A stretch of DNA of 64,000 nucleotides from Tabrizicola thermarum (GTDB lineage: Bacteria; Pseudomonadota; Alphaproteobacteria; Rhodobacterales; Rhodobacteraceae). Shown here piece after piece: positions 1 to 64,000 of this stretch (position 1 is the first letter of the stretch; every line of letters begins with the position of its first letter). The stretch lies in the NCBI RefSeq assembly GCF_003574395.1, contig NZ_QMJY01000083.1, positions 248,001 through 312,000 on the forward strand, given 5' to 3'. The translations under genes were made by a program, and so were the position numbers. A model generated the notes under the pieces. That model made no database searches. It had not been told where the DNA came from and was given only the letters and a program-made list of their open reading frames with translations.

Positions 1-140
1 ACCCTCTGCATTCCGAAATCCATACCAACAGGTCCGCGACCCCATCGCACGACCGGCAGGACTATAGCCATTTCGCCCTGATTTTCCAGTCGTGAATTCG
101 CCGGCTTTCCCGACCGCGCCAGCCGCTGCCGATGCCCAGG
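1..140. other. Upstream region with no recognisable gene
   Basis: No coding frame here can be matched to a protein family. In many bacteria ssb is divergent from uvrA, so the left edge may hold the leader of such a gene, but no start of uvrA is visible. I looked for the alphaproteobacterial LexA box (GTTC-N7-GTTC or its reverse) and did not find one. Confidence 0.3.
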
Positions 141-168
141 TTGCAGCCGCCCGAAACCCCGGTATAGG
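141..168 (+). promoter_or_regulatory. Possible ssb promoter
   Basis: TTGCAG at 141-146 and TATAGG at 163-168 are separated by 16 bp, which is compatible with a housekeeping sigma factor. Between this site and ssb lies an inverted repeat at 181-200 (CCGGGGC, loop GAAGCT, GCCCCGG), which would form a hairpin in the 5' leader just before the ribosome site AGGGAG at 211-216. Confidence 0.4.
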
Positions 169-222
169 TTTGTTAACCATCCGGGGCGAAGCTGCCCCGG
201 AGATGCGCAAAGGGAGATTCGC

Positions 223-744
223 ATGGCGGGGTCGGTCAACAAGGTCATTCTTATCGGCAACCTCGGCCGGGACCCCGAGGTGCGCAGTTTCCAGAACGGC
301 GGCAAGGTAGTGAACCTGCGCATCGCCACGACGGAGACGTGGCGTGACCGCACCACCGGCGAACGCAAGGAGCGCACGGAATGGCATTCCGTCGCCATCT
401 TCAACGAGGCACTGGGCAAGATCGCCGAGCAGTATCTGAAAAAGGGCTCGACGGTCTATATCGAGGGCGCGCTGGAAACCCGCAAATGGCAGGATCAATC
501 CGGACAGGACAGGTACACCACGGAGGTCGTCCTGCGGCCCTACAACGGCAACCTCACCCTGCTTGGCGGCCGTGACGGCGGATCGGGCGGGGGTGGTGCT
601 GGCTATGATGACCGGGGCGGCTATGACGATGGCGGTCAGGGGGGCGGCTATGGCGGCGGCTCGTCCTCGGGCGGCGGGCGCGGCGGCTCGGGCGGCGGCT
701 CGGGCGGCGTGCGGTCGGATCTGGACGACGAAATCCCCTTCTGA
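223..744 (+). CDS. ssb: Single-stranded DNA-binding protein
   Basis: Binds and protects single-stranded DNA during replication, repair and recombination and recruits partner proteins through its acidic C-terminal tip. The 173-residue product has the OB-fold over residues 1-110 (it opens [19 protein letters not shown] and contains the WHSVAIFN strand), a long glycine/serine-rich linker at about 113-163, and the classic tail DLDDEIPF. The start at 223 is supported by the Shine-Dalgarno sequence AGGGAG at 211-216 with 6-nt spacing. The length is normal for the family. The linker is unusually glycine-rich and almost free of glutamine and proline. It stands alone as a monocistronic gene. Confidence 0.98.
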
Positions 745-779
745 TCCCCGTTGCGATCCGTCTTCGGTGCCACTGGACC

Positions 780-804
780 TTGACCGGAGCATTCCCTATA
801 TAAT
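780..804 (+). promoter_or_regulatory. Promoter-like site with a perfect -10 hexamer
   Basis: TATAAT at 799-804 is an exact -10 consensus, rare in this GC-rich window. The best upstream TTG element, TTGACC at 780-785, is only 13 bp away, so the -35 assignment is doubtful. The site lies 34 bp before the SufT-like gene. Confidence 0.4.
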
Positions 805-837
805 CGGTCAACTTACCCAAGGCACCGGGACAATCAC

Positions 838-1215
838 ATGCAGGACCAGACTGAGGCCCAGACCGGGGCACGGACCGAGGGGCAGCCGCTTATCAAGCCC
901 TCCTCCACCGACCATCCGCTCTATCCGCAGATCGTCGAGGCCTGCCGGACGGTCTTCGACCCGGAAATCCCGGTGAACATCTTCGACCTCGGCCTCGTCT
1001 ACACGATCGAGATCGGGCCGGAGAACGAGGTCGAGATCACCATGACCCTCACCGCCCCCGGCTGTCCGGTTGCCGGAGAGATGCCGGGCTGGGTCGCCAA
1101 TGCCGTCGAACCCCTGCCCGGGGTCAAGCAGGTCGATGTCAACATGACCTTCGACCCGCCCTGGGGGATGGAGATGATGTCCGACGAGGCGCGGCTGGAA
1201 CTGGGCTTCATGTAG
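838..1215 (+). CDS. SufT-type Fe-S cluster assembly protein (MIP18/DUF59 family)
   Basis: Small cytoplasmic protein of the MIP18 (DUF59) family, whose SufT members help deliver or maturate Fe-S clusters. The 125-residue product has a disordered N-terminal 25 residues, the signature DPEIPVNIFDLGLVY near residues 41-55, and the conserved cysteine segment TAPGCPVAGEMP near 78-89. Single-domain SufT proteins look like this. The location fits the role: a SufA-type carrier gene lies 1.6 kb downstream on the same strand. The two are separated by the SatD-like/DUF3307 pair, so they are probably not one operon. The ATG at 838 has a weak GGGA ribosome site and follows a perfect -10 hexamer. Confidence 0.9.
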   Translation: MQDQTEAQTGARTEGQPLIKPSSTDHPLYPQIVEACRTVFDPEIPVNIFDLGLVYTIEIGPENEVEITMTLTAPGCPVAGEMPGWVANAVEPLPGVKQVDVNMTFDPPWGMEMMSDEARLELGFM

Positions 1216-1286
1216 GCAGGTCGACAGACCCGTCCCTTGGCGCAGTCCTCACCCCGTCAAGCGCAAGCCTTCTGGATTGCCGCGAC

Positions 1287-1339
1287 ACTTGCAAGTCAAT
1301 AGGGTTGCAAACCCACTTTGCAAGCCTTATAACTTGCAG
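1287..1339 (+). promoter_or_regulatory. Almost leaderless promoter packed with TTGCAA boxes
   Basis: Four TTGCAA-like boxes occur in 53 bp: TTGCAA at 1289-1294 (inside the perfect palindrome ACTTGCAAGT, 1287-1296), 1305-1310 and 1318-1323, and TTGCAG at 1334-1339. Their spacing is 16, 13 and 16 bp. The second box also reads as a -35 hexamer, with TATAAC as -10 at 1328-1333 after 17 bp. The predicted transcript would start only a few bases before the ATG at 1343, so the mRNA may be leaderless. I infer an operator array whose binding protein could be the HTH-bearing product of the next gene or another regulator. Confidence 0.5.
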
Positions 1340-1342
1340 GCA

Positions 1343-1975
1343 ATGAACCATGCCACAGTCCTTACCGGCGATGTGATCGGGTCCACTCTGGCCGGGTCGG
1401 CGGAAACCGATGCCACCATCGGCCTGATCCGGTCGGTCGCACTCGATCCTGACAACCTGCTTGGCCGGGATGTCCGCTTTTCGCGCTATCGCGGCGACGG
1501 CTGGCAGGTCTACAGCTCGGATCCCGACCGTGTCTTCCGGATCTGCGTGTTGATCCTTGCGAACCTGCACAGTCACCCGGACTTGCCACGGACGCGCATC
1601 TCGGCGGCCTGCGGCGCCGTCTCATCCCTTCCCGAAACCGGGCTTGCCAGCGCCAGTGGCGAAGCCTTCACCCTGTCCGGTCGCGGCCTTGACGCCATCA
1701 AGCGCCGGAAACTTGTCTACGCTCAGGCGGAGGGTCAGGCTGTCTGGAAGGCGTCCCTCTTCCGCCTGCTGGAGTGGCTGGCCTTTCGCTGGTCGCCCGA
1801 ACAGGCTCAGGCCATCGCGATGTGCTTCCGCCTTGACCCGCCCCATCCCGGCAAGTCGGCCGAAGAACTTGGGATCAGCCGTCAGGCTTTCAGCGCCCGG
1901 CTGGACGGGGCAGGATATGCACCGCTCCTGGAAGCCGACCTCGCCTTCCGCAGCGAAAGGACAGACCGGCCATGA
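1343..1975 (+). CDS. SatD-like protein: cyclase-like N-domain plus C-terminal HTH
   Basis: A 210-residue protein resembling the SatD family, named in streptococci for secretion and acid tolerance; its biochemical role here is unknown. Residues 5-15 read TVLTGDVIGST, residues 49-54 YRGDGW, and residues 106-120 contain GEAF and SGRGLDAIK. The order and spacing (Asp10, Asp52, then a Gly/Ala-rich segment) resemble the metal-binding and dimer motifs of class III nucleotidyl cyclases; this is my inference. Residues 150-190 (SPEQAQAIAM to SAEELGISRQAFSARL) look like a sigma-70 region 4/LuxR-type HTH. The start at 1343 was chosen because the homology begins there and the promoter ends just before it; an earlier ATG at 1277 would overlap the promoter. 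It overlaps the next gene by ATGA. Confidence 0.75.
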   Translation: MNHATVLTGDVIGSTLAGSAETDATIGLIRSVALDPDNLLGRDVRFSRYRGDGWQVYSSDPDRVFRICVLILANLHSHPDLPRTRISAACGAVSSLPETGLASASGEAFTLSGRGLDAIKRRKLVYAQAEGQAVWKASLFRLLEWLAFRWSPEQAQAIAMCFRLDPPHPGKSAEELGISRQAFSARLDGAGYAPLLEADLAFRSERTDRP

Positions 1976-2787
1976 TCGAAACCTTCGTAGCCCTGCTCTT
2001 CGCCCATACGCTTGCCGATTTCGTCTTTCAGACCAGGTGGATGGCCACCAGCAAGCGCAATCCTCTGGCGCTGGGCCTGCATCTGGTCATCGTCTACGCC
2101 GCAGCCGTCGCTGCGACCGGATCGCTGCACCTTGCACTTGTGGTCCTCGCGCTTGTCCATATCGCGATCGACGTCGGCAAGCTGGTCCTGACCTCGGTCT
2201 GGAAGACCTCGGGCGGTCTTGGGCCGTTCCTCGTCGACCAGGCCCTGCACCTCGCCACCCTGGTCGCCCTTGCCCTTTGGCTGCCGGACCTCTGGGCCCA
2301 GGGCCTCTGGGCACCCGGAGCGATCGTGACCGGGGATGACGGCGGCATCCTGGGCACCGGCCTCTGGTCGGACGAGGCCCCGCTCCCGGTCAGCCAGCTG
2401 CCCGCGCTCATGGCCCTTGCGACCGGCTTCCTCCTGGCGACCCGCGCCGGCGGCTTTGCGGTGGGTCTGCTGATGCTGCCCTTCGCCGCCGGCCTGCCGG
2501 CCGAGACAACTGCGGAAGGCCTGCCCGGCGCAGGTCGGGTGATCGGGCTTCTTGAACGCGGACTGATCTTCATCCTCGTCCTGATCGGCCAGCCGCAGGG
2601 CGTGGGCCTCTTGATGGCCGCCAAGTCGATCCTGCGCTATGGCGCGCTGAAAGAGGACCGCGCGCTGTCCGAATATGTCATCATCGGCACGCTCGCGTCC
2701 TTCGGCTGGGCCCTTCTGGCCGCCTATGCGACGGTTGCCGGCCTTGCCGTGCTGCCACCGCTTGGAATCCCGGGTGGGACGCCCTAG
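1972..2787 (+). CDS. DUF3307 membrane protein (SatE-like partner)
   Basis: A 271-residue integral membrane protein. The N-terminal 130 residues match DUF3307: HTLADFVFQTRW near residues 12-23, GLHLVIVYAAAV near 35-46 and HIAIDVGK near 63-70, with conserved His/Asp residues at membrane edges. The C-terminal half adds several hydrophobic segments, making it longer than minimal DUF3307 proteins. The start codon overlaps the stop of the SatD-like gene by four bases, so the two are translationally coupled. As I recall, SatD/DUF3307 pairs recur in distant bacteria, implying joint function. No catalytic role is established; a signalling or transport output controlled by the cytoplasmic partner is possible. 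Confidence 0.8.
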   Translation: MIETFVALLFAHTLADFVFQTRWMATSKRNPLALGLHLVIVYAAAVAATGSLHLALVVLALVHIAIDVGKLVLTSVWKTSGGLGPFLVDQALHLATLVALALWLPDLWAQGLWAPGAIVTGDDGGILGTGLWSDEAPLPVSQLPALMALATGFLLATRAGGFAVGLLMLPFAAGLPAETTAEGLPGAGRVIGLLERGLIFILVLIGQPQGVGLLMAAKSILRYGALKEDRALSEYVIIGTLASFGWALLAAYATVAGLAVLPPLGIPGGTP

Positions 2788-2810
2788 ATTATCCGCAAAG
2801 GAGCCCGCAC

Positions 2811-3170
2811 ATGTTCGGCATTCCCGGCAAGGCCGCCGTCACCCTCACCCCCGCTGCCACCAGCCAGATCCGGCGGCTCATGGCGCGCGAGGGCAGCCAG
2901 GGGCTGCGCATCGGCGTCAAGAAGGGCGGCTGCGCGGGCATGGAATACACCATGGAATACGTCAGCGCGATCAATCCGCTCGATGAGATCGTCGAACAGG
3001 ACGGTGCCAGGGTGATGATCGCCCCCATGGCGCAGATGTTCCTGATCGGCACCGAGATCGACTATGAGGTCGGCCTGGTCGAAAGCGGGTTCAAGTTCCG
3101 CAATCCGAACGTGGTCGAGGCCTGCGGCTGCGGCGAATCGATCAAGTTCCGCGACGCCCCCGGCGCCTAG
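2811..3170 (+). CDS. A-type iron-sulfur carrier (SufA/IscA/HesB family)
   Basis: Cytoplasmic A-type carrier that receives an Fe-S cluster from the SUF scaffold and hands it to apoproteins. The 119-residue product has the three invariant cysteines: Cys41 (KKGGCAGMEY), Cys105 and Cys107 (EACGCGES), spaced C-x63-C-x-C as in SufA. Length and motif order are typical. The ribosome site AAAGGAG at 2797-2803 lies 7 nt before the ATG. It follows the DUF3307 gene by only 23 bp and may be cotranscribed with it. The SufA/IscA/ErpA assignment cannot be settled without neighbours, since no suf operon is in the window. Confidence 0.92.
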   Translation: MFGIPGKAAVTLTPAATSQIRRLMAREGSQGLRIGVKKGGCAGMEYTMEYVSAINPLDEIVEQDGARVMIAPMAQMFLIGTEIDYEVGLVESGFKFRNPNVVEACGCGESIKFRDAPGA

Positions 3171-3273
3171 GCGCACGGCGCAGCTGACGACAAACGGATT
3201 GTTGCCCAACTGCCGCCTTTTCCTTTCGCGGTATACACGCTAGGCGTGTCCGGACTGCACAAGGAAACGACCG

Positions 3274-4017
3274 ATGAAGAAACTCGCCGCCGGAAACTGG
3301 AAAATGAACGGCACCCAGGCCTCGCTTGCCGAAGTGACGGCCCTGCTGGAAGCCCATCCCGACCCGGCCTGCGAGATGCTGCTCTGCCCGCCTGCGACGC
3401 TGATCGCCGCGATGGCAGCCCTCGCCCGCGGCACGGCGCTGATGGTCGGGGCGCAGGACTGCCACCCGAAACCGATGGGCGCGCATACCGGCGACATCTC
3501 GGCCGCCATGCTCCGTGATGCGGGGGCAACCCATGTCATCGTCGGCCATTCCGAACGTCGCATCGACCACGGCGAAACCAGCGCTCTGGTCAAGGCCAAG
3601 GCCGAAGCCGTCGTGGATGCGGGCCTCACCGCCATCGTCTGCATCGGCGAGACCGAGGCCGAGCGCGATAGCGGCAAGACACTCGCGGTGATCGGAACCC
3701 AGCTCGACGCTTCGATCCCGGGCGGCGCGACAGCGGCGAATCTGGTCGTCGCCTACGAACCCGTCTGGGCGATCGGCACCGGCCGCACGCCCACCCTGAC
3801 CGAGATCGCCGAAGTCCACAGCTTCCTGCGCGGTCGCCTGCGCGGCCTGATCGGGGCCGAGGCCGAGGGCGTGCGCATCCTCTACGGCGGCTCGGTCAAG
3901 CCGACGAACGCCAGCGATATCTTTGCCGTGCCGCATGTCGACGGTGCGCTGGTCGGGGGCGCCAGCCTGAAGGCCGCCGATTTCGGCGCCATCGTCGCGG
4001 CGCTCTCTGCCGCCTGA
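3274..4017 (+). CDS. tpiA: Triose-phosphate isomerase
   Basis: Interconverts dihydroxyacetone phosphate and glyceraldehyde 3-phosphate in glycolysis and gluconeogenesis. All catalytic landmarks of the 247-residue TIM barrel are present: Asn8 and Lys10 in AGNWKMNG, the electrophilic His92 in GHSERR, the base Glu162 in [11 protein letters not shown], and the phosphate-binding loop [10 protein letters not shown] near 210-219. Length is normal. It is separated by 103 bp from the SufA-like gene and has its own TATACA element at 3232-3237, so it is probably transcribed alone. Confidence 0.98.
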
Positions 4018-4076
4018 CGACATCGCCTGTCGCGGATGGACCAGCCCGCGGCGGCGCTGCCGCATAACGTGCCGCC

Positions 4077-5006
4077 ATGACGGCAATTTCCTCCGACGCG
4101 CGACGGTCGCTTCTGACCGCCAATCTGATCTGCCTTGCCTCGATGGTGGTCTGGGCGGCCGGATTGCCCGCCGCCGATCTCATCATCCCGCATATGCCGC
4201 CCGTCGCCCTTACCGCCGCCCGCACCACTCTGGCCGCTCTGGTCCTGCTGCCGGTCTGGATCGCGACAGAGGGGCTTGCCAGCGTGACCCGCGCCAACTG
4301 GGCCAGAGGTGCCTGGGTCGGCTTTGTCACTCTGGGCCTGGCCTCCTTCTTCGTCATCATCGCCTTGCAGTTCAACGATCCCGTCACCGTGGCCATCGTC
4401 TCGGCCGCCATGCCCATCGTCGGCATCCTGCTGGAATGCCTGGCGGACAAGCGCCCCTTCACCCGCGCACTGGCCATCGGCCTGACGCTCTCGCTTCTTG
4501 GCGGCCTGATCGCGGTCGGCGGCGCAGAGGGCAGGATCGACCTCGGCCTCGGCGTCCTTGCGGCACTTGCCTCGGTCACGCTGTATACCTGGGGCTCGCG
4601 CGAGACGGTCAAGGCCCTGCCCGAGCTGTCGCCCCTTGGTCGCGTCGCCATCACTGTCGCCGGTTGCGCAGGTGTCGCACTGGTTGCGGCTCTGGGCGAT
4701 GGCCTTCTGCGCGGCAACTGGCCGGACTGGGGCGCGATCGGCCCGACCGAGTTCGGCGGGCTGGCGATCTTCGGCATCGGCTCGATGGCGGTCAGCCAGC
4801 TTCTCTGGATCATCTCGGTCGGCCGCATCGGCATCGGGGCCGCCTCGATGCATATGAACGCGGTGCCGTTCTATGTCATGCTGATGGTCTTTCTCCTGGG
4901 CGGACCCTGGAACTGGGGCCAGTCGCTGGGCGCCGCGATCGTTGTGACCGGCGCGCTGATCGCACAGGGCCTGATCGCCCCGGCCCTTTCCCGTCGAGAG
5001 GCGTGA
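4077..5006 (+). CDS. EamA-domain DMT-family transporter
   Basis: Inner-membrane exporter of the drug/metabolite transporter superfamily, 309 residues with about ten hydrophobic helices arranged as two EamA repeats (roughly 13-145 and 155-295). Members export amino acids, nucleosides or other small metabolites; the substrate cannot be read from sequence. Its stop codon TGA (5004-5006) shares its last base with the ATG of the P450 gene (TGATG), so the two proteins are translationally coupled. That arrangement suggests, but does not prove, that it exports a product of the P450. Confidence 0.9.
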   Translation: MTAISSDARRSLLTANLICLASMVVWAAGLPAADLIIPHMPPVALTAARTTLAALVLLPVWIATEGLASVTRANWARGAWVGFVTLGLASFFVIIALQFNDPVTVAIVSAAMPIVGILLECLADKRPFTRALAIGLTLSLLGGLIAVGGAEGRIDLGLGVLAALASVTLYTWGSRETVKALPELSPLGRVAITVAGCAGVALVAALGDGLLRGNWPDWGAIGPTEFGGLAIFGIGSMAVSQLLWIISVGRIGIGAASMHMNAVPFYVMLMVFLLGGPWNWGQSLGAAIVVTGALIAQGLIAPALSRREA

Positions 5007-6181
5007 TGCAATCCTTGCAGCAACCCCCGAAGGACCCCGCCTTCGTCCAGAACCCCTACCCGTTCTACGAACGGGCGCGCGCCCTCGGGCCCTTCTTCCT
5101 CTGGGACGACTACACCCTCGTCTGCACCGGCAATGCCGCCGCGGTGAACGCCATCTTCCGCGACCGCCGTTTCGGGCGTGAACCCGTCGATCCCCTGCCC
5201 ATCCCCCCGCACCTCGCGCCCTTCTACGCCGTCGAGGCGCATTCGATGCTGGAGCTGGAACCGCCCCGCCACACCCGTCTGCGGAACCTCGTCCTCCGCG
5301 CCTTCACCTCGCGACGGATCGCTGGCCTTGCGCCGGACATCACCGCCCTGGCCACGGAACTTGCCGAGTCCTTCCCCAGGGGCGACTTCGACCTCCTGAC
5401 CGCCTTCGCCCAGCCCCTTCCGGTCCGCATCATCGCCCGCCTGCTCGGCGTGCCCGAAGAGATGGCGCCCGACCTTCTGCGCTGGTCGAACGCAATGGTC
5501 GGCATGTACATGGCCGGCCGCACGCGCGAGATGGAGGACCGCGCCATCGCGGCCACCACGGATTTCGTCGCCTTCCTGCGCGCCTATGTCGAGGAACGCC
5601 GCGCGCGTCCCGCCGACGATCTCATCACCCAGCTCATCGCCGCCGAGATGGAGGGCGAGAAACTCTCCACGGACGAACTCATCTCCACCTGCATCCTCCT
5701 CCTCAACGCCGGGCACGAGGCGACCGTCCACACCATCGGCAACGGGGTGAAGACGCTCCTGGAAACAAGGACGCCACTCTCGGCACTTGCCCCCGACGCC
5801 ATCGAGGCGACCGTCGAGGAGATCCTCCGCTTCGATCCCCCCCTGCACATGTTCACCCGGCATGCCTATGAAGAGGTCGAGGTCATGGGCCACACCTTCC
5901 GGCGCGGCGATCAGGTGGGCCTTCTCCTCGCTGCCGCGAACCGTGATCCGGGCCAATGGGACCAGCCCGACCGTTTCATCCCGACCCGTCCCGCAAAGCC
6001 GCATGTCAGCTTCGGCGCGGGCCTCCACTTCTGCGTCGGCGCGCCGCTGGCCCGGCTGGAGTTGCAGATCGCGCTGCCGATCCTGTTCCGCCGGCATCCG
6101 AACCTGACGCTCGTCGCCAGTCCGGCCTATGCCGACGTCTACCACTTCCACGGCCTCGGCGCGCTGCGCGTCACGACCTGA
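5006..6181 (+). CDS. Cytochrome P450
   Basis: Soluble bacterial class I-type P450 monooxygenase of 391 residues. Hallmarks seen: the I-helix oxygen-activation motif AGHEAT (235-240), ExxR of the K helix (Glu272-Arg275 in EEILRFDPP), and the haem loop FGAGLHFCVGAPLARLE with the thiolate ligand Cys343. No membrane anchor. The start overlaps the preceding exporter gene by one base and no other ATG gives the conserved N-terminal DPAFVQNPYPFYERAR. No dedicated ferredoxin gene is adjacent, so electrons probably come from a general ferredoxin/FNR pair such as the fpr product at 10.1 kb. Substrate unknown. Confidence 0.95.
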   Translation: MQSLQQPPKDPAFVQNPYPFYERARALGPFFLWDDYTLVCTGNAAAVNAIFRDRRFGREPVDPLPIPPHLAPFYAVEAHSMLELEPPRHTRLRNLVLRAFTSRRIAGLAPDITALATELAESFPRGDFDLLTAFAQPLPVRIIARLLGVPEEMAPDLLRWSNAMVGMYMAGRTREMEDRAIAATTDFVAFLRAYVEERRARPADDLITQLIAAEMEGEKLSTDELISTCILLLNAGHEATVHTIGNGVKTLLETRTPLSALAPDAIEATVEEILRFDPPLHMFTRHAYEEVEVMGHTFRRGDQVGLLLAAANRDPGQWDQPDRFIPTRPAKPHVSFGAGLHFCVGAPLARLELQIALPILFRRHPNLTLVASPAYADVYHFHGLGALRVTT

Positions 6182-6188
6182 CCGCTGC

Positions 6189-6236
6189 TTGCCCATTTCC
6201 CAAATACTCCGGGGGTCTGGGGGCAGCGCCCCCATC
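6189..6236 (+). repeat. Dispersed intergenic hairpin repeat, copy a
   Basis: Copy of a short intergenic repeat found ten times in the window. It begins 8 bp after the P450 stop, with a CT-rich run and the core CAAATACTCC (6210-6219), followed by GGGGGTCTGGGGG, a short loop and CCCCC, able to form a GC hairpin. It is oriented in the direction of the upstream gene. Confidence 0.7.
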
Positions 6237-6309
6237 GCCCGAGGAGGAGGCGCAGGCCGACGACGAGACAAAGGGATTGCGCGTCAGCGCTCCTTCCGAC
6301 AACCGCCCG

Positions 6310-6771
6310 TCACAGGGGCAGCACGGTGGTGGACTTGATCTCCTCCATGCTCAGAAGCGCGGTCACGTTGTAGATCTTCACCTCCGAGATCAGCGCCTGA
6401 TAGAAGCTGTCATAGGCCCGCGCATTCTTCACCCGCACTTTCAGGATATAGTCGATGTCGCCGGCCAGCCGGTGCGCCTCCAGCACCTCGGGCCGTTCGC
6501 GCAGGGCCTTCAGGAATTTCCGCTGCCACTCGGCCTCATGCTCGCTGGTGCGGATCAGCACGAAGAAACAGGCCTCCAGCCCCAGAGCCTCGGGGTCCAG
6601 GATCGCCGTCGTCCGGGTAATCACCCCCTGCTCGCGCATCCGCCGGATCCGGTTCCACACCGGCGTCTTCGACGAGCCCACCTTGCGGGCGATCTCGTCA
6701 AGCGACTGCTCGGCATCCTGTTGCAGTTCGGACAGGATTTTCCGGTCCAGATCGTCCAGCGCGGCGCTCAT
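6310..6771 (-). CDS. Lrp/AsnC-family transcriptional regulator
   Basis: A 153-residue feast/famine regulator. Residues about 5-60 form the HTH domain (LDDLDRKILSELQQDAEQSL, then SSKTPVWNRIRRM), and residues 70-145 the RAM ligand-binding domain (AHRLAGDIDYILKVRVKNA). The start at 6771 (MSAALDD) is where the family begins; the longer open frame upstream has no conserved residues. It is divergent from the sulfate-assimilation operon and shares a 142-bp intergenic region with it, so it is a good candidate regulator of cysteine synthesis. A near-palindrome at 6865-6885 could be its operator. Confidence 0.95.
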   Translation of the reverse strand: MSAALDDLDRKILSELQQDAEQSLDEIARKVGSSKTPVWNRIRRMREQGVITRTTAILDPEALGLEACFFVLIRTSEHEAEWQRKFLKALRERPEVLEAHRLAGDIDYILKVRVKNARAYDSFYQALISEVKIYNVTALLSMEEIKSTTVLPL

Positions 6772-6864
6772 TCCTGATTTCCCCTCATTCCCGGAACAAC
6801 TGATCCCCACCCGTCCAGTATCAGAACATTCGTCCTTATCCGCAAGGGTCTCTGGCGAATTGCC

Positions 6865-6885
6865 GGGAAAATATTCTATATTCCC
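6865..6885. promoter_or_regulatory. AT-rich inverted repeat, possible Lrp operator
   Basis: A 21-bp interrupted palindrome with arms GGGAA/TTCCC and a TA-rich centre lies 28 bp before the DUF2849 start, in the region shared with the divergent Lrp gene. Nine of ten arm positions were checked, with two mismatched pairs. Lrp proteins favour such AT-rich inverted repeats, but binding is inferred. Confidence 0.4.
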
Positions 6886-6913
6886 CGAAGGATTTCCAGC
6901 GCCCGAGGGCATC

Positions 6914-7219
6914 ATGAGCCGCCGCTTCACCCCGAAGATCGTCACCGCCAACCGCCTGCGAGAGGGCGATGTCGTCTATCTGACGGCCGATGACCGCTGG
7001 TCGCCCTTCCACCACGAGGCCGAGCTGATCGAGGACGAAGCCCATGCCCAGATGCGCCTTCTTCACGCCGCGGCGCAGAAGCTGACGGTGGTCGGCGCCT
7101 ACCTCGCCGATGCGCGCCCCGGCCCGAACGGCCCCGAGCCCGTCCATTTCCGCGAGGCATTCCGCACCCGCGGGCCTTCCAACTATCCCCACGGCAAACA
7201 GGCCGATCTGGCGAACTGA
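6914..7219 (+). CDS. DUF2849 protein at the head of the sulfite reductase operon
   Basis: A 101-residue cytoplasmic protein of unknown biochemical function, matching the DUF2849 family typically found directly before the alphaproteobacterial nitrite/sulfite reductase gene. Landmarks are NRLREGDVVYL near 12-22, an acidic central stretch, and HFREAFRTRGPSNY near 78-91. The ATG at 6914 has GAGG at 6905-6908. It ends only 7 bp before cysI. In related genomes a siroheme synthase gene (cysG) usually precedes it, but here the divergent Lrp gene occupies that place. A role in assembling or supporting the sirohaem enzyme is plausible only by context. Confidence 0.88.
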   Translation: MSRRFTPKIVTANRLREGDVVYLTADDRWSPFHHEAELIEDEAHAQMRLLHAAAQKLTVVGAYLADARPGPNGPEPVHFREAFRTRGPSNYPHGKQADLAN

Positions 7220-7226
7220 GGGCGCA

Positions 7227-8897
7227 ATGTATTCCTATTCCGACTTCGACGAAGCCTTCGTCCGCGCCCGCGTCGCGCAGTTCAGCCAGCAGGTCGCGCG
7301 CCGTCTCGATGGCAGCCTGACCGAAGACGAATTCCGCCCTCTGCGCCTGATGAACGGGCTTTACCTGCAACTGCACGCCTACATGCTGCGGGTCGCGATC
7401 CCCTATGGCTCGCTGTCACCCCGCCAGATGCGGCAGCTGGCATACATTGCCGACACCTGGGACAAGGGCTATGGCCATTTCACCACCCGGCAGAACATCC
7501 AGTTCAACTGGCCGAGGCTGCCGGATGTGCCCGCAATCCTCGGCGCGCTTGCGGATGTCGAGATGCACGCCATCCAGACCTCCGGCAACTGCGTGAGGAA
7601 CGTCACCGCCGACCATTTCGCCGGTGCCGCGGCGGACGAGATCGCCGACCCCCGGCCCTATGCCGAGCTTCTGCGCCAATGGTCCACCGATCACCCGGAA
7701 TTCCAGTTCCTGCCGCGCAAGTTCAAGATCGCCATCACCGGCTCCCCCAACGACCGCGCCGTGACCAGGGCGCATGACATCGGCCTGCGCATGGTCCGCA
7801 ACGCGGCCGGAGAGCCGGGTTTCGAGGTCATCGTCGGCGGCGGCCTCGGCCGGACCCCCATGATCGGCGTCACCGTCCGCGACTTCCTGCCCGAGGCCGA
7901 CCTCCTGCCTTACGTCGAGGCAATTCTCAGCGTTTACAACACCTTGGGCCGCCGCGACAACAAGTACAAGGCGCGGATCAAGATCACCGTGCACGAGACC
8001 GGCCGCGAAGCGATCACCGAGATGATCGAGACCCGCTTTGCCGAGCTGCGCCCCCTCTTCGGCGGGGCCGACCAGAAGCTGCTGGCCGAGATCCGTCAGG
8101 CCTTCGCGCCCCCGGCCTTCCGCAACGCGCCGACGGATGCCTATGACGCCTTCTACAGGGCCGACCCGGTGTTCCGCGCCTGGGCCGACACCAACCTGAC
8201 CCGGCACCGCAACGACCAGTATGCCATCGTCACCATCAGCCTGAAGGCCCATGGCAGGACGCCGGGCGACGCCACCTCCGACCAGATGCGCCTCATCGCC
8301 GATCTTGCGGAAAGATATGGCCATTCCGACCTGCGGATCAGCCACGAACAGAACGTGATCCTGCCGCATGTCCACAAATCCGACCTGCCGGTGATCCACG
8401 CCGCACTGACGAAAGCCGGGCTTGCCACGGCGAATGTCGGCCTCCTCTCCGACATCATCGCCTGCCCCGGCATGGACTACTGCGCGCTGGCCACCGCCCG
8501 CTCGATCCCCGTGGCGCAGGAACTGGCCACCCATTTCGAGGCGCTGAAGCTGGAACACGAGATCGGCCCGCTGAAGATCAAGATTTCCGGCTGCATCAAC
8601 GCCTGCGGGCATCACCACGTGGGCCATATCGGCATCCTCGGGCTCGACCGTGCGGGGGTTGAGAACTACCAGATCACCCTTGGCGGCGACGGCACCGAGG
8701 ATGCGGTGATCGGCGAAAAGACCGGCCCCGGCTTTGCCTATGACGAGATCGTGCCCGCGATCGAACGCATCCTGCGCGCCTATCTCGACCTGCGGCTGGA
8801 GCCCGCGGAGACCTTCCTCCAGGCGTTCAGGCGCGTGGGGATGGAGCCGTTCAAGGTCGCGCTTTACGAGGCCGAAAGGGAACAGGATGCCGCGTGA
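7227..8897 (+). CDS. cysI: Assimilatory sulfite reductase, haemoprotein (nitrite/sulfite reductase family)
   Basis: Reduces sulfite to sulfide with six electrons using a coupled sirohaem-[4Fe-4S] centre. The 556-residue protein contains two ferredoxin-like half domains and the cluster ligands Cys413 and Cys419 (CPGMDYC, C-x5-C) plus Cys456 and Cys460 (CINAC, C-x3-C). Substrate-binding arginines are present in the TTRQNIQFNW and TSGNCVRN segments. The ATG at 7227 is the first in frame consistent with family length. It overlaps cysH by 11 bp. The cluster context (APS reductase, ferredoxin-NADP reductase) points to sulfite rather than nitrite, and to reduced ferredoxin as donor. Confidence 0.93.
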   Translation: MYSYSDFDEAFVRARVAQFSQQVARRLDGSLTEDEFRPLRLMNGLYLQLHAYMLRVAIPYGSLSPRQMRQLAYIADTWDKGYGHFTTRQNIQFNWPRLPDVPAILGALADVEMHAIQTSGNCVRNVTADHFAGAAADEIADPRPYAELLRQWSTDHPEFQFLPRKFKIAITGSPNDRAVTRAHDIGLRMVRNAAGEPGFEVIVGGGLGRTPMIGVTVRDFLPEADLLPYVEAILSVYNTLGRRDNKYKARIKITVHETGREAITEMIETRFAELRPLFGGADQKLLAEIRQAFAPPAFRNAPTDAYDAFYRADPVFRAWADTNLTRHRNDQYAIVTISLKAHGRTPGDATSDQMRLIADLAERYGHSDLRISHEQNVILPHVHKSDLPVIHAALTKAGLATANVGLLSDIIACPGMDYCALATARSIPVAQELATHFEALKLEHEIGPLKIKISGCINACGHHHVGHIGILGLDRAGVENYQITLGGDGTEDAVIGEKTGPGFAYDEIVPAIERILRAYLDLRLEPAETFLQAFRRVGMEPFKVALYEAEREQDAA

Positions 8898-9639
8898 CGG
8901 GCGCCATGAAGGCCCGGTGGCCGAGCGTGTCGCGGCGCTGAATGCGCGCTACAGGCATCATTCGGCCACCGCCGTGCTGGAACATGCATTGAAGGACGAT
9001 GACCTTGGTCAGGTTGCTCTGGTGTCGTCCTTCGGGGCGGAATCGGTCGTGCTTCTGCACCTGGTCAGCGTCATCGCGCCGGAAACGCCGGTGCTGTTCA
9101 TCGACACAAGGATGCTGTTTCAGGAAACGCTGGATTACCAACGGGACCTAGCAGAGAAGCTGAACCTCTGCGACATCCGCACGATCCGCGCCAACCCGAC
9201 CCGGGTCAGCTTCGAGGACCCCGACGGCACGCTGCACCAGTTCAACACCGACGCCTGCTGCAACGTTCGCAAGGTCGAACCGCTGGAACGCGCTCTGGCA
9301 CCTTTCGACGGCTGGATCACCGGGCGCAAGCGGTTCCAGAACGCCGACCGCGAGGCGCTGCAATTCTTCGAGAACGAAGGCGACCACCGGATCAAGGTCA
9401 ACCCGCTGGCCCATTGGGGCCGCGAGGACATCGAGGAATACATGGTCGAGAACCGCCTGCCCCGGCATCCGCTGGTGGCCAAGGGCTACCCTTCCATCGG
9501 CTGCGCGCCCTGCACGAGCCCGGTGAAGCCCGGCGAGGACCCGCGCGCGGGGCGCTGGCGCGGGCAGGCCAAGACCGAATGCGGCATCCATTTCATCGAC
9601 GGCAAGGCCGTTCGCACCCCAAGGGAGACCGCGGCATGA
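8887..9639 (+). CDS. cysH: Adenylyl-sulfate (APS) reductase, [4Fe-4S] type
   Basis: Reduces activated sulfate to sulfite with thioredoxin or glutaredoxin. The 250-residue protein has the nucleotide-binding PP-loop (VALVSSFGAES, 43-53), the cluster cysteine pairs Cys124-Cys125 (TDACCNV) and Cys206/Cys209 (GCAPCTSP), and the catalytic Cys232 in KTECGIH. Because the CC...CxxC set is complete, the enzyme should use APS rather than PAPS, unlike the E. coli enzyme. The start at 8887 overlaps the cysI stop, and the stop overlaps the next gene by ATGA, so the operon is tightly coupled. Confidence 0.95.
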   Translation: MPRDGRHEGPVAERVAALNARYRHHSATAVLEHALKDDDLGQVALVSSFGAESVVLLHLVSVIAPETPVLFIDTRMLFQETLDYQRDLAEKLNLCDIRTIRANPTRVSFEDPDGTLHQFNTDACCNVRKVEPLERALAPFDGWITGRKRFQNADREALQFFENEGDHRIKVNPLAHWGREDIEEYMVENRLPRHPLVAKGYPSIGCAPCTSPVKPGEDPRAGRWRGQAKTECGIHFIDGKAVRTPRETAA

Positions 9640-10037
9640 GCGTGATCGTGACCGATGCGGGCTTTGTCCCCGCCCCCGACCGCGGGATCGTGCCGCTGGC
9701 CGATCTGACCGACCAGACGGCGGTGGACCTTGCGAACACGGACGATCCCGCTGCACTGGCCGGTCACCTCGACCGGCTGCGGCTCATCCGCGTGGCCTTC
9801 CCGGCCTTCAACGACGGCCGCGCCTTCACCATCGCCCGCCGCCTGCGCGAGATGGGCTACAGGGGGCAGCTTCTGGCCAAGGGGCCGGTGATCGCCGACC
9901 AGTATGCCATGCTGCGCCGGGTGGGGTTCGACGGGGCCGAGATCCCGGACGACCTCGCCGCCCGCCAGCCCTGGGACCAATGGCAGTTCCGCGCCGACTG
10001 GCAGGCGCACCATTATCAGGCGCGCCTGCGCGCCTGA
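9636..10037 (+). CDS. DUF934 family protein of the sulfate assimilation operon
   Basis: A 133-residue protein of the DUF934 family, conserved next to cysI/cysH in proteobacteria. The central motif is seen: RLIRVAFPAFNDGRAFTIARR near 48-68, RGQLLAKGPVIADQ near 76-89, and the tail ending in YQARLR. No catalytic residues are known and the function is not established; experimental reports are limited to its link with sulfur assimilation. It starts within the cysH stop (ATGA) and ends 62 bp before fpr. Confidence 0.92.
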   Translation: MSVIVTDAGFVPAPDRGIVPLADLTDQTAVDLANTDDPAALAGHLDRLRLIRVAFPAFNDGRAFTIARRLREMGYRGQLLAKGPVIADQYAMLRRVGFDGAEIPDDLAARQPWDQWQFRADWQAHHYQARLRA

Positions 10038-10099
10038 CTTCCGCTTGACCTCGATCAACGCTAGACACGGAAAGCCGGTCTATGGCCGGGACGACCCTC

Positions 10100-10918
10100 A
10101 TGACCGAAGCGATGCTGATGAACGCCCCTGCCAAGCCCCACCTGCCCGACGCCCAGACCGTGACCCAGGTCCGGCACTGGACGGATCGCCTCTTTTCCTT
10201 CCGCGTCTCGCGCCCCGCGACGCTCCGGTTCCGGTCGGGCGAGTTCGTGATGATCGGCCTGCTGAACGACGACGGGAAGCCGCTTCTCCGGGCCTATTCC
10301 ATCGCCTCGCCGTCCTGGGACGAGGAGCTGGAGTTCTACTCGATCAAGGTCCCCGACGGACCGCTGACCAGCCGTCTCCAGCATATCCAGCCGGGCGACG
10401 AGATCATCCTGCGGCCGAAACCGGTGGGGACGCTGGTGATCGACGCGCTGCTACCGGGCAAGCGGCTGTGGTTCCTCGCGACGGGGACGGGGATCGCGCC
10501 CTTCGCCAGTCTGATGCGCGACCCGGAGGTCTACGAGAAGTTCGACCAGGTCATCATGATGCACACCTGCCGCGAGGTGGCAGAGCTGGAGTATGGGCGG
10601 CAGCTGGTGGAAAGCCTGAAGGACGACCCGCTGATCGGCGAGATGGTGCAGGGCAAGCTGCGCTACTATCCGACGACCACGCGGGAGGCTTTCCATCACA
10701 TGGGGCGGGTGACGGACAACCTGGCCTCGGGCAAGGTCTTCGCCGACCTCGGCCTGCCAAGGATGAACCCGGCGGAAGACCGGGCGATGGTCTGCGGGTC
10801 GCTGGCCTTCAACCTCGATGTGAAGGCGATCCTGGAGGGGTTCGGGCTGCGCGAGGGGGCCAATTCGGACCCCAAGGAATTCGTGGTCGAGAAGGCCTTC
10901 GTCGGCGACGGGATCTGA
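10100..10918 (+). CDS. fpr: Ferredoxin/flavodoxin-NADP(+) reductase
   Basis: FAD enzyme exchanging electrons between NADPH and ferredoxin/flavodoxin, here presumably feeding CysI. The FAD-binding motif RAYSIASPS (about 63-71), the NADP-binding LATGTGIAPFASLM (near 127-140) and the C-terminal FVVEKAFVGDGI are all present. The 272-residue form starting at 10100 (MTEAML) matches the length and N-terminus of the R. capsulatus enzyme as I recall it. An in-frame ATG at 10082 would add six residues. The tail without a terminal Tyr is typical of bacterial-class FNR. A strong terminator follows at 11005. Confidence 0.95.
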   Translation: MTEAMLMNAPAKPHLPDAQTVTQVRHWTDRLFSFRVSRPATLRFRSGEFVMIGLLNDDGKPLLRAYSIASPSWDEELEFYSIKVPDGPLTSRLQHIQPGDEIILRPKPVGTLVIDALLPGKRLWFLATGTGIAPFASLMRDPEVYEKFDQVIMMHTCREVAELEYGRQLVESLKDDPLIGEMVQGKLRYYPTTTREAFHHMGRVTDNLASGKVFADLGLPRMNPAEDRAMVCGSLAFNLDVKAILEGFGLREGANSDPKEFVVEKAFVGDGI

Positions 10919-11004
10919 CGCGCCGCGCGTGGCGCCTTATCGCCTGCCAATGATTTCAATGGGTTGAAAATTCGTGTTCATGCGGCGCTAACCAAGAAAG
11001 TACG

Positions 11005-11033
11005 GGCCGCGGGGTGATCCCTGCGGCCTTTTT
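11005..11033 (+). terminator. Rho-independent terminator after fpr
   Basis: A 10-bp stem (GGCCGCGGGG at 11005-11014 with CCCTGCGGCC at 11019-11028, one G-T wobble), a TGAT loop, and a TTTTT run at 11029-11033. It ends the cys operon transcript. Confidence 0.8.
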
Positions 11034-11058
11034 CACGGCTTGGCCACCCGCGCCGCGC

Positions 11059-11094
11059 AAAAGAAAAGGCCGCGAGGTTCACCCTCGCGGCCTT
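11059..11094 (-). terminator. Rho-independent terminator of the alanine-rich protein gene
   Basis: Perfect 12-bp stem (AAGGCCGCGAGG at 11066-11077 and its complement at 11083-11094) with a 5-nt loop. On the minus strand it is followed by TTCTTTT, giving a good intrinsic terminator 25 bp after the stop codon. Confidence 0.8.
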
Positions 11095-11118
11095 CGAGTG
11101 TCGGGTCAGGCCCGACGA

Positions 11119-11547
11119 TTACATGCCAAGCGCGGTCTTGATCTGCGCGATGGTGTCGGCGACCAGCGCCGGATTGGTGCGGGCGGCCTCGACAGCGGTC
11201 TTCAGCGTGGTCTTGGTCGCATCGTCCAGCGTCGAGCCGTCGATCAGGGCAACCACGGCATCGGCGTTGAAATTGGCCGGGTCAAGCGCGGCGGCGGCAT
11301 CGCCTGCCGCCTCGACCGTCGCGGAGGCAGCGGCGGCAGCTTCGTCAGCCGCCTTCTGAGCCGCCGCAGCAGCCTCTTCGGCGGCCTTCGCGGCAGCTTC
11401 CTCTGCGGCCTTGGCGGCGGCGGCGGCTTGTTCCTCGGCCATTTTCGCCTGAGCAGCGGCTTCCTGAGCAGGCTTGTAGCTGAACTGGTAGTAGCCGCCA
11501 GCGGCAAGAAGGACGACGATGGCGCCGATGATTACGGTTCTGTTCAT
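11119..11547 (-). CDS. Alanine-rich, membrane-anchored coiled-coil protein
   Basis: No known family recognised. The 142-residue product opens with a hydrophobic segment (residues 4-20, MNRTVIIGAIVVLLAAGGYY), which could be an uncleaved anchor. A long Ala/Glu/Lys/Gln-rich stretch (about 28-90) should form a helical coiled coil, and a small C-terminal domain follows (about 95-142, ALDPANFNADAVVALIDGS onward) that looks globular. The start at 11547 is fixed by AGGAGA 7 nt upstream. It has its own terminator, so it is monocistronic. The low-complexity composition resembles the repeat region of the OmpA-family protein at 14.4 kb, which may reflect convergence. Confidence 0.8.
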   Translation of the reverse strand: MNRTVIIGAIVVLLAAGGYYQFSYKPAQEAAAQAKMAEEQAAAAAKAAEEAAAKAAEEAAAAAQKAADEAAAAASATVEAAGDAAAALDPANFNADAVVALIDGSTLDDATKTTLKTAVEAARTNPALVADTIAQIKTALGM

Positions 11548-11691
11548 GTCATATTCTCCTATGACCGGGGGCAATGGCCCGGATTGGGGTCATATGGCAG
11601 TTTGGCCCGGGAATGAAAAGACCGACGGGTCCGGGCCTGTCGAAAAAGGCTGAAAGCCGCAGGATTCTTGACGAAACGCAGGTTGTCCGGG

Positions 11692-11720
11692 TTGCAGACC
11701 GGCCCGCGCTCGCCTAGATT
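11692..11720 (+). promoter_or_regulatory. Possible infC promoter
   Basis: TTGCAG at 11692-11697 and TAGATT at 11715-11720 with a 17-bp spacer. It lies just before the Shine-Dalgarno sequence (11742-11747), giving a leader of about 30 nt. Neither hexamer is perfect. Confidence 0.35.
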
Positions 11721-11755
11721 GCCGCCGCAAAATCAACCATCAAAGGACAACAGCC

Positions 11756-12295
11756 ATAGCCCGCAGACCTCACAATGCCCCGCCGCAACGCGAAACCGGT
11801 CCCCGCATCAACGACCGCATCCGCGCTCCGGAAATCCGCCTGATCGGCGCGGATGGCGAAAATGTCGGGGTCGTCACCCCGGCCCGGGCGTTGCAGATGG
11901 CCGAGGAAGCCGGGCTGGACCTGGTGGAAATCTCGCCGACCGCCGTTCCGCCGGTCTGCAAGATCATGGACTTCGGCAAGTTCAAGTACGAGACGCAGAA
12001 GCGCGAGGCCGAGGCCCGCAAGAAGCAGAAGATCATCGAGATCAAGGAGATCAAGTTCCGCCCCGGCACCGACACGCATGACTACGAGGTGAAGATGCGG
12101 TCGGTCGTGAAGTTCCTGGAGGAAGGCGACAAGGTGAAGATCACCCTGCGCTTCCGGGGCCGCGAAATGGCGCACCAGGAGCTTGGGCTTGAGCTGCTGA
12201 AGCGGGTCGAAGCCGATGTCGCCGAGATCGGCAAGATCGAGAGCTTTCCGCGTCTGGAAGGCCGACAGATGGTGATGATGATCGCGCCGAAGTAG
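11756..12295 (+). CDS. infC: Translation initiation factor IF-3 (AUA start codon)
   Basis: Binds the 30S subunit, prevents premature 50S joining and checks start-codon/initiator-tRNA pairing. The frame encodes the full IF3-N domain ([21 protein letters not shown]), the lysine-rich linker helix ([22 protein letters not shown]) and IF3-C up to MVMMIAPK, 179 residues. No ATG, GTG or TTG stands at the right place: the conserved N-terminus [16 protein letters not shown] is preceded by ATA at 11756, with AAAGGA at 11742-11747, 8 nt upstream. The first in-frame ATG (11891) would delete most of the N-domain. A rare start codon is the known basis of infC autoregulation in E. coli (AUU). Confidence 0.95.
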
Positions 12296-12318
12296 GATCG
12301 GTCAGAGGACGGACGAAG

Positions 12319-12344
12319 CGGGGGCCCAGGCGGCCCCCGTGTTC
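12319..12344. terminator. Shared hairpin between convergent infC and molybdopterin-binding gene
   Basis: Eight-bp GC stem CGGGGGCC (12319-12326) and GGCCCCCG (12332-12339) with a CAGGC loop. Only a weak T-rich run follows (TGTTCATT), so termination may be inefficient or Rho-assisted. It lies in the 47-bp gap of a convergent pair and could serve both. Confidence 0.5.
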
Positions 12345-13344
12345 ATTCGGGCTTCGCCTCGCGCAGCCGACCGCGCGCGGGGCTTTCCTTCAGAAGTCCG
12401 CCGACCCCCATTGCGGCAATATCCGCAGCGGTGACGGGCACGCCGCAGATCAGCCGCTCCATCACCCAGTCGGCGCCGTTCAGGGCGGGGCTGCGGGCGC
12501 AGCCGGGCAGGCCGATGACCGGAGTGGCGCGCATCTCGCCCAGAAACAGGAGGTTGCCGGGATCGACCGGCATCCCGAAACGGTCGACCCGTCCCCCTGC
12601 CCTGCGGACGGCCTGCGGGGCCACGTCCTGCGGGTCCGAGGTGGCCGAAGCGGTCAGGATCAGGATCAGCTCGGCATCGCAGACCGAGTCCAGCGTGGCG
12701 GCAAGGTCATCCTCGCGGTGGGGGCTGTGCAGATGGGACACGAGGCGCGCGCCCAGCCTGGCCAGCCGTTGCGTGATCGCATCGGGGTCAAGGCGCCGCG
12801 CGGCGGGGTCGGTGTGGGTTTCGACCAGCGTCACCCGCGTGAGCCGTGCCGGACGCAGGCGCAGCGCCCCGGCCCCCTTCGCACAGGCCCTGGCGACCGA
12901 GGCGGCGGCGACCCCGTAGGCGATGACCTTGATCGTGGCCGCCATCTCGCCCGCCGCCAGCCGCTGCAAATGCGGCACGGTGGCCAGAGTGAGCATCGGA
13001 TCGACCGCGTTCAGCGCATCGACCCTGGCCGCCGCAACGTCGCAGAGGCCCGGCGCGCGGGCGTGCAGGTTGACCCGTCCCGTCCCGACCGGGCGCAGGT
13101 CAAGGCCGGCCTGCTGCGGGTCCGGCACCAGGGCCCGGGCGATGGCCAGCGCGGCGGCGTCCTCGTGCAGGTCGGTGGGGTCAAGGCGGGCCACGGTGAC
13201 TTCGGCATGGCCCGCCGCACGCAGCCGGGCGATTTCGCCCGCGTCGAGCAGGCAGCCCTTGCGCAGGCGGCCTTCGGGCAGGGCGACGGAATGGGCCAGG
13301 ATCGCGCCTTCGGCCTGGGCCAGGGGAACGGGGCCGAAGCGCAT
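12343..13344 (-). CDS. Molybdopterin-binding protein (MoCF/MoeA-like domain)
   Basis: A 333-residue protein with a MoCF biosynthesis/MoaB-MogA-like fold in its C-terminal half. The signature ILTASATSDPQDVAPQAVRR near 228-247 and GMPVDPGNLLFLGEM near 255-269 match molybdopterin-binding proteins found beside XdhC in alphaproteobacteria. In several relatives this domain is fused to a MobA-like nucleotidyltransferase; here the protein ends without it and no mobA gene is adjacent. Probable role: handling or modifying molybdenum cofactor for a xanthine-dehydrogenase-type enzyme. Its start overlaps the xdhC stop by one base (TGATG). Confidence 0.82.
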   Translation of the reverse strand: MRFGPVPLAQAEGAILAHSVALPEGRLRKGCLLDAGEIARLRAAGHAEVTVARLDPTDLHEDAAALAIARALVPDPQQAGLDLRPVGTGRVNLHARAPGLCDVAAARVDALNAVDPMLTLATVPHLQRLAAGEMAATIKVIAYGVAAASVARACAKGAGALRLRPARLTRVTLVETHTDPAARRLDPDAITQRLARLGARLVSHLHSPHREDDLAATLDSVCDAELILILTASATSDPQDVAPQAVRRAGGRVDRFGMPVDPGNLLFLGEMRATPVIGLPGCARSPALNGADWVMERLICGVPVTAADIAAMGVGGLLKESPARGRLREAKPE

Positions 13345-14330
13345 CAGCGGCGCAGGCTCTCGATGATCTGCGCCATGATGCTGACCGCGATTTCGGCCGG
13401 GGTCTTGGCGCCGATGTCCAGGCCGACCGGAGCGTGGATCTTCGCGATCTGGTCGGGGGTGAAGCCCTCGGCGGTCAGGCGGTCGACGCGTCTGGCATGG
13501 GTGCGGGTGGACCCCAGGCAGCCCAGATAGAAGGCGGGGGAGGTCAGCGCGTGGCGGATCGCGGGGTCGTCGAGTTTCGGGTCATGGGTCAGCGTGACGA
13601 TGGCGGTGCGCGCATCGGGGTTGAGCTGCGCAAGAGCCTCGTCCGGCCAGTCGTCGAGGATCGTCTCGCCGGGGAAGCGGTCGGCGGAGCCGAAGGCGCC
13701 GCGGGGGTCGATCAGCGTGGGGGCAAAGCCGCAGGTGCGGGCGATCTGGAGCAGCGGCTGGGCGATATGCACCGCGCCGACGACGATCAGGCGCAGGGGC
13801 GGGTTGTGGATGGCGATGAAGCGGCCGTCCTCCTCCATCCCCGAGCGGTCGGACTTGAAGCGGGCGTCGGCGGCGGGGTCTTCGCCGGGGGCGACGAGGC
13901 GGCGGGTCCAGGTGGCGGGGGTGGTGACGACGGCCAGAGCGCGGGGGGCGGCGCGGGCGGCGACGAGATCGGCGAGCAGGGTCTCGGGCAGGGCCTCGGC
14001 CCCCTCGCCCACGGGTTCGACGAGGACGCGGATGGTGCCGCCACAGGCAAGCCCCGCGGCAAAGGCGGTTTCGTCCGAGACGCCGAAGGTCAGGACGCGG
14101 GACTTGCGGTCGGCAAGGGCATCCAGCGCCTCGGTGATGACCGCGCCTTCGACGCAGCCGCCCGAGACGGAGCCGACCATCTCGCCCGTCCCGGAAATGG
14201 CAAGCTGGCTACCGGCCTGGCGGGGGGCCGAGCCCCAGGTCTCGATCACGGTGGCGAGGGCGGCTCCCTTGCCGGCGCGGTGCCAGGCGAGGGCGGCTTC
14301 GGGGACAAGGTCGTGGCTGGCGCGGGTCAT
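13344..14330 (-). CDS. XdhC-family molybdenum cofactor maturation factor
   Basis: Cytoplasmic chaperone that binds molybdenum cofactor, supports its sulfuration and inserts it into xanthine-dehydrogenase/CO-dehydrogenase type enzymes. The 328-residue protein has the N-terminal XdhC_CoxI domain (GAALATVIETWGSAPRQAGS near 21-40, SVSGGCVEGAV near 54-64) and a C-terminal Rossmann domain (LRLIVVGAVHIAQPL near 180-194). The start at 14330 is the family start. It is translationally coupled to the downstream molybdopterin-binding gene. No structural molybdenum-hydroxylase gene is present in the window. Confidence 0.92.
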   Translation of the reverse strand: MTRASHDLVPEAALAWHRAGKGAALATVIETWGSAPRQAGSQLAISGTGEMVGSVSGGCVEGAVITEALDALADRKSRVLTFGVSDETAFAAGLACGGTIRVLVEPVGEGAEALPETLLADLVAARAAPRALAVVTTPATWTRRLVAPGEDPAADARFKSDRSGMEEDGRFIAIHNPPLRLIVVGAVHIAQPLLQIARTCGFAPTLIDPRGAFGSADRFPGETILDDWPDEALAQLNPDARTAIVTLTHDPKLDDPAIRHALTSPAFYLGCLGSTRTHARRVDRLTAEGFTPDQIAKIHAPVGLDIGAKTPAEIAVSIMAQIIESLRR

Positions 14331-14370
14331 GGCGCAAGTATGCGACCAGGGCCGGGGGTTTGCCACAGAA

Positions 14371-14400
14371 ATGAACGCGCCGCAGGGGGACCTGCGGCGC
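14371..14400 (-). terminator. Terminator-like hairpin after the OmpA-family gene
   Basis: Perfect 10-bp stem GCGCCGCAGG (14377-14386) and CCTGCGGCGC (14391-14400) with a GGGA loop, 20 bp past the stop of the minus-strand OmpA gene. On the minus strand it is followed by GTTCATTTC, a weak U-tract. It may separate ompA from xdhC transcription. Confidence 0.55.
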
Positions 14401-14419
14401 GACTTTGGTAGGGGGCCGG

Positions 14420-16663
14420 TCAGCGGATCGTGGCGGTCCGCAGAAGCGGCGTGATGAGCCGGACCTCGACCCGGCGGTTGCGCGGTTCGCTGGCCTGGGT
14501 GTCGATCAGCAGCTCGGTCTCGCCATAGCCCTGCACGACCATGTTCTCCGGCGGGATGTCGAAGTATTCGGTCAGCGCCAGCGCCACCGATTCCGCGCGG
14601 CGGTCGGACAGCGCGAGGTTCATCGCCGCCTTGCCGGTCGCATCGGTGTGACCTTCGATCAGGAAGATCTCGCGCGGGTTTTCCGCAAGCAGGTCCTGCA
14701 TCAGCCGGCCGAGGTCGGCGAGGTTGCGCGCCTGCTCCGGGGCGACCGCGGCCGAGCCGCTGGCGAAGGTGATCGGCGTCACGTCCAGCGTGGCCGCCAG
14801 CGCCCGCACGGCGGGAATCTCGCGGATCTGGCGCAGCGAGAACTTGCGTCCGGCCCGATCGGCCTCGAGGCGGGCCAGTTCGCGCTTGAGTGCGACGTCC
14901 TGATCCTTCGAGGAGATGACGATGCGCTTGCGCGGCTTGGGCAGGTCGCGGACGACCACGACATCCTCCCGCGCCAGATCGTCGATCAGCACCACCTCGC
15001 GGCCCAGGCTGTCATAGGTCGCGCGCCGCAGCACGCGGCCCGTGGCGTCGCGGATCGTCACGACCTGCGTCCCGTCGGCGCGTTCCACGATGGTCCGGGT
15101 CGAGCCGTCCTTGAAGGTCTCGGTCCGCACGGTGGAGCCGGGACGCCGGATCACGGCATCGTCGTCCTTCAGCACGCGGTAGGTGCCGTCCGGTTGCAGC
15201 ACGATCACCCGGTCGCCGGTGTTCGACACCACGCGCGCCTCCTGCGGGCCCATCGTCGAGACGGTGGTATCGGCAGCGGCGGCGCGATTGTTCTTGATGA
15301 TCGCGCCCACGGCCAGAGCGCCCAGCACCAGAAGGCCGGCCTTTTCCAGATCGGACAGACCGCTTTTCTTGCCACCCGACAGCGCCGTCGGCGCGGCAGC
15401 GAATTCCTCGGACGAGGCGCGGGCATTCTGGTCGGTGATGGTCTCGGTCACGGCCGCGACCAGCGCCCCGGGATCGGCCTCGAGGATCGGAGCCGTGCCC
15501 TCAGGCGTGGGAGCGGACTTGACCAGTTCGGCGGCGCCCAGCGTGGCGGGGTCGATCGCCGTGGGGTCGGCGGTCAGAAGCTGGGTCAGGCTTTCGACTT
15601 CGCTTTCGGTGACTTCGGGGGCATCGACCGGCACGACCTCGACGCCGGGGTCCGGCGCGGCGACCTTCAGGCCCGCGGCCGGATCGACGACCTCACCCGA
15701 AGGGGCGACCAGTTCGGCCTCGGCAGCCGCAACGGCGGCAGCGGCGGCTTCGGGATCAACGGCTTCGCCGGTGGCCTGGTTGATGATGGCGCCCTCGGGC
15801 ACCTCAACGGCAGGCGTCTCGACCGCGGGATCCTCGACCACGGCCGTTTCGGCAGGGGTTTCGGCAGCGGGGGCTTGCTCGACCGGAGCTTCGACGGCGG
15901 GTTCTTCGACAGCAGGCTGTTCGGCGGCGGGCTGTTCGGCGGCGGGTTCTTCGACTGCGGGTTCTTGGGCAGCGGGTTCCTCGACGGCGGGAGCTTCGGC
16001 TTTTGCCGCAGCTTCAGCCTCGGCCTGGGCGGCAGCGGCAGCCTCGGCGGCAGCCTGTTCCGCTGCCGCCTGCTCGGCTGCGGCGGCCTCGGCAGCGGCC
16101 TGTTCAGCTGCTGCCTGGTCGGCGGCGGCCTGTGCGGCAGCTTCGGCGGCGGCAGCTTCGGCGGCGGCCTGCGCTTCGGCATCCGCCTGAGCCTGGGCGG
16201 CAGCGGCGGCTTCGGCCTCGGCGGCAGCCTGGGCTTCGGCAGCGGCCTTCGCCTCGGCCTCTGCCTGCGCTGCGGCGGCCTGGGCGGCGGCTTCGGCGGC
16301 GGCAGCTTCGGCGGCGGCCTGCGCTTCGGCGTCCGCCTGAGCCTGGGCGGCAGCGGCGGCTTCGGCCTCGGCGGCAGCCTGAGCCTCGGCGGCAGCCTTG
16401 GCTTCGGCCTCGGCGGCGGCGGCCTCGGCTGCGGCGGCTGCGGTCTCGGCGGCCATGGCCTCGTCCAGCTTCAGCTTCTCGATGATCGCATCCAGATCGC
16501 AGGGTGCTTCGGCGGTCGGCACGCACAGCACGGCACCGTCCTTGCCGGTGACCGAGCCGTCCTCGTTCAGGACCTGCGCGAAGGCGGGCATCGTGCCCAT
16601 CGGGCTGATCGCAACCGAAAGGGCCGTCGACAGGGCCGTGGTGGAAACCAGAAGCTTTCTCAT
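14420..16663 (-). CDS. Large OmpA-family outer-membrane/peptidoglycan-binding protein
   Basis: A 747-residue exported protein. Residues 1-29 are a signal peptide ending AFA|Q. Residues about 70-225 are an Ala/Glu/Gln low-complexity helix containing two near-identical 50-residue repeats, followed by a Pro/Glu/Val/Ala-rich segment (225-300). A hydrophobic segment lies near 412-430 (LEKAGLLVLGALAVGAIIK). The C-terminal 120 residues are an OmpA domain (TFASGSAAVAPEQARNL, FLIEGHTDATG, SEPRNRRVEVRL) that binds diaminopimelate in peptidoglycan. The long helical part probably spans the periplasm. It sits inside a minus-strand run of cofactor-maturation genes but has its own terminator and a 144-bp upstream gap. 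Confidence 0.9.
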   Translation of the reverse strand: MRKLLVSTTALSTALSVAISPMGTMPAFAQVLNEDGSVTGKDGAVLCVPTAEAPCDLDAIIEKLKLDEAMAAETAAAAAEAAAAEAEAKAAAEAQAAAEAEAAAAAQAQADAEAQAAAEAAAAEAAAQAAAAQAEAEAKAAAEAQAAAEAEAAAAAQAQADAEAQAAAEAAAAEAAAQAAADQAAAEQAAAEAAAAEQAAAEQAAAEAAAAAQAEAEAAAKAEAPAVEEPAAQEPAVEEPAAEQPAAEQPAVEEPAVEAPVEQAPAAETPAETAVVEDPAVETPAVEVPEGAIINQATGEAVDPEAAAAAVAAAEAELVAPSGEVVDPAAGLKVAAPDPGVEVVPVDAPEVTESEVESLTQLLTADPTAIDPATLGAAELVKSAPTPEGTAPILEADPGALVAAVTETITDQNARASSEEFAAAPTALSGGKKSGLSDLEKAGLLVLGALAVGAIIKNNRAAAADTTVSTMGPQEARVVSNTGDRVIVLQPDGTYRVLKDDDAVIRRPGSTVRTETFKDGSTRTIVERADGTQVVTIRDATGRVLRRATYDSLGREVVLIDDLAREDVVVVRDLPKPRKRIVISSKDQDVALKRELARLEADRAGRKFSLRQIREIPAVRALAATLDVTPITFASGSAAVAPEQARNLADLGRLMQDLLAENPREIFLIEGHTDATGKAAMNLALSDRRAESVALALTEYFDIPPENMVVQGYGETELLIDTQASEPRNRRVEVRLITPLLRTATIR
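16124..16423 (-). repeat. Two tandem 150-bp coding repeats in the OmpA-family gene
   Basis: Bases 16124-16273 and 16274-16423 are near-identical direct repeats of 150 bp, for example GCGCTTCGGC at 16171 and again at 16321. They encode 50-residue units (about residues 81-130 and 131-180) rich in AEAQAAAEAEAAAAAQAQAD. Because 150 is a multiple of three, gain or loss of a unit keeps the frame, so length variation between strains is likely. Confidence 0.85.
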
Positions 16664-16807
16664 TACCAGTCCTCATTCTGATGGGCTTGGGATAACCGCA
16701 TCGGAGCGATCCGGTTCCCGATTTGCCCGGTTCTTCTACCTAAGCCCGCTTTCCGCTGATATGCGATATCAGCGCCCTGTCGCGGGATATCCTGCGCGGG
16801 ACGTTGC

Positions 16808-18061
16808 CTATCCGCGCAGCAGGGCCATCAGGCGGTCGCGCTCTCCGCCGTCGTCGGTCTGCGAGATGGCCTGCCCCAACGCTTCGAGCGAAGCGATGGA
16901 ATGGCCGGCGCGAAAGCTGTCGACATGGGGCAGGATGGCGCGGATGCCTTGCGCCCTGGGGGCAAAGCCGGTCCAGCGCAGAAGGGGATTGAGCCAGATC
17001 AGGCGGCGGCAGGAGAGGTGGAGACGCTCGATTTCCCTGGCCAGAAGGGTCGTGTCGTCGCGGTCGAGCCCGTCGGTGATGAGCAGGACCACCGCCCCCT
17101 GCCCCAGCACCCGGCGCGACCAGTCGCGGTTGAAGGCGTGGAGCGATTGGCCGATCCGGGTGCCGCCGGACCAGTCCTGCGCCTGCGCCCCGGCGGCCTT
17201 GAGGGCGGCATCCACGTCGCGGGCGCGCAGGTGGCGGGTGATGTTGGTCAGCCGGGTGCCGAAGGTGAAGGCGTGGACGCGGGCCCAGCCCTGGCCTTTG
17301 CGGTTGGCCACGGCATGGACGAAATGCAGGACCATGCGGCTGTAGTCCGCCATCGAGCCGGAAATGTCGCACAGGACGACGAGGTTCGGCCAGCGCGTGA
17401 CCGGCGCCTTGCGGGCGAGCGTTGCGATTTCCCCCCCGGTCCGCATTGCGCCCCGCAGGCTGCGCCGGGCGTCGATGCGGGCAGTGAGGGTGGAGGGCGC
17501 AGAGCGGCGGGTCTTCAGGGGTTGGACGGGAAGGCTGAGTTTCGCCAGCATCCGTTTCGCCGCAGAGATTTCGGACGCCGACATCTGTTCGAAGTCGAGC
17601 GTCCTGAGCCGTTCCTCGGCCGACATGGTGGCGGTGGCGTCGATCTCGATCTGGTCGCCCTCGGGCCTGTCCTGCGGCGGAGGCGGCAGCTGGCCGTCCA
17701 GTAACGCCTCGGCGGCGCGCTTCTCGGCGGCCTGGGCGGCGCGGTCCTCCTGCACCCCGTGGACCTGGGGGAGGAGGAGCGACATAATGTGGTCGAGGTA
17801 GCGCGGGTCGCGCCAGAACAGGCGGAAGACCTGGGCGAAGGTCGCGCGTTCCTCGGGGCGGGAGACGAAGATGGCTTGCAGGGTGAAGTAGAAATCCTCG
17901 CGCCGGTCGAAGCCTGCGGCGGCCACGGCGCGCACGGCGTCGAGCGTGCGCCCCGGGCCGACGGGCAGGCCCGCCTTGCGCAGCGCGCGGGCGAAATGGG
18001 CGATGTTGTGGGCGAGTTTGCCGTCGTCGGGGATGTCGAGTGCGGGATAGGTCGGGGACAT
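16808..18061 (-). CDS. CoxE-like VWA-domain protein
   Basis: A 417-residue protein of the CoxE family with a C-terminal von Willebrand factor A domain. The MIDAS motif DISGS is at about residues 233-237 (NLVVLCDISGSMADYS), and the second metal-side aspartate lies in VLLITDGLDRDD. The N-terminal half is the CoxE-type helical region. In carboxydotrophs CoxE works with the MoxR-like ATPase CoxD to build the Mo/Cu active site of CO dehydrogenase; paralogues act on other targets. The moxR gene lies directly upstream in the same direction, separated by 66 bp that contain a dispersed repeat. Confidence 0.9.
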   Translation of the reverse strand: MSPTYPALDIPDDGKLAHNIAHFARALRKAGLPVGPGRTLDAVRAVAAAGFDRREDFYFTLQAIFVSRPEERATFAQVFRLFWRDPRYLDHIMSLLLPQVHGVQEDRAAQAAEKRAAEALLDGQLPPPPQDRPEGDQIEIDATATMSAEERLRTLDFEQMSASEISAAKRMLAKLSLPVQPLKTRRSAPSTLTARIDARRSLRGAMRTGGEIATLARKAPVTRWPNLVVLCDISGSMADYSRMVLHFVHAVANRKGQGWARVHAFTFGTRLTNITRHLRARDVDAALKAAGAQAQDWSGGTRIGQSLHAFNRDWSRRVLGQGAVVLLITDGLDRDDTTLLAREIERLHLSCRRLIWLNPLLRWTGFAPRAQGIRAILPHVDSFRAGHSIASLEALGQAISQTDDGGERDRLMALLRG

Positions 18062-18067
18062 GGGCTA

Positions 18068-18125
18068 GCCCCGGGGGGTTTCACACCCCCCGGCCCCCCC
18101 GTGGAGTATTTGGCAAAAGAGCAAG
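18068..18125 (-). repeat. Dispersed intergenic hairpin repeat, copy b
   Basis: Read on the minus strand it starts at the moxR stop with TTGCTCTTTTGCC, continues with the core CAAATACTCC, and then forms a GC hairpin around the loop TGTGAAA. It is sense-oriented relative to both flanking genes and fills the moxR-coxE gap. Confidence 0.7.
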
Positions 18126-18127
18126 GA

Positions 18128-19030
18128 TCATGCGGGGACGAGCTCGCGCTTGACCTCGTCGAGGAGGCGCTTGGCTTCGGAGCCTTGCAGTTTCTGGATG
18201 TCGTCCTGGTATTTCAGGATGGCCCCCAGCGTGTCTGAGATGACTTCGGGGCTGAGCGCGATGACGTCGAGGGCAAGCAGGCATTTCGCCCAGTCGATCG
18301 TTTCCGCCACGCCGGGGCGTTTGAAGAGGTCCTCGCGCCGCAGCTTCTGGACGAAGGCGACGATCTCGCGGCTGAGGGTCTCCTGCGCTTCGGGGGCGCG
18401 GGCGTGGAGGATCTCGAGCTCGCGGTCGAAGCTGGGGTAGTCGACCCAGTGGTAGAGGCAGCGCCGTTTCAGGGCATCGTGCACCTCGCGCGTGCGGTTC
18501 GAGGTGAGGATGACGATCGGTGGTTCAGGGGCGCGGATGGTGCCGAGTTCCGGGATCGTCACCTGGAAATCGGAGAGGGCTTCGAGGAGGAAGGCCTCGA
18601 AGGGTTCGTCGGTGCGGTCGATCTCGTCGATGAGGAGGACGGGGGCACCGCCGGGCTGCGGGCGCATCGCCTCGAGAAGCGGGCGGGCGATGAGGTAGTC
18701 TTCGGTGAAGAGCTCGGCCTTCAGGTGGTCGCGGTCGGTGGCCTCGGCGGCGCGGATCGCGATCATCTGCGCGGCGAAGTTCCATTCGGCGACGGCAGAG
18801 GCGGCGTCGAGGCCTTCATAGCATTGCAGGCGGATCAGGCGGCGGCCGAGCGCGGTGGCCAGGGTCTTGGCGATTTCCGTCTTGCCGGTGCCGGCCTCGC
18901 CTTCGAGGAACAGCGGGCGGCCGAGTTTGAGCGAGAGGAAGACCACGGTCGCCAGCGCGCGGGAGGCGACATAGCCCTGGCCTGACAGCAGGGTTTCGAC
19001 GGCGTCGATGCTGGTGGGGAGTGCGGTCAC
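18128..19030 (-). CDS. MoxR-family AAA+ ATPase
   Basis: A 300-residue chaperone-like ATPase of the MoxR/CoxD type. Walker A GEAGTGKT is at 44-51, Walker B VLLIDEIDRTDEPFEAFLLE at about 130-149, and sensor 1 with arginine finger region VILTSNRTREVHDALKRRC near 171-189. The start is GTG at 19030, which overlaps the stop of the LysR gene (GTGA); the next ATG would cut into the fold. It is paired with the downstream CoxE-like VWA gene, the usual two-component remodelling machine that inserts or modifies metal cofactors. Confidence 0.92.
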   Translation of the reverse strand: MTALPTSIDAVETLLSGQGYVASRALATVVFLSLKLGRPLFLEGEAGTGKTEIAKTLATALGRRLIRLQCYEGLDAASAVAEWNFAAQMIAIRAAEATDRDHLKAELFTEDYLIARPLLEAMRPQPGGAPVLLIDEIDRTDEPFEAFLLEALSDFQVTIPELGTIRAPEPPIVILTSNRTREVHDALKRRCLYHWVDYPSFDRELEILHARAPEAQETLSREIVAFVQKLRREDLFKRPGVAETIDWAKCLLALDVIALSPEVISDTLGAILKYQDDIQKLQGSEAKRLLDEVKRELVPA

Positions 19031-19962
19031 GGGGCCTCCGGCGTTGCGGGGAGAGTGGCGGTTGAGCCGGTAGGGGTCAAGGCGGGATCGGTGGCATCGG
19101 ACTGCAACCATAGTCGTAGGGAGCGCAGCGGCGCGCGGTCGGGGCGGCTGTCGGGCCAGACGAGGAAGTAGGAGCCAAGGGCGCGGACCGGGGGACCGAA
19201 GATCGGGATCAGGCGGCCTTCGGTCAGTTCGCGCCGGATGAGGAAGGTGGGGATCAGGGCCGCGCCCATGCCGTGGATCGCGCCTTGCGTCAGGGTGGCG
19301 AACTGGTCGAATATCATGCCCGGTGGGCGCAGGCCGGGGTGGCCGTGATGCGCCAGCCAGCGGCCCCAGTCGCCGGGGCGGCTTTCCAGTTGCAGGAGCG
19401 GGTGGTGCAGGATGTCGGTCGCCTTCTCCAGCACGGGGAAGCCCGGAGCGGCGACGGCGATGACCTCTTCGTCCATGAGTTTCAGGTAATGGACGCCGGG
19501 CCAGTCCTGCCGACCATAGTGGATGGCGGCGTCGAAGGGGGTGGCGGCGAAGTCGAAGGGACGAAGGCGGGTGGAGAGGTTCACCGTCACCTCCGGGTGG
19601 CTTTGCGCAAAGCGGGCCAGGCGCGGGGCAAGCCAGTGCATCCCGAAGGCCGGCAGGATGGCGAGGTTCAGGCTTCCGCCCGTGGGGTTGGCGCGCAGCG
19701 TGATCGAGGCGGAGGCGAGGAGGTGCAGGGCCTTGCGGACCTCGGCCACATAGTCCTGCCCGGCAGGCGTCAGCCGCAGGCGCTGGCGTTCGCGGATCAG
19801 GAGGGGCACGCCGAGTTGGCTCTCCAGGCCTTGCAGGGCGCGGCTGATCGCGCCTTGGGTCAGGTTGAGCTCCTTCGCCGCCCCGGAAGCGGTGCCGAGG
19901 CGATCGACGGCCTCGAGCGCCATCAGGGCCGGGATCGGCGGCAGGTAGCGGCGGGGCAGCAT
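19027..19962 (-). CDS. LysR-family regulator (GcdR/GcvA-like)
   Basis: A 311-residue LysR regulator: winged HTH at about 8-68 (PALMALEAVDRLGTASGAAK, TQGAISRALQGLE) and a periplasmic-binding-protein-like effector domain at 95-290. The N-terminal PRRYLPPIPALMALEAV resembles GcvA-type regulators. It is divergent from gcdH with an 88-bp gap, the common arrangement for the regulator of glutaryl-CoA dehydrogenase. Its stop overlaps the moxR start by four bases, so it may also be cotranscribed with moxR-coxE. That link is positional and may not be functional. Confidence 0.92.
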   Translation of the reverse strand: MLPRRYLPPIPALMALEAVDRLGTASGAAKELNLTQGAISRALQGLESQLGVPLLIRERQRLRLTPAGQDYVAEVRKALHLLASASITLRANPTGGSLNLAILPAFGMHWLAPRLARFAQSHPEVTVNLSTRLRPFDFAATPFDAAIHYGRQDWPGVHYLKLMDEEVIAVAAPGFPVLEKATDILHHPLLQLESRPGDWGRWLAHHGHPGLRPPGMIFDQFATLTQGAIHGMGAALIPTFLIRRELTEGRLIPIFGPPVRALGSYFLVWPDSRPDRAPLRSLRLWLQSDATDPALTPTGSTATLPATPEAP

Positions 19963-20050
19963 TATGAGTTTCCCTCATGAACCCGTGCAGGACTTTCGAT
20001 AGCCTGCCCTGCCCTTTTCTGCAATGATGGCATCAAAGATGGAGGTTCCC

Positions 20051-21283
20051 ATGCCCGACACCCTGCACGCCCGACCGAAGCTGAAAGCCAAGGACGCGCC
20101 CGATCTGGGGCGGTTCGACTGGGAGGACCCGTTCCGGCTGAACGAGCAGTTGACCGAGGAAGAGCGGATGCTGCGCGATGCCGCCCGCGCCTATGCGCAG
20201 GAGAAGCTGCAACCGCGCGTGGTGGCGGCCTATCGCGAGGAGACGGCCGATCCGTCGATCTTCCGCGAGATGGGCGAAATGGGGCTTCTGGGTGTCACGG
20301 TGCCCGAGGCATACGGCGGGCTGGGGGCGTCCTATGTGGCCTATGGCCTGGTCGCGCGCGAGGTCGAACGGGTCGATTCGGGCTATCGCAGCATGATGTC
20401 GGTGCAGTCCTCGCTGGTCATGTATCCGATCCATGCCTACGGGACCGAGGAGCAGCGGCAGAAGTATCTGCCGAAGCTGGCCTCGGGCGAGTGGATCGGT
20501 TGCTTCGGCCTGACCGAACCGGATGCGGGGTCGGACCCGGCGGGGATGAAGACCACGGCGAAGAAGACGGCGAACGGCTATGTGCTGAACGGCGCGAAGA
20601 TGTGGATTTCCAACGCCCCCATCGCCGATGTCTTCGTGGTCTGGGCCAAGTCTGAGGCGCATGGCGGCAAGATCAGGGGTTTCGTGCTGGAAAAGGGCAT
20701 GAAGGGCCTGTCGGCGCCGAAGGTCGGCGGCAAACTGTCGCTGCGCGCCTCCATCACCGGCGAGATCGTGATGAAGGATGTGGAGGTGGGCGAGGAGGCG
20801 CTGCTTCCGTTCGTGGAAGGACTGAAGGGGCCGTTCGGCTGCCTCAACCGGGCGCGCTATGGCATCAGCTGGGGCGTGATGGGCGCGGCCGAGTTCTGCC
20901 TGCACGCCGCGCGCCAGTACGGGCTGGATAGGAAGCAGTTTGGCAAACCCATCGCGGGGACGCAGCTTTACCAGCTGAAACTGGCCAACATGATGACCGA
21001 GATCAGCCTTGGCCTGCAGGCCTCGTTGCGCGTCGGGCGGTTGATGGACGAGGCCAATGCCGCGCCGGAGATGATCTCCATCATCAAGCGCAACAATTGC
21101 GGCAAGGCGCTGGAGGCGGCGCGGATGGCGCGCGACATGCACGGCGGCAACGGCATCCAGGAGGATTTCCAGGTCATGCGCCACATGGTGAACCTGGAGA
21201 CGGTGAACACCTATGAAGGCACGCATGACATCCATGCGCTGATCCTGGGCCGGGCGATCACGGGCTTGCAGGCTTTCTTCTGA
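20051..21283 (+). CDS. gcdH: Glutaryl-CoA dehydrogenase
   Basis: FAD enzyme that oxidises and decarboxylates glutaryl-CoA to crotonyl-CoA in lysine/tryptophan degradation. The 410-residue protein has the acyl-CoA dehydrogenase motifs [30 protein letters not shown] and the C-terminal [16 protein letters not shown], with the catalytic base Glu389. The start at 20051 was chosen over 20024 because GGAGG at 20041-20045 sits 5 nt upstream and the family begins [12 protein letters not shown]. Electrons go to ETF. A LysR regulator is divergent. Confidence 0.95.
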
Positions 21284-21333
21284 CCTTTCCCGCGTGCTAC
21301 GCCTGACGGGCGTGGCTCGGGTGGAGAGGTCGG

Positions 21334-21369
21334 ATGCCTCCGGCGGGGATATTTGGGGACAGATGAAAG
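21334..21369 (-). repeat. Dispersed intergenic repeat, copy c (short form)
   Basis: On the minus strand: CTTTCATCTGTCC, core CAAATATCC, then the short palindrome GCCGGAGGC. It is antisense to both flanking genes (gcdH and the glycosyltransferase) and ends about 10 bp before the glycosyltransferase start. Confidence 0.6.
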
Positions 21370-21379
21370 GGCGGGCGGG

Positions 21380-22417
21380 ATGAGGATCACGGCCGTCCTC
21401 TGCGTCAGGAACGAGGGCGCGTTCCTGCTGGAGTGGCTCGCGCATCACCGGGCCTGCGGGATCACCGATTTCCTTGTCTTTTCCAATGACTGCGACGACG
21501 GCACGGATGCGATGCTGGACCGGCTGGAGGCGTTGGGCTGGCTGATCCATCAGCGCAATCCGGGACCGCATCCCGAGGGGCCGCAGTGGTCGGCGCTGAA
21601 GCGGGCGGACCGGCATCCGCTGGTGACGGGGGCGGACTGGCTGCTGTCGCTGGACATCGACGAGTTCGTCAACGTCCATGTCGGCGACCGGACGATCCCG
21701 GCTTTGCTGGCGGCCCTGCCCGAGGCGACGGCGATCACCCTGACCTGGCGGCTGTTCGGCAATGCGGGGGTGGTGCGGTTCGAGGATGCGCCCGTCACCG
21801 AGACCTTCACCCGCGCCGCGCCCGGGGTGTTGCACTGGCCCTGGCGGGGGCTGCTGTTCAAGACGCTGGTCAGGAACGACGGCAGCTACCGCAAGCTGGG
21901 CGTCCACCGGCCCCGCGCGCCAGTCGAGACGCGGATGGCGGGGCAGCGCTGGTTCGACGGCTCGGGGCGCAGGTTGGCGGATGTCTTTCATCGGGGGCGG
22001 ATCTTTTCCGATGTCGGGCGCGATCCTTACGGGCTGGTCCAGTTGAATCATTATCCTCTCGGCGCGGTGGAAAGTTTTGTGCTCAAGCGCTACCGGGGCC
22101 GTGGGGTGCATGCCGACAATGGCCTGGATGCGGGCTATTGGGTGGAGCGGAATTTCAACGCGGTCGAGGACAGGTCGGTGCTTGAGCTGGACAGCCGGGC
22201 TTTGCGCGAGAATCTGCGGGCGGACGCGGTTCTGGGGCGGTTGCACGCTGCGGCCGTCGCCTGGCGACGGGCGCAGTTCCGCAGACTGATGCAGGAGGAC
22301 GCCTGGCGCAGCCTGTACGGCCAACTTCTGATGGCGGGGCCCACGCGGGTGCTGAGTCAGGAGGAGGCCGAGTCGATCTGGAAGCCGCATATCCGGGCCG
22401 GGCAAGGCAGGGCGTGA
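21380..22417 (+). CDS. Glycosyltransferase family 2 protein
   Basis: A 345-residue cytoplasmic GT-A-like glycosyltransferase. The N-terminus ITAVLCVRNEGAFLLEWLAHH is the nucleotide-sugar-binding start of GT2 enzymes of this subgroup (Glyco_tranf_2_4), and DIDEF near residues 94-98 supplies the metal-binding DxD-type motif. No membrane segments. Donor, acceptor and polymer are not inferable; there is no polysaccharide cluster nearby. The start at 21380 is where homology begins; an upstream ATG at 21353 lies inside the dispersed repeat. Confidence 0.88.
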   Translation: MRITAVLCVRNEGAFLLEWLAHHRACGITDFLVFSNDCDDGTDAMLDRLEALGWLIHQRNPGPHPEGPQWSALKRADRHPLVTGADWLLSLDIDEFVNVHVGDRTIPALLAALPEATAITLTWRLFGNAGVVRFEDAPVTETFTRAAPGVLHWPWRGLLFKTLVRNDGSYRKLGVHRPRAPVETRMAGQRWFDGSGRRLADVFHRGRIFSDVGRDPYGLVQLNHYPLGAVESFVLKRYRGRGVHADNGLDAGYWVERNFNAVEDRSVLELDSRALRENLRADAVLGRLHAAAVAWRRAQFRRLMQEDAWRSLYGQLLMAGPTRVLSQEEAESIWKPHIRAGQGRA

Positions 22418-22444
22418 GCGGCGGGCGGCACGGGGACCCGCAGG

Positions 22445-22474
22445 TTGCCGATTGTTCACGCCTTCGGGAATAAT
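22445..22474 (+). promoter_or_regulatory. Possible promoter of the gene at 22599
   Basis: TTGCCG (22445-22450), an 18-bp spacer and AATAAT (22469-22474, five of six matches to consensus). The region between it and 22599 (about 115 nt) contains no recognised gene and would be a leader. Confidence 0.35.
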
Positions 22475-22598
22475 GGCAGCCCGTCCACAAGGAAACAATA
22501 CGATACCACCACTAAGCCTTGTCGCGGCCAGAATCTCTCGCCAAGTTCGGTCAGGTGTCCTCGTGTCGCCCGTACCTGTCGCAAACCAGATTCAAAGC

Positions 22599-23492
22599 AT
22601 GTCGAACTCGTCGAACCCTCCAGACTGGCAGCGCCCGATGCTGGCAATTGCCGAAGGCGACGGGGATTTCCTGCCGCTGGGGGACCGGCATTATGCCTTC
22701 TTTGCCGAAGAACGGCCCGAGCTTCTGGTGACCTTCGAGGATGCCGCCGCCCTGCGCGAACGCGAGGACAAGTTGCCCGAGCATTATGCCCTGGCCAAGG
22801 CGCGGGGCTGGTCGATCCTGACCATCCTGGCCGAGGGCGAGACCTGGTGGCGCGATCCGGCGGTGTTTCGCTATTTCGACCGGCTGGCCGATGACGGGTT
22901 CCTGGAGGATTTCGACCGGGTGGTCTTCTACGGCGCGGGGCCTGCGGGCTATGCGGCGGCGGCCTATTCGATCACCGCGCCGCAGGCGGAACTGGTGCTG
23001 ATCGCCCCGCGCGCGACGCTGGACCCGGCGCTTGCGGGCTGGGACGAACGCCACCGGATCGCGCGGCGGATCAACTTTCGCGGCCGCTACGGCTATGCGC
23101 CCGACATGACCGAAAGCGCCAGCCACGTCTGGCTGATCCACGACCCGCTGCATCAGCCCGACGCGATGCATGCCGCCCTGTTCCAGCGGCCCTGGGTCAC
23201 GCCCTTGCACGCCCGCTATACCGGCGAGGGGACCGAGGACACGCTTCGCGAGATGAAGGTGCTGGACCGGATCATCGAGGCGGCGATGGAAGGCAAGATG
23301 TCGGCGGACCGCTTTTCCTGGCTCTGGCGCGCGCGGCGGTCGAACGGCAGCTATCTGCGCGCGATCCTCGCTGCGGCGCGGCTGTCGGGCCATCCCAAGC
23401 GCGAGATCAAGATCTGCCGGTCGGTCACCGCGCGCCTGAACGCCCCGCGCTTTGCCCGCAGGCTGGCGGAACTGACCGGAGAAACAGTCTAG
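22599..23492 (+). CDS. Conserved protein of unknown function, sometimes named PAPS-reductase-like
   Basis: A 297-residue cytoplasmic protein. Rhodobacterales homologues are, as I recall, often labelled phosphoadenosine phosphosulfate reductase, but no PP-loop, CC/CxxC pair or ECGIH motif is present, so that label is not supported. The segment [20 protein letters not shown] near 110-129 has the strand-turn-helix look of an alpha/beta-hydrolase nucleophile elbow, with GAGPAG replacing GxSxG. The rest ([33 protein letters not shown]) is conserved-looking but unassigned. The start at 22599 lacks a clear ribosome site; upstream codons lie in or before the likely promoter. Confidence 0.75.
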
Positions 23493-23674
23493 CCTTCGTG
23501 GCTTTCCCTCGTGGCTTTCCAGCATGCGGCGGAAATGCCCGATCCGTCCCCGGGTGATCCGCGTCAGGCAGAAGGCGGCGGATCATCGAAGGCACTTTCC
23601 GTGCCGCCGATCCTGTGCAATTTCGCGCGGCGATGCCACTGGAATCGCGGTCGGCTTTGCGTTACCCGGGGCAG

Positions 23675-24715
23675 ATGCAACGGATCACCCTGCCCCGCCC
23701 CGACGACTGGCACCTGCACCTGCGCGACGGCGCGATGCTGCGGGCCGTGCTGCCCGAAACCGCCCGGCACTTTGCCCGCGCGATCGTCATGCCGAACCTG
23801 GTGCCGCCGGTGGTGACGCCGGACGACGCCCTCGCCTACCGCGACCGCATCCTCGCCGCCCTGCCCGAGGGGATGAGCTTCCAGCCGCTGATGACGCTGT
23901 ATCTGACCGAGGGCACCGATCCTGCGGATGTGGAACGCGCGGCGGCCTCGGGGCTGGTGAAGGCGGTGAAACTTTACCCGGCGGGGGCCACGACGAATTC
24001 GCAGTCTGGGGTGCGCGATCTGACCCGGGTCATGCCGGTGCTGGAGACCATGGCCCGGATCGGCCTGCCGCTTTGCACCCACGGCGAGGTGACGGACCCG
24101 CAGGTGGACATCTTCGACCGCGAGGCGGTGTTCATCGACACGGTCCTCGACCCCCTGCGCCGTCGCCTGCCCGAACTGCGCGTGGTGATGGAGCATATCA
24201 CCACCGAGGAAGGCGTGGCCTATGCCGCCGATGGCGGGGATGGCCTTGCCGCGACGATCACCGCGCATCACCTGATCCTGAACCGCAACCACATCCTCGC
24301 GGGCGGCATCAGGCCGCATTACTACTGCCTGCCCGTGGCCAAGCGCGAAAAGCATCGGCTGGCCCTGCGCCGCGCCGCCACCTCGGGCAATCCGCGTTAC
24401 TTCCTCGGCACCGACAGCGCGCCGCATGTCGATGCGCTGAAGGAACATGCCTGCGGCTGCGCGGGCTGCTTCACCGCGACGAACACGCTGTCGCTGCTGG
24501 CGCATGTCTTCGAAGAGGAAGGTGCGCTGGACCGGCTGGAGGGGTTCACCTCGCGCCACGGGCCCGCCTTCTACCGTCTGCCGGTGAACGCGGGCACGAT
24601 CACCCTGGAAAAGCGGGCCGAACCCTGCACCTGGCCCGAGAAGATCCATGCCGAGCCCGGCCCCGTCACCGTCTTCAACCCCGGCTTCCCCGTGCACTGG
24701 CACGTTCTCCCCTGA
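23675..24715 (+). CDS. pyrC: Dihydroorotase
   Basis: Zinc amidohydrolase closing carbamoyl-aspartate to dihydroorotate in pyrimidine synthesis. The 346-residue protein is of the E. coli PyrC class: metal-binding HLH in [10 protein letters not shown] (about 10-19), the carbamylated lysine in [13 protein letters not shown] (near 100), further histidines in THGEV and MEHITT, and the catalytic aspartate in GTDSAPH. The start at 23675 gives the typical [16 protein letters not shown] opening; an ATG at 23615 would add a non-conserved extension. pyrE follows 86 bp downstream. Confidence 0.96.
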
Positions 24716-24801
24716 CCCGCTCCGCGTCGACTTCGTCGCTTGTCGCCGACGCGGAGAGCAGCCGGAAGCGCAACGCACGAGCCCGCCCGAAAGGACCCGA
24801 C

Positions 24802-25482
24802 ATGATCCCCTCGACCTATCCGCCGAAAGAGGAAATCGCCCGCCTCACCGCCCGCGCGCTCTTGGAGATCAAGGCCGTCCACTTCAACGCCGAGACGCCC
24901 TTCACGCTGGCGAGCGGATTGCCCAGCCCCACCTACATCGACTGCCGCAAGCTCATCAGCTACCCGCGCATCCGCTCTACGCTGATGGATTTCCTGGCCG
25001 TCACGGTCCTGCGCGAGGCCGGGTTCGAGGCCTTCGACAACATCGCGGGCGGAGAGACGGCGGGCATCCCCTTCGCGGCGCTGGTGGCCGAACGCCTTGC
25101 GCTGCCGATGACCTACGTCCGCAAGAAGCCCAAGGGCTATGGCCGCAACGCCCGGATCGAGGGCGCGATGACGCCCGGCCAGCGCGTCCTGCTGGTCGAG
25201 GACCTGACCACCGACGGCGGCTCGAAACTATCCTTCGTCGAGGCGATCCGCGAGACGGGCGCGACCTGCGGCCACACGGCGGTGATCTTCTACTACGGCA
25301 TCTTCCCCGACACCGAGGCGAAGCTTGGCGCGCATGGGGTGCGGCTGCACCACCTCTGCACCTGGTGGGACGTGCTGGCCGAGGCGCGGGCGCAAGGGTC
25401 CTTCGACGACAAGACCCTGGCCGAGGTGGAACGTTTCCTCAAGGCGCCCCGCGCCTGGCAGGATGCGCGAAAACCGGCCTGA
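24802..25482 (+). CDS. pyrE: Orotate phosphoribosyltransferase
   Basis: Transfers ribose-5-phosphate from PRPP to orotate, forming OMP. The 226-residue protein shows the PRPP motif [14 protein letters not shown] (about 132-145), the flexible-loop lysines in [15 protein letters not shown], and the N-terminal [18 protein letters not shown]. The ATG at 24802 follows AAAGGA with suitable spacing. It sits downstream of pyrC, making a small pyrimidine operon. A 10-bp stem (24720-24729 with 24747-24756) in the gap has no T-run, so it is a hairpin of unknown role. Confidence 0.96.
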
Positions 25483-25627
25483 CCGGGCGGAAGGCCGCCG
25501 GATTTCGGTGGGAAACCCTGTGGGCGCTTCTGGGGACAGCATCGCGCGACTCGATCCGTCCACAGGTCCGACGCGATATGTGGTAGGCTGACCCGCGACC
25601 TTTACAACCAGTTCGAATCGCCCCGCC

Positions 25628-25636
25628 TTGTCCACA
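25628..25636 (+). other. DnaA-box-like nonamer upstream of dnaB
   Basis: TTGTCCACA at 25628-25636 differs at one position from the DnaA consensus TTATCCACA, 64 bp before the dnaB start. A weaker relative, CCGTCCACA, lies near 25555-25563. DnaA control of the helicase gene is possible but such nonamers also occur by chance. Confidence 0.3.
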
Positions 25637-25700
25637 GGGTTGTTCCCGGATTGCCCGGCCCCCCCGGATAAGGCAGAGAAGGCAGCGGCAGGAGGCAGCA

Positions 25701-27182
25701 ATGAACGAGATAACCACCGTCAAGCCCCCGGAGGCAGAAGCGCTTCCCCACAATATCGAGGCAGAACAACAGCTTCTGGGCGCGATCCTCACCAACAACG
25801 ACATCTTCGACCGCGTGTCCTCGGTGGTGAAGGCCGAGCATTTCTTCGACCCCGTGCACCAGCGCATCTTCGAGATTGCTGCCGCGCGCATCCAGAAGAA
25901 CGCGCTGGCCTCGCCGGTGACGCTGAAGGCCTTTCTCGCGGACGATCCCGGCCTGAAGGACCTGGGCGGCCCGGCCTATCTGGTGCGGCTGGCAGGCGCG
26001 GCGATCTCGGCCTATGCGGCGCGGGACTATGCGCAGATGGTCTATGACCTGGCGGTGCGGCGCGAGCTGATCCAGCTGGGGCGGGACATCGCAGCGCAGG
26101 CGGCGAAGGTCGAGGTGGCCTCGGAGCCCAGGGACCAGATCATCGAGGCCGAACAGCGGCTTTACCGCCTGGGCGAACAGGGCGTGGCCGAGCGGGGATT
26201 TCAAAGCTTTCTCAAGGCTGTAACCGACGCCGTCAATGTTGCGAACGCGGCCTACCAGCGCGATGGCGGCCTTGCGGGCATTTCGACCGGCCTCATCGAC
26301 CTGGACAAGAAGCTGGGGGGGCTGCACCCTTCCGACCTTCTGATCCTTGCGGGGCGCCCGTCGATGGGCAAGACCTCGCTGGCCACGAACATCGCCTTCA
26401 ACATCGCCAAGGCGCACAAGCGCGGGCGCTTGCCGGACGGGACCGAAGGCTCGGTCGAGGGCGGTGTGGTCGGGTTCTTCTCGCTGGAGATGAGCGCCGA
26501 GCAGCTGGCCGCGCGCATCCTGTCCGAGGCCGCCGAAGTGCCCTCGGAACAGATCCGGCGCGGCGACATGACCGAGGCCGAATTCCGCCGTTTCGTCGAG
26601 GCCGCGAAGGCGCTTGAGGCCTGCCCGCTGTATATCGACGACACGCCCGCCCTGCCGATTTCACAGGTCGCGGCCCGGGCCCGACGACTGAAGCGGACGC
26701 ATGGGCTCGATGTCCTCATCATCGACTATCTCCAGCTTCTGAAAGGGTCCTCGAAGGACAACCGGGTGCAGGAGGTTTCCGAAATCACGCAAGGTCTCAA
26801 GGCGATAGCGAAGGAACTGAATATTCCGGTGATCGCGCTGTCGCAGCTGAGCCGCGCGGTGGAATCCCGCGACGACAAGCGGCCGCAGCTCAGCGACCTG
26901 CGCGAATCGGGGTCGATCGAGCAGGACGCCGATGTGGTCATGTTCGTCTTCCGCGAGGAATATTACCGCGAACGCGAAAAGCCCGGCGACCATGAGCTGG
27001 AGAAAATGGCCCAGTGGCAGGCGCTGATGGACTCGGTGCATGGCAAGGCCGAGGTCATCATCGGCAAGCAGCGCCACGGCCCCATCGGCACGGTGGAACT
27101 GTCGTTCGAGGGTCGGTTCACCCGCTTCGGCAATCTCGCCAGACCCTGGCAAGGCTCCGGGGGGCCGGACGTGGGCTTCTGA
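25701..27182 (+). CDS. dnaB: Replicative DNA helicase
   Basis: Hexameric helicase that unwinds the chromosome at the replication fork. The 493-residue protein has the DnaB N-terminal primase-interaction domain (about 18-125, LPHNIEAEQQLLGAIL) and a RecA-like motor with Walker A AGRPSMGKTS (217-226), Walker B VLIIDYLQLL and motif H4-type SQLSRAVESR. No intein is inserted. The start at 25701 has AGGAGG about 10 nt upstream. The preceding 218 bp hold DnaA-box-like sequences. The stop is followed by a dispersed repeat. Confidence 0.97.
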   Translation: MNEITTVKPPEAEALPHNIEAEQQLLGAILTNNDIFDRVSSVVKAEHFFDPVHQRIFEIAAARIQKNALASPVTLKAFLADDPGLKDLGGPAYLVRLAGAAISAYAARDYAQMVYDLAVRRELIQLGRDIAAQAAKVEVASEPRDQIIEAEQRLYRLGEQGVAERGFQSFLKAVTDAVNVANAAYQRDGGLAGISTGLIDLDKKLGGLHPSDLLILAGRPSMGKTSLATNIAFNIAKAHKRGRLPDGTEGSVEGGVVGFFSLEMSAEQLAARILSEAAEVPSEQIRRGDMTEAEFRRFVEAAKALEACPLYIDDTPALPISQVAARARRLKRTHGLDVLIIDYLQLLKGSSKDNRVQEVSEITQGLKAIAKELNIPVIALSQLSRAVESRDDKRPQLSDLRESGSIEQDADVVMFVFREEYYREREKPGDHELEKMAQWQALMDSVHGKAEVIIGKQRHGPIGTVELSFEGRFTRFGNLARPWQGSGGPDVGF

Positions 27183-27200
27183 TCGGCCATCCCTGCCGAT

Positions 27201-27236
27201 CTTGCCCTTTTTCCAAATACTCCCGCCGGAGGCGCC
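27201..27236 (+). repeat. Dispersed intergenic repeat, copy d (short form)
   Basis: TTGCCCTTTTTC, core CAAATACTCC, then CGCCGGAGGCG, a short GC palindrome. It is sense-oriented, 18 bp past the dnaB stop. Confidence 0.65.
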
Positions 27237-27357
27237 GCGGCCGGCCCTCCCGCGCCACGGTCGGGGGACAGGGCCCGCGACAGCGCCGGCCGAGGGGGCT
27301 CGATGCCCCCGAGGGCGGTCCTTCCCGCAGGCAGCCGGTCCGCGAGGGCCTGCGGGA

Positions 27358-29253
27358 TCAGCTGCGGGCGCGGATCGGATCGGCCAAAAGCCGCAGGCCG
27401 TTCAGAACCACCAGCAGCGTCCCGCCTTCGTGACCCAGCACGGCCAGCGGCAGCGGCAGTTCGAAGAACAGGCTTCCGGTGACCAGCACCACCATCGCGC
27501 CGATGGCGATGATCAGGTTCTGCCGGATCACGCCGGCGGCGCGGCGGGACAGGCGGCGCGCGGCGGCGAGTTTGCGCAAGTCATCGGCCATCAGCGCCAC
27601 ATCGGCAGCCTGCAAGGCCACCTCGCTGCCCGCAACCCCCATCGCCACACCCACATCAGCCCGCGCAAGGGCGGCAGCGTCGTTCACCCCGTCACCGATG
27701 AAGGCGACCTTGCCGCGCCGGGCCGCCGCATCGACCAGCGCGACCTTGTCGCCCGGCAGAAGGCCGGAATGGATCTCGCCCTTTGCCAGCCCCAACCGCC
27801 CGCCGATCCGGGCCGCCACCGGGGCGCGGTCTCCGGTCATCATCAGGATGTCGGTCTTTCCCCCCGCCTTCAGGTCGCGCAGCGCCTCGGCTGCCGTGGC
27901 GCGCGGCTCATCGGCCACCGTCACCGCCCCCAGAACCTGCGCGCCACGCCCGACGACGACCAGCGTTTCCGCGCCATCCGCCAGCGCGGCCAGCGCCGCA
28001 GGCAGCTCTGCCCCCATCGCCGCCAGCATCCGGGCATTCCCGGCCCAGACCGGCCCCACGTCATCGACCCCGGTGATCCCTTCGCTGGGATGCGCGCGCA
28101 CGTCACGGATGGTTTGCGGCGTGATGCCGCGCAAAGCCACCTCACGCCGGATCGCGGCGGCGATGGGGTGTTCGGACTGGGCCTCAAGACCGGCAAGGAG
28201 CGCGAGGAACCCGTTCTCCGCCCCCTCCAGCGCGACGACGTTGGTGACGGCCGCCTGTCCTGTCGTCAGCGTGCCGGTCTTGTCGAAGGCAAAGGTGCGG
28301 ACCTCGGCCAGCCCTTCCAGCGCCGCCCCGCCCTTGAACAGCACCCCGCCCCGCGCGGCCGCCGACAGCGCCGACAGGACTGCCGCGGGCACCGAGATGA
28401 CCACGGCGCAGGGCGAGGCCGCGACCAGCAGCGTCGCGGCGCGATACAGAGCCTCGCCCGCGTCATGGCCAAGGGCGCGGAAGCCGAACCAGGACAGGAT
28501 CGACCCCACCAGCACCGCCACCGTATAACGCTGGCCGAACCAGTCCGAGAACCGCTCGGACGGCGATTTCATCGCCTGCGCCTCGGTGACAAGGCGGATC
28601 ATCCGGGCGACCGTGCTGGTCGCAAGCCCGCGCACCACCTCGACCGTCAGGATGGCGTCAAGGTTCACCGTGGCCTCGTGAACCGGATCGCCGGGGGCCT
28701 TGCGGACGGGCGCCGATTCCCCGGTCACCGTGCTTTCGTCCAGATGCCCTTCCCCCAGCGCAATCCGGCCATCCACCGGCACCCGTGCGCCGGGGCGCAG
28801 GATCACCCGGTCGCCGGGAACAAGGGTTTCCACGGCGACTTCCCGAACGCCCTCCGGCCCTTCCAGAAACGCCGTCTCGGGGCGCAACTGCATCAGCGCC
28901 TCGACCGCACGTCGCGCCTTGCCCATCGAGCGGTGCTCCAGCGTCTCGGACAGCGAAAACAGCGCCAGCAGCACCGCCCCTTCCAGCGCCGCCCCGACCG
29001 CGGCCGCCGCCAGCGCCGCGACCACCATCAGCAGGTCGATGTCCAGCCGCCGTTCGGACCACAGCTCGTGCACGGCAGAGCGCAGGGGCGGCAAGCCGCC
29101 CGTCAGGTAAGAGAGCCCCAGCGCCGCCCAGACCAGACCCTGCGGCAAGGGCTGGATGAATTCGCTTAACGTCGCAAGGCCCAGACCGATCCAGCACAGG
29201 ATCGTGATGTAAAGATCGGCCTCTTCATCGGACGGGTCATGGGTGGCGGACAT
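27358..29253 (-). CDS. P1B-4-type metal-transporting P-type ATPase (CoaT/PfeT-like)
   Basis: Membrane ATPase exporting a transition metal. The 631-residue protein has the phosphorylated Asp324 in DKTGT, TGES in the actuator domain, GDGVNDAAAL, and the selectivity motifs SPC (280-282) instead of CPC and HEGGT (His608) in the last core helices. SPC plus HEGG(S/T)T defines subgroup P1B-4, whose members move Co(II), Fe(II) or Ni(II). There is no N-terminal heavy-metal-associated domain, also typical of P1B-4. The start at 29253 is divergent from alr. No metal sensor gene is adjacent. Confidence 0.92.
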   Translation of the reverse strand: MSATHDPSDEEADLYITILCWIGLGLATLSEFIQPLPQGLVWAALGLSYLTGGLPPLRSAVHELWSERRLDIDLLMVVAALAAAAVGAALEGAVLLALFSLSETLEHRSMGKARRAVEALMQLRPETAFLEGPEGVREVAVETLVPGDRVILRPGARVPVDGRIALGEGHLDESTVTGESAPVRKAPGDPVHEATVNLDAILTVEVVRGLATSTVARMIRLVTEAQAMKSPSERFSDWFGQRYTVAVLVGSILSWFGFRALGHDAGEALYRAATLLVAASPCAVVISVPAAVLSALSAAARGGVLFKGGAALEGLAEVRTFAFDKTGTLTTGQAAVTNVVALEGAENGFLALLAGLEAQSEHPIAAAIRREVALRGITPQTIRDVRAHPSEGITGVDDVGPVWAGNARMLAAMGAELPAALAALADGAETLVVVGRGAQVLGAVTVADEPRATAAEALRDLKAGGKTDILMMTGDRAPVAARIGGRLGLAKGEIHSGLLPGDKVALVDAAARRGKVAFIGDGVNDAAALARADVGVAMGVAGSEVALQAADVALMADDLRKLAAARRLSRRAAGVIRQNLIIAIGAMVVLVTGSLFFELPLPLAVLGHEGGTLLVVLNGLRLLADPIRARS

Positions 29254-29367
29254 CGGCGACGGCTCCCTCTGGCCAGGCAGCTTCGCCCGGTGGCAGCGGA
29301 AGGGCAAGCACCGGCCCTGACGGAGGTTTTCCCTTGACCCCGCTGCCGACCCGGTCGAAACAGCCGC

Positions 29368-30417
29368 ATGGCAAGCGGAACCCTGACCATTGATCTCGAT
29401 GCGATCGCCGCGAACTGGCGCGCGCTGGACCGGATGTCCGGCGCGGATGTGCAGACCGCAGCCGTCGTCAAGGCCGACGCCTACGGCCTGGGCGCATCGC
29501 GCGTGGCGCGCGCGCTGGCACAGGCAGGCGCGCGGCGGTTCTTCGTGGCCCAGGCCGAGGAAGGCGCTGCCGTCCGGCAGGCCCTGGGGCCCGGTCCGCA
29601 GATCGCGGTCCTGTCCGGCCATATGGCGGGCGATACCGAGATGATCCACGACCTCGACCTCACGCCGATGCTGAACAGCCTGGAGCAGATCACCCGGCAT
29701 CTGGAATCGCTGCCCGGCCACCCGTTCGGCGTGCAACTGGATACCGGCATGAACCGGCTGGGCGTCGAGATGCTGGAATGGCAGGCAGTGGCGCCGATCC
29801 TGGTCGAGGCGGGGCCGGAACTGTTGATGAGCCACCTTGCCTGCGCCGACGACCCCGACCATCCGATGAACGCGGCCCAGCTGAAGACCTTCCACGCGAT
29901 GACCGACGGCACCGGCCTGCCGCGCAGTCTGGCCGCGACCGGGGGCATCCTTCTGGGTCCGCGCTATCACTTCGACCTCACGCGGCCCGGCGTCGGCCTT
30001 TACGGCGGCCTGCCGCACCAGGCGGCGATCCCCGTCGTCACCCTGTCGCTGCCGGTGATCCAGACGCGTGAGGTCGCGGTGGGCGAGGCGGTGGGCTATG
30101 GCTGCACCTGGGTCGCCGAACGCCCGTCCGTCATCGCCACGGTCGCGGGCGGTTATGCCGACGGGCTGTTGCGCAGCCTTTCGGGTCAGGCGCAGCTTTG
30201 GGATGGCGACACGCCCTGCCCGCTGGTCGGCCGGGTCTCGATGGATCTCATCACCGTCGACGTCACCGACCTGCCGGAAGTGCCGCGCGCGCTGGACATC
30301 CTGGGCCCGAACCAGGGGGTCGATGCCCTGGCCGACATGGCGGGAAGCATCGGCTACGAGATCCTGACCGCGCTCGGGCCGCGCTATACCCGCCGCTATC
30401 AGGAACGCCGGGCATGA
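29368..30417 (+). CDS. alr: Alanine racemase
   Basis: PLP enzyme making D-alanine for peptidoglycan. The 349-residue protein shows the PLP lysine Lys35 in [10 protein letters not shown], the opposite-face catalytic tyrosine segment VGYGCTW, and the C-terminal [16 protein letters not shown]. The start [17 protein letters not shown] is normal. Its stop overlaps the mlaE-like start by ATGA, a coupling that suggests an envelope-related operon. The divergent gap to the metal ATPase is 114 bp. Confidence 0.96.
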
Positions 30418-31190
30418 CGGCGGTCCTCGGCGCGCTGGGTCGACCCGTCTTGCAGGCCGTGGCGGCGGTTGGCCGGATCGTCCTGTTCGCCGGGGCGATC
30501 CTTGGCCACATCCTGCGCCCGCCCTTCTACCTGCGCGAATTCGGCAGTGCGCTGTTGCAGATCGGCTGGTACTCGCTTCCGGTGGTCGGCCTGACCGCGA
30601 TCTTCACCGGCGGGGCGCTTGCCTTGCAGATCTATGCCGGCGGGTCGCGCTTCAACGCCGAATCCGTGGTCCCCTCCATCGTCGCCATCGGCATGACGCG
30701 CGAGCTTGGTCCCGTCCTGGGCGGCCTGATGGTCGCGGCCCGCGTCGCCTCCTCCATCGCGGCCGAGATCGGCACGATGAAGGTGACGGAACAGATCGAT
30801 GCGCTGGTCACCTTGTCAACCAACCCGCTGAAATACCTGGCCGTGCCCCGCGTCGTCGCCGCGACGCTGGCGATGCCCGTGCTGGTGGCCACCGGCGATG
30901 CCATCGGGATCATGGGCGGCTGGCTGGTGGGCATCACCCGGCTCGATTTCAACTCTGCCACCTATCTGAAGAACACGGCGGATTTCCTGCAGGCCTGGGA
31001 TGTGGGCTCGGGCCTGGTGAAGGGCGCGGTCTTCGGCTTCATCGTGGCGCTGATGGGCTGCTATCATGGCATGGCCTCGGCCCGCGGCGCGCAGGGCGTG
31101 GGCGCGGCGACCAAGGCGGCGGTCGTCTCCGCCTCGGTCCTGATCCTGGCGGCGAACTACGTCCTGACCGAGGTCTTCTTCACCTCATGA
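30414..31190 (+). CDS. mlaE: MlaE-type ABC transporter permease
   Basis: Inner-membrane permease of the Mla/Ttg2 phospholipid-transport family, 258 residues. The MlaE core [22 protein letters not shown], the loop [20 protein letters not shown] and [21 protein letters not shown] are all present with five to six helices. It acts with the ATPase encoded directly downstream (ATGA overlap) to move lipids between inner and outer membranes and keep outer-membrane asymmetry. No MlaD (MCE-domain) gene follows; that partner must be encoded elsewhere or be absent. Confidence 0.92.
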
Positions 31191-31933
31191 TCGAACTGCG
31201 CGACGTCCACAAACGCTTTGGCAACAACCGGGTCCTGCAAGGGGTGAACCTGAGGGTAGCCTCGGGCACCTCGATGGTCATCATCGGCGGCTCGGGCACC
31301 GGAAAGTCGGTGCTTCTAAAATGCATCCTCGGCCTCATTCGACCCGACCGGGGCAGGATCACGCTGGACGGCCAGGACGTGATGCAGGCCGACCGCGACG
31401 CCTTCCTCGCCCGCTTCGGGATGCTGTTCCAGGGCGGGGCGCTGTTCGACTCGCTGCGCGTCTGGGAAAACGTCGCCTTCCGCCTCGTCCGCGGCCCGAA
31501 GGCGCTGCCGAAAGCGCAGGCCCGCGAGGTCGCCATCGAAAAGCTGCGCCGCGTGGGTCTGAAGCCCGAGGTCGCCGACCTCTTCCCGGCCGAACTGTCC
31601 GGCGGCATGCAGAAACGTGTCGGCCTTGCCCGCGCCATCGCGGCGGCGCCCGAGATCATCTTCTTCGACGAACCCACCACCGGCCTCGACCCGATCATGG
31701 CGGGCGTCATCAACGACCTGATCCGCGAGATCGTGGTCGAGATGGGCGCCACCGCGATGACCATCACGCACGACATGTCCTCGGTCCGCGCGATTGCCGA
31801 CACCGTCGCCATGCTGCACGGTGGCATCATTCGCTGGACCGGGCCGGTGGGCGAGATGGACGCGACCGACGATCCCTATGTGCAGCAGTTCATCCACGGT
31901 CGCGCCGATGGGCCGATTGAATCCGTCCGCTAG
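31187..31933 (+). CDS. mlaF: MlaF-type ABC transporter ATP-binding protein
   Basis: Cytoplasmic ATPase partner of the preceding permease, 248 residues. Walker A GGSGTGKSV (about 36-44), Q-loop MLFQGGALFDSLRVWENVAF, ABC signature LSGGMQKRVGLARA, Walker B IIFFDEPTTGLDP and the H-loop TITHDMSS are complete. The Q-loop and MQKR signature are characteristic of the Mla subgroup. It is translationally coupled to the permease; the stop is followed within 7 bp by a dispersed repeat. Confidence 0.94.
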   Translation: MIELRDVHKRFGNNRVLQGVNLRVASGTSMVIIGGSGTGKSVLLKCILGLIRPDRGRITLDGQDVMQADRDAFLARFGMLFQGGALFDSLRVWENVAFRLVRGPKALPKAQAREVAIEKLRRVGLKPEVADLFPAELSGGMQKRVGLARAIAAAPEIIFFDEPTTGLDPIMAGVINDLIREIVVEMGATAMTITHDMSSVRAIADTVAMLHGGIIRWTGPVGEMDATDDPYVQQFIHGRADGPIESVR

Positions 31934-31939
31934 CCTGCA

Positions 31940-31992
31940 TCTGCTCTTTTCGAAAAATACTCCACGGGGGTCCGGGGGTGTGAAACCCCCGG
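31940..31992 (+). repeat. Dispersed intergenic hairpin repeat, copy e
   Basis: CTGCTCTTTTCG, AAAAATACTCC, then CGGGGGTCCGGGGG, loop TGTGAAA and CCCCCGG (stem 31972-31978 with 31986-31992). It is sense-oriented and begins 6 bp after the mlaF stop. Confidence 0.75.
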
Positions 31993-32020
31993 CTTCGTCG
32001 CCATCCTGGGAGAGACGGCC

Positions 32021-32446
32021 GTGAAATACCTCAACCTTGCCCTCCTCGTCCTCTTCCCCGTCGCCTGGTTCGCGCCGCTGCTGCGGGCCGCGATCCTGCC
32101 GATCTTCGGGATGGACGAGATCAGCGTCATCACCGGCCTGCAATCGCTGTGGGGCTCGGACCCGGCCCTCGCGCTGATCGTGACGTTTCTGGCCATCTTC
32201 GCGCCCTACGCCAAGACCATCGGCCTTGCCCTTCTGCACTGGAACCTCATGTCCCCCAAGACGCTCCCGGCGCTGGAGATCCTCGGCAAGCTCGCCATGG
32301 CCGATGTCTTCCTGATCGCGCTCTACATCGTCGTCGTGAAGGGCGCGGGCCATGTCACGATCGAAACAGCCTGGGGTCTGTATCTCTTCACCGGCTGCAT
32401 CCTCGCGCAGGTCCTGGTGTCGTGGACGTCGAGACCGACCGTCTGA
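32021..32446 (+). CDS. PqiA-domain inner-membrane protein
   Basis: A 141-residue integral membrane protein with four hydrophobic segments (about 1-25, 45-75, 88-110, 115-138), resembling a single PqiA (paraquat-inducible protein A) domain; E. coli PqiA carries two such domains. Motifs seen include ALEILGKLAMADVFLIALYIV. PqiA/YebS-type proteins are the membrane partners of MCE lipid-transport tunnels, so its place 87 bp after mlaEF fits a lipid-trafficking role. The zinc-finger-like cysteine pairs of longer PqiA proteins are missing here. Confidence 0.8.
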   Translation: MKYLNLALLVLFPVAWFAPLLRAAILPIFGMDEISVITGLQSLWGSDPALALIVTFLAIFAPYAKTIGLALLHWNLMSPKTLPALEILGKLAMADVFLIALYIVVVKGAGHVTIETAWGLYLFTGCILAQVLVSWTSRPTV

Positions 32447-32558
32447 GAGAAGCGCGCCCCGAAATCCTCCCTCCAGGACTCTGCCAAGAGTTTTCCCTGG
32501 AATTCTTGTCGCCGTATCGCCTTGATACTGCCCAAAAGTCCGGCCACTGTCGCCCGCG

Positions 32559-33914
32559 ATGAAACAGACCGCCTCATACACCTGCACTGTCTGTGGTGCC
32601 GCCTATCGCAAATGGGCCGGCAAATGCGACGCCTGCGGCGGCTGGAACACCATCGTCGAAGAAGCGCCGCTGTCCGCCGGACCGAAGTCGCTGGGGGCCA
32701 AGGGCCGCCTCATCCCCCTGAGCGACCTTGCCACCGAAGAGGCCCCGCCGCCCCGCGCCTCCTCGGGCATCAACGAGCTGGACCGCGTCCTCGGCGGCGG
32801 GCTGGTTCCGGCCTCGGCGATCCTTGTGGGTGGCGATCCGGGGATCGGCAAATCCACGCTTCTTCTGCAGGCCGCTGCAAGTTTCGCCCGCAAAGGTCTG
32901 AAATGCCTTTATATTTCTGGCGAGGAAGCCAGTGCCCAGGTGCGGATGCGCGCGCAGCGCCTTGGCCTGACCGATGCCACCGTGCAGCTTGGCGCGGAAA
33001 CCAACCTGCGCGACATCCTGACCACGCTGGACGCCGAACGCCCCGCTTTGGCCATCATCGATTCCATCCAGACCATGTGGCTGGACCAGATCGAGGCCGC
33101 CCCCGGCTCGGTCAGCCAGGTCCGCGCTGCGGCGCATGAGCTTGTCACCTTCGCCAAGCGGCGCGGGGTGGCGGTGATCCTTGTCGGCCATGTCACCAAG
33201 GACGGCCAGATCGCCGGCCCCCGCGTCGTGGAACACATGGTCGATACCGTGCTTTACTTCGAGGGCGAGCGCGGCCACCAGTTCCGCATCCTGCGCGCGG
33301 TGAAGAACCGTTTCGGCCCGGCGGACGAGATCGGCGTATTCGAGATGACGGGCGGCGGCCTGGCCGAAGTGCCCAACCCCTCGGCCCTGTTCCTGGCCAA
33401 CCGCGACCAGCCCGCCCCCGGATCGGCGGTCTTTGCCGGGATCGAGGGCACCCGCCCCGTCCTGACCGAAATCCAGGCCCTCGTCGCGCCCTCCACGCTT
33501 GCCAGCCCGCGCCGCACGGTCGTCGGCCTCGATTCGGGGCGCGTCTCGACGATCCTGGCCGTGCTGGAGGCCCGCTGCGGCATCCCCTTTGCCGGGCTTG
33601 ATGTGTTCCTGAATGTCGCGGGCGGGCTTCGGGTTTCGGAGCCCGCCGCCGATCTGGCCGTGGCCGGCGCGCTTCTCTCGGCGCGCGAGGATGTGGCGAT
33701 CCCGCCGGACATGGTGCTTTTCGGGGAAATCAGCCTCTCGGGCGCGCTTCGCCCGGTCGGGCAGACCGAAAACAGGTTGAAAGAAGCCTCGAAACTTGGT
33801 TTCTCACAGGCGACTGTGCCGTCCCATTCGAAAATCGAAGGGGCCGCGGGCATGACGGTCCGGCAGATGCCGGATCTGACCGCCTTCGTGGGCGACATGT
33901 TCGGGGCAGGATAA
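32559..33914 (+). CDS. radA: DNA repair/branch-migration protein RadA
   Basis: RecA-like ATPase that promotes branch migration of recombination intermediates. The 451-residue protein has the N-terminal zinc finger with Cys9, Cys12, Cys23 and Cys26, Walker A GGDPGIGKST (about 89-98), the RadA-specific KNRFGPADEIGVFEM, and a C-terminal Lon-protease-like domain (GLDVFLNVAGGLRVSEPAADLAV). Length and order are typical. The 112-bp leader contains a degenerate copy of the TTCGAA-palindrome element seen intact at 36.9 kb. cvpA follows after 33 bp. Confidence 0.97.
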   Translation: MKQTASYTCTVCGAAYRKWAGKCDACGGWNTIVEEAPLSAGPKSLGAKGRLIPLSDLATEEAPPPRASSGINELDRVLGGGLVPASAILVGGDPGIGKSTLLLQAAASFARKGLKCLYISGEEASAQVRMRAQRLGLTDATVQLGAETNLRDILTTLDAERPALAIIDSIQTMWLDQIEAAPGSVSQVRAAAHELVTFAKRRGVAVILVGHVTKDGQIAGPRVVEHMVDTVLYFEGERGHQFRILRAVKNRFGPADEIGVFEMTGGGLAEVPNPSALFLANRDQPAPGSAVFAGIEGTRPVLTEIQALVAPSTLASPRRTVVGLDSGRVSTILAVLEARCGIPFAGLDVFLNVAGGLRVSEPAADLAVAGALLSAREDVAIPPDMVLFGEISLSGALRPVGQTENRLKEASKLGFSQATVPSHSKIEGAAGMTVRQMPDLTAFVGDMFGAG

Positions 33915-33947
33915 GCCCTTGCAAGGAACGGGATTGGGGACGTAACG

Positions 33948-34559
33948 ATGGAAAACCTGACCGCAGTCGATGGGGCCGCCGCGCTCATCATCGTCATTTC
34001 GGCCATCCTCGCCTTTTCGCGCGGATTGGTGCGTGAACTCATGGCGATCCTCGGCTGGATCGGCGCCGCCGTCGCCGCCTACTACTTCGCCCCCGGTGTC
34101 CAGCCCCTGGTCAAGGAGCTGCCCGTGGTGGGCGAGTTCCTGTCCGACAGCTGCGAGCTTTCGGTCGTCGCGGCCTTTGCCGGGGTCTTCGTGATCGGCC
34201 TGATCGTGGCGGCCCTGTTCACCCCGCTCTTTGCCGGCGCGGTGCAACGCTCGGCCCTCGGTGGTGTCGATCAGGCACTTGGCTTCCTGTTCGGCGCGGC
34301 GCGCGGCATCCTCCTCATCGCCATCGCCTTCATCGTCTACGACCGCGTGCTGTCCGACCAGAAGATCGACATGATCGACAATTCGCGCACGGCCCTCGTC
34401 TTCGCCAACTTCCAGCGCCAGATCGACGAGAACATCCCCTCCGACGCTCCCGGCTGGATCGTCGACCGCTACAACGAACTGACCAATGTCTGCGCCCCCG
34501 GCGGCGCCCCGCAGCTCCCCGCCACGCCCGAGCCTGCGGCCCCCGCCACCAACCCGTAA
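33948..34559 (+). CDS. cvpA: CvpA family membrane protein
   Basis: Inner-membrane protein of the colicin V production family, 203 residues with four transmembrane helices (about 10-35, 40-60, 78-105, 115-145) and a cytoplasmic tail ending in a Pro/Ala-rich stretch. CvpA is linked to envelope homeostasis and to purine genes; here it lies 84 bp before purF as in many proteobacteria. The conserved opening DGAAALIIVISAILAFSRG and the glycine-rich helix LGFLFGAARGILLIAIAF are seen. Confidence 0.92.
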   Translation: MENLTAVDGAAALIIVISAILAFSRGLVRELMAILGWIGAAVAAYYFAPGVQPLVKELPVVGEFLSDSCELSVVAAFAGVFVIGLIVAALFTPLFAGAVQRSALGGVDQALGFLFGAARGILLIAIAFIVYDRVLSDQKIDMIDNSRTALVFANFQRQIDENIPSDAPGWIVDRYNELTNVCAPGGAPQLPATPEPAAPATNP

Positions 34560-34643
34560 CCCGCGACCGGCGTTTCGGGGCGTGACAGCCCCGAACCTCT
34601 GCCGTAGATAGCGGGCCAAGGCTTCAGGCAAGGATTCGCACGC

Positions 34644-36107
34644 ATGGCCCCCTTCCGCTCGCACCCCTTCGATGACGACAAGCTGAAGGAAGAGTGCGGG
34701 ATTTTCGGCGTGATCGGGGTTGCCGATGCCTCGAACTTCGTGGCGCTCGGCCTGCACGCGCTGCAGCATCGGGGCCAAGAGGCGGGCGGGATCGTCAGCT
34801 ATCACCCCGACCACGGCTTCAACTCGGCCCGCCGCTTCGGCTATGTCCGCGACAATTTCACCAAGGCCGACGTGATGGACACGCTGCCGGGGTCGCTCGC
34901 GATCGGCCATGTCCGCTATTCCACCGCAGGGTCCAAGGGGGCAACCGCGATCCGCGATGTGCAGCCCTTCTTCGGCGAGTTTTCGATGGGCGGCTGCGCG
35001 ATAGCGCACAACGGCAACCTGACGAACGCCGCTGCGCTGCGCCGCGAACTGATCGAGCGCGGGTCGATCTTCCAGTCCTCGTCCGACAGCGAATGCATCA
35101 TTCACCTGATGGCGCGGTCGATCCAGAAGACCCTGTCGGAACGGATCAAGGACGCGCTGCGCCGCGTGGAAGGTGCCTTCAGCGTGGTCGCGATGACCCG
35201 GACCAAGCTGATCGGCGTCCGCGACCCCCTGGGCGTGCGCCCGCTGGTGCTTGGCCGGATCAGTGACCATGGCTGGGCGCTGAGTTCGGAAACCTGCGCG
35301 CTCGATATCATCGGGGCCGAATTCGTGCGCGAGATCGAACCGGGCGAGATGGTGGTGATCGAGGGCAACAAGGTGGACAGTACCCGCCCCTTCGCCCCCG
35401 CGAAGCCCCGCTTCTGCATCTTCGAGAACGTCTATTTCAGCCGCCCCGACAGCATCATCGGCGGCCGGTCGGTCTATGAAACACGGCGCCAGATCGGCGT
35501 GGAACTGGCGCGCGAAGCCCCGGTGGAGGCCGATCTCGTCTGCCCGGTGCCGGACAGCGGCACCCCGGCCGCCATCGGCTACAGCCAGGAATCCGGCATC
35601 CCCTATGCCATGGGGATCATCCGCAACCAGTACATGGGCCGCACCTTCATCGAGCCCACGGACAGCATCCGCAACATGGGCGTGCGGCTGAAGCTGAACG
35701 TGAACCGCGCGCTCATCAAGGGCAAGCGCGTGATCCTGGTGGACGACTCGGTCGTGCGCGGCACCACCAGCCGCAAGATCAAGGACATGATCCTCGAGGC
35801 CGGTGCGGCGGAGGTCCATTTCCGCATCGCCTCGCCCCCCACCGCCTGGCCCTGCTTTTACGGCGTCGATACCCCGGAACGCTCCAAACTCCTCGCCGCC
35901 ACGATGTCCGAGGACGAGATGCGCGACTGGATCGGCGTCGACAGCCTGAAGTTCATCTCGCTCGACGGCCTCTACCGCGCCGCCGGAGAAGCCGCAGGTC
36001 GCGATGCCGCCAACCCGCGCTTCTGCGACGCCTGTTTCTCGGGCGACTATCCCGTCGCCCCCTCGGACAAGATCGAGGAAGGCTTCCAGATGAAGGCGGC
36101 AGAGTGA
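34644..36107 (+). CDS. purF: Amidophosphoribosyltransferase
   Basis: First committed step of purine synthesis: PRPP plus glutamine gives phosphoribosylamine. The 487-residue precursor has an N-terminal propeptide cleaved before the catalytic Cys18 (KEECGIFGV), the class II glutaminase domain, and the PRTase domain with VILVDDSVVRGTTS. The C-terminal FCDACFSGDYP provides the last two ligands of the [4Fe-4S] cluster found in Bacillus-type PurF, so this enzyme is probably oxygen-sensitive, unlike the E. coli form. Confidence 0.97.
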   Translation: MAPFRSHPFDDDKLKEECGIFGVIGVADASNFVALGLHALQHRGQEAGGIVSYHPDHGFNSARRFGYVRDNFTKADVMDTLPGSLAIGHVRYSTAGSKGATAIRDVQPFFGEFSMGGCAIAHNGNLTNAAALRRELIERGSIFQSSSDSECIIHLMARSIQKTLSERIKDALRRVEGAFSVVAMTRTKLIGVRDPLGVRPLVLGRISDHGWALSSETCALDIIGAEFVREIEPGEMVVIEGNKVDSTRPFAPAKPRFCIFENVYFSRPDSIIGGRSVYETRRQIGVELAREAPVEADLVCPVPDSGTPAAIGYSQESGIPYAMGIIRNQYMGRTFIEPTDSIRNMGVRLKLNVNRALIKGKRVILVDDSVVRGTTSRKIKDMILEAGAAEVHFRIASPPTAWPCFYGVDTPERSKLLAATMSEDEMRDWIGVDSLKFISLDGLYRAAGEAAGRDAANPRFCDACFSGDYPVAPSDKIEEGFQMKAAE

Positions 36108-36190
36108 GCGCGGCGGTTGACGCCCACCTCGCCGACCGCCAGGCCGAAGGCGCTGCCGCTCATGGTCGCAGGGCCTGACGCACCCTTGCC

Positions 36191-36224
36191 ATTTGCCCTT
36201 TTCAAAAATACTCCTGCCGGAGGC
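36191..36224 (+). repeat. Dispersed intergenic repeat, copy f (short form)
   Basis: TTTGCCCTTTTC, AAAAATACTCC, then TGCCGGAGGC. It is sense-oriented in the gap between purF and the SDR gene. Confidence 0.65.
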
Positions 36225-36250
36225 TCCGACGCCGCCAGAAGGACTGCCCC

Positions 36251-36907
36251 ATGACCGAAAGAATTGCCCTCGTCACCGGCGCCTCGCGCGGGCTTGGGTC
36301 CGCCATTGCCGAGCAGCTGGCGTTGCGCGGCTGGCATGTGGTGGCCGTCGCGCGCACTGTGGGCGGCCTGGAGGAGCTGGACGATCGGGTGAAGCAGGCA
36401 GGGCTGCCGGGCGCGGGCGCCCTGACGCTGGCCCCCATGGATGTGACCAACGACGATGCGATGCGGCATCTCTGCCGAAGCATCCATGACCGCTGGGGCG
36501 GGCTTGGCCTCTGGGTTCATGCCGCGATTCATGCCGCGCCGCTCGCCCCCGCAGGCCATATCGACCAGAAGGACTGGGAGAAGTCGCTGGCGACCAATGC
36601 GCGCGCCACGGGGATGCTGATCCCGATGGTCGAGCCGCTCCTCCACGCGCATCGGGGCAGCGCGCTTTTCCTCGACGACCCCCGCGCCGGCCAGCCCTTC
36701 TTCGGCGCCTACGGGGCCACAAAAGCCGCGCAGATGGCGCTGGCCCGCAGCTGGCAGGCAGAGACTGCCAAGCATGGGCCAAAGGTCGTCATCGCCGAAC
36801 CCGCAGCTCTGCCGACTGCCACCCGCGCGCGGTTCTTCCCCGGCGAGGACCGGACGAAACTGGCCAACGTGCAGGCCGAGGCGGCGCGTATTCTCGATAC
36901 GCTTTAG
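36251..36907 (+). CDS. Short-chain dehydrogenase/reductase
   Basis: Classical SDR of 218 residues: TGASRGLGSAIAEQ nucleotide loop (9-22) and the active-site YGATK (Tyr and Lys of YxxxK) near 157-161. The NNAG motif is replaced by VHAAIHAAPLAPAG, so it is a divergent member. It is shorter than the usual 245-260 residues, lacking part of the C-terminal substrate loop. Substrate unknown. It is convergent with the trans-sulfuration gene across two strong palindromes. Confidence 0.88.
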   Translation: MTERIALVTGASRGLGSAIAEQLALRGWHVVAVARTVGGLEELDDRVKQAGLPGAGALTLAPMDVTNDDAMRHLCRSIHDRWGGLGLWVHAAIHAAPLAPAGHIDQKDWEKSLATNARATGMLIPMVEPLLHAHRGSALFLDDPRAGQPFFGAYGATKAAQMALARSWQAETAKHGPKVVIAEPAALPTATRARFFPGEDRTKLANVQAEAARILDTL

Positions 36908-36918
36908 GTCCGGGAGCC

Positions 36919-36962
36919 AAATTCCTTCGAAGGAATTTGCAAGAGTTTTCGAAAACTCTTGC
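36919..36962. terminator. Tandem perfect palindromes centred on TTCGAA
   Basis: Two adjacent perfect palindromes fill the gap of a convergent gene pair: 36919-36938 (20 bp, AAATTCCTTCGAAGGAATTT) and 36939-36962 (24 bp, centre GTTTTCGAAAAC). Each could form a hairpin in RNA of either strand and act as a bidirectional terminator; the internal T-runs are part of the stems. A degenerate relative lies at about 32463-32511. Confidence 0.6.
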
Positions 36963-36964
36963 CC

Positions 36965-38071
36965 CTACCCCGCCAGCGCCGTGTCGATGGCCGACCACAG
37001 CACCTCCAGCGGCTCCACCCCCACCGACAGCCGGATGAACCCCTCCGCCACCGCATCGCCCCAGCGCGCCCGGCGTTCGGCGGCGGTATGGACCCCGCCG
37101 AAGCTGGTGGCCTGTTCGATCAGCGGGCAGCGGGCCAGGAACGCCTCGGCCTCCGCCTCTCCCGCAAGCTCGAACCCGATCAGGAACCCGCCGTTCGCCA
37201 TCTGGCCGCCGACTGCCCCATGCGACGCATCTCCCGGCAGACCCGGATACCGCAGTCCCCGGACCTTGGGATGCGCCGCCAGCCGCTCGGCAATCACCGC
37301 CGCCGACGCACACATCCGGGACAGGCGCACCTCCAGCGTCTCCAGCCCACGGTGGACAAGGTAGGCCTCGAACGGCCCCGGCACCGAGCCCGACTGGCGC
37401 CGCCATTCCCGCACCCGCGCCATCAGGTTGACATCCCGCCCCGCGACATGGCCGAAGAGCGCATCGGAATGGCCCGCCGGGGCCTTGGTATCCGCCGCCA
37501 CCACCAGATCCGCCCCAAGGTCCAGCGGGCGCTGGAGAAGCGGCGTCATGGTCGTGTTGTCCGCGATCAGCAGCGCCCCGGCGGCATGGGCGCGGCGGGC
37601 GAGCCCCGCGATGTCCACCACGTCAAGGCCGGGGTTCGAGGGCGTCTCGATGTAGATCACCTGGAACCCGGCGAAGTCGCGGTCCGCCATCTCCAGCGTC
37701 GGGACCTGGACGACCTCCACCCCATAAACCTGCAACAGGTCGCGCCCCAGAAGGCGGGTCACGTAGTAGCCGTCCGAGGGGATCATCACCTTCGCCCCGG
37801 CCTTCAGGCAGCAGACCAGCGCCGCCGTGATCGCGGCCATGCCGGAGGGGAAGGTGACCACCTCGGCCGCCTCGAGGATCGCCAGTTGCGCCTCGACCGC
37901 GTCCCAGGTCGGCTGGCCCGAGCGGCCGTAGTAATGCGCGGCCCCCTGGGCCTGGGGCAGATGGAAGGTGGTCGCCACCGAGATCGGGGGGACGACCGGC
38001 TCGCCCAGGGAAAGGCCCGCCTTCCGGTGGTGCAACAGGCGGGCGATGCGGGCGTCGGTGTCGGCGGTCAT
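36965..38071 (-). CDS. Trans-sulfuration enzyme family protein (Cys/Met metabolism PLP enzyme)
   Basis: A 368-residue PLP enzyme of the cystathionine gamma-synthase/beta-lyase/gamma-lyase family. Seen: YGRSGQPTWDAVE near 46-58, VTFPSGMAAITAAL near 71-84, VIYIETPSNPGLDVVDI near 134-150, and the PLP-lysine region ADTKAPAGHSDALFGHV near 193-209. The typical SxTKY is altered to DTKAP. The exact reaction cannot be told from sequence. It lies 114 bp downstream of the dehydrogenase gene in the demethylation block and could belong to that operon or be independent. Confidence 0.88.
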   Translation of the reverse strand: MTADTDARIARLLHHRKAGLSLGEPVVPPISVATTFHLPQAQGAAHYYGRSGQPTWDAVEAQLAILEAAEVVTFPSGMAAITAALVCCLKAGAKVMIPSDGYYVTRLLGRDLLQVYGVEVVQVPTLEMADRDFAGFQVIYIETPSNPGLDVVDIAGLARRAHAAGALLIADNTTMTPLLQRPLDLGADLVVAADTKAPAGHSDALFGHVAGRDVNLMARVREWRRQSGSVPGPFEAYLVHRGLETLEVRLSRMCASAAVIAERLAAHPKVRGLRYPGLPGDASHGAVGGQMANGGFLIGFELAGEAEAEAFLARCPLIEQATSFGGVHTAAERRARWGDAVAEGFIRLSVGVEPLEVLWSAIDTALAG

Positions 38072-38185
38072 GGCGGCTCCGGTTGGCTGCCCACGCGCGG
38101 GCAGGGATTGACCCCCAGCTAGATCAAGAACTTGGCTGTGGGCATTTACCGAACCTTAACCCCTGCCCGCAGCCCCCTCAAGCCG

Positions 38186-39085
38186 TCACTCCAGCCGCGC
38201 GGGGAAGCCCGGGGCGCGAAGATCGGTGCCGAGAAGATCCTCCAGCAGCTTCGCGATCATCGGCGACTGCGCCTCGCCGCCATAGGCCGCCCTGGCCGCG
38301 ATATAGGTCTGGTTGGTCATCGCGGCGAGGTCCAGCGGCACGCCGAATTCCTTGCCGAAGCCAAGCGCAAAGCCCAGGTCCTTCAGCGCAAGGTCGATGT
38401 TGAAGGCGATGTCGTAGGACCCGTTCAGGATCAGCGCGCCTTCGGTCTCATGCACGAAACTGTTTCCGGAACTGGCCTTGATCGCGTGCCAGGCCTGACC
38501 AAGGTCAAGGCCCCCGCGCCTGGCCAGCATCAGCGCCTCGGAGGTGGCCTTGAGGTGGATGAAGGCCAGCATGTTGGTGATGACCTTGATGATCGAGGCC
38601 GACCCCAAGGGCCCCATGTGGAAGATCCGGTCGCCCATCGCCTGCATCGCCCTGTAGTGCAGATCGAACAGGTCCCTGTCCCCGCCCGCGAGCATGGTGA
38701 TCTTGCCCTGATGGGCCAGATGCACACCGCCGGTGACCGGCAGTTCCATCATCCGCACGCCCGCTTCGGCGGCGACGGCGGCAAGTTTCAGCACCTCGTC
38801 CCGCCCCAGCGTGGACATCTCGACCCAGCTTGCCCCCTTGCGCATGTGCGGCAGGATGTCGCGCAGAACCCGCTCGGACACGGCGGGCGACGGCAGGCAG
38901 GTGATGACGTGATCGACCGAGGCCGCCAGCTCCTCGGCGCTGTTCGCCAGCGTGGCACCCGCTGCCACCAGGGGGTCGGCCAGCTTCGGGTTCAGGTCAT
39001 GGACCGTGACCTTGAACCCGTCCTTCACCAGACAGCCCGCGCAGGCCGCGCCCAGGTTGCCAAGGCCGATATATCCGTAATGCAT
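38186..39085 (-). CDS. NAD(P)-dependent oxidoreductase of the 3-hydroxyisobutyrate dehydrogenase family
   Basis: A 299-residue beta-hydroxyacid dehydrogenase. Rossmann motif GYIGLGNLGAACAGCLV (about 4-20), substrate-binding segment ELPVTGGVHLAHQGKITMLAGG, and the catalytic-lysine helix SASIIKVITNML near 165-176. In this family the DxPVSGG motif is standard; here it reads ELPVTGG. The start at 39085 is where the fold begins. It lies 23 bp after the MttB-family gene, so it is probably in the same operon and acts on a metabolite of the demethylation pathway. Confidence 0.9.
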   Translation of the reverse strand: MHYGYIGLGNLGAACAGCLVKDGFKVTVHDLNPKLADPLVAAGATLANSAEELAASVDHVITCLPSPAVSERVLRDILPHMRKGASWVEMSTLGRDEVLKLAAVAAEAGVRMMELPVTGGVHLAHQGKITMLAGGDRDLFDLHYRAMQAMGDRIFHMGPLGSASIIKVITNMLAFIHLKATSEALMLARRGGLDLGQAWHAIKASSGNSFVHETEGALILNGSYDIAFNIDLALKDLGFALGFGKEFGVPLDLAAMTNQTYIAARAAYGGEAQSPMIAKLLEDLLGTDLRAPGFPARLE

Positions 39086-39108
39086 GTCTTTTCCGCGCCT
39101 TGCCTGTT

Positions 39109-40674
39109 TTACTTGAAGTAGATGTTGAACCGCTTGCGGATCGCCGCGTCGATCTCCGGGTCCACCCGGCAGCCCGCCTTGGCCAGGATTGCGTTCTTCC
39201 GGGCAATCGCGGCGTCCAGAAGCAGGGGCTTGCCCGCCTCGTTCCATTCCTTGGGCGACATGCGGTTGCCGACCTTGGGATAGATGTATTCGGTCTGCAT
39301 CAGCTTCAGCGTCTGATCCGACCCGAGGTAATGCCCGGGCCCGCCGAGGCAGACCTCTTTCATCGCCTCGATGCTGGTGGAATCCGGCGTCACGTCGATG
39401 CCGCGCACCAGCCGCATGGTCTGGCCCAGAAGGTCATCCCCCAGCACCAGCGATTCAAGGCAGAACCCCAGAAGCGAGGCATGCATCCCCACCGCCTCGT
39501 AGCACATGTTCAGCCCCGCAAGGCCGGCGAGAGCGTTGGTGATCCCCTGCTCCCAGCCCGCCTGCATGTCGGGAAGTTTCGAGTCGCTGATCCCCGAGGC
39601 CGCCCCGCCCGGCAGGTCGTAGAACCTGTGCATCTGCGCGCAACCCGCCGTCAGCAACGCCTGTTCCGCCGACCCGCCGGACATGGCGCCCGTTCTCAGA
39701 TCGGAAACAAAGGGCCAGGTCCCGAAGATCGCCGGAGCGCCCGGTTTGATCGCGTTGACATAGACCACCCCGGCCAGACATTCGGCCACCGCCTGCACGA
39801 TGGCCAGCGCGATCGGCGCGGGCGCCGTGGCCCCCGCCTGACCGGCCGACAGCAGCAGCATCGGCATCCCGCGGCGGATGCAGTCCTCCATGGTGATGCA
39901 GGATTCCTCGGCGAATTTCATCGGCGGGACGACGAAGCAGTTGGAATTGCTGACGAAAGGCCGCTCCAGCCACTTCTCTTCGCCGCCTGCGACCATGTGG
40001 ATCAGCTCGAAGCAGTCGGCGACGTGGCTGGGGTCGGAAAACGAGGTCCCGACATGCTTCACGGTCCCGGCCAGGCTGCCGTAGAGGGTGTTGAGGTCCA
40101 TCTCCCTGTTGTCCGCCACGTCGCGGCAGACCATGGTGCGCTGGTAGAAGTGGATGTTGTCGAGGTTGTCCACGAGGCGGGCCGCGTCATAGAGGTCCTG
40201 CGCGGTGGAATCGCGGTATTCCAGCGTGACCGGATCGACGATATGCACCGCCGCCCCCGCCGTGCCGTAATGCACGTTGGTCCCGGTCAGGTGCAGGTCG
40301 TGCTTCGGATCGCGGGCGTACAGCGTGATGTTGCGCGCGGCGATGGCCAGCATGTCCTCGACCAGCGCGCGGGGAAAGCGGATGCGGCCGTCATCGCCAA
40401 GGATCGCGCCCGCCTCGGTCAGAAGTTTCACGCCAGAGGGCGGGGCCTGCGAGAGGCCGATCTGCTCCAGCGCGTCCAGCGCGGCTGAGTGGATTTGCTG
40501 GATCCCGGCCTCGGTCAGCGGCTTGTACTGGCCGCCGGGCAGGCCCGCGCGGACGGGCTTCACGTCATCGGCCAGAGGTGCCGCACGCAGGGCCACGCGG
40601 GCCTGCCGACCGCCAGAGCGGCGGGCGCGGGCGGGTTCGCAGGTCTCGCCGGGCAGGTCGGAGAGGTCGGTCAT
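39109..40674 (-). CDS. MttB-family (trimethylamine methyltransferase-like) protein without pyrrolysine
   Basis: A 521-residue TIM-barrel protein of the MttB superfamily. Archaeal MttB carries pyrrolysine at an in-frame UAG; here the frame is read through without any stop, as in the MtgB-type members that demethylate glycine betaine or other quaternary amines. Segments include PDSTSIEAMKEVCLGGPGHY and TEYIYPKVGNRMSPKEW, conserved-looking in the C-terminus. Known family members pass the methyl group to a corrinoid protein, but no corrinoid-protein or reductive-activase gene is in the window. It starts inside the stop of the upstream GcvT-type gene (ATGA). Confidence 0.9.
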   Translation of the reverse strand: MTDLSDLPGETCEPARARRSGGRQARVALRAAPLADDVKPVRAGLPGGQYKPLTEAGIQQIHSAALDALEQIGLSQAPPSGVKLLTEAGAILGDDGRIRFPRALVEDMLAIAARNITLYARDPKHDLHLTGTNVHYGTAGAAVHIVDPVTLEYRDSTAQDLYDAARLVDNLDNIHFYQRTMVCRDVADNREMDLNTLYGSLAGTVKHVGTSFSDPSHVADCFELIHMVAGGEEKWLERPFVSNSNCFVVPPMKFAEESCITMEDCIRRGMPMLLLSAGQAGATAPAPIALAIVQAVAECLAGVVYVNAIKPGAPAIFGTWPFVSDLRTGAMSGGSAEQALLTAGCAQMHRFYDLPGGAASGISDSKLPDMQAGWEQGITNALAGLAGLNMCYEAVGMHASLLGFCLESLVLGDDLLGQTMRLVRGIDVTPDSTSIEAMKEVCLGGPGHYLGSDQTLKLMQTEYIYPKVGNRMSPKEWNEAGKPLLLDAAIARKNAILAKAGCRVDPEIDAAIRKRFNIYFK

Positions 40675-43109
40675 GCCTTTACCCTTTCGGAGTTCGGATC
40701 GTGCATCGGGACAAGCGAGGCGATGGCAGCATGGCGCTGGCCCGCGACCTCGATTTCATAGCTGGAGCCGAGGATGTCGTCCTCGGTCTGCCCCTTGGCG
40801 GGGACATAGCCAAGGCCGATCGCCGCGCCGAGGAAATGGCCGTAGTTGCCGCTGGTGATGGGGCCGACTATTTCCCCATCGCGGACAATCGCCTCGTTGT
40901 GGAAGAGAAGCGGCTCGGGGTCCTTCAGGCGGAACTGGACCAGGCGGCGGTCAAGGCCCTGCTGTTCCTTGCGCAGCACGGCGTCGCGGCCCAGGAAGGC
41001 CGGTTTCTTCCGGCTGACGGTGAACCCAAGGCCCGCCTCGAGCACATGATCCTCATCGGTGATGTCGTGGCCCCAGTGGCGGTAGGCCTTCTCGATCCGG
41101 CAGGAGTCGAGGGTGTGGAGGCCGCAGAGCTTGAGGTCCGGCTGCGCCTCCATCAGCGTCTCGAAGACATGGGCGGTCTGGTCGGTCGGTATATACAGCT
41201 CCCAGCCCAGCTCGCCGACGTAAGTGACGCGATGGGCGCGGGCAAGGCCCATGCCGATCTCGATTTCCCGTGCCATGCCAAAGGGATGCGCGGCATTGCT
41301 GAAGTCGTTGGGCGAGACCTTGGCCAGCAGCTCGCGCGATTGCGGACCCATCAGGCAGAGAACGGATTCGGCGGCGGTGACATCGGTGATGACGGCGAAG
41401 TCATCGCCGACATGCGCGCGCATCCAGGCGAGGTTGCGTTGCAGGGTCGCGCCGGGAACCACCGCCAGATAGGCGGTCCCGGAGAGGCGCGTTACGGTAA
41501 GATCGGCCTCTATCCCCCCACGATCATTGAGGAACATCGTATAGACGATCCGGCCCACGGGCACGTCCATCTGCGCCGAGGCGATGCGGTTCAGGAAGGC
41601 GCAGGCATCGCGCCCCTCGATGCGGATCTTGCCGAAGGAGGTCATGTCGAACAGACCCGCGCGCTCCCGCACCGCCATGTGTTCGATGCGCTGGTTGTCG
41701 AACCAGTTCTGCCGCTTCCAGCTGTAACGATACTCCCGCTCCTGGCCTTCGGTCGCGAACCAGTTGGCGCGTTCCCAGCCCGCGACTTCACCGAACACCG
41801 CGCCGCGCGCCTTCAGGTGGTCATGGATCGGGCTGCGCCGCACCCCGCGCGAGGTCGCCATCTGGCGATAGGGGAAATGGTCGGCGTAAAGGAGGCCCAG
41901 CGTCTCGGACACCCGCTCCTTCAGGTAGCGCCGGTTCTTCTGGAAGGGCTGGGCGCGGCGGATGTCCACCTCCCACAGGTCGAAGGGCGGCTCGCCCTCG
42001 GTGATCCAGTGCGCCAAGGCTTGCCCGGCCCCGCCCGACGAGACGATGCCGATGGAATTGTATCCAGCCGCGATCCAATAGCCCTTCACCTCCGGCGCTT
42101 CGCCCAGGTAGTAGCGGTCGTCGGGGGTAAAGGACTCCGGCCCGTTGAAGAACGTATGGATGCCCGCGCTTTCGAACAGCGGCATCCGGTGCGTCGCCAT
42201 TTCGAGGATGGGCATGAAATGCTCCCAATCCTCGGGCAGGGTGTCGAATTCGAAGTCCGGCCGGATGCCCTCCATCCCCCAGGGCTTGGCCTTGGGCTCG
42301 AAGGCGCCCAGCATCATCTTGCCCGCGTCGGTCTTGTAATAGGCGCATTCGTCCGGCACCCGCAGCACCGGCATGTCACCAAGGCCCTGAACGGGCTCGG
42401 TGACGAGGTAGAAATGCTCGCAGGCGTGCAGGGGCAGCGTCACCCCGCTCTGCGCCGCCAGATCGCGCCCCCACATCCCGCCACAGTTCACCACCACATC
42501 GGCCGCGATATGGCCCGGTCCCTCGGCGGTCTCATAGTCCACCCCGGTCACCCGGCCCCCGGCGGTCGTGACGCGCGTCACCCGCGCGCCCTCGAAAATC
42601 GCCGCCCCCCGCATCCGCGCGCCCTTGGCGAGCGCCATCGCGATGTTGGCCGGGTCGCACTGGCCATCCAGCGGCAGCGCCACCGCGCCCACCACGCCGT
42701 CGATGTTCAGATGCGGATACCTGGCCTTCGCCTCCTTGGGCGAGATCTCATGCACCTCGACATCGAAGATCCGCGCGACCGTCGCCTGCCGCAGCAGTTC
42801 CTCATGCCGCTCGGCCGTCAGCGCGACCGAGATCGAGCCGACCTGCTTCATCCCCGTGGCAACGCCGGTTTCCGCCTCCAGCCCCCGATACAAATCCGCC
42901 GAATACTTCGCCAGCCGCGTCATGTTTGCCGACCCGCGCAATTGCCCGATCAACCCCGCCGCATGCCAGGTCGTGCCGCAGGTCAGCTTGCGCCGCTCCA
43001 GCAGCACCACGTCGGTCCAGCCCGCCTTGGCGAGGTGATAGGCCACCGAACAGCCCGAGACCCCGCCCCCGATCACCACCGCCCGAGCCTTGGTTGGAAT
43101 CTCAGCCAT
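40671..43109 (-). CDS. FAD-dependent demethylase with GcvT domain (dimethylglycine/sarcosine dehydrogenase-like) 1
   Basis: An 812-residue flavoprotein. N-terminal DAO domain: dinucleotide motif VVIGGGVSGCSVAYHL (9-24), then GTTWHAAGL, whose histidine is the covalent FAD site in DMGDH-type enzymes. The C-terminal half is an aminomethyltransferase (GcvT) folate-binding domain (FDMTSFGKIRIEGRDACAFL, then VTYVGELGWELYIP and SCRIEKAYRHWG). Such enzymes oxidatively N-demethylate dimethylglycine, sarcosine or similar amines and transfer the one-carbon unit to tetrahydrofolate. It is coupled to the MttB-family gene. Confidence 0.92.
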   Translation of the reverse strand: MAEIPTKARAVVIGGGVSGCSVAYHLAKAGWTDVVLLERRKLTCGTTWHAAGLIGQLRGSANMTRLAKYSADLYRGLEAETGVATGMKQVGSISVALTAERHEELLRQATVARIFDVEVHEISPKEAKARYPHLNIDGVVGAVALPLDGQCDPANIAMALAKGARMRGAAIFEGARVTRVTTAGGRVTGVDYETAEGPGHIAADVVVNCGGMWGRDLAAQSGVTLPLHACEHFYLVTEPVQGLGDMPVLRVPDECAYYKTDAGKMMLGAFEPKAKPWGMEGIRPDFEFDTLPEDWEHFMPILEMATHRMPLFESAGIHTFFNGPESFTPDDRYYLGEAPEVKGYWIAAGYNSIGIVSSGGAGQALAHWITEGEPPFDLWEVDIRRAQPFQKNRRYLKERVSETLGLLYADHFPYRQMATSRGVRRSPIHDHLKARGAVFGEVAGWERANWFATEGQEREYRYSWKRQNWFDNQRIEHMAVRERAGLFDMTSFGKIRIEGRDACAFLNRIASAQMDVPVGRIVYTMFLNDRGGIEADLTVTRLSGTAYLAVVPGATLQRNLAWMRAHVGDDFAVITDVTAAESVLCLMGPQSRELLAKVSPNDFSNAAHPFGMAREIEIGMGLARAHRVTYVGELGWELYIPTDQTAHVFETLMEAQPDLKLCGLHTLDSCRIEKAYRHWGHDITDEDHVLEAGLGFTVSRKKPAFLGRDAVLRKEQQGLDRRLVQFRLKDPEPLLFHNEAIVRDGEIVGPITSGNYGHFLGAAIGLGYVPAKGQTEDDILGSSYEIEVAGQRHAAIASLVPMHDPNSERVKA

Positions 43110-43119
43110 TCTTCCGGTC

Positions 43120-43167
43120 TTTCATCTGTCCACAAATATCCCGGGGGTCCGGGGGCTGGCCCCCGGT
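43120..43167 (+). repeat. Dispersed intergenic hairpin repeat, copy g
   Basis: TTTCATCTGTCCAC, core AAATATCC, GGGGGTCCGGGGG, loop CTGG, CCCCCGG. It lies between the two GcvT-type genes, antisense to them. Confidence 0.7.
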
Positions 43168-43177
43168 CCGCCCGTCG

Positions 43178-45601
43178 TCACGCGCGGAGGCGTTCGTTCT
43201 TCGCGTCCCAGGCAGGGCCGTCCGGCAGGACCACGGCCTTCACGCGCTCACCGAAGATCTCCACCTCGACCTCGGTCCCCGGCACCGCGAGGTCCGCCCT
43301 CAGCATCCCCAGCGCCATTGAATGGCCGACCCGATAGCCCCAGGCGCCCGAGGTCGTCTCGCCCACAACCTGCCCGCCGTGCCAGAGCGTGGACATGTAG
43401 GGCGCATCACACTCTCCCGCCTCGACCTTCAGGCTGACGAACCGCTTCTTCACCCCGGCCTGCTTTTCGGCCAGCAAAGCCGCCTTGCCGGGGAAGTCGT
43501 GGGTCCAGTCGATGAACCGCTCGAGCCCCCCTTCCAGCAGCGAATAGTCGGTGGACAGATCGCCCTTCCAGGCCCGATAGCCCTTCTCGATCCGCAAGCT
43601 GTTCAGCGCCTTCATGCCAAAGGGCTTCGCCCCCCCGGCCAGCAGCGCGTCAAGGATCGCGGGCGCATCGGCCCGGTCGCAATGGATCTCCCAGCCCAGC
43701 TCTCCGGCAAAGGAGACCCGCACCAGCGCCACATCCTTGCCCGCCACCCTGGCCTCCTGCACCGACAGCCAGGGCAGCGTCAGGTCGGCCTCGGCCATCC
43801 CGGCCAGAAGGTCGCGCGCCTTCGGCCCGGTCACGATGAAGCAATGCACCGCATCGGTGTGATCCTCGATCACGCAGCCCTCGGGCAGGCCCTTGCGCAG
43901 CACATCGGCATCATGCCACTGCGCGACAGCGGCGGTGATGAGGCCGACCTCATCCTCGCCGTGGACCATGCAGGACATCTCGGTCACGATCCGGCCGCGG
44001 TCGTCGGCGAAATAGATCAGGCCGATCCGCCCCGGCGCGGGCAGGCGCGAGGCGGTCAGGCCCGCAACATGCGCCCGTGCCCCCGGCCCCTTGACCAGGA
44101 ACCGCGAGAAGCCGGGCAGGTCGAGAACCCCGACCCCGTCCCGCACCGCCTCGCATTCCGCGCGGATCCGCGCCTCCCACGGGCCCGCCCGGCCCCAGGT
44201 TTGGGTGGACTCCCAACTGGTGTCGTCGCCCGGCGCCGCGAACCACTCCGCCCGCTCCCAGCCGTTGTAGGGCGCGAACTGGGCGCCAAGGGCCTTCAGC
44301 CGGTCATGGACGGGCGACAGCTTGCGGTCCGCCCCGGCAGGCCAGCGCGCCATCGGGAAATGCATGGCGTATTCATGGCCATAGACCTCCATCCCCTTCT
44401 GCACGCAATAGTCGTGATCCTCCCAGCCGGTGAACCGGCGCGGGTCGCAGGACCACATGTCCCATTCGGTCGCGCCCTCCGTCACCCATTCCGCCAGCAC
44501 CTTGCCCGCGCCGCCCGCCTGACAGATGCCGAAGGTGAAGACGCAGGCCTCGAAGGCGTTCGGCACGCCGGGCATCGGCCCGATCAGCGGGTTGCCGTCC
44601 GGCGTATAGGGGATCGGGCCGTTGATGACCCTGGTCAGGTTCGCCCTGGCCAGAAGCGGCACCCGGGCCATGGCGTCGTTGATCTGGAACTCCAGCCGCT
44701 CCAGATCGTCGGGGAAGAGCTGGAAGCTGAAATCCTCGGGCATCGGGTCGTCCGGCGTTGCCCAATGCGCGCGGCAGGGGTTCTCGTAGGGGCCGAGGTT
44801 GAAGCCCATCTTCTCTTGCCGCAGGTAGTAGGACGAATCCACGTCGCGCAGCAGGGGCAGCTTGTGGCCGACCTCTTTCGTCCAGGCCTCAAGCTCCGGG
44901 ATCGTGTCGAACAGCATGTACTGATGGCTCATCACCATCATCGGCACGCGGCGCCCGAACATGGCGCCCACCTGCGCGGCATAATAGCCGCCCGCGTTCA
45001 CCACATATTCCGCGCGGACCTCGCCCTTCGGCGTCGACAGGATCCATTCGCTGCCGGTCCAGCGCGCCGCCGTCACCGGGCAGAACCGCTCGATCCGAGC
45101 GCCGAGCTTCCGCGCGCCGGTGGCCAGCGCCTGGGTCAACTGTGCGGGGTCGATGTCGCCGTCATAGGGGTCGTAAAGCGCGCCCGTCAGATCAAGCGTC
45201 TCAAGGAACGGATAGCGCGAGGTGATCTCCCCCGGCGCAAGGATGTCCAGGTCCATCCCCTGATAGCGCCCCATGCCGACGACACGGCGGAACTCCTGCA
45301 ACCGCTCCCTGGAATGTCCCAGGCGCACCGATCCGGTGACGTGATAGTTCATCGGATAGCCGACCGCCTCGCCCAGACCGCGATACAAGCCCGCCGAATA
45401 GCGCTGCATGTTCATGATCGACCACGAGGCCGAAAACGTCGGCACGTTCCCCGCCGCATGCCAGGTGGACCCCGCCGTCAGCTCGTTCTTCTCCAGCAAC
45501 AGCGCATCGGTCCAGCCCGCCCTGGCCAGGTGATACAGCGCCGAGGCCCCCACCGCCCCGCCACCAATGATGACCACCCGCGCAGATGCAAATTCCGCCA
45601 T
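43178..45601 (-). CDS. FAD-dependent demethylase with GcvT domain 2
   Basis: An 807-residue paralogue of the next gene: VVIIGGGAVGASALYHLARAG (8-28), the flavinylation motif GSTWHAAGN, and a C-terminal GcvT/folate domain (LDLPGFSRFLVKGPGARAHV, VSFAGELGWEIHCD, SLRIEKGYRAWKGDLS). The start at 45601 is the family start; the open frame extends upstream without conserved residues. The two enzymes may act on successive N-methyl groups of one substrate or on two substrates. It is divergent from a LysR gene, its likely regulator, across 170 bp. Confidence 0.92.
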   Translation of the reverse strand: MAEFASARVVIIGGGAVGASALYHLARAGWTDALLLEKNELTAGSTWHAAGNVPTFSASWSIMNMQRYSAGLYRGLGEAVGYPMNYHVTGSVRLGHSRERLQEFRRVVGMGRYQGMDLDILAPGEITSRYPFLETLDLTGALYDPYDGDIDPAQLTQALATGARKLGARIERFCPVTAARWTGSEWILSTPKGEVRAEYVVNAGGYYAAQVGAMFGRRVPMMVMSHQYMLFDTIPELEAWTKEVGHKLPLLRDVDSSYYLRQEKMGFNLGPYENPCRAHWATPDDPMPEDFSFQLFPDDLERLEFQINDAMARVPLLARANLTRVINGPIPYTPDGNPLIGPMPGVPNAFEACVFTFGICQAGGAGKVLAEWVTEGATEWDMWSCDPRRFTGWEDHDYCVQKGMEVYGHEYAMHFPMARWPAGADRKLSPVHDRLKALGAQFAPYNGWERAEWFAAPGDDTSWESTQTWGRAGPWEARIRAECEAVRDGVGVLDLPGFSRFLVKGPGARAHVAGLTASRLPAPGRIGLIYFADDRGRIVTEMSCMVHGEDEVGLITAAVAQWHDADVLRKGLPEGCVIEDHTDAVHCFIVTGPKARDLLAGMAEADLTLPWLSVQEARVAGKDVALVRVSFAGELGWEIHCDRADAPAILDALLAGGAKPFGMKALNSLRIEKGYRAWKGDLSTDYSLLEGGLERFIDWTHDFPGKAALLAEKQAGVKKRFVSLKVEAGECDAPYMSTLWHGGQVVGETTSGAWGYRVGHSMALGMLRADLAVPGTEVEVEIFGERVKAVVLPDGPAWDAKNERLRA

Positions 45602-45700
45602 CGCCGCCTCCCCGTTCCGCGCGCCACTATCGGCCGCAATTCCCCCGCTTTCAATTCGGCGAGAGGCGGGGTATTGATCGACGAAACCGATCAGGCAACT

Positions 45701-45752
45701 TGCTCTTTTCGCAAATACTCCACGGGGGTCCGGGGGTGTGAAACCCCCGGGG
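45701..45752 (+). repeat. Dispersed intergenic hairpin repeat, copy h
   Basis: TGCTCTTTTCG, core CAAATACTCC, CGGGGGTCCGGGGG, loop TGTGAAA, CCCCCGG. It lies 19 bp before the LysR start, inside a divergent promoter region. This copy is nearly identical to copy e. Confidence 0.75.
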
Positions 45753-45771
45753 CCGACCACAGGCGCCACAT

Positions 45772-46626
45772 ATGCAGATCGACCTCCTCGACACCTTCCT
45801 CGACCTTGCCGAAACCCGCAGCTTTCACCGCACGGCGGAACGGCTGCGCATCACCCAGTCCACCGTCTCGGCCCGGGTCTCGGCCCTTGAACAGGCCGTG
45901 GGTCAACGCCTTTTCGACCGCTCGCGCGCGGGCACCGATCTTACGCCAGAGGGCAAGAGGTTCGAGCCCCACGCCCGCGCGCTGCGCCACGAATGGAACG
46001 AGGCCAAGCGCCGCATCCAGATCCCGCAAGGCGCAGCACAGCTCCTGCGCCTCGGCATCCAGAACGACCTCGCGGCGGTCTATCTGGGCGACTGGGTGGC
46101 CGAGTTCCGCGCCGCCCTGCCCCAGACCGCCTTCTACATCGAGCCGGACTATTCCAACCAGATGTGCGCCGATCTTCTGACCGGCATCCTCGACTTCGCG
46201 GTGATGTTCTCGCCCAAACCCCACCCCGACCTGCATTTCGACTCTGTCGGCGAGGTGACCTACCGCATGATCTCCACCGACACGCCGCGCCTGGCCGAGG
46301 TCACGCCCGACCGCTTCGTCTTTGCCCATTTCTCCCCCGCCTTCGAGGAGATGCACCGCCAGTTGACGCCCGCGCTTGCGGCCTCACCCGTGTCGGTCGG
46401 GCAGTCGGGATCGGTGGTGTCGCTGCTGACGGCGATGGGCGGGTCGGGCTATGTGCTGGAAAAGACGGCGGCCGACCTGATCGCGGGCGGGCGCTTCATG
46501 GCTGTCGAGGATGCCCCCGACCTGCGTCAGCCGGTCTTTGCCGCGATCCACATCCGGCACCGCACCCTGCCCCTGCACCGCAAGCTTACCCAGCTCGTCG
46601 CCCGCCACTTTCGCGACGCCAGATAG
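45772..46626 (+). CDS. LysR-family transcriptional regulator
   Basis: A 284-residue LysR protein: winged HTH at 1-60 (LLDTFLDLAETRSFHRTAER, TQSTVSARVSALE) and an effector domain at about 88-275. It is divergent from the GcvT/GcvT/MttB block, the usual position of a pathway-specific LysR regulator, so it probably senses the amine substrate or its product. Its last 41 bases overlap the 3' end of the convergent gene at 46586. Confidence 0.92.
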   Translation: MQIDLLDTFLDLAETRSFHRTAERLRITQSTVSARVSALEQAVGQRLFDRSRAGTDLTPEGKRFEPHARALRHEWNEAKRRIQIPQGAAQLLRLGIQNDLAAVYLGDWVAEFRAALPQTAFYIEPDYSNQMCADLLTGILDFAVMFSPKPHPDLHFDSVGEVTYRMISTDTPRLAEVTPDRFVFAHFSPAFEEMHRQLTPALAASPVSVGQSGSVVSLLTAMGGSGYVLEKTAADLIAGGRFMAVEDAPDLRQPVFAAIHIRHRTLPLHRKLTQLVARHFRDAR

Positions 46627-47017
46627 AAGGCGGATTGCGCTCGCTGCCTTGCGGATAGCCGGTGATCGGCACCCCGTCGTGCCGCAGCATCCGGCCAAGT
46701 CCCAGCCGCAGGACCCAGTCGAGCACCGGCGGCGGGATCGGGCCGTAGAGGTCGGTCCGCACCAGCCGCGCCGCGTCACGCAGGGCGACCGTCTCGGGCC
46801 AGGTCAGGGTGGTGTCATGCAGGGCAACCCAGGGCTCTGCCCCGGCATAGACCGCGACGAGGCGCCGCTCGGTCGGTCCCGCACCCAGAAAGCGGAAGCT
46901 GCGCACCCCCTCCGGCCCTTGCAGGCGCAGCCGCGCGACCAGAAGCCGCGCCCCGCGGTCGAAGCCCGCCGGGTCGCGCAGCGCGTAGAAATGCGAGACG
47001 ACGATCTCAGCCGTCAT
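46586..47017 (-). CDS. Hypothetical protein coupled to nadE
   Basis: A 143-residue protein with no family I can name. It opens TAEIVVSHFYALRDPAGFDRG and is rich in Arg, Gly and Leu, without a signal peptide or membrane segment; LDWVLRLGLGRMLRHDG near 99-115 could be an amphipathic helix. The start at 47017 overlaps the nadE stop by 11 bp, which supports translation and an operon with nadE. The 3' end overlaps the convergent LysR gene. A link to NAD metabolism is only positional. Confidence 0.65.
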   Translation of the reverse strand: MTAEIVVSHFYALRDPAGFDRGARLLVARLRLQGPEGVRSFRFLGAGPTERRLVAVYAGAEPWVALHDTTLTWPETVALRDAARLVRTDLYGPIPPPVLDWVLRLGLGRMLRHDGVPITGYPQGSERNPPSIWRRESGGRRAG

Positions 47018-48665
47018 CGCGCCAGCGGTTCACGATCGGATAGCGGCGGTCCAGCCAGAAGGCCTTCTGCGTCAGCCGGACCCCCGGCGCGGACTGGAAG
47101 CGCTTGTATTCCGCGATGTAGAGCAGATGCTCCACCTTCTTCACCGTGGCGCGGTCGAAGCCCAGGGCGACGATCTCGGCCACCGACATCTCCTTTTCCA
47201 CCAGACATTCCAGGATCGCGTCCAGAATCTCGTAGGGCGGCAGGCTGTCGTCGTCGCGCTGGTTGGCGCGCAGCTCGGCCGAGGGAGGCCGGGTGATGAT
47301 CGCCTCGGGGATCACCTCGCCCGGCGGGCCCTTCATCCAGGGCCGGTGGTTTTCGTTCCGCCAGCGCGCGGTCAGGAACATGCGGGTCTTGTACATGTCC
47401 TTCACCGGGTTGTAGCCGCCGTTCATGTCGCCGTAGATCGTGCAGTAGCCCACCGCCATTTCCGACTTGTTGCCGGTGGTCAGAAGCATCTCGCCGAACT
47501 TGTTCGACAGGGCCATCAGCATCACACCACGCAGGCGGGACTGGATGTTCTCCTCGGTGATCCCCGGTTCGGTCCCGGCGAACAGGGGCGCCAGAGCCTC
47601 GCCCACCGCCGCCTGCGCACCGCTGATCGGCACCGTATCATACCGGCACCCAAGCGCCTTTGCCGCCGCCAGCGCCAGGTCCAGCGACTGCCGGCTGGTG
47701 AACTCCGACGGCAGCATCACGCAGCGCACGTTTTCCGGCCCCAGCGCATCCACCGCCATTGCCGCGACAATCGCGCTGTCGATTCCGCCGGACAGGCCCA
47801 GGAGAGCCTTCCCGAACCCGGTCTTGCGCATGTAGTCGCCCAGGCCCATCACGCAGGCCCGATAATCCGCCTCGCCGATCGGCGGGATTTCGGCGATCTC
47901 GCCGGGGTCGGCGCGCCACCCCTCGGCCCCGCGCCGGAAGGTGACCATCACCTCGCATTCGTCGAACTGCGGCAGTTGCGCCATCAGCCGCCCGCCGGGG
48001 TTCAAGACCATGCTGGAGCCATCGAACACCTGATCGTCCTGCCCGCCCACCATGTTCAGGTAGACCAGCGGCAGGCCCGTCTCGACCACGCGGGACACCA
48101 TCAGGTTCAGCCGCAGGTTCGGCTTGCCCCGGTGATAGGGCGAGCCGTTGGGGATGAGCAGGATCTCCGCCCCCGTCTCGGCCAGGGTTTCGGCCACATC
48201 GGGGTGCCAGGCATCCTCGCAGATCGGGGTGCCGATGCGGACGCCCTTCACCACATAGGGCCCATGCACATCGGCCGAGGCAAAGACCCGCTTTTCGTCG
48301 AACACCGCATCGTTCGGCAAATGGTGCTTCAAGACGCGGGCATGGACCCGCCCGCCCTCCAGCACATAATAGCCGTTGTAGAGCCTGCCCCCCTGCCGCA
48401 CCGGCCCGCCGATGCCGATGGCCGGGCCGTCGGCACAATCCGCCGCCAGCGCCTCGACCGCCGCGATGGCCGCGGTCACGAAGGCGGGCTTCAGGATCAG
48501 GTCCTGGGTCTGGTAGCCGGTGACGAACATCTCGGTCAGCGCGACCATGTCGGCCCCCGCCGCGCGGGCCGTGTCCCAGGCCGCCCGGGCGCGCGCCACG
48601 TTTCCGGCGATGTCGCCCACCGTCGGGTTGAGCTGCGCCAGCATCAGGTTGAACGTGTCGGTCAT
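47007..48665 (-). CDS. nadE: Glutamine-dependent NAD(+) synthetase
   Basis: Final step of NAD synthesis: deamido-NAD plus glutamine and ATP gives NAD. The 552-residue protein fuses an N-terminal nitrilase-type glutaminase with catalytic Glu (LTEMFVTGYQ), Lys (VLKHHLPNDAVFDEKR) and Cys (GTPICEDAWHP) to a C-terminal synthetase with the PP-loop LLGLSGGIDSAIVA and GNKSEMAVGYCTIYGD. The start at 48665 gives MTDTFNLMLAQLNPTVGDI; the frame stays open far upstream without homology. It is divergent from the MORN-repeat gene across 147 bp. Confidence 0.97.
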   Translation of the reverse strand: MTDTFNLMLAQLNPTVGDIAGNVARARAAWDTARAAGADMVALTEMFVTGYQTQDLILKPAFVTAAIAAVEALAADCADGPAIGIGGPVRQGGRLYNGYYVLEGGRVHARVLKHHLPNDAVFDEKRVFASADVHGPYVVKGVRIGTPICEDAWHPDVAETLAETGAEILLIPNGSPYHRGKPNLRLNLMVSRVVETGLPLVYLNMVGGQDDQVFDGSSMVLNPGGRLMAQLPQFDECEVMVTFRRGAEGWRADPGEIAEIPPIGEADYRACVMGLGDYMRKTGFGKALLGLSGGIDSAIVAAMAVDALGPENVRCVMLPSEFTSRQSLDLALAAAKALGCRYDTVPISGAQAAVGEALAPLFAGTEPGITEENIQSRLRGVMLMALSNKFGEMLLTTGNKSEMAVGYCTIYGDMNGGYNPVKDMYKTRMFLTARWRNENHRPWMKGPPGEVIPEAIITRPPSAELRANQRDDDSLPPYEILDAILECLVEKEMSVAEIVALGFDRATVKKVEHLLYIAEYKRFQSAPGVRLTQKAFWLDRRYPIVNRWRDDG

Positions 48666-48812
48666 CGGGGCCCCCACCAGATGCGCCGACTGTAGCAGAC
48701 TAAACCACAACGGAAAGTGGTCACGCCACCATGCCGCAGCCTTTACCGCCAAATCCTTGTCACACCCGACCCTCGCCCTTACCCTGCCGTCAATCGCACT
48801 GAGGATTCGTCC

Positions 48813-50252
48813 ATGCGCCTGATGACAGCCCTGCTTCTTGCCACCCTCGCCCTGCCCGCGCAGGCCCAGGACGGCGAGGTCATCACCAAGCAGTATGACG
48901 ACGGCTCGGTCTATGAAGGGACCTTCCTGAACGGTCGCCAGCACGGCACCGGGACCTACCGGTTGCCCTCGGGGTTCGAATACTCCGGCCAGTGGGTCGA
49001 TGGCCAGATCACCGGTCTTGGCACCGCGCGCTATCCCGACGGGTCGGTCTACGAAGGCCAGTTCGAGAACGGCCAGCCGGACGGCACCGGCAAGATCACC
49101 TCGCCCGACGGTCGCACCTATGAGGGCGACTGGTTCCAGGGCCAGATGACGGGCGAGGGGGTGGCGACCTATGCCAACGGGTCGGTCTACGAGGGCAGCT
49201 TCGTCAAGGGCACCCACAACGGCAAGGGCAAGCTGACCAACCCCTCGGGTTACACCTACGAGGGCGACTGGGTGATGGGGGTCAAGGAGGGGCGCGGCAG
49301 GATCACCTATCCCGACGGCACGGTCTACGAAGGCACGCTGGTCAAGGGCCAGCGCTCGGGCCAGGGTCGGCTGACGATGCCGGACGGGCTGGTCTATCAG
49401 GGCGCCTGGGCGGACGGGCAGATCAACGGCAAGGGCATCCTGACCCAACCCAATGGCGACGTCTATGAAGGCGACTTCGTGAACGGCCTGCGCGAGGGCG
49501 AGGGCAAGCTGACCCACAAGAACGGCGACATCTATTTCGGCCAATGGGTCAAGGATCGCCGCCAGGGCCAGGGCGTGTTCACCACGCCGGACGGGTTCAA
49601 GTACGAAGGCAGCTGGGTCGCCGGCCGGATGGAGGGGACGGGGTCCATCACCTATCCCGACGGGTCGGTCTACATCGGGGCGATGAAGGACGACCAGCCG
49701 CACGGCCAGGGCGCGATCACCTATCCCGACGGGTCCACCTATCAGGGCGACTGGGTGGCGGGCGTCATCACCGGCCAGGGCCGCGCGACCTACCCGGACG
49801 GCCGCGTCTACGAGGGCGCCTTCCGCAACGCCAGGCCCGAGGGCAAGGGCGTGATGACCTATCCCGACGGCTACCGCTACGAGGGCGACTGGGTCGACGG
49901 CCAGCGCGAGGGCCAGGGCGCTGCGGTCTATCCCGACGGCAGCCTCTACAAGGGCGAGTTCAAGGCGGGCCTGCGCGACGGGGAGGGCGAGTTCTCGACG
50001 ACCGACGGGTTCAGGTATGTCGGCCAGTGGGTCGCAGGCCGGATCGAAGGGCGCGGCACGGCCACCTACCCCGGCGGCGATGTCTACGAAGGCATGTTCA
50101 AGGACGGCCGCCGCGAGGGTCAGGGCAAACTGACCTACAAGTCGGGCGAAGTGGCGGAAGGGATCTGGCTGAACGGCGTCCTGACCGCGCCGCCAGAGGT
50201 TCCGGCCCCGGCGGAAGGCGAGGCCCCCGCAGAGCCTGCGGCGAACCCGTAG
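48813..50252 (+). CDS. Exported MORN-repeat protein (19 repeats)
   Basis: A 479-residue protein with a signal peptide (MRLMTALLLATLALPAQA) followed almost entirely by 23-residue MORN repeats (consensus YPDGSVYEGxWVxGxxxGxG), from about residue 27 to 463. I count 19, the last degenerate (EVAEGIWLNG), then a Pro/Ala/Glu-rich tail. MORN repeats form elongated beta-hairpin ribbons that bind lipids or proteins. No enzymatic domain is attached. The start at 48813 was chosen because it gives the signal peptide. Location is probably periplasmic or surface. Function unknown. Confidence 0.92.
   Translation: MRLMTALLLATLALPAQAQDGEVITKQYDDGSVYEGTFLNGRQHGTGTYRLPSGFEYSGQWVDGQITGLGTARYPDGSVYEGQFENGQPDGTGKITSPDGRTYEGDWFQGQMTGEGVATYANGSVYEGSFVKGTHNGKGKLTNPSGYTYEGDWVMGVKEGRGRITYPDGTVYEGTLVKGQRSGQGRLTMPDGLVYQGAWADGQINGKGILTQPNGDVYEGDFVNGLREGEGKLTHKNGDIYFGQWVKDRRQGQGVFTTPDGFKYEGSWVAGRMEGTGSITYPDGSVYIGAMKDDQPHGQGAITYPDGSTYQGDWVAGVITGQGRATYPDGRVYEGAFRNARPEGKGVMTYPDGYRYEGDWVDGQREGQGAAVYPDGSLYKGEFKAGLRDGEGEFSTTDGFRYVGQWVAGRIEGRGTATYPGGDVYEGMFKDGRREGQGKLTYKSGEVAEGIWLNGVLTAPPEVPAPAEGEAPAEPAANP
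48888..50198 (+). repeat. Tandem 69-bp coding repeats (MORN)
   Basis: The 23-residue units translate to a 69-bp period at DNA level, with TATCCCGACGG-like starts recurring (for example at 49309, 49657, 49726 and 49858). Units are diverged rather than identical, so the array is old, but adjacent units are similar enough for recombination. Confidence 0.8.
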
Positions 50253-50253
50253 C

Positions 50254-50269
50254 TCGGGCTTCAGCCCGA
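50254..50269 (+). terminator. Small hairpin after the MORN gene
   Basis: Inverted repeat TCGGGCT, TC, AGCCCGA starts 2 bp after the stop codon. There is no T-run, so it may stabilise the 3' end rather than terminate. The rest of the gap to hutC (50270-50398) shows no gene. Confidence 0.35.
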
Positions 50270-50398
50270 CTCCAGCCGCCAACCCGACCCGGCCGGAGGT
50301 GCGCTGCCGAGCACCCTTCCCGACCGGACGCCGGTCCGAACACCCGCGCACCCGCAAGAGCCGCCGCCGGGGCACGCGAGTCCTGACGCGAGGCGCCC

Positions 50399-51082
50399 TC
50401 AGAACGTCATCGCCACCCGGTGCCCCGGCGCATGGGCCAACCTCACGAAGGTCACCGGCCCAGCCACGCCCTGCGTCGTCCGCTCGGCAATCAGCAGCGC
50501 CGTCCCCGGCGCAAGCCCCATGACCTCGGCCTCGCGCGGGGTGGCGGGCTCGGCGGTGAAGGCGATGTCCCCGGAGACGAGGCTCACATGGGTCACCAGC
50601 CATTCGTTGGCACTGACCGCCGCGAAATCGGGCGGCGGATCGGGCAGGACGGCAGGGTTCAGCCAGCGCGTCTCCAGCACGAAGGGGCGGCCACCGGCGA
50701 GGTGCAGGGTTTCCAGATAGCGCATCGGCTGGCCTTCGGGCAGGCCAAGCCGGGCCGCAATCGGCACCGGGGCGGGCTCGACCCTGTCGGCCAGCAGCTT
50801 GAACCCGTAGGCAAGCCCGCGCCCCAACACATCCAGCCGGATCACCGGGATTTCCAGCCGCGCGCGGCGCACCGGCAGCTCGGCCACCCGCGTCCCGGCG
50901 CGTTTCCTGCGTTCGATCACCCCCGCCTCGGCCAGCGCGGTCAGAGCGCGGTTGACGGTCGCCCGGGCCACGCCGAATTCCTCGGCCAATGCCTCTTCGC
51001 CGGGGATCAGCGCACCGGGCGGCCAGTCGCGCGCCCGGATGCGGCGCAGGACCTCGGCGCGGATCTCTTCCCAGCCGGTCAC
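50399..51082 (-). CDS. hutC: Histidine utilisation repressor (GntR/HutC family)
   Basis: GntR-type repressor of the hut genes, released by urocanate in known systems. The 227-residue protein has the winged HTH at 1-70 (RIRARDWPPGALIPGEEALA, ARATVNRALTALAEAGVIER) and a UTRA ligand domain at about 90-222. The start is GTG at 51082 and overlaps the hutF stop (GTGA). The likely operator is the palindrome at 52441-52454 between hutF and hutI, so hutC would be autoregulated through the hutF transcript. Confidence 0.93.
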   Translation of the reverse strand: MTGWEEIRAEVLRRIRARDWPPGALIPGEEALAEEFGVARATVNRALTALAEAGVIERRKRAGTRVAELPVRRARLEIPVIRLDVLGRGLAYGFKLLADRVEPAPVPIAARLGLPEGQPMRYLETLHLAGGRPFVLETRWLNPAVLPDPPPDFAAVSANEWLVTHVSLVSGDIAFTAEPATPREAEVMGLAPGTALLIAERTTQGVAGPVTFVRLAHAPGHRVAMTF

Positions 51083-52419
51083 AGCACGTCCCGCAGGCGG
51101 CGCATGGTGGCGCGGAAACGATCGGCGATGGCCGCATGGCCGATATGGCGACCGTCGCGGACGATGTGGCGGCCGGCGGACCAGAGGTCGGAGACCAGAC
51201 CATCGCGGCCCGCAAAGACGAAGGCGTCCAGCAGCTGGTCGCCTGCCAGGCCCTCCAGCCGCAGATCGTCGGTGGAAAGCGCCAGAAGATCGGCCCATTC
51301 CCCCACCGCGATCCGGCCCGTGCCGCGCCCTGCCGCCTGCGCCCCGCCCCTTGCCGCCTGATCCCAGAGAAACCGCCCGGTGGATCGGTCATCGGCCATC
51401 ACGGCGCGCGCCTTGCGGGCCAGCCGCTGCGAATATTCCAGCAGGCGGAGTTCCTCGGCCAGCGAGATGCGGACGTTCGAATCCGTCCCGACCCCGAACG
51501 CGCCGCCTGCGGCAAGCCAGCCGGGGCCGTCGAAGATGCCATCGCCAAGGTTGGCCTCGGTGATCGGGCACAAGCCTGCCACCGCCCCGGTCTGTGCAAG
51601 CGCCGCGGTCTCGGCGGGCGTCATCTGCGTCGCGTGGATCATGCACCAGCGCGCGTCCAGGGGAAGGTTCGCGCAAGCCCAGTCCACCGGGCGCGCGCCC
51701 CAGGCGGCCTGAACCTCGGCCACCTCCGCCTCCTGTTCGGCGATGTGGATATGGATCGGACCGCCGGTCATCCCGGCCACCCGGTCCAGCGTCCCCCGGC
51801 TGACCGCCCGCAGGGAATGCGGCGCGACCCCCAGAACCGCGTCCGGCAGACCGGCCAGCGCGCGCCCGGCACCCTCGAGCAGTCGGGCATAGAGGTCAGG
51901 CGAGGAGCCGAACCGAAGCTGACCCCCGGCCAGCGGGCGCCCGTCCACCCCGCCCTGTTCGTAGATCACCGGCAGATGGGTGAGCCCCACCCCGACCTCA
52001 CCCGCAGCCGCAGCGATGCGCACAGACATCTCGGCCGGGTCGGCATAGGTGCCGCCGCCGACCGGATGGTGCAGATAGTGGAACTCGCAGACCGCCGAAA
52101 AGCCGGCCTCGGCCATCTCGACCATGGCCTGCGCGGCGATGGCCTGCACGTCCTCGGGCGATAGGCGGTCGAGAAAGCGATACATCAGCGCCCGCCAGGT
52201 CCAGAAGCTGTCCTGCCCCGCCGTCCGCGCCTCGGTCAGCCCGGCCATCGCGCGCTGGAAGCTGTGCGAATGCAGGTTCACCGGCGCGGGCAGCAGCACC
52301 CCGTGCCCCGGCGCCTTCACCCCTGTCGTCACCTCGGCGATCCGGCCCGTCTCGATGCGGATGCGGACGTCGCGGGCCCAGCCCCCGGGCAGCAGGGCAG
52401 TCTCGGCGTGCAGGATCAT
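51079..52419 (-). CDS. hutF: Formimidoylglutamate deiminase
   Basis: Amidohydrolase converting N-formimino-L-glutamate to N-formyl-L-glutamate plus ammonia. The 446-residue protein has the metal-binding PAPVNLHSHSFQRAM (HxH), CEFHYLHHP, and the catalytic aspartate in GTDSNVRIS. Its presence sets the five-step hut route, which next needs N-formylglutamate deformylase (HutG), not encoded in this window. It is divergent from hutI with a 66-bp shared promoter region. Confidence 0.95.
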   Translation of the reverse strand: MILHAETALLPGGWARDVRIRIETGRIAEVTTGVKAPGHGVLLPAPVNLHSHSFQRAMAGLTEARTAGQDSFWTWRALMYRFLDRLSPEDVQAIAAQAMVEMAEAGFSAVCEFHYLHHPVGGGTYADPAEMSVRIAAAAGEVGVGLTHLPVIYEQGGVDGRPLAGGQLRFGSSPDLYARLLEGAGRALAGLPDAVLGVAPHSLRAVSRGTLDRVAGMTGGPIHIHIAEQEAEVAEVQAAWGARPVDWACANLPLDARWCMIHATQMTPAETAALAQTGAVAGLCPITEANLGDGIFDGPGWLAAGGAFGVGTDSNVRISLAEELRLLEYSQRLARKARAVMADDRSTGRFLWDQAARGGAQAAGRGTGRIAVGEWADLLALSTDDLRLEGLAGDQLLDAFVFAGRDGLVSDLWSAGRHIVRDGRHIGHAAIADRFRATMRRLRDVL

Positions 52420-52429
52420 GGCGACTCAC

Positions 52430-52458
52430 TTGACTTGAATTATGTCTAGACATATTAG
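52430..52458 (+). promoter_or_regulatory. hutI promoter with overlapping HutC operator
   Basis: TTGACT (52430-52435), a 17-bp spacer and TATTAG (52453-52458). A perfect 14-bp palindrome, TATGTCTAGACATA (52441-52454), fills the spacer and touches the -10, an ideal place for repression. It also lies upstream of divergent hutF, where CATAAT (52444-52439, minus strand) could be a -10. Binding by HutC is inferred from context. Confidence 0.75.
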
Positions 52459-52485
52459 CCAATCCACCAAGCACAAGGCAAGCCG

Positions 52486-53691
52486 ATGCTCCTGACCCAT
52501 GCCACCCTGGCGACGATGGACCCAAGATCGGGGACCGACGGTTACGGTCTGATCCCCGAAGCTGCGGTGGCCATCTCGGGTGCGCAGATTGCCTGGGCCG
52601 GGCCGATGGCTGACCTTCCCGCCGCCTTTCGCCATCTGCCCGAGAGGGATTGCGGCGGCAGGCTGGTCACGCCGGGGCTGATCGACTGCCACACGCACGC
52701 AGTCTTTGCCGGCCATCGGGCGGTGGAGTTCGAATTGCGGCTGAAGGGTGCCAGCTATGAAGAGATCGCGCGGGCCGGGGGCGGGATCCTGTCCACGGTC
52801 ACGGCCACGCGCGCGGCGACCGAGGACCAGCTTCTGGCTCTGGCCCTGCCCCGGATCGACCAGCTGATCGCCAGCGGAGCGACCACCATCGAGGTCAAGT
52901 CCGGTTACGGCCTGACGGTCGAGGACGAGCTGAAGATGCTGCGCGTGGCCCGCCGGATCGGCCGGTCGCGTCCGGTGACCGTGCGAACCACCCACCTTGC
53001 CGCCCATGCGATTCCGCCGGAATTCAAAGGCCAAGCAAGGGCTTACATCGACAACGTCGCACTGCCCTCGCTGCGTGCCGCCCATGCCGAGGGGCTGGTC
53101 GATGCCGTGGATGCCTTCTGCGAGACCATCGCCTTTTCGGTGGATGACCTTGCGCCGCTCTTCGCCGAAGCGCGCGCCATGGGCCTGCCGGTGAAGCTCC
53201 ATGCCGAACAGCTGACCGACCAGGGTGGCGCGGCGTTTGCCGCCCGACATCAGGCGCTGTCGGCGGATCATCTGGAATATCTCTCGCCCGCGGGCATTGT
53301 GGCGATGGCCGCTGCCGGGACGGTCGCGGTGATGCTGCCCGGAGCCTTCTATACCTTGCGCGAAACGCAAGTGCCCCCCATCGCCGCCCTGCGCACAGCC
53401 GGGGTGCCGATGGCGGTGGCGACCGACCTGAACCCCGGCTCTTCGCCCCTCGCCTCGCTGACGCTGGCGATGAACATGGCCTGCACCCTGTTCCGCCTGA
53501 CCCCGGAAGAGGCGCTTTCCGGCACCACCACCCATGCCGCCCGCGCCCTTGGCCTGACCGACCGGGGCCGCGTCGCACCCGGCCTGCGCGCCGACCTCTG
53601 CCTCTGGGACGCCGACCACCCGGCGGAACTGAGCTATCGCATCGGGGCCACCCCCCTGCACCACCGCATCTTCGGAGGCCGCCTTGACTGA
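52486..53691 (+). CDS. hutI: Imidazolonepropionase
   Basis: Hydrolyses 4-imidazolone-5-propionate to N-formimino-glutamate, third step of histidine breakdown. The 401-residue amidohydrolase shows metal ligands in [14 protein letters not shown] (about 65-78), [19 protein letters not shown] and the aspartate in [10 protein letters not shown]. Start and length are normal. The stop overlaps the hutH start by 8 bp. Expression is probably from the HutC-controlled promoter directly upstream. Confidence 0.96.
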
Positions 53692-55210
53692 ACTCCTGAT
53701 CCCCGGCCAGGTCACCCTTGCCCAGCTGGAGCGGATCTTCCGCCAGAAGCTTCCGGCCCGGCTGGCCGACAGCGCGCGCCCCGGCATCGAACGCGCCGCA
53801 GACCACATCGCCCGCGCCGCCGGCGGCAGCCTGGCGGTCTATGGGGTGAATACCGGCTTTGGCAAGTTGGCCAGCATAAAGATCGCCCCGGAAGATACTG
53901 CCAAACTTCAGAAAAACCTGATCCTGTCGCATTGCTGCGGGGTCGGCGCGCCCATGCCCGAGGACGTGGCCCGCCTGATGATGGTGCTGAAGCTCCTGTC
54001 GCTGGGCCGGGGTGCATCGGGCGTCCGGCCCGAAATCGTGGCGCTGATCGAGGCGATGCTGGCCCATGACGTGACCCCGGTGATCCCCGACCAGGGCTCG
54101 GTCGGCGCCAGCGGGGATCTGGCCCCCCTGGCCCACATGACCGCAGTGATGATCGGCCACGGCCAGGCAACCGTGGACGGTCAGGTGAGACCCGGCGCAG
54201 AAGCGCTTGCGCTCAAAGGCCTTTCCCCGATCACGCTGGGCGCGAAGGAAGGCCTGGCCCTCATCAACGGCACCCAGTTCTCGACGGCCTACGCGCTGGC
54301 GGGCCTGTTCCAGGCCTGGCGGGCCGCCGGTGAGGCGCTGGTCATTTCCGCGCTCTCTACCGACGCGATCATGGGGTCCACCGCCCCGCTGGAACCCGAA
54401 ATCCACGACCTGCGCGGCCAACCCGGCCAGATCGCCGCCGCCGCCACGATGCGGGCGCTGCTGGCAGGGTCGGAAATCCGCGAAAGCCACCGCGAGGGTG
54501 ATGCCCGCGTGCAGGACCCCTACTGCATCCGCTGCCAGCCGCAGGTCACGGGCGCGGCGATGGATGTCCTGCGCATGGCCGCCCGCACGCTGGAGATCGA
54601 GGCCAATGCGGCCACCGACAACCCGCTGGTCCTCTCCGATGGCCAGATCGTCAGCGGTGGCAACTTCCACGCGGAACCCGTTGGTTTTGCAGCAGACATG
54701 ATCGCGCTGGCGCTGGCCGAGATCGGCGCCATTTCCCAGCGCCGGGTGGCGCTCATGGTGGACCCGACACTGTCCTTCGACCTGCCCGCCTTCCTGACGC
54801 CAAGGCCCGGCCTCAACTCCGGCCTGATGATCGCCGAAGTGACGACGGCGGCCCTGATGAGCGAGAACAAGCATCTTGCCCATCCCGCGGTCATCGACTC
54901 GACGCCGACCTCCGCGAACCAGGAGGATCACGTCTCGATGGCCGCCCATGGCGCCCGCCGTCTGCGGCGGATGGTGAAGAACCTGAACGTGATCTTGGGA
55001 GTCGAAGCGATGTGCGCCGCCCAAGGTATCGAATTCCGCGCGCCTCTGCGCACCTCTCCTCCCTTGCAAGCCGCAGTCCAGGCTCTGCGCACGCAGGTTC
55101 ATGCGCTGGAAGAAGACCGCTATCTCGCCCCCGACCTGCAAAAGGCGGCAGCGCTGGTGGCGGACGGAACCCTCTCGAAAGCCACATCGATCACCCTGCC
55201 CGACCTCTGA
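53684..55210 (+). CDS. hutH: Histidine ammonia-lyase
   Basis: Eliminates ammonia from histidine to give urocanate. The 508-residue enzyme carries the self-processing Ala142-Ser143-Gly144 triad ([14 protein letters not shown]) that forms the MIO electrophile, the catalytic tyrosine in [11 protein letters not shown], and the C-terminal [16 protein letters not shown]. The length matches the family. It is coupled to hutI by overlap. A dispersed repeat follows the stop directly, before hutU. Confidence 0.97.
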
Positions 55211-55265
55211 TTTCATCTGTCTGAAAATATCCTCTGGGGGTCCGGGGGGCGAAGCGCCCCCGGGG
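55211..55265 (+). repeat. Dispersed intergenic hairpin repeat, copy i
   Basis: TTTCATCTGTCTG, core AAAATATCC, GGGGGTCCGGGGG and a hairpin closed by GCGAAGC and CCCCCGG. It begins at the base after the hutH stop, fills most of the hutH-hutU gap and is sense-oriented. Confidence 0.75.
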
Positions 55266-55291
55266 TCTCCACCCCGCACAGGAGCCAGCCC

Positions 55292-56977
55292 ATGACGAAC
55301 CCCCGCCACAACCTGCGTGATGTCTATCCGCCCACCGGGCCGGAGAAGACCGCCAAGACCTGGGCCGGAGAGGCCGCGATGCGGATGCTGATGAACAACC
55401 TGCATCCCGACGTGGCCGAGAACCCGCACGAACTGGTGGTCTATGGCGGCATCGGCCGCGCCGCGCGGACCTGGGAGGATTTCGACCGGATCGTCGCGTC
55501 GCTGAAGGACCTCGAGGCGGACGAGACGCTGGTCGTCCAGTCCGGCAAGCCCGTGGCCATCGTGCGGACCCATGCGGACGCGCCGCGTGTGCTGATCGCC
55601 AACTCGAACCTCGTGCCGCACTGGGCGACCTGGGCGCATTTCAACGAGTTGGACCGGAAGGGCCTGATGATGTACGGCCAGATGACCGCCGGGTCCTGGA
55701 TCTACATCGGCACGCAAGGGATCGTGCAGGGGACCTACGAGACCTTCGCCGAGGCGGGGCGGCAGCACTACGGCGGCGACCTGAAGGGCCGCTGGATCCT
55801 GACGGGCGGTCTGGGCGGCATGGGTGGGGCTCAGCCGCTGGCCGCCGTCATGGCGGGGGCCTGCTGCCTCGCGGTCGAGGTGGACGAGACGCGCATCGAT
55901 TTCCGCATCCGCACCCGTTATCTGGACGCCAAGGCGCGCACGCTGGACGAGGCGCTGGCCATGATCGCCGACTGGACCGCGAAGGGCGAGGCGAAGTCGG
56001 TGGGCCTTCTGGGCAACGCGGCCGAGGTCTTTCCCGAGCTTCTGGCCCGGATGAAGGCCGGAGGCGCGCGGCCCGACATCGTGACCGACCAGACCTCGGC
56101 CCACGACCCTCTGCACGGCTACTGTCCGCAAGGTTGGACGGTGGCCGAGTGGCGGGCAAGGCAGGAGACGGACCCGGCGGCGGTGGAGGCGGCGGCGCGG
56201 CACTCGATGCGGGCGCATGTCGAGGCGATGGTGGGGTTCTGGAATGCCGGGGTGCCGACGCTCGACTACGGCAACAACATCCGGCAGGTGGCCAAGGAGG
56301 AAGGTTTCGAGAACGCCTTCGCCTTCCCCGGCTTCGTGCCCGCCTATATCCGGCCCCTGTTCTGCAAGGGGATCGGGCCCTTCCGCTGGGTGGCGCTGTC
56401 GGGGGACCCGGAGGACATCCGCAAGACCGACGCGGCGATGAAACGGCTGTTCCCCGAGAACCAGCACCTGCACCGCTGGCTGGACATGGCGGGCGAGAGG
56501 ATCGCCTTCCAGGGCCTGCCCGCCCGCATCTGCTGGATCGGGCTGGGCGACCGGCACCGGGCGGGGCTGATGTTCAACGAGATGGTGGCCAGCGGAGAGT
56601 TGAAGGCGCCCATCGTGATCGGGCGGGATCATCTGGATTCGGGCTCGGTGGCCTCGCCCAACCGGGAGACGGAGGCGATGAAGGACGGGTCCGACGCGGT
56701 CAGCGACTGGCCGCTGCTGAATGCGCTGGTGAACACCGCCTCGGGGGCGACCTGGGTCAGCCTGCATCACGGCGGCGGGGTGGGCATGGGGTTCAGCCAG
56801 CACGCCGGGGTGGTGATCGTGGCCGACGGGACGCCGGAGGCCGCGAAAAGGCTGGAGCGGGTCTTGTGGAACGACCCGGCCTCGGGCGTCTGGCGGCATG
56901 CGGATGCGGGGTACGAGACGGCCATCCAGTGCGCCCGGGACCACGGGCTGCGGCTGCCGGGGATTCTGGGGAACTGA
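55292..56977 (+). CDS. hutU: Urocanate hydratase
   Basis: NAD-containing enzyme adding water to urocanate to form imidazolonepropionate. The 561-residue protein has [18 protein letters not shown] near 49-66, the Rossmann-like [14 protein letters not shown] near 170-183, and [14 protein letters not shown] near 326-339. The gene is last in the hutIHU transcript and is followed by an intrinsic terminator at 56982. It is separated from hutH by a dispersed repeat. Confidence 0.97.
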
Positions 56978-56981
56978 GGGC

Positions 56982-57002
56982 GCGCCGCGCGCGGCGCTTT
57001 TT
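56982..57002 (+). terminator. Intrinsic terminator of the hut operon
   Basis: Stem GCGCCGC/GCGGCGC (56982-56988 with 56991-56997, inner pairs opening to form the loop) followed by TTTTT at 56998-57002, just after the hutU stop. Confidence 0.7.
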
Positions 57003-57066
57003 CCAGCCCAAAGGAAATCAACGGGTTGGCTGCGGGCGTTAGAGTTGGGTTAACCTTTCCGGGAGA

Positions 57067-57084
57067 GTCGGGGCACGCCCCGAC
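57067..57084. repeat. Inverted repeat before the flavin reductase gene
   Basis: GTCGGGGC, AC, GCCCCGAC: a perfect 8-bp stem 27 bp before the start codon at 57111. It may be a leader hairpin or a REP-like intergenic element. Confidence 0.4.
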
Positions 57085-57110
57085 CTACGGGGTCATTCGA
57101 GGAGACGACG

Positions 57111-57764
57111 ATGCACTACGCCCCCGGCCTTGAGCCCTGTCCCCTGCCCTACAGCCCGTTCAAGGCCTGCACCGTGCCGCGACCGATCGGGTGGCTGTCC
57201 ACGATCTCGGCGCAGGGTGTCGCCAATCTGGCGCCCTACAGCCAGTGGCAGAACCTGACCTTCGACCCGCCGATGGTGATGTTTGCGGCCAATCAGTATT
57301 CCGACGGGCGCCGCAAGCACACCGTCCTGAACGCCGAGGAAACCGGCTGGTTCGTCTGGAACATGTGCAGCTATGCGCTCAAGGACGCGATGAACATCAC
57401 CGCGATGGAATGGCCGGACGGGGTGGACGAGTTCGAGCGGGCGGGCGTCACCAAGGCCCCCTGCATCGACGCCCCCGGCCCGCGCGTCGCCGAAAGCCCC
57501 GCGCATTTCGAATGCAGGTATCTGTCGACCACGCGGCTGCGCGGCAATTCGGGCCATGGCTGGGTCGATGTGGTTTTCGGCCAGGTCATGCGCATCCATG
57601 TGAAGGACGAGGTCCTGACCCCCGAGGGCAAGCTCGACTATGCCGCGATACGGCCGCTCGCCCGGGTCGGCTATCACGACTACACCAGCTTTTCCGAGAC
57701 CTTCACCATGCCGATCCCCGGCGCAGAGGGTGCGGCGGCAGCGGGGTTGGAGGGGAAGGCCTGA
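57111..57764 (+). CDS. Flavin reductase family protein (FMN-binding split barrel)
   Basis: A 217-residue flavoprotein of the DIM6/NTAB flavin reductase-like family. The FMN-binding opening KACTVPRPIGWLSTISAQGVANLAPYSQW (segments at 17-45) and DPPMVMFAANQYSDGRRKHT are typical. It reduces FMN/FAD or binds it as a flavoredoxin; the partner is unknown. The ribosome site GAGGAG lies about 8 nt upstream. It is not part of the hut operon, being separated by a terminator. Confidence 0.9.
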   Translation: MHYAPGLEPCPLPYSPFKACTVPRPIGWLSTISAQGVANLAPYSQWQNLTFDPPMVMFAANQYSDGRRKHTVLNAEETGWFVWNMCSYALKDAMNITAMEWPDGVDEFERAGVTKAPCIDAPGPRVAESPAHFECRYLSTTRLRGNSGHGWVDVVFGQVMRIHVKDEVLTPEGKLDYAAIRPLARVGYHDYTSFSETFTMPIPGAEGAAAAGLEGKA

Positions 57765-58072
57765 TCCGAAGCCGCCGCCTTGGGCCACCTTGACCTTGGG
57801 GGCGGTGATCGTGGCGCGGCCAGGCAGCGGGGAGCTGCTGTCCGGGAGGGGGGGACGGTGATCCGGCGACCGCAAGCCCTTGTGTGCGGCGCGGGTCAGG
57901 ATTGGCGACCGTCCGGCGACAACGGGGGGCGTTTTCGGCAACCGTGCGGAAGACGGCGACCACTCCACAGAGTCGCCACGATGTTTCTTTGAATGACCAT
58001 CAAATGGCCTTCGGATGGAACAACCTGTGCGTGTATTCACCCCCAAGTGGAAGCACCATAGGGAGAAGCCCG
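57765..58072. other. 308-bp stretch without a recognised gene
   Basis: Open frames here have no family resemblance on either strand. The left half is GC-rich with guanine runs; the right half is more AT-rich (TTTCTTTGAATGACCATC near 57985-58002) and could hold the promoter for the small gene at 58073. I see no RNA gene. Confidence 0.4.
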
Positions 58073-58234
58073 ATGATCCGTTCCAGACTTGTCCAGGCCC
58101 TGTGCGGGTGGTTCCCGGTGCAAGAGCGCGAGGATCGCGTTCTGGCGCGGTTCGGGCAGTTGAAGGCCGTCCGGCAGACGCCAGAGCGCCCGCGGGTGCC
58201 GCTGTTCCTGGCGCGGAAGCCGCGGCTCGTCTGA
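58073..58234 (+). CDS. Possible 53-residue basic protein
   Basis: Small open frame starting ATG at 58073 with GGGAGA at 58061-58066. Codons have the high third-position GC of neighbouring genes. The product is Arg-rich (MIRSRLVQALCGWFPVQERE at the start, LARKPRLV at the end) with no known domain and no signal peptide. It ends 12 bp before the convergent PHP-domain gene. It could be a real small protein or chance. Confidence 0.45.
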   Translation: MIRSRLVQALCGWFPVQEREDRVLARFGQLKAVRQTPERPRVPLFLARKPRLV

Positions 58235-58245
58235 AGCCCGCGCGC

Positions 58246-59196
58246 CTACAGGATGCGCGGGTTCTTCCCGGCCTCGCGCCAGATCGGGTTCGACCAGGCG
58301 CGCTTTCCGGCGGCGTCGATCACGGAGATCCTGATCCAGGGGCTGCCGAGCAGGCGATCGAGGGGCACTTCGCAGCGGGTCATCGAATGGCCGTGGACGC
58401 CCTTCGCCCCCGTCCCCCAGCCCATGGCCACGACCGAGGCCGCAGCCGAGCATTCGACGATGGCCTTGTCGCCCTCGACCCGGATGTCGCGGATCTCCGG
58501 GCCCTGGCTGGAATAGAAATCCCCGCGTTTCAGCGCCGCAAGCAGCGCCTCGGGCGTGTTTTCGGTGGCCTTGACCATGACCCAGCCGCCGAAATGGTCA
58601 GGCTCGCTGAAATGCGCGTCATCGGTGGCGATCAGCGTCAGGCGGCGGCCTTCGGTCAGGAGGAGGTCGGCGATCCCGGCCCCGTCCGGGCGGTCGCAGC
58701 CGGTGGCGCAGCCGTGATTGTAGATCTCGACCGCGTGGGCGGCGGTGATGCTGCGGGCGTCGGCAAGGGTGAGGCCGGACCATTGCGGGTGCGCAATGGC
58801 GACGAAGGCCCCGGCAGCCACGGCGCGGGCGGCGATCTCCGGCCCGGTCTCTTGCCCGGGCTCGGCGATGAAGCTGGTCGTGGCGGGCGGGGCGAAGTCA
58901 TCGGGCAGACCGACGGCGAGGATGTGCCAAAGCTCGCCATTCGATTGCGCACCGGAATGAAGCTCGGCCCCGATCAGCGTGGTGAAACCCGCGTCGCGGT
59001 AGGGGCGCGTGTCGGTCATCGGATAGCCGTAAAGGCCGATGAAATGGTCGGTAAGGGCAAGGAAGTCGTAGCCCTCGGCCTTGTAGCGGCGGCAGACTTC
59101 CTCGGGCGGCAGGACGCCGTCGGAGTTGGTCGAATGGGTGTGCAGGTTGCCGCGCCAGAAGCGGCCGGGGGCGGTGAAGGCAGAGGGGCGCAGCAT
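58246..59196 (-). CDS. PHP-domain metallohydrolase (CehA/McbA family)
   Basis: A 316-residue PHP-domain protein. Metal-binding motifs: GNLHTHSTNSDG (about 16-27), ALTDHF (47-52), GAELHSG, IAHPQW and TDDAHF. The family includes phosphoesterases and carbaryl-hydrolase-type enzymes; the substrate is not predictable. No signal peptide. It is divergent from an ArsR regulator, which may control it. Confidence 0.88.
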   Translation of the reverse strand: MLRPSAFTAPGRFWRGNLHTHSTNSDGVLPPEEVCRRYKAEGYDFLALTDHFIGLYGYPMTDTRPYRDAGFTTLIGAELHSGAQSNGELWHILAVGLPDDFAPPATTSFIAEPGQETGPEIAARAVAAGAFVAIAHPQWSGLTLADARSITAAHAVEIYNHGCATGCDRPDGAGIADLLLTEGRRLTLIATDDAHFSEPDHFGGWVMVKATENTPEALLAALKRGDFYSSQGPEIRDIRVEGDKAIVECSAAASVVAMGWGTGAKGVHGHSMTRCEVPLDRLLGSPWIRISVIDAAGKRAWSNPIWREAGKNPRIL

Positions 59197-59360
59197 CGTT
59201 CGTGTCCTTTGCGCGGGGCATCACGGGAACGGGCCATCGGCGGAAGGTCCCGATCTTCGGCGGAACCTTGCCCGGAGCCGAAAACGACGGCAAGGGACAG
59301 TCGTGACCCGATGGGTTTCGTGCTATCGTTCTGCAATGTATGGTTGTTCAAGGTCATGCC

Positions 59361-59750
59361 ATGTCGCTGGATCGGATCAGTCAGGACGCGCCGGAAGAAG
59401 GGCTTGCAGTATTGGCAGGACAACCTGAGGTTGAGCCGATTGCTCCGGCCATGCTGGCGAGCGCGCTGGGGGCCCATGCCGAACCGGCGGCGGCGCTGCT
59501 GAAGGCGCTGGGCCATGAGGGGCGGCTCTTGATTCTGTGCCATCTGGCGGCGGGCGAAAAGTCGGTGAGCGAGCTGGAAGCCCTGACCGGCCAGCGGCAG
59601 GCCGCGGTGAGCCAGCATCTGGCGCGGCTGCGGCTGGAGGGGCTGGTCACGACCCGGCGCACGGGCAAGGCCGTCCATTATGCGATCCGCGACCAGCGGA
59701 CGATCGGCCTGTTGTCCTGCCTGCCGAAGCTGTTCGCCGAGGCCGCCTGA
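59361..59750 (+). CDS. ArsR-family winged-helix regulator
   Basis: A 129-residue regulator: an N-terminal extension of about 40 residues, then the ArsR fold (AALLKALGHEGRLLILCHLA, QAAVSQHLARLRLEGLVTTR, VHYAIRD). It lacks the CxCxxC metal site of ArsR/SmtB sensors, so it probably senses something other than a soft metal. The start at 59361 has AAGG upstream; an ATG at 59340 would add seven residues without a ribosome site. Confidence 0.88.
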   Translation: MSLDRISQDAPEEGLAVLAGQPEVEPIAPAMLASALGAHAEPAAALLKALGHEGRLLILCHLAAGEKSVSELEALTGQRQAAVSQHLARLRLEGLVTTRRTGKAVHYAIRDQRTIGLLSCLPKLFAEAA

Positions 59751-59755
59751 TCCCC

Positions 59756-60481
59756 CTACCCGCGCCCGATATAGGGCATGTCGCGCGCCATGATGGTCAC
59801 GAAGGGGGTGTTCACCTCCAAGGGCAGCGAGGCCATGTGCAGCACCATGCGCGCGACGTGATCCACGTCCATCACGGGTTCGACCCGGATGCTGCCGTCG
59901 GCTTGCGGGACGCCGGTCTGGAACTTCGCCGCCATGTCGGTCAGCGCGTTGCCGATGTCGATCTGCGCGCAGGCGATGTTGAAGGCGCGGCCGTCGAGAC
60001 CGAGGGTGCGGGTCAGGCCGGTGACGGCGTGTTTCGACATGGTGTAGGGCACCGAGCCGGGGCGCGGCACATGGGCCGAGATCGAGCCGTTGTTGATGAT
60101 CCGACCGCCCTGCGGGGTCTGGCGGCGCATCAGGCCGAAGGCGGCGCGGGCGCAGAGGAACATGCCGGTGATGTTGGTGCGGCTGACCTCGAGCCACCGT
60201 TCGACCGGGATTTCGTCGATGGGTGCAGCGGGGGCCGAGATGCCGGCGTTGTTGAACAGGACGTCGAGGCGGGGCAGCTGGGCGAAGGCGGCCTCGACCT
60301 CGGCGGGCTCGCCCACATCGGCGGTCAGGATGCGGGCGGGCTGGCCGCCTGCGGTTTCCTCCAGCGCGGCGCGTTTGCGGCCAAGGAGGCTGACCTCCCA
60401 GCCCGCAGCCAGGAAGGCGCGTGCGGTGGCGCGGCCGATGCCGGCGCCTGCGCCGGTGATGAGGATCGCGCGGTTGGTCAT
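59756..60481 (-). CDS. Short-chain dehydrogenase/reductase
   Basis: Classical SDR of 241 residues: TGAGAGIGRATARA nucleotide loop (9-22), NNAGIS (about 87-92), catalytic Ser in NGSISA and YTMSK (Tyr, Lys) near 145-149. Substrate unknown. Its start overlaps the stop of the upstream glycosyltransferase (ATGA), suggesting joint expression. Confidence 0.92.
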   Translation of the reverse strand: MTNRAILITGAGAGIGRATARAFLAAGWEVSLLGRKRAALEETAGGQPARILTADVGEPAEVEAAFAQLPRLDVLFNNAGISAPAAPIDEIPVERWLEVSRTNITGMFLCARAAFGLMRRQTPQGGRIINNGSISAHVPRPGSVPYTMSKHAVTGLTRTLGLDGRAFNIACAQIDIGNALTDMAAKFQTGVPQADGSIRVEPVMDVDHVARMVLHMASLPLEVNTPFVTIMARDMPYIGRG

Positions 60482-62196
60482 GGGATCTCTTCCAGGAAGT
60501 TGTATTTCAGCAGCCAGAGCGCGGCGCGGCCGACCGAGGCCACCGGATAGCGGATGGCGGCGGCCACCTCGGCCTCGGTCGCGCCGGGGGGTCCGGCGGC
60601 GGCGAAGGCCGCGAGGATCGCCTCGATCCGCGCGGGATCGTCCAGAAGGCGGCGGCGCATGGCATAGTTGCGCAAGGCGAAGGTCTCGCGCGGACCGGGG
60701 CGGTCGCCTGTCGCCACCGCGCGCAGGCGGCGGGTCTCGGCGGCGCGGGTCGTCGGGTAGGCGGCGAACATCTCGTCCGTGGCCGGGCCGACCGGCAGGT
60801 GCGCAGGGTTGCGCGGGGCGAGGGCCGGCCCGCCGGTCTGGCGGGCATGGGCCAGCATCGCCGCCTGTTCGGCCCAGAGCGCCTGCATCTGCGGGATCAC
60901 CACGGCCCAGTCATACAGCGCCCTGGCCCGCGCCTGCCCCATCGCCCCCATCCGCGCCCGCAGATCGGCATCCGTGGCCAGCGTCACCAGCGCCCGGGCG
61001 AAGGCCGGGACGTCAAAGCGCGTCATCGCCGACATCTGGCCGACATATTGCACATAGGAATCGGTCCCGCCGAGGTAGCGCTGGCTGACATAGGTCGACA
61101 GCCCCGCGCGCGGCATTTCGGTGGGCACGCGGATACCCACATCCGGCGTCACGGTGTCCTTCATCCCGTCCCAGTCGGTGACGATCACCGGCAGGCCTGC
61201 CGCCATCGCCTCGATGGGGGCAAGGCCGAAGGTTTCCTGAAGGTTGTCGATGGGAAAGACGAAGATGTCGCCGCCCGAGAGCGTGGCCTTGCGGTCCTCG
61301 GGACGGGCGCCGTCAAGAAGATGGTAGCCGACCGAGGGCATCAGCCGGGCGGCGGCCCCGGCAAAGGTTTCCTGCCACAGCGGCTCGCGGAACTGGCCGC
61401 AGAAGACGAGATGCAGCCTGGCCCCGCCGAACATCCGCACTTCGGCGGCGGCAAGCTCCATCGCCAGGAACAGGGGCAGCGGATCGAACTTCTCGTCCGG
61501 GGTCAGCCGGGCGATGGTGACCGCGACGACATCGCCGGGTGCCGCCCCGATCCGGTCGCGCATCTGCCGGCCAAGGTCGCGATCGGGCCGGAAATCGTCG
61601 CAGACGACCCCAAGCGGGATGACGGGAAGCAGCGGGCGGGACGGCAGGGGCGCGCCGGGAAAGCGGTCGGCAAGATGTGCTTCGGCCAGTTCCATCAGCC
61701 GCCGGATCGAGGCCTGGACGGCGTTCGAGGTGCAGATCAGCGCGTCCCACGGCATCTGCGGCGCCGACCGGATGTCGAAGATCGTCTGCATCACGGTCCG
61801 GGTGGCCGTAGTATGGGTGACGCCGCAGATCGCCCAGGCCGCCGCCCCGTGCGCGGCGCGGCGCCAGCATTCGGAGACGGGGATCGGCGCGGGGTAGTTC
61901 AGCACCTCGACCGGGGCCATGGCGGCGGGGGCGTCCAGCCGCACGGCGCGCAGGGGCCGCGTCACTCCGGCAGCGCGGGCCATCGCCGCAAAGGCCGCGT
62001 GGTCGGCCTGGGAATGGGCCAGCGAGACGAACTCGTCGACATCGGCATGGGCGAAGAAGCCGCGCAGAAAGCCTTCCCCGGCCACGCGCCGCCCGTTGAT
62101 ACCCATCCGAACCGGGTCGTAGCCATCGGCGGAGAACCAGATCGCGGCATTGGTCGCAGGCATGAGCGGCGGGCACCCCGGGGTTGCTTTGTCCAT
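60478..62196 (-). CDS. Glycosyltransferase (GT-B fold, family 4-like)
   Basis: A 572-residue glycosyltransferase. The C-terminal half has the GT-B nucleotide-sugar domain: VVAVTIARLTPDEKFDPLPL and the EX7E-type region LQETFGLAPIEAMAAGLPVIVTDW. The N-terminus, DGYDPVRMGINGRRVAGEGFL, is the acceptor side. Two starts are possible, 62196 and 62163 (MPATNAAIWFSADG); neither has a strong ribosome site. A C-terminal extension of about 170 residues after the GT domain is unassigned. Acceptor unknown; no surface-polysaccharide cluster is present. Confidence 0.85.
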   Translation of the reverse strand: MDKATPGCPPLMPATNAAIWFSADGYDPVRMGINGRRVAGEGFLRGFFAHADVDEFVSLAHSQADHAAFAAMARAAGVTRPLRAVRLDAPAAMAPVEVLNYPAPIPVSECWRRAAHGAAAWAICGVTHTTATRTVMQTIFDIRSAPQMPWDALICTSNAVQASIRRLMELAEAHLADRFPGAPLPSRPLLPVIPLGVVCDDFRPDRDLGRQMRDRIGAAPGDVVAVTIARLTPDEKFDPLPLFLAMELAAAEVRMFGGARLHLVFCGQFREPLWQETFAGAAARLMPSVGYHLLDGARPEDRKATLSGGDIFVFPIDNLQETFGLAPIEAMAAGLPVIVTDWDGMKDTVTPDVGIRVPTEMPRAGLSTYVSQRYLGGTDSYVQYVGQMSAMTRFDVPAFARALVTLATDADLRARMGAMGQARARALYDWAVVIPQMQALWAEQAAMLAHARQTGGPALAPRNPAHLPVGPATDEMFAAYPTTRAAETRRLRAVATGDRPGPRETFALRNYAMRRRLLDDPARIEAILAAFAAAGPPGATEAEVAAAIRYPVASVGRAALWLLKYNFLEEIP

Positions 62197-62230
62197 GGGT
62201 AGAGGCTGCCCCGGGTCAGGGCAAGCCGGA

Positions 62231-63052
62231 TCAGCGGGCGTGCGACAGCAGAACCCGGCGCAGGAAGGCCAGCAGGAAGACCCCGGTCAGGATCAGGATC
62301 ACCGTGGGGGCCGGGGCGGAATCGAGGTGGAAGCTGGCCCAGATCCCGGCGATCATCGCCAGAAGGCAGACGAGGGTGGCCGTGACCAGCATGGCTCCGA
62401 AGCTGCGGGTGAGAAGGAAGGCGATGGCCCCGGGCGCAATGAGAAGGCCGATGGCCAGGATCAGCCCGACCGAAGACAGCGTGGCGACAATGGTCAGCGC
62501 GAGGATGGCCAGCAGCCCGTAGTGCAGGACCCCGGTCCGCAGGCCGGAGACCTGGGCCTGTGCCGGGTCGAAGGCATGCAGCATCAGGTCGCGCCATTTC
62601 AGGCTGAGCGCCAGAGTGACGGGGATGGCGATCAGCGCCGAGGTCCACAGATCCTCGGTCCCGACGCCCAGCATGTTGCCGAACAGGATGTGGTCGAGGT
62701 GCCACTGGCTTGGGAATGCGATGAAAAGCACGATGCCGGCCGCGAACATGCCGGAAAAGACCACGCCCATCGCCGTGTCGCGCTTGATCCGGCTGTTGTC
62801 GGCCAGAAAGCCGGTCAGGAGGGCGGAGCCGAGACCGGCGGCGAAGGCTCCAAGCAGCAGCGGCAGGCCGGCGAGGTAGGCCAGCACGATGCCGGGCAGG
62901 ACGGCGTGGCTGACCGCATCCCCCATCAGCGCCCAGCCCTTCAGGACCAGGAAGCAGGACAGAAGCGCGCAGGGCGGCGCGATGATGAGCGCGATGAGAA
63001 ACGCGTTCTGCATGAAGGGGAACTGGAAGGGCTGAAGGAGCGTGTCGATCAT
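62231..63052 (-). CDS. Metal ABC transporter permease (SitD/MntB/ZnuB family) 2
   Basis: Inner-membrane permease of a cluster 9 metal importer (Mn, Fe or Zn), 273 residues with eight or nine helices. The family motif LKGWALMGDAVSHAVLPGIVLAYLAG is at about 41-66, and VGLILAIGLLIAPGAIAFLL near 207-226. It is coupled to the first permease by ATGA overlap. Two adjacent permeases are typical of SitABCD systems for Mn/Fe. Confidence 0.93.
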   Translation of the reverse strand: MIDTLLQPFQFPFMQNAFLIALIIAPPCALLSCFLVLKGWALMGDAVSHAVLPGIVLAYLAGLPLLLGAFAAGLGSALLTGFLADNSRIKRDTAMGVVFSGMFAAGIVLFIAFPSQWHLDHILFGNMLGVGTEDLWTSALIAIPVTLALSLKWRDLMLHAFDPAQAQVSGLRTGVLHYGLLAILALTIVATLSSVGLILAIGLLIAPGAIAFLLTRSFGAMLVTATLVCLLAMIAGIWASFHLDSAPAPTVILILTGVFLLAFLRRVLLSHAR

Positions 63053-63882
63053 GCCGCCCTCGCCCGGCGTCTGGCGGCCAGAAGCCCGTGTTTCGGCGCG
63101 AAGAGGAAGGCCAGCGCGAAAAGGCCGGTCTGGAGAAGGACGATGACGCCCCCGGTCGCGCCGTCCAGGAAGTAGGAGAGATAGGCCCCGACCGCGCCGG
63201 TGGCGGCCCCGATCGTGGCGGCCAGCGTCAGGAGGCGCGGGAAACGGTCGGTCAGGAGATAGGCGGTGGCCCCAGGCGTCACGACCATGGCGACGACGAG
63301 GAAGGCGCCGACGGTCTGCATGGCGGCGACGGTGGAGGCGGAGAGGAGGGTGAAGAAGATCACCTTCAGAAGGTCGGGGCGCAGGCCGATGGTGCGGGCA
63401 TGGGCTTCGTCGAAGAAGGTGACCATGAGGTCCTTCCAGAGGACGAGGAGAACAGCGGCAGAGATGCCTCCGATCAGGACGAGTTGCAGGGTGTCGGAAG
63501 GTGAGATCGCCAGCACGTTGCCCATGATGATGGTCTGGATCGAGACCGAGGTTGGAAAGACCGAGATCAGGAACAGGCCGAGGCCGAAGAAGGAGGTGAA
63601 GATGAGGCCGATGATCGTGTCGGTCTTGAGCCCGGTGCGGCTGGTCAGGAACAGCATGGCGGCGGCGGCGAGGCCCCCGGAGAGGAAGGCCCCCAGGGCG
63701 AAGGGGAGGCCGAGGATATAGGCCCCGGCCACGCCCGGGACGACGGAATGGGAAAGCGCGTCGCCGATCAGGGACCAGCCTTTCAGCATCAGATAGGCCG
63801 AAAGGAACCCGCAGACCCCGCCGACGAGGGCCGAGACCCACATCGCGTTGGTCATGTAGGCGTAGGCGAAGGGCTCAAGCAT
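63049..63882 (-). CDS. Metal ABC transporter permease (SitC-like) 1
   Basis: Permease partner of the next gene, 277 residues. The motif LKGWSLIGDALSHSVVPGVAGAYILG lies at about 35-60 and VVAMVVTPGATAYLLT near 202-217. The start at 63882 (MLEPFAYAYM) is the family start; the longer frame upstream is not conserved. The ATPase (sitB) and binding protein (sitA) genes should lie upstream, beyond the right edge of the window. Confidence 0.92.
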   Translation of the reverse strand: MLEPFAYAYMTNAMWVSALVGGVCGFLSAYLMLKGWSLIGDALSHSVVPGVAGAYILGLPFALGAFLSGGLAAAAMLFLTSRTGLKTDTIIGLIFTSFFGLGLFLISVFPTSVSIQTIIMGNVLAISPSDTLQLVLIGGISAAVLLVLWKDLMVTFFDEAHARTIGLRPDLLKVIFFTLLSASTVAAMQTVGAFLVVAMVVTPGATAYLLTDRFPRLLTLAATIGAATGAVGAYLSYFLDGATGGVIVLLQTGLFALAFLFAPKHGLLAARRRARAA

Positions 63883-63980
63883 GGGCAGCGCCGCGCAGGT
63901 GGGGACGGTTTTCTGAAGGAGCGCTGCCGCGCGAGGCTTTTGTCTCGCCGTCTTGCGTGAAGGACGCAAAACGGCTCGGG

Positions 63981-64000
63981 GCGCCTCCGGCGGGAGTATT
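63981..64000 (-). repeat. Dispersed intergenic repeat, copy j (cut by window edge)
   Basis: On the minus strand AATACTCCCGCCGGAGGCGC, the 3' half of the short form. It probably follows the stop of the gene upstream of the permeases. Confidence 0.55.

Follow-up and report, generated by a model that had tools for sequence, protein, structure and literature searches.

The satD-DUF3307 locus

The window, i.e. the whole 64,000-nucleotide stretch of Tabrizicola thermarum DNA that was analysed, carries close to its start a satD-like gene followed by a gene for a DUF3307 membrane protein. The features of these two genes are:

1343-1975, forward strand: satD-like gene, 210 amino acids, predicted cyclase-fold domain plus helix-turn-helix (HTH); open reading frame with 39 or more homologues
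1343-1732, forward strand: predicted class III nucleotidyl cyclase-fold domain, residues 1-130 (model, fold search, profile comparisons)
1370-1372, forward strand: codon of invariant Asp10 (67 of 67 homologues), aligning with the first metal Asp of cyclases
1496-1498, forward strand: codon of invariant Asp52 in GDGWQ (67 of 67 homologues), aligning with the second metal Asp
1742-1966, forward strand: four-helix HTH domain, residues 134-208 (Sigma70_r4 matches, AlphaFold model)
1880-1882, forward strand: codon of Arg180, which lies in the recognition helix and varies together with the operator (residue-base comparison)
1972-2787, forward strand: DUF3307 membrane protein gene, 271 amino acids, overlapping the satD-like gene by 4 bases
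1972-2316, forward strand: DUF3307 core, residues 1-115, kept with or without SatD (comparison of paired and unpaired proteins)
2389-2745, forward strand: C-terminal helices of the long DUF3307 form, residues 140-258

Of 150 genomes in the order, 39 supplied relatives of the satD-like protein, and 12 named contigs were added; almost all are from Rhodobacteraceae, with one copy per genome, and no SatD relative was findable in viral contigs and phage records. As a single sequence the protein matched no Pfam family at E<=1, including PF16264 (SatD), gave no meaningful NCBIfam model and found nothing in the PDB. The name SatD, which the first-pass annotation had used, is therefore carried not by a direct Pfam match of the window protein, which itself lies below Pfam detection, but by its relatives: PF16264 matched 6 of the 39 homologues (best E 4e-5), and the family profile found, at 2.7e-14, the locus L057, which passes the Pfam SatD cut-off (40.9 bits against 29). 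Because of this connection the window protein is, as judged from sequence, a remote SatD relative. L057 links it over its full length to the SatD family of the Streptococcus sat operon and is likewise paired with DUF3307, although its DUF3307 is short whereas that of the window is long, and relatives outside the Rhodobacteraceae have GDxF in place of the GD[GS]WQ found here. A weak SatD match in one further genome (G042) was rejected, as neither SatD nor DUF3307 was present in its region.

The identity of the downstream gene is certain (PF11750, 60.9 bits against a cut-off of 23), and the 4-base overlap agrees with the earlier description of the two genes as overlapping. The coupling proved to be obligate, with DUF3307 directly downstream wherever the flanks of a relative could be read: 42 of 42 family loci (in L036 as a partial gene at the contig end), 8 of 8 gammaproteobacterial loci, L057, and two annotated plasmid loci, where the gene for SatD bears the label hypothetical. 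The gene order sufT - satD - DUF3307 - iscA/hesB is conserved in Rhodobacteraceae, and the pair has therefore been inherited vertically in this family. Ten genomes without SatD keep DUF3307 in the same place beside sufT and/or hesB; the contig of SatD-less L158 ends 384 bases upstream, short of the sufT side, and that of G140 has too little upstream sequence for a judgement. The description of DUF3307 as a membrane effector is still a guess, as a fold search with DUF3307 gave no convincing PDB match. The C-terminal half resembled S5-pore-S6 channel modules with a Z of about 5, too low a value to be meaningful. Short DUF3307 proteins (about 127-185 amino acids) occur alone, without SatD, in other alphaproteobacteria and in phages (L144-L153, phrog_2470), so the DUF3307 core probably has a function of its own.

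Relation to class III nucleotidyl cyclases

The first-pass annotation had proposed, as its own reading, a relation to class III cyclases based in part on Asp10 and Asp52, which are present in TGDVIGST and RGDGWQ, 42 residues apart as claimed. When a profile of the 39 relatives was compared with all PDB sequences, the four best matches were to the class III adenylyl cyclase Ma1120 (E 7e-4 with the full length and 1.6e-4 with the N-domain), in an alignment from residue 3 to about 95 that placed Asp10 on the first metal Asp and Asp52 on the Asp of GDG. In hhalign comparisons with 28 class III cyclases the family reached a probability of 93-95%, against at most 5.8% for decoys (reversed and 50 block-shuffled), and a score of 50.6, against at most 21.7 for the 50 decoys. 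The family gave only 20-43% with GGDEF domains, far below its similarity to cyclases, and GGDEF membership was rejected; cyclases themselves gave 51% with GGDEF, which is below the value for the satD-like family with cyclases. The weak matches of the family profile over 299 genomes included two loci (L058 and L061) with class III cyclase motifs. The satD-like protein reached no match to PF00211, the class III cyclase family.

The template-free AlphaFold model (pLDDT 89.5) has the order b-a-b-b-a-b-a-b followed by the HTH helices. Nearly all of the 50 best Foldseek matches of the model were class III cyclases (E 1.8e-4), and VIA-align gave a Z of 11.6 and 3.2 A over 139 residues with 5mbg; with the GGDEF protein WspR and with GTP cyclohydrolase III the Z values were 9.9-10.1. 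Judged by pLDDT, Foldseek and VIA, the model contains the baabbab core characteristic of the cyclase fold, and the structure prediction and fold search that had been suggested for residues 1-130 thus returned the cyclase fold rather than an unrelated one. The proposed relation was therefore borne out by profile search, by profile-profile comparison and by fold. Sequence and model together indicate that residues 1-130 form a class III nucleotidyl cyclase domain that has diverged, and as a prediction this fold claim has gone as far as computation can take it.

Compared with class III cyclases such as Ma1120, Rv1264 and Rv1900c, the satD-like domain has the same fold, the same strand order and both metal aspartates in register, but lacks the conserved Asn and Arg and the PF00211 match, and adds a W/F-Q after GDx, an F..SG helix motif and the C-terminal HTH. 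With GGDEF diguanylate cyclases and GTP cyclohydrolase III it has a palm-type fold and metal-binding acidic residues in common. The fused HTH, described earlier as resembling sigma-70 region 4, was recovered both as Sigma70_r4 matches in 18 of the 39 homologues (best E 9e-5) and as HTH helices in the model.

The Tabrizicola genome to which the window belongs gave only three GGDEF domains and not one class III cyclase of PF00211, so the satD-like protein may be the only relative of the cyclase kind in this genome.

Conservation of the active site

Ten residues (G9, D10, S14, G51, D52, W54, Q55, G113, W150 and Q154) are invariant in 39 aligned homologues that are only 26-38% identical, which argues that the motifs are not due to chance. 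In the wider set of 67 homologues, which includes the gammaproteobacterial ones, D10, S14, G51 and D52 never change and position 54 always holds an aromatic residue. Free variation of both aspartates among SatD homologues had been named as an outcome that would speak against the cyclase relation; D10 and D52 were found in 67 of 67. The third motif of the protein is GEAFTLSGRGLDAIK, and in the register of our own motif alignment GEAFTLSGRGL occupies the place of the G..VN.A.R segment of cyclases, with F109, S112, G113 and L116 conserved among the 67 homologues. Its earlier assignment as a G..VN.A.R-type segment holds for its position but not for its catalytic residues, as the places of the Asn and the Arg vary freely: residue 110 is T, V, E, F, I and others, and only 29 of the 67 homologues have R at residue 114. 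Of the purine-specifying residues of cyclases (Lys/Glu with Asp/Cys), the place of the Lys corresponds to residue 48, which is Arg in 53 of the 58 Rhodobacteraceae and I, L, V or M elsewhere.

The alignment therefore suggests an active site that has retained its metal-binding half, while its transition-state half is without conservation. Since the transition-state Asn and Arg are unconserved, the protein should be called cyclase-fold and not cyclase; since both aspartates are invariant, it may still make a nucleotide product. This bears on a fairly unlikely alternative, namely that the protein is an active nucleotide-making enzyme (a palm-type synthase or an atypical cyclase) and that the C-terminal helices of DUF3307 sense what it makes, i.e. 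a Pycsar-like two-gene module with built-in transcriptional control. Strict invariance of both metal aspartates would be unusual for a mere scaffold, and GGDEF WspR and GTP cyclohydrolase III, both in the fold list, function without the class III Asn and Arg; the variation at the positions of these two residues argues the other way. The opposite alternative, that the domain is a dead dimerisation scaffold and SatD a plain constitutive autorepressor, would agree with the loss of the catalytic Asn and Arg and with the fold being a dimer fold, but it is very improbable given that the two metal aspartates, S14, the aromatic residue 54 and Gln55 are invariant or nearly so at about 30% identity.

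Operator-like dyads and the recognition helix

The region upstream of the satD-like gene contains three tandem dyads:

1262-1281, forward strand: operator-like dyad 1 (GCAAGCCTTCTGGATTGC, core 1263-1280)
1290-1309, forward strand: operator-like dyad 2, TGCAAGTCAATAGGGTTGCA
1319-1338, forward strand: operator-like dyad 3, TGCAAGCCTTATAACTTGCA, 4 bases before the ATG
1305-1333, forward strand: possible promoter read by eye (TTGCAA 1305-1310, 17 bases, TATAAC 1328-1333)

The three 18-20-bp dyads are spaced 28 and 29 bases apart, and when the complete genome was searched for this pattern the tandem was found in this place only. A consensus promoter scan called no promoter upstream of the satD-like gene; the possible promoter read by eye overlaps dyads 2 and 3. 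Should its -10 (1328-1333) be used, transcription would start a few bases from the ATG and give a near-leaderless mRNA (window positions 1319-1345).

Homologous promoters have the same architecture: 6-bp arms with an 8-bp spacer occurred in 34 of 66 (3.7 when shuffled), and 25 of the 66 had two dyads at a distance of 28-30 bp (shuffles: mean 0.8, maximum 4), as against 0 of the 9 testable promoters of SatD-less DUF3307 genes. Some homologous promoters (e.g. L022, L029, L171) contain no dyads. Where present, the arms vary between lineages with both sides changing together, and the base at the second arm position depends on which amino acid stands at position 180. Arg180 goes with G in 30 of 33 cases (the other 3 mixed), Pro or Ala180 with T in 5 of 6 (1 mixed) and Gln180 with A in its single case; altogether, a residue other than Arg accompanies T or A in 6 of 7 promoters, the seventh being mixed. 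Pairing of Arg with G, Gln with A and Pro or Ala with T is what protein-DNA chemistry leads one to expect of such contacts. On the best tree there are five residue-base switches, all of which agree, although only one is forced by well-supported branches; tree support is weak and the covariation is suggestive rather than statistically proven.

As computed, then, the HTH protein has putative cognate operators in its own promoter, which is the mark of an HTH autoregulator. Because this arm base changes with residue 180 in the recognition helix, the satD-like protein is most likely an autoregulator of its own operon, and because the dyads overlap the possible promoter we infer repression rather than activation.

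Coupling between SatD and DUF3307

We compared 64 DUF3307 proteins paired with SatD (56 from Rhodobacteraceae and other relatives and 8 from Gammaproteobacteria) with 10 unpaired ones. S/T219 (Thr in two), R222, E234 and Y235 are kept in all of the paired proteins, whereas S219, R222 and Y235 occur in none of the unpaired proteins and E234 in 2 of the 10. The N-terminal core residues H12, D16, Q20, K28, H37, H63, D67, K70, D89, Q90 and H93 are nevertheless present in all 10 unpaired proteins. On a tree of the flanking proteins and the N-terminal half of DUF3307, the absence of SatD needs three changes, at least two of them on supported branches. Since S219, R222 and Y235 are lost where SatD is lacking, conservation of these C-terminal residues depends on SatD, which in turn argues that the two proteins work together; they may be directly coupled. 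At L057, the only locus above the Pfam SatD cut-off, DUF3307 is 127 amino acids long and without the C-terminal helices, so that the coupling there must differ.

The dependence of the polar residues S219, R222, E234 and Y235 on SatD would also suit a nucleotide-making enzyme whose product these helices sense. A further reading, which we judge quite unlikely, is toxin-antitoxin-like: SatD would restrain a potentially harmful DUF3307 by repressing the operon and perhaps by holding the membrane protein, with the nucleotide site gating release. Absence of SatD is always accompanied by loss of the same DUF3307 residues, as such restraint would predict, and satD is reported to be an essential yet accessory gene of Streptococcus pyogenes (PMC11323703), which fits an antidote; on the other side, many genomes and phages retain DUF3307 by itself.

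The DUF3307 of L176 (a Salinivibrio plasmid) is the reverse of the SatD-less proteins, having kept the SatD-linked C-terminal residues and lost several core N-terminal His and Asp residues.

Proposed mechanism

The simplest account is a predicted autoregulator with a metal-nucleotide-sensing, cyclase-descended domain and a membrane partner. It starts from computed results, namely the cyclase-like fold and its homology, the conservation of both metal aspartates, an HTH, an obligate operon, operators in tandem that covary with the recognition helix, and a conservation in DUF3307 that depends on SatD. The C-terminal HTH would bind the tandem array of 20-bp dyads overlapping its own promoter; the N-terminal domain would most likely still bind a metal-nucleotide through the two-aspartate site; binding of the nucleotide, or of a nucleotide analogue, may then set whether a dimer or oligomer holds the satD-DUF3307 promoter; and DUF3307 would be functionally coupled to SatD through residues in its C-terminal helices. 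Taken as a whole, we regard this account as probable. The unit of nucleotide, DNA-binding and membrane functions envisaged in the first-pass annotation gains from the cyclase relation, the HTH and the obligate pairing, and is weakened on the nucleotide side by the unconserved catalytic Asn and Arg and the missing PF00211 match.

A more far-reaching version, which is unlikely, combines an active palm enzyme with the transcription factor: the product would act on the C-terminal helices of DUF3307 while occupancy of the nucleotide site controlled the operator array. If true, it would constitute a compact, previously undescribed second-messenger module across Alphaproteobacteria, Gammaproteobacteria and other phyla.

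With the metal-nucleotide-sensing autoregulator as the preferred reading, an unstudied two-gene unit becomes a testable new module of nucleotide-linked control, whose DNA-binding protein very probably regulates its own operon through the three dyads. The handles that it offers are the predicted metal-nucleotide site (D10/D52), the operator array with its specificity residue R180, and the SatD-linked DUF3307 residues S219, R222, E234 and Y235. It also bears on why the S. pyogenes gene should be both essential and accessory (PMC11323703).

Known systems and the question of defence

In the open-access literature no function was found for the SatD/DUF3307 pair despite its wide annotation. SatD appears there under an acid-tolerance name and is linked neither to cyclases nor to DUF3307; DUF3307 appears in one paper only, as an entry in a phage gene table, and the accessions PF16264 and PF11750 in none. 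A comparable case is DUF2652, an uncharacterised bacterial family that a computational study of 2016 related to the class III cyclases; most of its members have both metal aspartates. In the parts of that paper that were consulted, it differs in being another family, mostly single-domain, with the catalytic Arg in many members and with no mention of a DUF3307 partner (PMC4886424).

Pycsar systems likewise have a cyclase-fold protein and a membrane protein in one operon, but the satD-like protein carries an HTH, the pair sits at a fixed chromosomal location in Rhodobacteraceae, and neither protein had a PADLOC match. The same lack of PADLOC matches, together with the fixed place between sufT and iscA, which speaks against a mobile island there, led us to reject a defence origin. 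Both observations also count against the nucleotide-making enzyme, the single fixed place being unlike that of mobile defence systems, while one plasmid pair that adjoins a Pycsar system counts in its favour.

Among the neighbours of the gammaproteobacterial pairs, matches to defence models were of one protein per model and unspecific. The plasmid pair beside the Pycsar system (L177/L188) lies on the Sphingomonas insulae plasmid NZ_CP048421.1 at about 69-82 kb, where it adjoins the cyclase, the E2-associated protein and the effector; genes for TIR, ImmA/IrrE and helicase proteins lie close by, and the region has the appearance of a defence island on the plasmid.
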